From: a virus
Strand: one strand, 5' to 3'
IMG/VR virus record: IMGVR_UViG_3300041999_000015
Location: 1 to 20,075 of that record
Length of the DNA: 20,075 nucleotides
Positions 1-20,075 of the stretch are shown here, one piece after another. The notes beneath the pieces are model-generated. The model did no database searches. It was not told where the DNA came from and was given only the letters and a program-made list of their open reading frames with translations. Position numbers and translations under genes: made by a program. Position 1 is the stretch's first letter, and each line of letters opens with the position of its first letter.

Positions 1-1981
1 CGGTACGCACCTTCATGCTGATCTCGGGAGCGGGAGGCATTCCGAGGATCTGCGTGGCGAGCGCCTTCGCCTGTTCAGCGCTCAGACCCATACCGTCAGC
101 CAGGGCAACGATCTTTTCGTAACCGGCCTGCCAGTTTGCCTGGATCTGCTGCCACGGCGCGTTAGCTTCCTGCGCCTTCGTCGTCGCCTCGCTCGTGTTC
201 TGAGCGATCTTCGACAGCATCTCGTACGCGTTGATGCCCGCTTCGCTTGTGAGGTCGAGCTGGCCGTCGACCATCTTCAGCGCGTTGCGGAACTCGCCCT
301 GCTTAGCCGTCGCGTCGATCATCGCCTGCTGCTGCGCTGCCTGAGCGTCGAGGTAGTTTCGGTTCAGGTCGGCCAGAGACTGGATCTGGGCTACGAGTTC
401 CCGGACGGACCTGGCGTGGTTACTCGTTGCTCCGGCTGCTTCTTCCTCTGCTGCCGTGATGGCAGCCAGAAGACCTCGTCGTTTCTCCAGTGCTGACTGG
501 TAGGCGGTGTCGCTGGCGCCGGAGTCGGCAAGGAACTGGCTCTTTGCTGACCCTTCGAGGCCGGAGCTGTCGGCCTCCTTTCGGATCCGCTCCATTTCCT
601 TGATCTCGGCGGTGACGTCCTTGAGTTCCTTCTTCAGCGTCCCGAGGTCTTTCCCGGATGCGGTGAAGGAGGTTCCCAGCTTGTCCATGGTGCCGGTCAG
701 CTGAGCGAAGCCGGTCAGGTTGGACGACAGGTGAGAGAACAGGCCGCCGAAGATGGCGTCGACAGCGCGCAGGCCACCTTCGACCAGGTTCAGCGCGCCG
801 GAGAAGGAACGAAACACGCTCACCAGAAGGAAGGTGGCCGTCTCGGACTTCGCCGCCATGTTGATGAACTCGCCGACGCCGACGAGCAGGTTCCGGATCT
901 CGTCTCCGAGATGAACCCACACATCGCCCAGAGCCTCGGCCCCGCCGTTCGCGGTCATCGCCTTGAACATGTCGCCGATGCCCTGGCCAACCTCGCCCAT
1001 GGCGGTACGGAACCCGTCCATGGCCGGACCCGCCTGCGAGAGGCTGGCGGTGATACCCGGAAGCGCCCTCGCGCCAAGGTCGGTGAAGGATCCGATGAAC
1101 TTGTCGACCAGTGGCGCCGTCGCCGCGAATGTCCCGGCCAGGGCAGGCTGCATCCTCTTGACTGCAACCGTAACGTTCGCCATCGCGCCGACGAGAGCAC
1201 CCTCAAGGGGCTGTGCGGCTGCGCGTACCGAAGCCCCGACCGAGGACTTCATGTCCTGGAAGGCAGACTTCACCTGTGCGTTGCCGCGCAGGGCGAAGGC
1301 GCCCAGTGCGATGAACGCGCCGCCGAGTGCAGCGATGAGCAGAGCGCCCAGTGCCTGAGCTGCCGGACCGATCAGCAGCAGGGTGGCGATGAGGATTGCC
1401 GCCCAGCGCTTGTTCGCCTTCAGCATGTTGCCCATACGGCCAAGACCTGCAAGGAGCAGCGCCAGACCGTTGGAGACACCGCGAAGACCGCCGAGACCGA
1501 GACCGCCCATGTTGCTGAGCGTTCGTCGCAGTCTTCCTGCATGGTTGTTCGAGTCTCGGAGTCTGCCCTGGAAGAGGGTCAGGTGAGCACTCAGCCGGTT
1601 GAAGACGTTGCCCTGCCGACCGACCAGCACCATCCGCGCTCTGAGCTGATCGACGTCACGCGACATCGTTCGGAAGCGGGCACGGGTGATGTCACCGTTC
1701 CGTGCAGCAGTGCGCAGACCACGGTTCACCAGGTCGAGGTCGCGCCCCATCTGCTGGAGCGTGCGTTGCGTCAGCTGACCGTTCTGCGCCATCTGCCGGA
1801 ACCGGGTACCGACTCGGCTGATGTCCTGACCGAGAGTGCGGAAGTTCCGGCTGGTGCTGTTCGCACTGTTTCCCGCGTTGCGGAAATTCTGCCGGAGACG
1901 GTTCACCTGCTGGTTGATACGCGCAAGCTCGCCCCGGGACAGATCCCGGACCCGGACAGTAAGTGTGATGTCATCAGCCAT
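1..1981 (-). CDS. Tape measure protein (partial, runs off left edge)
   Basis: The frame is open from an ATG at 1981 to the window edge, giving 660 codons with no stop. The tape measure protein sets tail length and occupies the tail-tube lumen. Residues 1-150 are Arg/Asn/Gln-rich and predicted helical. A long hydrophobic stretch follows at about residues 193-235 (WAAILIATLLLIG..., then an Ala/Gly/Leu-rich run), typical of siphovirus tape measure proteins. After it come helical segments with many Lys/Glu and Ala/Gln-rich coiled-coil-like stretches (for example LDAQAAQQQAM). The gene lies directly downstream of the tail assembly chaperone pair and overlaps the end of the frameshifted product by 8 bases, which is the standard position. 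The C-terminal part is outside the window. Family assignment rests on position, length and composition, as no enzymatic domain is visible in the part present. Confidence 0.88.
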   Translation of the reverse strand, partial: MADDITLTVRVRDLSRGELARINQQVNRLRQNFRNAGNSANSTSRNFRTLGQDISRVGTRFRQMAQNGQLTQRTLQQMGRDLDLVNRGLRTAARNGDITRARFRTMSRDVDQLRARMVLVGRQGNVFNRLSAHLTLFQGRLRDSNNHAGRLRRTLSNMGGLGLGGLRGVSNGLALLLAGLGRMGNMLKANKRWAAILIATLLLIGPAAQALGALLIAALGGAFIALGAFALRGNAQVKSAFQDMKSSVGASVRAAAQPLEGALVGAMANVTVAVKRMQPALAGTFAATAPLVDKFIGSFTDLGARALPGITASLSQAGPAMDGFRTAMGEVGQGIGDMFKAMTANGGAEALGDVWVHLGDEIRNLLVGVGEFINMAAKSETATFLLVSVFRSFSGALNLVEGGLRAVDAIFGGLFSHLSSNLTGFAQLTGTMDKLGTSFTASGKDLGTLKKELKDVTAEIKEMERIRKEADSSGLEGSAKSQFLADSGASDTAYQSALEKRRGLLAAITAAEEEAAGATSNHARSVRELVAQIQSLADLNRNYLDAQAAQQQAMIDATAKQGEFRNALKMVDGQLDLTSEAGINAYEMLSKIAQNTSEATTKAQEANAPWQQIQANWQAGYEKIVALADGMGLSAEQAKALATQILGMPPAPEISMKVRT

Positions 1982-2521
1982 CGCGACTGTCCTTTCCGGA
2001 ATCCGCCATGTGGTACAGCTTCACCAGCTGTAGAAGCTCCGCATCCTCGGCGAGGATTTCGCTGGGGAGCTTATGAAAGAACTGGCACAGGTCAACGATT
2101 GTCTCTGCCCGTACCAGTTCCTTCGGCTTTGTTACAACGTCTCCGTAGGAATCGACGCCACCAGGGAAGGCTCGCCAACGAGCGACTTTTTTTCCGTCTT
2201 CTCCGGAACGTCCGCAATGGCAGAGGTCCAGGCGTTGATGATGAACATGTTCATCACGAAGTCGTTGCTTGTCACACCCTCGTACGTGGTGGGTACGAGT
2301 TCTCCCGTCTCCTCGTCTTCGAGGTTCCAGGAAACGAGATGACGAGCGAACATGCGCAGCATGCCCTCGGTCTCCCTGTCTCCCTCAGCACCAGGGGCAC
2401 TGAGGGAGACAAGCTCCAGGTACTCACCCGTGGTGAGACCGCGAACCTTGACTTCGAGACCCTCGTACTCGGTCCCTTCGAAGTCGAGCCGGTACACCTT
2501 GCGCCTGCGCTTGAATGCCAT
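1974..2521 (-). CDS. Tail assembly chaperone, -1 frameshift fusion (gpG-T-like)
   Basis: If ribosomes slip back one base at the heptamer at 2192-2186, the first 112 residues of the chaperone are joined to a 70-residue extension (VARWRAFPGGVDSYGDVVTK..., ending KLYHMADSGKDSRDG) and stop at the TGA at 1976-1974. The fusion is about 182 residues. The extension has no ribosome site or plausible start of its own until its last few codons, and its stop overlaps the tape measure start, as in lambda G/GT and its relatives. The extension is mixed acidic and helical, like other T domains, which contact the tail-tube subunit. This product is inferred; what is seen is the heptamer, its correct phase and the open -1 frame running exactly to the next gene. 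Confidence 0.8.
2132..2521 (-). CDS. Tail assembly chaperone (short, gpG-like product)
   Basis: A 129-residue protein starting MAFKRRRKVYRLDFEG. The ATG at 2521 is preceded by GGGAGG four bases upstream, so it is preferred over an in-frame start 12 codons earlier. Tail assembly chaperones coat the tape measure protein and recruit tail-tube subunits, and are absent from the finished virion. The N-terminal basic strand, the LDFEG...GLEVKVRGLTTGEYLEL segment and the charged middle are like actinophage proteins of this class. The gene lies between a tail-tube gene and the tape measure gene. Near its 3' end is an in-frame A AAA AAG slippery heptamer. Normal reading ends at the TAA at 2132. Confidence 0.82.
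   Translation of the reverse strand: MAFKRRRKVYRLDFEGTEYEGLEVKVRGLTTGEYLELVSLSAPGAEGDRETEGMLRMFARHLVSWNLEDEETGELVPTTYEGVTSNDFVMNMFIINAWTSAIADVPEKTEKKSLVGEPSLVASIPTETL
2186..2192 (-). promoter_or_regulatory. Programmed -1 ribosomal frameshift site (A AAA AAG)
   Basis: On the minus strand seven As are followed by G. The zero-frame codons are GAA AAA AAG, so the heptamer A AAA AAG is in the classical slippery phase, allowing both tRNAs to re-pair after a one-base backward slip. It lies 18 codons before the zero-frame stop and in front of an open -1 frame of 70 codons. Confidence 0.85.
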
Positions 2522-2545
2522 GTTTCCTCCCCGGATCAAGGCATG

Positions 2546-2574
2546 AAAAAAGCCCACCGCGAATGCGATGGACT
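2546..2574 (-). terminator. Rho-independent terminator after second tail-tube gene
   Basis: In minus-strand RNA the arms GUCCAUCGC and GCGGUGGGC form a nine-pair stem with two G-U pairs and a four-base loop, followed at once by six Us. It sits between the stop of the tail-tube paralogue at 2600 and the chaperone start at 2521. It probably gives partial termination, so the tail-tube gene is expressed above the chaperone and tape measure genes. Confidence 0.75.
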
Positions 2575-2599
2575 GCCGAAGGATGTGTCTTTCGGAGCG

Positions 2600-3007
2600 T
2601 CAGCTCCAGGTCGGAACCGTGCCGTCGGAAAGCTGGCCGGGCACCGCCCACGTAAGCTCACCGCTGTCCGCTCGGGTGAGCGGGTAGTCGGTGTAGATGC
2701 ACTCGTTGGCGAGCGTCTGGCCGGAAACGCCGATGCTCGTGGTACGGGCGACGGAGGTGGACGGAACCGTCTTGAAGACGGCGTGGCTCATGTTCGAGGC
2801 GTCGTTGAAGACACCGTTCAGGGTGATCGTGAAGTCGGCGAGCAGGAGCAGACGCTCGAACGCAGACTTGTCGATGCCCGTGGTGTCCTGGGTCGCACGT
2901 GGAGTTGCGAATTCCAGGTTGGTGATGTCGTTGCGGATGTCTCGCGGGGTACCACCACTGTCGTCAACCGACAGGGTGGTCCAGGCAAGGCCGCTTTCCT
3001 TCGCCAA
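2600..3007 (-). CDS. Tail-tube-like protein, short paralogue
   Basis: A 135-residue protein starting at TTG (3007). An in-frame TGA lies three codons upstream, so TTG is the only plausible start; GAGGGAG lies about nine bases before it. It is recognisably related to the product of 3495-4268. Both begin MAK-x-SGL, both carry TGIDKSA-Y/F-ER followed by a segment with alternating hydrophobic residues and a Phe-Asn, and both continue with H...S/K-T-x-P, and later a GxL...G pattern. This copy lacks the C-terminal beta domain of the larger one. Proteins of this type polymerise as rings to form the siphovirus tail tube, and gene order just ahead of the chaperones fits. Which paralogue is the major tube subunit is not decidable here; the terminator after this gene suggests high expression. 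Confidence 0.65.
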   Translation of the reverse strand: MAKESGLAWTTLSVDDSGGTPRDIRNDITNLEFATPRATQDTTGIDKSAFERLLLLADFTITLNGVFNDASNMSHAVFKTVPSTSVARTTSIGVSGQTLANECIYTDYPLTRADSGELTWAVPGQLSDGTVPTWS

Positions 3008-3028
3008 GGTTGATCACTCCCTCAAGAG

Positions 3029-3469
3029 TTAGCCCTGCTGGATCTGCCGGGCGAGCTTGTCCTGATGTTCGGCGAAGTCCTCGGTCCAGTGTTCGGGCCG
3101 TGTATGCCGCCGTACGTTCCCGGTCGGATTCCCTCGGAAGTCCCCGTCGCGAACGATGAAGATCTCCTGCTTGTCCAGGAGACTGCGGTGGAGCTGGGAA
3201 CGAAAACACGGCTGACCCGGCTCGAAGATGAGCCAGTGTTCGTTCTCGTTGACGTCCAGTTCCGTGTACTTGCGCCCCGAGGTCTTTGCTGCGTGCAGCA
3301 TCTCCGGGGGAAGTCCCTCGACCCGGAGCTTCCAGCCCCTGGTGTACTCGGGGCATTCCACCTCCGCGCACGTTGCGGGGCGCCAGTGGGTACTGACGGG
3401 CGAGACGATCTGGTAAGTCTTGTAGTCCTGCACTCCTCCTTGCGGAGCAATGCGGTTCATTCGCTGCAT
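3029..3469 (-). CDS. Conserved actinophage tail-region protein, unknown function
   Basis: A 146-residue protein beginning MQRMNRIAPQGGVQDYKTYQ. The start at 3469 is set by GGGGAGA five bases upstream. It has four Cys in the first 90 residues, CAEVEC as one cluster and a later PGQPCFRSQLHR, plus FIVRDGDFRGNPTGN and a C-terminal charged helix (HWTEDFAEHQDKLARQ). I recognise the overall pattern from proteins in tail regions of Streptomyces phages, where it is generally unassigned. Here it lies between the two tail-tube paralogues with gaps of 20-25 bases, so a tail assembly or minor virion role is likely but inferred from position only. The CxxxxC and other Cys could bind a metal; no known zinc fold is evident. 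Confidence 0.7.
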   Translation of the reverse strand: MQRMNRIAPQGGVQDYKTYQIVSPVSTHWRPATCAEVECPEYTRGWKLRVEGLPPEMLHAAKTSGRKYTELDVNENEHWLIFEPGQPCFRSQLHRSLLDKQEIFIVRDGDFRGNPTGNVRRHTRPEHWTEDFAEHQDKLARQIQQG

Positions 3470-3494
3470 GGTGTTCTCCCCGGATTCGACTCGG

Positions 3495-4268
3495 TCAGAA
3501 GACCTGACCGGCGCTTTCGTTCTTCACCAGAACGACGGCGAACTCAACAGAGGTGACTCCGCCCGTCGTCACGGTGACGGCGCGCACGTACCGGCGGACA
3601 GTCGCCGTATTGGCGAGAGCAATACGCTCGACCGTCGGAGCCGATGTGGTCTGCGTGAAGGCGAACCCGGCGATATCCGCGAACGTCGCGTTGTCGGCCG
3701 AGTCCTGGATCTTCACCGTCACGTCGGTGCCGTCGAAAGCGAATACCTGCAAATACGCCTGAGCGCCGAAGCTGGCCGAGGCGGTGGTGTCGATACCCGT
3801 GCCGTCGGTCGCGGCGGTGTCGGTTCGGATGCCAGCGGTCAGGCTCCGGCCCCACTCGATCCCGTAACCGTTCGACTCGGCTCGGACCTTGATGGAGAGC
3901 TTGCCGTCATCGCCACGGGTCCAGTCGTAGTTCAGCTGCTTGCCGACCAGGGCGGCAGCCGGGTTGCCGAGCGTGGTTCCACGGAAGTACATGAGCTGCC
4001 GGTCAGCCATCGGCAGAGTGGACAGCGCGATGTGCTGGTGGTCAGCGGTGACGCCCGGATCGTCGGCAGCAGTCTCGGGGTTGAAGTGAGACGTCCACTC
4101 GATACGGCCGTCGCGCAGTCCGCCGATGCGCTCGTACGCGGACTTGTCGATGCCGGTGACGTCGAGGACGGCAGGACCGCCGCCGATCTCGTCCAGTGCT
4201 GCGGTATCGCCGGAAAGGTCGTAGCCGCCTACGTAGAAATTGTCACCGAGGCCGCTCTGCTTCGCCAA
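3495..4268 (-). CDS. Major tail-tube protein, long paralogue with C-terminal beta domain
   Basis: A 257-residue protein starting at TTG (4268) with GAGGAGGGG about six bases upstream; an in-frame TGA two codons earlier excludes a longer form. Residues 1-150 match the tail-tube paralogue at 2600-3007 (MAKQSGL, then VTGIDKSAYERIGGL and a long beta-rich stretch with HIALSTLPMADR). Residues 150-257 form a second domain rich in Thr/Val/Ala with FDGTDVTVKIQDSADNATF and VRRYVRAVTV, which resembles surface beta domains attached to tail proteins of other actinophages. Such domains project outward from the tube. A hairpin terminator lies just upstream of its ribosome site. The tube assignment is from gene order and the paralogy; confidence in the exact name is moderate. 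Confidence 0.72.
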   Translation of the reverse strand: MAKQSGLGDNFYVGGYDLSGDTAALDEIGGGPAVLDVTGIDKSAYERIGGLRDGRIEWTSHFNPETAADDPGVTADHQHIALSTLPMADRQLMYFRGTTLGNPAAALVGKQLNYDWTRGDDGKLSIKVRAESNGYGIEWGRSLTAGIRTDTAATDGTGIDTTASASFGAQAYLQVFAFDGTDVTVKIQDSADNATFADIAGFAFTQTTSAPTVERIALANTATVRRYVRAVTVTTGGVTSVEFAVVLVKNESAGQVF

Positions 4269-4293
4269 GAATCACCCCTCCTCGGGACATGCG

Positions 4294-4321
4294 AAAGGCC
4301 CGCTCGATGTGAGCGGGCCTT
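4294..4321 (-). terminator. Strong hairpin (terminator-like) before the tail-tube gene
   Basis: Arms AAGGCCCGCTC and GAGCGGGCCTT pair perfectly over 11 bp around a five-base loop. In minus-strand RNA the 3' arm ends in UU and one more U follows, a weak U tract. It lies between the stop of the 151-residue tail protein (4334) and the ribosome site of the tail-tube gene, leaving no room for a separate promoter, so it is either a partial terminator or an RNA-stability or processing element. Confidence 0.65.
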
Positions 4322-4333
4322 CGGCTGGATTGT

Positions 4334-4789
4334 TTACGCGGCTTGTGCCCAGACGTCGTCCACGATGATCGGGATCATGATCTGGAATACCCGGAATTCT
4401 TTACCGTCCAGGTTGAAGTAACCCGACCTGACGTACAGTCCTCGGCCATGCGCACCGAAGATGTCGATGTGCCGTGATTCCCCGCCGAGGTCGAAGTCGC
4501 CGATGAAGTTCGTGAACACCGCGTCGGTGGCCAGGACGAGACCGGAGTCGATCGTGTCGTACGGCTCCTGATACGTCGAGGAGTAGATCTGCATCTCAAG
4601 TTCCAGCCGGATGCTGGTGTTGCTCAGTCCGGAGGACTTGATGGGGGTGATGCTTTCGACGTAGATAGCGGCGGTGATGCCGTTCGTCGGAGACTGCTTC
4701 GAAAGGTAGCCCACGAGGGTGTCGATGTACCCCGTGGACATGGCATGGGAGGCGACGTTGTCGATGATGTTCTGGATACCCAGCGACAT
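4334..4789 (-). CDS. Tail terminator / tail completion-like protein
   Basis: A 151-residue protein, MSLGIQNIIDNVASHAMSTG..., starting at 4789 behind AAAGGAGGAA. The N-terminal helix (IQNIIDNVASHAMSTGYIDTLVGYL) is followed by alternating strands, as in the tail terminator/minor tail protein U-like fold that caps the tail tube at the head end. Its position directly before the tail-tube gene and after a gp10-like protein matches the usual connector, completion, terminator, tube order. I see no decisive motif, so the name depends on gene order and length (130-150 residues is typical). Confidence 0.58.
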   Translation of the reverse strand: MSLGIQNIIDNVASHAMSTGYIDTLVGYLSKQSPTNGITAAIYVESITPIKSSGLSNTSIRLELEMQIYSSTYQEPYDTIDSGLVLATDAVFTNFIGDFDLGGESRHIDIFGAHGRGLYVRSGYFNLDGKEFRVFQIMIPIIVDDVWAQAA

Positions 4790-4799
4790 CGTTCCTCCT

Positions 4800-5195
4800 T
4801 TAGATCAGCTTGCCCTGCGACCGGTATCGGCGAAGGATTCGACGGGCGATGTTCCCGCGCTTTGCCTGTACTGTCGCCTCGGCTCGCTCCTGCGAGAAGT
4901 AACCAGTGAACCTGGTACGCGGGGTGTACTCGCCGGATTCGAGCCAGGGTCCGTAGAGAACACCGTTGTCGTGAATCTCGTAGCGAGTCGGGCTCATCTG
5001 CCGTTTCGCGATCTTCGTCGTGTAGTACGGCGTCTGATGGCGAATCGAGCCATGCAGGTTGTTGAGCCAGGTGTCTTTCGCCGAATCCGCGAGAGCCTCA
5101 GCCACGTCCTCGGAGTAGTTCGCCGCATCCCGGATCATCTTTCCGGAACTGATGGGCCCCTTAACGCGGCCCCGGAATGAGATCTCGAAGCTCAT
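4800..5195 (-). CDS. HK97 gp10-like head-tail/tail completion protein
   Basis: A 131-residue basic protein, MSFEISFRGRVKGPISSGKM..., starting at 5195 behind GAGGAGG. The N-terminal strand, an early helix (VAEALADSAKDTWLNNL), a central YxxHxxGxxYGPWLESGEYTPRTRFTGY stretch and a C-terminal Arg-rich helix resemble HK97 gp10-type or Neck1-like proteins joining head and tail. The segment YGPWLE with surrounding aromatic and Arg residues is typical. It follows the connector gene with a nine-base gap and precedes the tail terminator candidate by ten bases, so these three genes are probably translated together. The function is inferred from family resemblance and order. Confidence 0.6.
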   Translation of the reverse strand: MSFEISFRGRVKGPISSGKMIRDAANYSEDVAEALADSAKDTWLNNLHGSIRHQTPYYTTKIAKRQMSPTRYEIHDNGVLYGPWLESGEYTPRTRFTGYFSQERAEATVQAKRGNIARRILRRYRSQGKLI

Positions 5196-5204
5196 CGCAC
5201 CTCC

Positions 5205-6281
5205 TCAGATCGACCGTGTCCGGGCTTTCCTGCCGTGCGTCTGATACAGCTGGTCGCGGTAGTCGACAAGCGCTTCGATCGTCGCTGCGCGCTTGGCCGT
5301 ACCGCCGAAGATGGAGGATGCCGACATGGTGCGGAACCAGCCGGTCTGCTCCTGCATGAGTTCGTGGATCGCCTCAGCCGTCGCGTACTGCCGGACCGCC
5401 GGAGGAACACGCCATGTGGTTACGGCGCCGCCGATGTTGTGCGCAGCTGCCGTGGACCCCAGGGCGCCTCGTGTAACGGTCAGAGTTCGCGGTGCGTAGA
5501 TGTCTACTCCGGCAGCGTGGGCAGCGAGAACAGAACCCTCGAAGCCGCGCTCCACGGTGATGATGTTGCCCGCGATCTCCGTGATCAGCATGCGCTCAGA
5601 TTCGATGAGGAGAACCTCGTCGACAGCGAATTGCGTTCCGTCCGAAACGGTGAGCGATACGGAGTTCTTGTTCGCCGTGAGACCGGCGCCTCCGACGTTG
5701 ATGCCGGTGTCGATCTGCGTCCGGTCGGTGACCAGCATGCGCTCGCTGTCGATCTTCAGAATGGAGCCGACGCCGATATCAGCCGATGCGCTCGCCGATA
5801 CGTCAATGCTCGTCTCCGAGGAGTCGAGAGCCTCGGTCAGCGTACCGACGCTCATGTGCTCGTCGTTCCATCCCCACAGACCCGTAATGGAGATGTCCTG
5901 CTGAGGAGTGGACCCGCCGCCGAACGATGCGGAAGTGCTGGTGTCGAGTTCCAGGCGAGAGTACGGAGGTCCGTCGGTGTTGGGTTCCAGGTTGAAGTTG
6001 CTGCTGGATATGACGGTCCCGCCCGAGGACAATGTGGTAACCGAGATCAGGTCGTGCTGATCGAGCCAGAGGCGCCCAGGAACTGCACGCTGGTTGTTCG
6101 GCCAGTCGAAGTTCTTGGTGGCGATGCGCGGATAGAAAATCCGGTGGCACAGGCTCTCGGTATTACGCGAAGCCGACTCGATGCAGCGGTCGATGTTCCG
6201 GTTGTTCCGGGCGATCTCACCCTGGTCGAGAGCCCGCTTGATGATTTCACGGGTGGTGTAGACGGGCGTGGTGATAGCCAT
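5205..6281 (-). CDS. Head-tail connector/adaptor with inserted beta repeats
   Basis: A 358-residue protein, MAITTPVYTTREIIKRALD..., with ATG at 6281 behind GAGGAG; a TTG one codon earlier is less well spaced. Residues 1-75 contain helices and the segment RNTESLCHRIFYP, and the C-terminal part (about 295-358) is helical with VRQYATAEAIHELMQEQTGWFR. Together these look like the helical bundle of gp6/gp15-type connectors that dock on the portal. Between them lies an expanded beta region with internal repetition: ILKIDSERMLVTD at about 175-187 recurs as VLLIESERMLITE at 224-236, and VERGFEGSVLAAH at about 243-255 recurs as VTRGALGSTAAAH at 269-281. Usual adaptors of this class are 100-150 residues, so this one is roughly three times larger. 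Confidence 0.65.
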   Translation of the reverse strand: MAITTPVYTTREIIKRALDQGEIARNNRNIDRCIESASRNTESLCHRIFYPRIATKNFDWPNNQRAVPGRLWLDQHDLISVTTLSSGGTVISSSNFNLEPNTDGPPYSRLELDTSTSASFGGGSTPQQDISITGLWGWNDEHMSVGTLTEALDSSETSIDVSASASADIGVGSILKIDSERMLVTDRTQIDTGINVGGAGLTANKNSVSLTVSDGTQFAVDEVLLIESERMLITEIAGNIITVERGFEGSVLAAHAAGVDIYAPRTLTVTRGALGSTAAAHNIGGAVTTWRVPPAVRQYATAEAIHELMQEQTGWFRTMSASSIFGGTAKRAATIEALVDYRDQLYQTHGRKARTRSI

Positions 6282-6314
6282 CAAAACTCCTCGTCTGCTT
6301 CCCGTAGAAACCAG

Positions 6315-6506
6315 TCAGTGGGGGTGGGTGTGCCCGGCTTCGGCCTTGTCATCGGCAGCGTCCGCCAGCTGCTCTTCCAGATCCTTGATGCGGCTGTCCT
6401 GCTTGCGGATCGTCAGCTCGGCGACGGCACGGTCCAGTTCGCGCGGGAACATCTCCTGCACCACGGCCAGAACCTCGTCGGGCGTGGCGGACAGGGGTTG
6501 CTGCAT
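6315..6506 (-). CDS. Small coiled-coil protein of unknown function
   Basis: A 63-residue acidic protein, MQQPLSATPDEVLAVVQEMF..., starting at 6506 behind GGGGAGA, five bases from the ATG. Residues 18-52 are predicted helical with heptad-like hydrophobics (RELDRAVAELTIRKQDSRIKDLEEQLADAA), so it probably forms a short coiled coil. The last residues, AGHTHPH, are His-rich and might bind metal. It lies between the fibre gene and the connector gene, with gaps of 23 and 33 bases. I do not recognise a family; similar small coiled-coil genes occur next to phage fibre genes and could be a trimerisation or assembly aid, but this is a guess from position. Confidence 0.65.
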   Translation of the reverse strand: MQQPLSATPDEVLAVVQEMFPRELDRAVAELTIRKQDSRIKDLEEQLADAADDKAEAGHTHPH

Positions 6507-6529
6507 GGTGTTCTCCCCGGAGTTGTGCT

Positions 6530-8182
6530 CTAGGACAGGCCCACCCAGAAGGCGCGAGCGCTGGCCGTGTCGTTGCTGGATGGTGTGATGGACGCAGGAA
6601 GCGCACTCAGGCCCGTTCCGTTCACCGCGTATCGGGCCGTGGAGGCGGTCAGGTTCAGGTTGAGCTGGGCAGCTGTCACGGCAGCCGGTCGGCACAGAGT
6701 CGGCATGGTCTGAGCGGCCATGACGTACCCGACCCAGTACCTGCCCGCCGTGAGGGATGCCGCCAGGTTCACACTGGCTATGGTGCTGGCGTTGTTGAAT
6801 GCGGCGGATGCGTCAGCGGATGCGACCAGGGCGCCGGTGGAGTCGTAGATCCCCACCTGAGCGGAGCTGACGGTTGCTGCTGCGGTGGCCCCGACGATGA
6901 ACCACACCTTGGACGTGGTAACCGACCGAGGTACGTACACGGCCATCAGGTAGGCGGTTCCGGAGGTACCAGCGATCGAGCTGGTGGCCACGGTCGGATC
7001 ACCGTTCCAGGCGATCAGGCCATGGCTTGACGGCTGTACGGTTCCAAGAGCGTGCCCGAACACAGTCCATGAATCGTCCGTTGCGAGGGCGTTGGCCGAG
7101 GCGCGGTAGAGGTTTGTGTCGGCAGTGGTGCCGTCGCCGAAGGTGAGCGTTCCGCTGCCGGATCCGGAGGTAGCGTCGAGTCGTAGGCGGGACACGCTGT
7201 CGTTGGTCAGCCGGTAGTCGAAGGCGCGCTTGGCGGTGGTCGTCGTCTCGATACGGTTGACCGCAGTCGATGCTGTGCCCTCAGCGCTGACAGCGCTGAA
7301 GATGCCGGACGCTGTACCGTCGGTCCTCACGGTGATCTGTGCGGTGATATTCGACAGGGCCGCGCCGAATCCGACGAAGCCGTTGGACCGCTTGACGATG
7401 AACGTCGCGGACTGTGCCACGCCGGAGTCGTCGTAGCGGACCAGCTCGAAGTCTGACCCGGCGTTCGCCCCAGACTCGGCAGTCGAGGTGGAGCGCAGCT
7501 TCCAGCGACGAGCGGAGTCTGTACCGAAGGCGTCACCGGAGAAAGTGATGCGCTTCTCCGTACCAGCAGGGGCGACGATCCGGAACTCTTCACCACCGGA
7601 CTGACGCATCGAGAAGTCGGCGTTGTTGGTGATGATGAAGCTCTTGTCCAGACCGAGCGCGCCCGTGGTGCGGTCGGCGAACAGGATCTCGAATCGGGTC
7701 TGAAGAGCGCCAGTGGAGTCCGGTACCTCTATGCTGATGTGTCCGTGGATCGAGGCGTGGTCGTTGGCCTCGTAGTGGGCGCCGACCCAGGCCCACGGCT
7801 TCCAGGAGACGCCCGTCGTAAGAGCGTTCCGGTCGCCGTCGTAGCCGTGATCCTGGGTGCCGGTGAGCTGCGGGCCGTACCAGGCCAGCATCGCCTTGGA
7901 GTCCTCACGCATGAGCCACATGCGCTGGATCTCACCGAAGCTGTGGGTCGCGGCGCGCTGGTAGCTGTAGAAGTTGATGCGTGCCGTGGAGTCCGTACCG
8001 TTGACGCTGTCCTCGCCACCAGCGAACGAGCTGACGAGGTTGATGCCGGTCGACGCTGCGGCTGAGGTGCTTCCCAGAGGGATCTGTGTGGGATTGACGG
8101 TCCCGGCAACCATGGTGATGTTGAGGGACTTCGAGGTCTGGAGCCGTCCGCCTTGGTACTTAAGGTCGATGTCTTGCAGCAT
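6530..8182 (-). CDS. Fibre-like virion protein
   Basis: A 550-residue protein, MLQDIDLKYQGGRLQTSKSL..., starting at 8182 behind AAGGGGA. It is rich in Ala, Ser, Thr and Gly with short beta repeats in the middle (around 270-350: ITVRTDG, FSAVSAEG, TLTFGDG), as in beta-helical or beta-prism phage fibres. The last 190 residues (from about AWNGDPTVATSSIAGTSGTAYLMAVYVP onward, with AQVGIYDSTGALVASAD and AGRYWVGYVM) look like a separate beta-sandwich domain found at the ends of actinophage adsorption proteins, so it may bind host surface glycan. It follows the deacetylase spike by nine bases. Because both genes sit between capsid and connector genes rather than after the tape measure, they may decorate the head. 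No catalytic motif is visible. Confidence 0.68.
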   Translation of the reverse strand: MLQDIDLKYQGGRLQTSKSLNITMVAGTVNPTQIPLGSTSAAASTGINLVSSFAGGEDSVNGTDSTARINFYSYQRAATHSFGEIQRMWLMREDSKAMLAWYGPQLTGTQDHGYDGDRNALTTGVSWKPWAWVGAHYEANDHASIHGHISIEVPDSTGALQTRFEILFADRTTGALGLDKSFIITNNADFSMRQSGGEEFRIVAPAGTEKRITFSGDAFGTDSARRWKLRSTSTAESGANAGSDFELVRYDDSGVAQSATFIVKRSNGFVGFGAALSNITAQITVRTDGTASGIFSAVSAEGTASTAVNRIETTTTAKRAFDYRLTNDSVSRLRLDATSGSGSGTLTFGDGTTADTNLYRASANALATDDSWTVFGHALGTVQPSSHGLIAWNGDPTVATSSIAGTSGTAYLMAVYVPRSVTTSKVWFIVGATAAATVSSAQVGIYDSTGALVASADASAAFNNASTIASVNLAASLTAGRYWVGYVMAAQTMPTLCRPAAVTAAQLNLNLTASTARYAVNGTGLSALPASITPSSNDTASARAFWVGLS

Positions 8183-8191
8183 CTCGTCCCC

Positions 8192-9763
8192 TTAGCTGAA
8201 GAGCCGCATGACATCGGAGACGGGAACCACAGGAATGCTGCGGCTGCTGATCCCCGCCATGATTGTTTGGAAGTCGGCCTGCGAGCACTCTGTCGCCGTT
8301 GTTGCGGCGCCCGTGGTGATCTTGTGGAAGACGAGGACCAGCCAGCCAGAGTTCAGCTGGCACTTGTCCAGCAGGCCACCGGCCGCGACCATGTTCGTCG
8401 GGTTGTTGGCGCCGGACTGCGTCGAGCTGATGGACGACACGGCGCGCATGCGCATCGGCATCCCGGCCGGGAAAGTCTCTGTCGGGAAGCCGGTCTGGAA
8501 CAGGATCGTGCGGCCGGTAGAGAAGTACCGGCTGGCGATGGAGTCGATACCTACACCGTCCGTGGTGCGCTGGTACTCACCGCCCGGATAGGCGAGGCTC
8601 TCACCTCGGAATCCGTTGGCGACCAGCCACTCCTTGCCCCAGCTCAGATCGTCATCCACCTCAGCCGCTGTGTACGACGTGTAGCGGTTGTTGTGCACAT
8701 CGGTGGAGTACGAGTGAAGCCCGATCTCCCACCCGGAGAAGTCCTGGAGTTGCTTGTTCTGCTCGGTCGTCATGACGCTCGACGTGCCGAGGCTCTGCAC
8801 GATCACGTAGTTCGTGCCCTGGTAGCCGTAGGTGTCCATGGCGGGACGGGCGTAGTTCCAGATGGAGTTCGCGCCGTCGTCGAAGACGATGCTCACGACT
8901 CCGTTCGGGAACGTCGATGCCGCGCTGTCGATGATTTCGACGGCCTGGACGTCCACCGTGCAGGAGCTTCCGTTGTTGGCAACGGCCTGCACCTGGAAGT
9001 CGGTGAACCCGGTGGTCGTGCTTGGTACGCCGGTCGAGGAGACCGAGAACGATCCGGATGCCGCATTGACGGACGACCATCCGAACGTCAACGTGATCCA
9101 CTCGTTGCTGGACCCGAGCTGGCTGTCGCCCGACACTTCCCACAGGCGCCACCGGAACCAGTTCGTCAGGTTGCTGGTGCCGACGAAGAAGTTCAGGTTG
9201 CTGATCTTCGATACGTCGTCGATGCGGCAGATCAGCCGGATGGCTTTGCCGGTGAGATCCGCAGCCGTCATACCGAACTTCCGCAGGTTCGCGGAACCGG
9301 CGGCTGTGTCGGTGGTGATGGACGCGCACTGCGTCCCGCGTACGAACGCTGACGTGTTGTTCAGGTTCGATGAGGCGGCGCCGTTCGCCGTCCAGCCGTG
9401 CCCGGTCTGGAAGATGTGCGAGACGGACGCCGGTCGCCACGCCGGACCGGTGCGGCTCGGGGCGATCATCCCGGTCGGGTAGGCAGTCGGACCGCTCAGG
9501 CGGCCGGAGTTGGAGACCTCGAAGGCGAGCGTGTTGTCCGCCTGCCGCAGCTGCATCAGCGGGCCAGCGGCGCGAACCTTGACGGCCGGAGCCTCGCTGT
9601 TGTTCGAGACGACGTTGACACCGGCTCCGTCACCCGAAGTGGCGGCCTGCGTGATCTGTGCAGCGTGGCAGTTCGTCTCGCCGCCGACCGGGTTCTGCCG
9701 GACGGTGAGCGCCGTCTGTCCCGGGTCGGTGTTACGGAGGTCAGTCACGGACTCGATTCCCAT
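8192..9763 (-). CDS. Virion spike with NodB-type polysaccharide deacetylase domain
   Basis: A 523-residue protein starting at ATG 9763 behind GGAGGT. Residues 1-100 form a repetitive beta segment resembling fibre stems, 115-280 a beta-sandwich-like region (possible carbohydrate-binding module), and 287-523 a carbohydrate esterase family 4 (NodB) domain. Visible motifs are VVSIVFDDG (catalytic and metal Asp 295/296), EIGLHSYSTDVH (His350 and His357), FRGESLAYPGG (Arg386, Pro393) and VLVFHK (His480). Family members remove acetyl groups from N-acetylglucosamine polymers such as peptidoglycan or from surface glycans. In the usual second motif the two His are four residues apart (HxxxH), whereas here they are seven apart, so metal ligation may differ. 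The likely role is trimming cell-surface polysaccharide during adsorption; this is inferred. Confidence 0.8.
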   Translation of the reverse strand: MGIESVTDLRNTDPGQTALTVRQNPVGGETNCHAAQITQAATSGDGAGVNVVSNNSEAPAVKVRAAGPLMQLRQADNTLAFEVSNSGRLSGPTAYPTGMIAPSRTGPAWRPASVSHIFQTGHGWTANGAASSNLNNTSAFVRGTQCASITTDTAAGSANLRKFGMTAADLTGKAIRLICRIDDVSKISNLNFFVGTSNLTNWFRWRLWEVSGDSQLGSSNEWITLTFGWSSVNAASGSFSVSSTGVPSTTTGFTDFQVQAVANNGSSCTVDVQAVEIIDSAASTFPNGVVSIVFDDGANSIWNYARPAMDTYGYQGTNYVIVQSLGTSSVMTTEQNKQLQDFSGWEIGLHSYSTDVHNNRYTSYTAAEVDDDLSWGKEWLVANGFRGESLAYPGGEYQRTTDGVGIDSIASRYFSTGRTILFQTGFPTETFPAGMPMRMRAVSSISSTQSGANNPTNMVAAGGLLDKCQLNSGWLVLVFHKITTGAATTATECSQADFQTIMAGISSRSIPVVPVSDVMRLFS

Positions 9764-9778
9764 GTCGACCTCCGGGAG

Positions 9779-9958
9779 TCAGATGATGCGCGGCTGGCTC
9801 GGCCACTCGTAGTTCCCGAGCGGGCAGAAGAGCGATCCCTTGGGACCGGCGTCGAGCGGTTCACCGTCGTACGGGCAGGCCAGCGGAGGGTCGGTTCTCT
9901 CCGCTTCGGCGTATCCGATCGCTTCGATGTAGATGCCCGTGAGCTGGTCCCAAGACAT
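9779..9958 (-). CDS. Small protein with a paired-Cys knuckle
   Basis: A 59-residue protein, MSWDQLTGIYIEAIGYAEAE..., with ATG at 9958 behind GGAGGT four bases upstream. The second half reads LACPYDGEPLDAG then GSLFCPLGNYEWPSQ, a pattern of Cys-Pro-x-Asp-Gly ... Phe-Cys-Pro often seen in short actinophage head-region proteins. Only two Cys are present, so a complete zinc site would need other ligands or dimerisation. It lies between the zinc-ribbon/SAP-like gene and the deacetylase spike with 15-base gaps on both sides, so it is translated in the same run. Function unknown. Confidence 0.72.
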   Translation of the reverse strand: MSWDQLTGIYIEAIGYAEAERTDPPLACPYDGEPLDAGPKGSLFCPLGNYEWPSQPRII

Positions 9959-9973
9959 CGCTACCTCCGTAGC

Positions 9974-10588
9974 TCAGGAGGCGTCGGCCTCACGCAGACG
10001 CTCGATGAGCTGGCTCTTGTTGCCGTGCGAGGGAAGCTGACGCTTGTCGGCCTCGGCCCGCAGCTCGGCGAGGGACATGCCGTCGTAGCTGGGCTTGTCG
10101 TCCTGCTTCTCCTCGACGACCGGCTCCTCGGACTGCTTCTCGGCAGCAGCCCCCGCGTCGTCGGACTGCTTGTCCTCGGCTCGCTCTTCGGAAGTTGGGC
10201 GCCCCAGACCGTCCTCGGCTACGGTCTGGGGCTCACTCGCGTCGACGTCCGGGGAGAGGTCCGCCTCGCGAGAGTCGGTGGGACCACGTCCTACGTGGTT
10301 CTTGGGCACGGGATGCTCCTTGGGGGGCCAAGTGACCGGCACCGGGCTACCGCACGAGGCGCAGGCCAGAGTTGGAAGGTCGATGAGGCCGGACGTCACA
10401 GACGCCAGGCGTACGGTCCAGGGACCGCGTCCGCAGTCGGGGCAGGAGAGCGTGACGAACAGAGGGAGTCGCTCGTTCACGACTCCCTCCTCGTCCACGA
10501 AGTCGCTGCTGCCGCAGTGAGGACAGACCGAGAGATCGAGTGCATACGCCGTCGAACAGTCAGCGCACGTCCGCAGGCTCGCAGGCAT
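9974..10588 (-). CDS. Two-zinc-ribbon protein with C-terminal SAP-like motif
   Basis: A 204-residue protein with ATG at 10588 behind CGGAG. Four CxxC pairs form two likely zinc ribbons: C8/C11 with C22/C25, and C49/C52 with C76/C79. Residues about 95-165 are Asp/Glu/Ser-rich and probably disordered. The last 35 residues (MSLAELRAEADKRQLP then GNKSQLIERLREAD) fit the helix-extended-helix SAP/HeH motif, which binds nucleic acid. The combination suggests a DNA- or RNA-contacting protein, yet it is encoded among capsid and spike genes with no overlap to replication genes. Possible roles are a capsid-internal DNA-binding protein or a late-gene regulator; the sequence does not decide. The ribbons are clear, the SAP motif is moderately sure. 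Confidence 0.72.
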   Translation of the reverse strand: MPASLRTCADCSTAYALDLSVCPHCGSSDFVDEEGVVNERLPLFVTLSCPDCGRGPWTVRLASVTSGLIDLPTLACASCGSPVPVTWPPKEHPVPKNHVGRGPTDSREADLSPDVDASEPQTVAEDGLGRPTSEERAEDKQSDDAGAAAEKQSEEPVVEEKQDDKPSYDGMSLAELRAEADKRQLPSHGNKSQLIERLREADAS

Positions 10589-10609
10589 CAGTTACTCCGA
10601 ACTAGCAGA

Positions 10610-11074
10610 TCAGGCGGCAACCAGGGTGGCGCCGTCGGTGAGCGGGATCCAGCAGACGTAGACCGTCACAGCACCGTCGATGGTGCCGGTACCGGTCTGG
10701 ACGAGCTGGATGGTCCCGGTCGTGGCCACCGCGTTGAGGTCGACCCGACCGCCGCGAAGGAACTTCGTCGCAGCCGTGGTGCCCTGGTCCAGGCCCACGA
10801 CGGTGCCCGCCGTGGTGTCCGTGGTGCCCAGGTCGGTGGCCGTGACGATGGTGACGGTGTCACCGGTCGTCGGGTTCGCCGCAACAGCCAGCGTGTTCGC
10901 GCCCGCCATCGTGGTGGTGACCTTCAGCCACAGGGCGGTGATGAGAACATCGCCGCCCGCCACGGTGAAGCAGTCCAGCGAAGTGGCGTCCGTAAGGGTG
11001 CCCGAGGCCTTCGAGACAGGCCCCATACCGAAGGCCAGCTGACGGACCTGAGTGCCCTGAATCATGGTGCTCAT
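10610..11074 (-). CDS. Beta-rich head protein, probable decoration protein
   Basis: A 154-residue protein, MSTMIQGTQVRQLAFGMGPV..., starting at 11074 with AAGGGGG upstream. It is dominated by Thr, Val, Ala and Gly in alternating strands (LKVTTTMAGANTLAVAANP, GTVVGLDQGTTAATKFLRGG, GTIQLVQTGTGTIDGAVTVYVCW), the pattern of small beta-sandwich capsid decoration or head-fibre knob proteins. It has one Trp-rich edge and two Cys. It sits in the run immediately downstream of the capsid gene. No specific family is recognised; a decoration role is inferred from composition and place. Confidence 0.62.
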   Translation of the reverse strand: MSTMIQGTQVRQLAFGMGPVSKASGTLTDATSLDCFTVAGGDVLITALWLKVTTTMAGANTLAVAANPTTGDTVTIVTATDLGTTDTTAGTVVGLDQGTTAATKFLRGGRVDLNAVATTGTIQLVQTGTGTIDGAVTVYVCWIPLTDGATLVAA

Positions 11075-11088
11075 AGTTCAAGGCCCCC

Positions 11089-11601
11089 TTACACGCTCAG
11101 GTTGGCGAGGTTGGTGGGCTTGCGCTGGACCATCAGGTCGTGCGCGACGTTGAGGATCGTGACGTACTTCGAACCGTTGGTGCCCAGGTCCGGGACGTTC
11201 AGCGAGACCCACTCGAAGCCGTCCGAGAGCTGCTCGGCACGAACCTCGACGACGACCAGCTGCTGCTCGGACGCACCGCCGACGTCGGTCATCTCGGAAG
11301 CGGCGGACTGGGACCACTCGGTCCAGGTCTCGTCGCCGTCCAGAGTGGTCTCGGACTGGTAGTACGCCTTGGTGATGATGTCCAGATCCTGCGAGGTACC
11401 GCCAGAAGCAGCGGAGTGCTCCTGAAGGTCCAGGTCCAGACGGTCGGTGGATCCGGCGGAGGCGACGACGATGAAGCTGACGCCGCCCGCGTCCTTGAGG
11501 TGGATCCGGTTGCCGGTGATGGCGCCCGCCACCGCATCGGTGGGAACCGCGCCCACCGAAACGTTGAACAGGCGACCCAGCGCGCTTGCGCCAGTTGCCA
11601 T
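11089..11601 (-). CDS. Head protein downstream of capsid gene, possible decoration protein
   Basis: A 170-residue protein, MATGASALGRLFNVSVGAVP..., with ATG at 11601 behind AAAGGAGA. Alternating strand-like and acidic segments (RLDLDLQEHSAAS, ITKAYYQSETTLDGDETWTEW, QLVVVEVRAEQLSDGFEWVSLNVPDLG) and the conserved-looking C-terminus KYVTILNVAHDLMVQRKP resemble proteins encoded just after the major capsid gene in actinobacterial siphoviruses, usually listed only as structural. It is separated from the capsid gene by 159 bases packed with hairpins, then followed by the next head gene after 14 bases. Role inferred from position. Confidence 0.62.
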   Translation of the reverse strand: MATGASALGRLFNVSVGAVPTDAVAGAITGNRIHLKDAGGVSFIVVASAGSTDRLDLDLQEHSAASGGTSQDLDIITKAYYQSETTLDGDETWTEWSQSAASEMTDVGGASEQQLVVVEVRAEQLSDGFEWVSLNVPDLGTNGSKYVTILNVAHDLMVQRKPTNLANLSV

Positions 11602-11619
11602 GGTGTTCTCCTTTGCCGA

Positions 11620-11710
11620 GCCCGCCAGGGGTTGAATGCTGGCGGGCCCACGGCCCCGGGTTGGGTTTCAATGCGCCCCGGGGCTGTGCCTGCCACCGCG
11701 CAACGTGGCA
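11620..11710 (-). repeat. Three consecutive hairpins in the capsid-downstream leader
   Basis: Between the capsid terminator and the next gene are three further perfect inverted repeats: GCCCGCCAG/CTGGCGGGC (11620-11628 with 11639-11647), GCCCCGGG/CCCGGGGC (11653-11660 with 11677-11684) and TGCCAC/GTGGCA (11691-11696 with 11705-11710). Loops are 10, 16 and 8 bases. None is followed by a U tract on the minus strand. They could shield the downstream transcript end from nucleases or delay translation of the next gene. Confidence 0.6.
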
Positions 11711-11712
11711 TG

Positions 11713-11743
11713 AAAAAACGCCAGTTCAGCTAGGAACCGGCGT
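11713..11743 (-). terminator. Rho-independent terminator after major capsid gene
   Basis: On the minus strand ACGCCGGTTC and GAACTGGCGT form a ten-pair stem with one G-U pair and a six-base loop, followed directly by a run of six Us. It begins 18 bases after the capsid stop. Downstream head genes have no evident promoter, so partial termination is likely and would keep capsid mRNA in excess. Confidence 0.8.
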
Positions 11744-11760
11744 CGTCGAAGCAGCGCGTA

Positions 11761-13122
11761 TTACGCGCGGGTCGCGAGCTGCACGAACGGGGACAGCGTG
11801 TTGTTGCCCTGGTTCGGGGTGATCGCGGTCTGGATCCAGGGGCGACCGTCGACACGCTCGATGAAGCGAACGGTCGTCTGGTCGTTCTGGAACCGGTAGT
11901 GAGGCGAGGTGTCGGCCTGGATCGCCTGACGGTCACCGATCAGGTAGTAGCTGAAGTCGACGAAGGAGATGTCGCCCGCCGTACCGACCGAGTTGACCTT
12001 CTCCGTGAACATCACGGGACGGCCGAGGATCGTCATCGGAGGACCCTGGACGCCGTTGTTCAGCCAGATCGCCGAGCCGCCGGTACCGACCGAGAGCGCC
12101 ATGGTGGCCAGCTCCGGGAAGGTGTCGATGTGGGCGACCCACACCGCGCTATCCAGCGAGGACGGCAGCATGCGGGCGTACATCTTGACGATGTTCTCCC
12201 ACACGATGGTGCCCGCAGCCTGACCGGACTCCTTGGTCACGGAGACCGTGGCCGTGGAGTTCAGGAAGCCGAGCGGCTCACCGACGCCGGAGCCGGAGAT
12301 GAAGGCGAGGTCTTCGAACCAGGCGATCGCCTCGGGGAAGATCTCGTTGATGAACATCTCCAGGGAGATGATCGAGTCCGCGAACAGCTCGTTCGGGATC
12401 TCCGAGTAGGCCGTCAGCTTCTTGGCTTCCAGCTTGACCCGGCCGAACGTCGGTGCGGAGTCCGTGAGGGACGCCGCCTCCTCGGTCCAGTACGCGGTGA
12501 CGCCGCCGTAGATGTTCGAGGCGTTCGAGGACGCGTCGATCATCGGGAAGGGGACAGTCAGCGTCTCCATCGGGACGACACGGGCGCGGCCACGGACGAG
12601 CGCCTTCTCCAGCGCGACACGCAGCAGCTCGGAGCGCAGGGTCTCCGGGATCAGGAAGCCACCGTCCGCCGGGACGTTCGACCCGAAGGAGTTCATGACC
12701 TCCTTGATCTTGTGCTGGTTGGTCAGCGCCTCGGAGGTGCGCGAGCCGTGCCAGATCGCCGACATGAAGTCGGTGACGTTGTCGAACATGTCGTCGAGCT
12801 TCGCGCCCGGCGCCTTCGGGTTGTACTTGTCCCCGACACGGGCGTGCTTGGTGGAGTTCGACGGGCGAAGGTCCAGACGCTTGGCGTCGCCCTTCGGGTC
12901 GGTGGAGCCCTGGTTGGCCAGGTACTTGATCAGGCCGTCCTGGACAGCCGCCTCGATCTGACCGTCGAGGTCACCGTTGGTGGTGGTGTTGAACTGCTTG
13001 GCGTAGTTCCGCACGAACTCCAGAGCAGTGTTCTTGGAGGCGAAGACCTCCTTGACGGCAGTGCCGTCGTTGAACATCTCTTCGAGTTCGGCGTCGCTGC
13101 GCGGAACGGTGGGCGTGGACAT
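11761..13122 (-). CDS. Major capsid protein, HK97 fold
   Basis: A 453-residue protein beginning MSTPTVPRSDAELEEMFNDG. The ATG at 13122 has GGAGG eight bases upstream and overlaps the protease stop by one base (TAATG), so a longer in-frame start is rejected. Residues 1 to about 140 form a charged helical and flexible region that resembles the delta/scaffold part of HK97-type capsids. NVPADGGFLIPETL at about 149-162 marks the start of the mature shell domain, followed by the E-loop, the spine helix and the P domain (AYSEIPNELFADSIISLEMFINE, FISGSGVGEPLGFLN, GRPVMFTE). Several hundred copies build the icosahedral head. Cleavage of the N-terminal region by the adjacent protease is expected for the family. 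Confidence 0.93.
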   Translation of the reverse strand: MSTPTVPRSDAELEEMFNDGTAVKEVFASKNTALEFVRNYAKQFNTTTNGDLDGQIEAAVQDGLIKYLANQGSTDPKGDAKRLDLRPSNSTKHARVGDKYNPKAPGAKLDDMFDNVTDFMSAIWHGSRTSEALTNQHKIKEVMNSFGSNVPADGGFLIPETLRSELLRVALEKALVRGRARVVPMETLTVPFPMIDASSNASNIYGGVTAYWTEEAASLTDSAPTFGRVKLEAKKLTAYSEIPNELFADSIISLEMFINEIFPEAIAWFEDLAFISGSGVGEPLGFLNSTATVSVTKESGQAAGTIVWENIVKMYARMLPSSLDSAVWVAHIDTFPELATMALSVGTGGSAIWLNNGVQGPPMTILGRPVMFTEKVNSVGTAGDISFVDFSYYLIGDRQAIQADTSPHYRFQNDQTTVRFIERVDGRPWIQTAITPNQGNNTLSPFVQLATRA

Positions 13123-14327
13123 TACCAAGCCTCCTTCAGGCTGTTGAACACGTCGTCCGCGCTGGGCGACGGTGCGGTGAGACGCGCGACGAGTGAGGAC
13201 CACACGTCCTGCGGCTCTTCAGTGGTTGCGTCGTCCGGGTCTTCCTCGTCCTCGTCGCCCTTCTTGGGCTGGAGGAACGCAGGGAGCTTCTTCTTGGCGT
13301 CCTCGGGCTCGGACGCCGTGTCTTCCGGCTCTTCGGTGGCCGCGTCCTCCGGCTCCTCCTCGTCGGGCGGGAAGGTGTCGGTCGGCTCTTCCTCGTCCGG
13401 GGGTGCCATGGCCGCCTTGACCACATCGCTGATCAGGGAGACGAGTTCGTCCCGCGTCATGTTCGCGATGGTGTTCGAGGCGCTGGTCGGCTCTTCCTCG
13501 ACCGTCTCGACGGCTGCCTCGGTCACGGGTACGGGTTCCTCCGTCTGGTTCGTGATGCCGTTGGCGAACCCTGCCGAGATCCGGTGCTCAGCAGCCGAGG
13601 CAACGGGATCCGGCGCGTTGTCGCGACCGGCGTACCGGTACATCGACAGGTCCCACGTCCGGTTCATGACATCTGCGAGCGGCGCTGCGGAAGCGGTCGC
13701 AGTCGCGGGCTCCGTGGACTTCATGGGCAGAACCTCATCGGCGAGGCCCACGGCCACCGCCTCCTCGGCGGAGAACCAGGTCTCCTCGGCCATGTAGTTC
13801 TGCCAGTCCGTAAGCGACCCGCCCGTGTGCTGGGCGTACGCCTTGGCGATGTTGAGGGACTGCTTGTCGAGCATGTCCGCCATGCGGGTCATCTCGGTCG
13901 CGTCGCCCTGGCAGACGCCGGAAGCGTTGTGCACCATGAACTGCGACTGCGGCATCATCACGACGCGGTCACCGGCCAGCGCGATCACGGATGCGATCGA
14001 GGCGGCCAGCGAGTCGACGTAGACGGTGACGTTCGCCGGGTGCGAGCGCAGTGCATTGGCGATCGCGATACCGTCGAAGACCGAGCCTCCCGGCGAGTTC
14101 AGCCGGAGGTTGATCTTCGAGGTCGCTACGTCCTTCAGCTCACGGATGAAGTCGTCGGCCCACATGCCGAACCATCCGCCGATGGATTCGTACACGTAGA
14201 TGTCAGTGGCGTCAGCATCGTCCGCATTGTTCTCAATGCGGAACCAGTCCTTAGCGTTCTCCGGGGCCGTCATCCCAGGCGGCGGACCAGGCGAACGCCG
14301 CTGCGCCACCAGTTCGATGAACGTCAT
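13122..14327 (-). CDS. ClpP-like head maturation protease with acidic C-terminal tail
   Basis: A 401-residue protein with ATG at 14327 behind GAGGAGG. Residues 40-205 are a ClpP/S14-type serine protease: LNSPGG at 77-81, the nucleophile region DSLAASIAS with Ser110, and MVHNAS with His133. The place of the third catalytic residue aligns with EETWFSAEEAVAVGLADEV, where ClpP has Asp and this protein has Glu182, as is common among phage relatives. From about 260 onward the protein is Glu/Asp/Pro-rich with repeats (PPDEEEP twice, several EEPED), then a Lys-rich patch (AKKKLPAFLQPKKG) and a helical end. Such tails may act as scaffold during procapsid assembly, and no separate scaffold gene is seen. 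The gene overlaps the portal gene by 77 bases in another frame. Confidence 0.9.
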   Translation of the reverse strand: MTFIELVAQRRSPGPPPGMTAPENAKDWFRIENNADDADATDIYVYESIGGWFGMWADDFIRELKDVATSKINLRLNSPGGSVFDGIAIANALRSHPANVTVYVDSLAASIASVIALAGDRVVMMPQSQFMVHNASGVCQGDATEMTRMADMLDKQSLNIAKAYAQHTGGSLTDWQNYMAEETWFSAEEAVAVGLADEVLPMKSTEPATATASAAPLADVMNRTWDLSMYRYAGRDNAPDPVASAAEHRISAGFANGITNQTEEPVPVTEAAVETVEEEPTSASNTIANMTRDELVSLISDVVKAAMAPPDEEEPTDTFPPDEEEPEDAATEEPEDTASEPEDAKKKLPAFLQPKKGDEDEEDPDDATTEEPQDVWSSLVARLTAPSPSADDVFNSLKEAW

Positions 14328-15663
14328 TGGTCGCCTCCTCGGGCGGCTCCTTCTCCGGCCTTTCCGGAGGGATTTGCTGTTCGTCCGGCTTCTTCGCAGG
14401 CGGGAGTGCCGGAGCCTTTGCGGGGGTGCGGGGTTCAGGAAGTTCCTGCATCTGCGGGAGTCCGCACACTTCGGTGATCGACTGCGCTTCCCACAGCCCC
14501 GTGTCGGCGAGGAACTTGGCCGCCTGTGCCTTGTTCATCAGCACCGTGGCCGCGATCTCGTCGTCCTCCGGCACCGGGTTCACGAAGTCGAACTCCAGCC
14601 CTGCGGCGCTGCGCCCGTACATCGGAAGCAGCAGAGCGTTCAGTGCTTCCTTCGCGCGCATCAGCCGGGGCTTGGTCATCCACCGGGCGAACATGACCTC
14701 GCCCGCGTAGGCGTTCGCCTTATTCACGTCGTCGGTGGCGCCGGTCATGGCCTTCGGGAATCCGAAAGCCTCGCGGATCGTCTCGCGAGATGCTTCACGC
14801 AGTTCGACGAACTGCATGTCGTCCATCGTGTACTTGCGGTCGACCCACTTCATTCCGGCTTCGAGGATCGCCACGCGGTGTGCGTTCGCGACGCCCTTGT
14901 GGGTCTCGGCCCACCGTGCCTGGAACTGGTTGAAGTCCTCGTCCGAGATGTTGTTCTCGGCTTCGATGATTCCGCCGGGGGTGGCGGAGTTCATGAAGAA
15001 GTTCCGGTTGTACTGGGTGGACAGGTACGTCGCGTCCAGATCGCCGAGGATCGACTGAACGGCGCCGATTCCTCGGTACGGGTCCAGTGGGTGCGGACGG
15101 CGCAGGAAGATGACGTCGTCCTTGTCCAGCGGGACCATCTCACCGGCGGGTCCCCGGTAGATGTAGCCGACCAGGAAGTTCTCCGAGTCGGCCACTGGCT
15201 CCATACGGTCAGGCCGCACGAACCACAGTTCTTCGGGGAGTCCGACAGCGTTCCGGACGATGATCCAGTACTGCTCGCCGGTCAGCTCTTCGTGCTGCTG
15301 TGCTGACTCGCGGAAGGCCGACCCGAAGAAGAAGGGGTTCGGCCGGTTCCATAGAGTCAGGGCAGGGTGCTTAGTGATCTCGATGCGGTTGTCCTGCACA
15401 CTGCCCGTGCCGAAGTCGTGGCTGTACCGGCGACGCCCATCCTTGGGGACGCGGTACAGCTTCCACTCGACCTGCGAGTATGCGGTGATGATCCGGTCGA
15501 CGATCGCGAAGAGTGTGCCGACCTGGCCCTGCGCCTGCATCTGGGCGACCATGCCGCCGGTGGTCGACGCGGACGGAAGCCAGTTACGTCGCCCAGTGCC
15601 AGAGGGTACGTAGGGAACGGGCGCCTTGTTCTTGAGGACGGCGCCGAGCAAGGTTCGTCCCAT
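14251..15663 (-). CDS. Portal protein, HK97/lambda-like family
   Basis: A 470-residue protein beginning MGRTLLGAVLKNKAPVPYVP. The ATG at 15663 sits five bases after GAGGAG; a GTG two codons upstream is poorly spaced. It forms the dodecameric ring at one head vertex through which DNA passes. Recognisable features are the core with LTGEQYWIIVRNAVGLPEELWFVRPDRM, then DDVIFLRRPHPLDPYRGIGAVQSI, the NRNFFMNSATPGGIIEAE wing and a helix with EASRETIREAFGFPKAMTG. The tail is Pro/Lys/Glu-rich (from about residue 415) and may be disordered. The last 77 bases overlap the protease gene. The helix-turn-helix gene on the opposite strand begins 83 bases upstream. Confidence 0.9.
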   Translation of the reverse strand: MGRTLLGAVLKNKAPVPYVPSGTGRRNWLPSASTTGGMVAQMQAQGQVGTLFAIVDRIITAYSQVEWKLYRVPKDGRRRYSHDFGTGSVQDNRIEITKHPALTLWNRPNPFFFGSAFRESAQQHEELTGEQYWIIVRNAVGLPEELWFVRPDRMEPVADSENFLVGYIYRGPAGEMVPLDKDDVIFLRRPHPLDPYRGIGAVQSILGDLDATYLSTQYNRNFFMNSATPGGIIEAENNISDEDFNQFQARWAETHKGVANAHRVAILEAGMKWVDRKYTMDDMQFVELREASRETIREAFGFPKAMTGATDDVNKANAYAGEVMFARWMTKPRLMRAKEALNALLLPMYGRSAAGLEFDFVNPVPEDDEIAATVLMNKAQAAKFLADTGLWEAQSITEVCGLPQMQELPEPRTPAKAPALPPAKKPDEQQIPPERPEKEPPEEATNDVHRTGGAAAFAWSAAWDDGPGER

Positions 15664-15680
15664 GCGCACTCCTCTTCAGT

Positions 15681-15709
15681 TTGATCTGTGAGTTTCAGGC
15701 GCCTATCGT
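15681..15709 (+). promoter_or_regulatory. Promoter candidate for the XRE gene
   Basis: A TTGATC -35 box at 15681-15686 is separated by 17 bases from a TATCGT -10 box at 15704-15709 on the + strand, about 37 bases before the start codon. The -10 element lies inside a palindrome, so a repressor bound there would block it. The fit to the housekeeping consensus is partial. Confidence 0.5.
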
Positions 15710-15719
15710 TTTCGATAGG
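15702..15719. promoter_or_regulatory. Palindromic operator candidate (XRE target)
   Basis: CCTATCG TTTT CGATAGG is a perfect 7+7 inverted repeat. A further imperfect half-site (CGAATAGG) occurs eight bases later. Its overlap with the -10 box and its place in front of an XRE gene make it a likely autoregulatory operator. Confidence 0.65.
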
Positions 15720-15745
15720 AAGTTCGAATAGGAAAGAGACAGAAC

Positions 15746-16102
15746 ATGACAATCATCAACTCGACCCTCGCCGACCTGCGGAAGCGAGCCGGTCTCTCTC
15801 AGAGTGAGGTTGCCGAGAAACTCGGCGTGTCCCGCAACCAGGTCAGCCGAGTCGAGGCGATGTACCCGGAGGTGATGTTCACCAGGCTGCGCGCGTACAT
15901 GGACGCGATCGGCGTGGACATCCGCTTCGAAGGCGAAGGGATCATCGACGACCTGTCGGGCGAAGTCGTCGCAGACACCACGCGGATCTACGCGGAGAAG
16001 CGTCGGTCCGACCCCAGCCGGGGAGCGCAGGCATTGCAGCGCAAGCTGAGGGAAGCACAATCCGGAGCGGCGGGAACTGACCCGGCCTCGCTAGGTAGTT
16101 GA
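15746..16102 (+). CDS. XRE-family helix-turn-helix regulator, reverse to late genes
   Basis: A 118-residue DNA-binding protein on the + strand, against the structural genes. The HTH is at residues 11-37 (LRKRAGLSQSEVAEKLGVSRNQVSRVE), followed by a helix reading FTRLRAYMDAIGVDIRFEGEG, typical of short repressors and HigA-type antitoxins. The last 40 residues are basic and likely flexible. Ribosome site GGAAAGAG lies 8-14 bases upstream. It has its own promoter, an operator palindrome overlapping the -10 box, and a strong hairpin 57 bases after its stop, so it is an autonomous one-gene unit (a moron-like insertion) between portal and terminase. It lacks the DUF5753 domain that normally accompanies XRE partners of DUF397. 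No toxin gene is adjacent. Regulation of lysogeny, of host genes, or of superinfecting phage are possible roles. Confidence 0.88.
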   Translation: MTIINSTLADLRKRAGLSQSEVAEKLGVSRNQVSRVEAMYPEVMFTRLRAYMDAIGVDIRFEGEGIIDDLSGEVVADTTRIYAEKRRSDPSRGAQALQRKLREAQSGAAGTDPASLGS

Positions 16103-16126
16103 CACCAGTAAGCGGCGCGATACGGT
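16099..16126 (+). promoter_or_regulatory. Near-consensus + strand promoter after the XRE gene
   Basis: TTGACA (16099-16104), a 16-base spacer and TACGGT (16121-16126) match the housekeeping sigma consensus well at -35 and moderately at -10. The -35 overlaps the XRE stop codon. Transcription would start near 16133 and meet a strong hairpin at 16159-16205, and no ORF of size begins in that interval. Confidence 0.5.
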
Positions 16127-16132
16127 GAATGC

Positions 16133-16208
16133 AGTGGTCGGAGCGGTCACTGATGGAGGGCGCGGACCGTGTCCAGCCCGGACCCCCACGGGGGCGGTCC
16201 GCGCCTTT
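16133..16208 (+). ncRNA. Possible small structured RNA
   Basis: The promoter candidate ending at 16126 would give a transcript of about 75 bases ending after the three-way-junction hairpin and its short U run. Nothing in between encodes a convincing peptide. No known RNA family is recognised, so it is a candidate only. Alternatively the promoter reads through to make antisense RNA over the small membrane gene and the terminase gene. Confidence 0.3.
16159..16208 (+). terminator. Three-way-junction hairpin with terminator character
   Basis: An 11-bp perfect outer stem (GGCGCGGACCG with CGGTCCGCGCC) encloses two hairpins, GTCC-AGCCC-GGAC and CCCC-ACG-GGGG, with only one unpaired base in the whole 47 bases outside the loops. 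Three Ts follow on the + strand. It lies between the converging ends of the XRE gene and the membrane protein gene, so it may terminate both directions; on the minus strand there is no U run. Confidence 0.65.
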
Positions 16209-16209
16209 C

Positions 16210-16410
16210 CTACTGCCCTCCGAAGAACTGCCACTGCAAGGCGACCAGTCCCAGCCCGGCGGTGATGACACCCGCCGGGAAGTAGATCAGGCCCACGCCC
16301 ACCGCGATCAGAGCCACGGCAACCAGGGCCATGAAGCCGGACAGCACTGCTGTTCCGGCGCCCGGCGCCAGCTTCGGGATGAGTGTTCGTCGAGTGTGCT
16401 GGTCGTTCAT
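16210..16410 (-). CDS. Small two-helix membrane protein
   Basis: A 66-residue protein, MNDQHTRRTLIPKLAPGAGT..., starting at 16410 behind GGGGAGA with about seven bases of spacing. A short charged N-terminus with Arg/Lys precedes two hydrophobic segments at about residues 20-43 (AVLSGFMALVAVALIAVGVG) and 45-64. The pattern is that of a small integral membrane protein with the N-terminus probably inside. It follows the terminase gene by 20 bases and is thus probably co-transcribed with it. Holins share this general shape but no lysin gene is nearby, so I do not assign that role. Function unknown. Confidence 0.72.
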   Translation of the reverse strand: MNDQHTRRTLIPKLAPGAGTAVLSGFMALVAVALIAVGVGLIYFPAGVITAGLGLVALQWQFFGGQ

Positions 16411-16430
16411 CCGGTGTCTCCCCTAGGGCG

Positions 16431-17939
16431 TCACAAGAAACGCATCCGAGGCGTGACGCCGTTGTAGTAAGCCAGCAGCAGCGCGTCGGCATTGTCCGGG
16501 GACCGGCCGCACCGCTTGATGATGTCGTCCTTCGGCTCGACCTGGATCTTGCCCTTGGAGTCGAGGAACCAGCGGGGCCACAGGAGCTGAGCGCAGGCGT
16601 TGTCCGGGTTCTCCATCTGCGAAAGATCCCAGGTGCCGGACGCCGAGAACTCGCGGCCGATCGTCCACCACATCTCCGCACGAAGGTTCACGAACTTCTT
16701 CTTGTCGTGCGGGTTCGACGAGACGTTCACGCCGACGATCTGTGCGTTGTGCTCGCCTCTACGAGCCGCGTTGCGAAGTTCACCGATGACACCGAATCCG
16801 ACACCGATGGAGTCGATCTTCACCTTTGTGGCACCGGACTGCCGCAGCGCCCGCAGAACCAGCGGAGCGATCTTCTCCGGCCTGTCGGTACGGATACGCC
16901 ACTCACGTCCGGCGAGGATGCCCCGCCGTTCACGGATGACCGTCTCGTCCGAGCCGCCACCGACGTCCACCCCGAGTTCAACAGGGGAGAGGTCGGCCGG
17001 TGAGTACCGCGTCTCCGGGTCCACCCGGCAAGCCGCCAGGTCGGAACCGCGCACCACCGTATCGACGGCGTCCACGGAGAACTCGCCGAGCACCTTGGAC
17101 CGGTACAGGGCGTTGTCCACGCCCCAGTCCTGCTTCTTCTCCTCGACCCACACCTTCGAGACGAGGGAAGCGGCCACGGCCTCACTCACCGGCTCGCCGG
17201 TGAAGTTGGGGGAGTCGAACGCCGAGATGCCCAGCGTCGCCCAGCCGGAACCGGGCTGGCACACCTTGAAGAAGTGCGTCTGCGAATTGTCGGGGTTACC
17301 GATAGCGAGAATGCGGCAGTCCGGGCCGGTGGCCAGGGCGTCAGCCGCAACCCACAGCTGTTCCGGAACTCCGCACGCCTCGTCGATGACGACCAGAACA
17401 TAACGGGCGTGAATACCCTGGAATGCACTCTCATCCTGGTCGGCGGGCTTACGGCCGTACGCGACGATTTCCTCGTCGATCAGCCATTCCGTCTGGTTCA
17501 CCCGGCCGGGCAGACCAACAGATTTGTGGAACCGCCGCACATAGCGCCAGAGAATCGCACGGACCTGCGCAGTAGTCGGTGCGGTGGTCACTACGAATGC
17601 CTCGCCTGGGGGGTGCGAGTCAAGCCACCAGGAAATAGCCAGTGCCGCCACGTGGCTCTTTCCGATTCCGTGACAGCTATGCACGGCGGTTCGTCGGTGG
17701 TCGCGAACGGACATCAAGATGTCCCGCTGCTTCGACCAGACGGACTGACCCAGGCGCTCGCGCACCCACAGGTCCGGGTCCGTCATGTACTTGGACTGGC
17801 GCTGGATCGACAGCTTGCGGTCGACCGCAGCCTTGAGCTGATCGCGCACCGTCTTCAGGCGCTTGGTGTCACCCGTTCGGACGAGCTTCTCGACCAGCGC
17901 CTGCATGGCCTCGACATCGAGGTCGTCGGAGGTCAACAC
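16431..17939 (-). CDS. terL: Terminase large subunit
   Basis: A 502-residue packaging motor and nuclease. I choose the GTG at 17939 because GGGAGGT lies six bases upstream; longer in-frame TTG/ATG starts lack a site. The ATPase half has a Walker A-like SCHGIGKS (about 88-95), Walker B LVVIDEA (about 182-188) and the coupling motif ILAIGNPDN (about 210-218). The nuclease half has LGVDVGGGSDE (Asp325), KIDSIGVGFGV (Asp376) and DNADALLLAYYN (Asp482/485), the expected three acidic clusters of the RNase H-like domain. It cuts concatemeric DNA and pumps it through the portal. A hairpin in its leader (GGUGAC with GUCACC) partly covers the ribosome site. Confidence 0.94.
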   Translation of the reverse strand: MLTSDDLDVEAMQALVEKLVRTGDTKRLKTVRDQLKAAVDRKLSIQRQSKYMTDPDLWVRERLGQSVWSKQRDILMSVRDHRRTAVHSCHGIGKSHVAALAISWWLDSHPPGEAFVVTTAPTTAQVRAILWRYVRRFHKSVGLPGRVNQTEWLIDEEIVAYGRKPADQDESAFQGIHARYVLVVIDEACGVPEQLWVAADALATGPDCRILAIGNPDNSQTHFFKVCQPGSGWATLGISAFDSPNFTGEPVSEAVAASLVSKVWVEEKKQDWGVDNALYRSKVLGEFSVDAVDTVVRGSDLAACRVDPETRYSPADLSPVELGVDVGGGSDETVIRERRGILAGREWRIRTDRPEKIAPLVLRALRQSGATKVKIDSIGVGFGVIGELRNAARRGEHNAQIVGVNVSSNPHDKKKFVNLRAEMWWTIGREFSASGTWDLSQMENPDNACAQLLWPRWFLDSKGKIQVEPKDDIIKRCGRSPDNADALLLAYYNGVTPRMRFL

Positions 17940-17941
17940 TG

Positions 17942-17968
17942 GGTGACCTCCCATCAACCTCTGTCACC
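17942..17968. promoter_or_regulatory. Inverted repeat between terL and the DUF397 gene
   Basis: GGTGAC and GTCACC, 15 bases apart, flank the ribosome site of terL and lie just ahead of the DUF397 ribosome site. It may be a shared operator for the two divergent genes or an RNA hairpin reducing terL translation. Six-base arms can occur by chance. Confidence 0.3.
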
Positions 17969-17982
17969 GAGGGGAAACTGTC

Positions 17983-18165
17983 ATGAACGCTGAGTGGGGC
18001 TGGAAGATTTCTTCGTACAGCACCGGCGCGAACAACTGCATCGAGACCGCGAGCGCGGGCTGCGTGGTCGGCGTGCGCGATACCAAGGACCGCGACCGGG
18101 GGATCGTCGCTGTCGGCGCTCCCGCGTGGGCGCGTTTCGTCGCATCACTGAAGAGCGACTGCTGA
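17983..18165 (+). CDS. DUF397 domain protein, reverse to late genes
   Basis: A 60-residue protein that is almost exactly one DUF397 domain: WKISSYSTGANNCIETA, then VVGVRDTKDRDRGIVAVGAPAWARFVASLK. The diagnostic elements W-K-SSYS, N-C-x-E, VRD-T/S-KD and W-x-x-F-V are all present. Ribosome site GAGGGG is about nine bases upstream of the ATG. DUF397 proteins are actinobacterial and are usually encoded next to an XRE-DUF5753 regulator, where the pair has been linked to development, antibiotic production and toxin-antitoxin-like behaviour. No DUF5753 regulator is present in the window. The gene points away from terL with 43 bases between the starts, and converges on a small membrane gene with one base between stops. 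Its origin is probably a host chromosome. Confidence 0.88.
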   Translation: MNAEWGWKISSYSTGANNCIETASAGCVVGVRDTKDRDRGIVAVGAPAWARFVASLKSDC

Positions 18166-18166
18166 G

Positions 18167-18325
18167 TCAAACGCCCTTCGCCGCATGAACCAGCAGCGGC
18201 ACCACGAAGCAGGTGAACCCAGCGGCCAGTAGCCGGACCCGGTCGAAGTGCGGCGGCAGCGACGGAGCCAGTACAGCCAGCAGTCCGAAGATCAGAGCGA
18301 GCAGGTAGCAGACGAGTTCGAGCAC
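18167..18325 (-). CDS. Small two-helix membrane protein
   Basis: A 52-residue protein, MLELVCYLLALIFGLLAVLA..., starting at GTG 18325 behind AAGGAG with six bases spacing. Two hydrophobic segments at residues 2-20 and 31-49 are joined by a short PPHFDRVR loop, so it is a hairpin membrane protein. It is preceded by 148 bases without a convincing gene and its stop is one base from the DUF397 stop on the other strand. I do not recognise a family; the size would fit a holin-like or membrane-targeted anti-host peptide, but nothing in the sequence shows this. Confidence 0.7.
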   Translation of the reverse strand: MLELVCYLLALIFGLLAVLAPSLPPHFDRVRLLAAGFTCFVVPLLVHAAKGV

Positions 18326-18473
18326 GTGAACTCCTTAGAGACAGCCGGGCAGGGCAGACGGGGAAGAGAGCGCCGTGTAAGACCGTGGGTGGGGGCTGAC
18401 CAGTTCGGCTGTGCCGGTGCCAGCGGACGGAGCGGCTACACCCGTGCACCCCTGCCCGGTGCTGCCTTCTCGG

Positions 18474-18794
18474 TCATACGGTCTGCATCGGGATCAGCCA
18501 GTGCGACGGCGGGTCGATCTCCAGCGGCGTCGAGCACTCCCGTACGTACGCCTCGTCCGGGTTGGACGGGTCGATCATGATCATTCCGTTGTCGGAGCGA
18601 CGGTAGACCTCGTAGCGGATCTCCCACGTACCGGACTCGTCCGTGATCCAGACCTCGCAGTCGACCGGGACGTCCGAGGGGCGGATGCCGTGCATCAGCA
18701 GCCAGTGCTTGATCTCCTCGCGGCGGACATCCGTGAACGTCGCCCACAGCGGTCCGTCGGAGATGAGCCAGCGAGACTCAGTCGTCGTCTCCAT
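18474..18794 (-). CDS. Conserved hypothetical actinophage protein
   Basis: A 106-residue acidic protein, METTTESRWLISDGPLWATF..., starting at 18794 behind GGAG with seven bases of spacing. It contains WEIRYEVYRRSD, MIMIDPSNPDEAYVRE and C-terminal PPSHWLIPM, a mostly beta pattern. I know similar sequences as unassigned proteins of Streptomyces phages but no function. The start overlaps the end of the alpha-hairpin gene upstream by 17 bases, so translation is probably coupled. It lies in the run between small and large terminase. Confidence 0.66.
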   Translation of the reverse strand: METTTESRWLISDGPLWATFTDVRREEIKHWLLMHGIRPSDVPVDCEVWITDESGTWEIRYEVYRRSDNGMIMIDPSNPDEAYVRECSTPLEIDPPSHWLIPMQTV

Positions 18795-19023
18795 CGGGAA
18801 GCTCCAGTGCGCAACGCACTGCGCAGTCCTTCGCTTCCAGGAGCTTGCGCAGGCAGACGGTGAGTTCGGGGGAGTCCGGCAGCCACTGCAACATCAGATC
18901 CGCCGCGATGGCGAAGTGACGAGACACCTTCCGCAGCTTGGGCGGCAGGTGATCGTAGGAGAAGTAGCTGTGCAGCCGCTGGATCTCAGGGTGACGGTCG
19001 GCAAGTGACGGCATCCGGTTCAT
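18778..19023 (-). CDS. Alpha-hairpin protein resembling Acb2/Tad1 cyclic-nucleotide sponge family
   Basis: An 81-residue protein from ATG 19023 (weak AGGT site upstream; a GTG 14 codons earlier would overlap the preceding gene and is less likely). The pattern FSYDHLPPKL (about 21-30), a helix with ADLMLQWLPDSPELTV and a second helix LRKLLEAKDCAVRCAL (58-73) is a two-helix hairpin with a Pro-Asp-Ser-Pro-Glu turn. This is like actinophage relatives of the Acb2/Tad1 hairpin domain, whose members sequester the cyclic nucleotides of CBASS and Thoeris immunity. Matching is by general pattern, not by confirmed residues, and it could instead be an unrelated hairpin family. The gene lies among small membrane proteins between the two terminase genes. 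Confidence 0.42.
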   Translation of the reverse strand: MNRMPSLADRHPEIQRLHSYFSYDHLPPKLRKVSRHFAIAADLMLQWLPDSPELTVCLRKLLEAKDCAVRCALELPDGDDD

Positions 19024-19046
19024 GCAGTACCTATGCCCGCTTCTGG

Positions 19047-19253
19047 TCAGGGGCGCGCACGCCACTCGTCGTAGAACTCGGCAACGTCAGCTAGCCAGGC
19101 CTTGGCGACCGCGTACTCGACGAAGCACAGCCACATCAGCGCCGCAGCGCACGCATACGGTGCGCTGCTCAAGGCGTAGACCGTGAACGTCATCAGAGCC
19201 AAGCCCGCCAGGAGAAGCAGCGTGCCGACGGTGAACTGAAGGCGCGGACTCAT
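19047..19253 (-). CDS. Small two-helix membrane protein
   Basis: A 68-residue protein, MSPRLQFTVGTLLLLAGLAL..., whose ATG overlaps the stop of the small terminase gene as ATGA. Two hydrophobic segments at about 6-28 and 30-52 are followed by an amphipathic end (WLADVAEFYDEWRARP). Translation coupling to the terminase gene is likely since no separate ribosome site is needed. It is one of three tiny membrane proteins within 3.1 kb. Family not recognised. Confidence 0.75.
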   Translation of the reverse strand: MSPRLQFTVGTLLLLAGLALMTFTVYALSSAPYACAAALMWLCFVEYAVAKAWLADVAEFYDEWRARP

Positions 19254-19846
19254 TCGGACTCCCCGGGATGAAGAGCCGGTGCGAGTACCTCGCGGGTTAC
19301 GTCATCGGTGGCGTTGATCGCCGCAATCAGCTGGGCGATCTCACCGCCGATCTGGTCGGCCTCGACGGACAAGCGCACCTGCGCGTCCAGTCCGAGGTAC
19401 TTCGCCCGGCGTTCCTTGATCTTCAGGATACGGTCCAGCGCCTCCAGCACGAACCGCTCGTCCTGGACGATCTGTCCCTCGACCATGATGACGCGTCCCT
19501 GCTGCACGAGCACGTGCTCGCGGCGCAGAGACTGCCACAGGTGCCGTTCCATCTCGTCCAGGGACTGGAGTTCCTGAAGCCGGGTCTCATCCGTGGTGAA
19601 GCGGTAGACGGCGGTCAGCCCGCGCTGCACGGCCTTGGCCGCACGCCTCGGGTCGAACTCGCCGGTGACGGAGTCGCGCAGCTCCAGCATCTCGGCGATC
19701 TCTTCGAGATCGTGGCCGATCGCCTTCAGCCGGGCGGCCTCACGGTCGCGCTTCCAGGAGTGGTACTTCGGGTGGCCAGCCGGTGCCGACTCCGGGAAGA
19801 AGTCTTCGTCGTCCTCGAACGGGGACGGCAGATTGTCGTCGCTCAT
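19250..19846 (-). CDS. Terminase small subunit candidate
   Basis: A 198-residue protein beginning MSDDNLPSPFEDDEDFF. I choose the ATG at 19846, three bases after AGGGA; a TTG seven codons earlier lacks a site. An acidic N-terminus is followed by a helix-turn-helix-like part (ARLKAIGHDLEEIAEMLEL, then RRAAKAVQRGLTAVYR), a long helical centre and LDRILKIKERRAKYLGLD near 150-170, a pattern common in small terminase-like proteins. They bind DNA at the packaging start and recruit the large subunit. It is the first gene of the minus-strand run and precedes the large subunit by about 1.3 kb, an unusual distance. Confidence 0.62.
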   Translation of the reverse strand: MSDDNLPSPFEDDEDFFPESAPAGHPKYHSWKRDREAARLKAIGHDLEEIAEMLELRDSVTGEFDPRRAAKAVQRGLTAVYRFTTDETRLQELQSLDEMERHLWQSLRREHVLVQQGRVIMVEGQIVQDERFVLEALDRILKIKERRAKYLGLDAQVRLSVEADQIGGEIAQLIAAINATDDVTREVLAPALHPGESE

Positions 19847-19875
19847 GAATCCCTGCCGAGGTTTCAATGCACTGG

Positions 19876-19889
19876 GTTGTGTTCACAAC
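19876..19889. promoter_or_regulatory. Palindrome at the -35 of the right-edge promoter
   Basis: GTTGTG TT CACAAC is a perfect 6+6 palindrome that overlaps the -35 box candidate, so it is a plausible operator. Confidence 0.55.
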
Positions 19890-19906
19890 GCAATGGGGTG
19901 TAGATT
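19877..19906 (+). promoter_or_regulatory. Promoter candidate for the right-edge gene
   Basis: TTGTGT (19877-19882), 18 bases and TAGATT (19901-19906), followed by a start codon 40 bases on. The -35 is degenerate; the two palindromes overlapping the boxes support a regulated promoter here. Confidence 0.5.
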
Positions 19907-19923
19907 CAACGTGTCGCGTTGAA
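19905..19923. promoter_or_regulatory. Inverted repeat over the -10 and start site of the right-edge promoter
   Basis: TTCAACG TGTCG CGTTGAA, perfect 7+7. It overlaps the -10 box and predicted transcription start. Its arms differ from the palindrome at 15702, so a different regulator is expected. Confidence 0.6.
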
Positions 19924-19945
19924 CAGCAACAGGAAGGTGACAGCT

Positions 19946-20075
19946 GTGTCAGACAGCACCAAGGAAGCCGACATCGAAAAGCACCCGGTCATGATCAAGG
20001 TGCGGCGGGTGAGCGCCACGTTCGTCTACGTGTTCGCCCTCGCCCCGCTCGTCCAGGCTGTGGACTGGTTCACCG
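19946..20075 (+). CDS. Unidentified protein, N-terminal fragment at right edge
   Basis: A GTG start at 19946 with AGGAAGG nine to fifteen bases upstream opens a frame running off the window, 43 residues visible (MSDSTKEADIEKHPVMIKVR, then a hydrophobic stretch with FVYVFALAPLVQAVDWF). The hydrophobic part at about residues 24-41 could be a membrane segment. The gene is divergent from the late run and controlled by a promoter with two palindromes. The family cannot be recognised from this fragment. Confidence 0.65.
   Translation, partial: MSDSTKEADIEKHPVMIKVRRVSATFVYVFALAPLVQAVDWFT

Follow-up and report, generated by a model that had tools for sequence, protein, structure and literature searches.

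The 81-residue protein encoded near the right end of the window (the whole analysed stretch of 20,075 nucleotides, from IMG/VR virus record IMGVR_UViG_3300041999_000015) belongs to a broad phage family that is very probably a distant sister of the Acb2/Tad1 hairpin. It is a protein of a sister family and not a demonstrated member of PF24729, the Pfam model Acb2_Tad1_hairpin. As the leading reading, to which we assign a probability of roughly 0.5, the protein may sequester a nucleotide-type immune signal, by analogy with its distant relatives.

The hairpin gene and its locus

In the list of open reading frames of the window, the gene runs from an ATG at 19023..18778 on the minus strand and encodes 81 amino acids (MNRMPSLADRHPEIQRLHSYFSYDHLPPKLRKVSRHFAIAADLMLQWLPDSPELTVCLRKLLEAKDCAVRCALELPDGDDD); an alternative GTG start at 19065 would extend the product to 95 amino acids. 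This is a real gene, with differences from its closest relative in the related contig L001 (71% identity) distributed over the three codon positions as 15/13/32, and with a G+C content by codon position of 0.69/0.40/0.80.

Upstream of the hairpin gene lie a hydrophobic, membrane-like ORF of 68 amino acids (19047..19253, minus strand), which has no significant family match, and a putative small terminase gene (TerS-like; 19250..19867, minus strand). The latter matches PHROG 645, a family named 'RNase E' (E 7.7e-15), and its product is probably the small terminase, as judged from position, synteny and sequence character. Mycobacterium phage Nigel and Gordonia phage Clawz also encode proteins annotated as 'RNase E' close to the hairpin gene; the Nigel protein is only marginally similar to the putative small terminase of the window. 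Downstream lies the terminase large subunit gene (TerL; 16431..17957, minus strand; PHROG 2, 6e-38). An ORF of 106 amino acids (18474..18794, minus strand) shares 17 bases with the 3′ end of the hairpin gene and is likely to be co-translated with it; it has relatives in L001 and in three further related contigs (L094-L096), and is without a family match in scans with Pfam- and PHROG-type profiles. Gene order and strand are the same in L001, L094, L095 and L096, and a fifth contig, L097, retains the hairpin and TerL genes. The initial annotation had placed the gene between the terminase subunits, and this holds for the window and its related contigs; elsewhere, capsid, tail, lysis and early genes adjoin.

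Two further genes are found near TerL on the plus strand. A DUF397 protein (PF04149; E 1.2e-15, above the cut-off) is encoded at 17983-18165, beside TerL and opposite to the late genes, and has no match in the five related contigs. A gene of the XRE helix-turn-helix type (15746-16102; HTH_3, 4e-12) lies between portal and TerL and is kept in all five. DUF397 proteins of Streptomyces pair with XRE regulators (PMC6262351), and the two genes of the window could be such an XRE-DUF397 pair, split by TerL. The phage-borne copy of DUF397 points to an actinobacterial host.

Predicted fold

The AlphaFold2 monomer, modelled from 132 sequences, reaches a pLDDT of 92.6 and a pTM of 0.80, with helices predicted at residues 12-19, 28-47 and 52-72 and a linker of the form F21-x-Y23-x-H25-L-P between the first two. 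A true PF24729 protein modelled likewise has helices at 6-15, 24-47 and 52-74, and published Acb2 consists of one short N-terminal helix and two long antiparallel helices (PMC12043709; PMC10419184 is cited alongside this comparison). In the model, the window protein thus has the protomer layout of PF24729, a short N-terminal helix followed by a two-helix hairpin, its helix 1 being about 4-5 residues shorter. That the gene encodes an 81-residue two-helix hairpin, as initially proposed, is backed by the real ORF and by this confident model.

Foldseek searches against viral models returned the protein's own family first and then A0A411AWH0, an 'Acb2/Tad1 hairpin', at rank 7 with a probability of 1.00; further entries of this name follow in the viral fold library at ranks 13, 19, 20, 21, 27 and 31. 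Against the PDB, Foldseek and VIA-align 2 list no Acb2 or Tad1 structure; these searches have little power, since for a true PF24729 protein run as a control 7uq2 comes up only at rank 15, with an E-value of 5.3. The window model is also matched by the hairpin of an 'Anti-TRAP domain-containing' protein of Ochrobactrum phage vB_OspP_OH (BFVD A0A6G6XYP8), a possible fusion.

Distribution and conservation of the family

The window protein falls into PHROG 5120 (3.5e-26) and PHROG 1761 (2.6e-22), both without an assigned function. A single tblastn search found relatives in 357 of 50,697 phage records, ranging from Actinomycetota phages to Vibrio, Acinetobacter, Erwinia and cyanobacterial phages. 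An alignment query added relatives encoded in 195 stretches of bacterial genome contigs and at least 582 in IMG/VR contigs. The organism titles of the relatives cover Actinomycetota, Pseudomonadota, Bacteroidota, Planctomycetota, Verrucomicrobiota, Chloroflexota, Gemmatimonadota and a number of candidate groups; part of the titles belong to metagenome bins, in which mis-binning is possible. Among 296 Actinomycetota genomes, PHROG 5120 has four true matches, one of them in the seed genome, and PF24729 has none; among 299 Pseudomonadota genomes, PHROG 1761 is matched only in the seed genome and PF24729 in seven. Weak chromosomal matches to PHROG 5120 were rejected as relatives, as they are HEAT repeats, and were then used as a control.

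Doubtful annotations are found in both families: members in Acinetobacter phages are labelled as 'occludin homology domain' proteins on very weak similarity, and a PF24729 protein of a Paenibacillus phage is labelled 'phosphomannomutase' (examples of records with such labels are MZ675741.1 and MH460826.1). Some relatives carry additional domains. In Erwinia phage Y3_026 (L006, 2788-3210) the hairpin is fused to an N-terminal domain with the P-loop GPVGCGKS, which is the PHROG 1761 architecture in Erwinia jumbo phages. A Mesorhizobium phage or prophage relative (L043 / L162, 3836-4225) has, ahead of the hairpin, a short N-terminal domain of beta-like character (GKFYTTRTGGVVGPV...), which is reminiscent of the Tad1 architecture but found no backing for it in family or PDB searches.

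The scan of the bacterial genome and IMG/VR contig collections used RKLLEAKD or LRKLLEAK as exact peptides, and the invariance of residues 58-66 in the alignment of 132 relatives (A3) is therefore partly by construction. Conservation was hence read from an unbiased set of 17 relatives in phage records, obtained by plain tblastn. In this set the core of helix 2 is conserved (residues 58-70, L58-R59-K60-L61-L62-E63-A64-K65-D66 ... V69-R70; 18814..18852, minus strand). L26, L30, S34, E53, R59, K60, L61, E63, K65 and V69 are invariant in all 17 sequences, and F21, H25, A64, D66 and R70 are kept in 16. A cysteine replaces R59 in one relative from a genome (L367).

Probable kinship with the Acb2/Tad1 hairpin

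In direct searches the family escapes the PF24729 model. The window protein has no PF24729 match at E<=1, a PF24729 search of the window record found none, and none of the 132 relatives passes the gathering score of 27 bits, in contrast to Acb2 of phage T4 (Vs.4), which matches the model at 7e-20. Sequence searches of the window protein against Pfam, NCBIfam, PADLOC and the PDB also gave no useful direct match.

Kinship becomes apparent through the relatives. Over 24,736 Pfam models, the best E-value obtained by any of the 132 relatives is to PF24729 (0.0045; five members, all below the cut-off). PHROG 1454, a target that was not preselected, is matched by 29 of the 132 at E<=0.001 (best 2.5e-5), and every other foreign PHROG by at most one. 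All seven PHROG-1454-type proteins of a further alignment (A2) match PF24729, the best at 1.9e-24, and one Pseudomonadota locus matches PF24729 (5e-19) and PHROG 1454 (2e-24) at the same place. PHROG 1454 is thus a PF24729 family, matched both by T4 Acb2 and by members of the window family, and bridges the latter to Acb2. The profile search suggested by the initial annotation gave a divided answer, with PF24729 failing on the window protein and PHROG 1454 reached by its relatives.

Profile-profile alignment (hhalign) of the window family with PF24729-type proteins gave a P-value of 3.5e-7, a probability of 93% and a score of 39; the highest score among 200 column shuffles was 21, and the reversed profile scored 9. 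The independently built alignments A3 and A5 agree, at a P of 2.5e-6, and place the F-x-Y motif at matching positions. HEAT repeats, chosen as a control by their similarity to the PHROG 5120 profile and without a match to PF24729 profiles, reach a similar pairwise P of 1.4e-6, and the profile P alone is therefore not decisive. The T4/PaMx-type subset of Acb2 taken alone aligns weakly with the window family (P 0.13; 4 of 200 shuffles equally good) and aligns with the PHROG 1454 type at 2.6e-12. Among PDB entries compared by profile, 9ptq, 'Acb2 homolog 43' (six chains), is third, with helices in register at an E-value of only 1.0. The A2 profile matches Tad1 at 0.004.

The similarities to PF24729, PHROG 1454 and 9ptq comprise size, a short N-terminal helix with two antiparallel helices, carriage by phages and variable neighbourhoods. 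They extend to an F-x-[YF] motif before helix 1 (F-x-Y in the window family), and to a P-x-[GS]-x-E loop and a K-L-x-E-A start of helix 2, common to both families at equal, gap-free spacing. The window protein differs from PF24729 in that the conserved Thr of helix 2 is replaced by Arg59 and the end W-A-N-A-A-I-A-R by K-D-C-x-V-R-A-A-L. With T4 Acb2 (Vs.4, 7uq2) and the PaMx33 type (p26, 8h2j, 8ixz) it shares the fold layout, the aromatic residue at the position of Tyr8 and R70 at the position of Arg79; there is no direct sequence match, the positions of Thr68 and Phe82 differ, and the insertion between the helices of T4 Acb2 is missing. Tad1 (7uav, 8kbb) is similar in its C-terminal two-helix hairpin, kin via PF24729, but has an N-terminal beta domain that the window protein lacks. 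Acb4 (PF13876), which is alpha/beta and dsRBD-like (PMC11722364), and Tad2 are also small phage nucleotide sponges, but their folds are unrelated to that of the window protein.

The putative ligand pocket

For T4 Acb2, disruption of cyclic dinucleotide binding by the Y8A mutation and stacking of Phe82 on the ligand have been described (PMC12657218), as has lowered binding by the T68M mutant (PMC12657230). The position of Tyr8 corresponds to Y23, which is Tyr in 15, Phe in one and Pro in one of the 17 unbiased relatives and Tyr, Phe, Trp or His in nearly all members of the wider family. Thr68, which the alignment confirms as the conserved Thr of helix 2, corresponds to Arg59, present in all 17 and near-invariant in the family. 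Phe82 corresponds to residue 73, a Leu or Val in the window family, and Arg79 to the conserved R70. Judged from these alignments, the pocket appears partly kept and partly rebuilt, and the conserved charges of helix 2 (R59, K60, E63, K65, mostly D66, R70) suggest a set of ligands or contacts other than that of T4 Acb2. Since its pocket residues differ, we have not filed the window protein as an Acb2 or a Tad1. The initially claimed likeness to these proteins stands as a probable distant kinship, in library scans, profile-profile comparison and fold; it does not extend to the PF24729 model itself or to the pocket as a whole, where an aromatic is kept at the Tyr8 position and Thr68 and Phe82 are replaced.

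Gene neighbourhoods across phages

The commonest neighbour of the window-family genes is the terminase large subunit (PHROG 9 and PHROG 2 each match seven neighbours), and portal is also among the neighbours. Relatives lie downstream of the major capsid gene in Gordonia DumpsterDude and Rhodococcus Perlina, beside minor tail, lysin or holin genes in Nocardia NS-I, Gordonia Gustav and Brevibacterium AGM16, and away from structural genes, near primase, replication or early genes, in Rhodococcus Reynauld, Mycobacterium Phayonce and Nigel, and Gordonia SCentae. True PF24729 genes drift alike: in Arthrobacter Jasmine the neighbour is terminase, and in Gordonia ChisanaKitsune it is portal. Published genome notes already label PF24729-type proteins of actinophages as cyclic oligonucleotide sequestering proteins (PMC11953737, PMC13348362), a label that they do not give to the window family.

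Alternative explanations

These neighbourhoods bear on whether the hairpin could be a structural or packaging accessory, such as a terminase, head or assembly factor. Its locus between terminase genes, the frequency of TerL as a neighbour, the shared late-gene strand and the synteny in the four related contigs would all fit, but genes of the same family adjoin capsid, lysis or replication genes in other phages, and true PF24729 genes show the same drift. An independently acquired accessory gene therefore fits better than a part of the packaging machinery, and a packaging role is unlikely. Least likely, in our estimate, is a convergence of small helical hairpins, with the family being unrelated to Acb2/Tad1 and having another function. 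The failure of the Pfam model on the window protein and the comparable pairwise P of HEAT repeats, with their weak matches in genomes, are in line with convergence; yet PF24729 and PHROG 1454 stand out in unbiased scans of whole libraries, the loop and helix-2 spacing and the F-x-Y motif agree, Acb2/Tad1 hairpins recur in viral fold matches below the protein's own family, and HEAT repeats break the helix where the window model has one continuous helix (52-72).

A more serious alternative, though still a doubtful one, accepts the kinship but has the hairpin act on other proteins, as an inhibitor or adaptor; through the charged face of its helix 2 it would bind a host protein (e.g. a defence enzyme or a part of RNA polymerase) and not a nucleotide. 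A fixed protein epitope would fit the near-invariance of R59, K60, E63, K65 and usually D66 and R70 over many phyla, and of the three ligand residues named for T4 Acb2 only one is retained; the fusions to a P-loop-bearing domain in Erwinia phage Y3_026 and to a beta-like domain in the Mesorhizobium relative point the same way. Against this, those PF24729 relatives whose function is known are nucleotide binders, an aromatic residue is retained at the position of Tyr8, and a single host epitope constant from Actinomycetota to Bacteroidota would be a strong demand.

A candidate sponge for immune signals

Sequestration of a nucleotide-type immune signal remains the leading reading. By analogy with Acb2/Tad1, we infer that several hairpins would come together as a small oligomer, that the pockets between its subunits would bind and hold, without degrading it, a nucleotide-type immune signal of the host (from CBASS, Thoeris or a similar system), and that the suicide effector would thereby stay off. 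The strong conservation of helix 2 over phyla is unusual for a protein engaged in an arms race and counts against this role.

Tentatively, and somewhat short of even odds, the family may be a lineage of its own among the phage sponges for immune signals, and perhaps the most widespread one. Its pocket (R59, K60, E63, K65, D66, R70) would then be rebuilt for a ligand unlike those of Acb2 and Tad1, and the lineage would so far have gone without annotation in the phages of some ten bacterial phyla. Because the pocket differs, the signal held could be one not so far known to be sequestered. The current Pfam model PF24729 misses a sister lineage, and the tie to Acb2/Tad1 offers a first testable function for PHROG 5120 and PHROG 1761, large families whose members are annotated as 'hypothetical'. 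Anti-defence activity is a further prediction of this tie, for hundreds of phages already sequenced.
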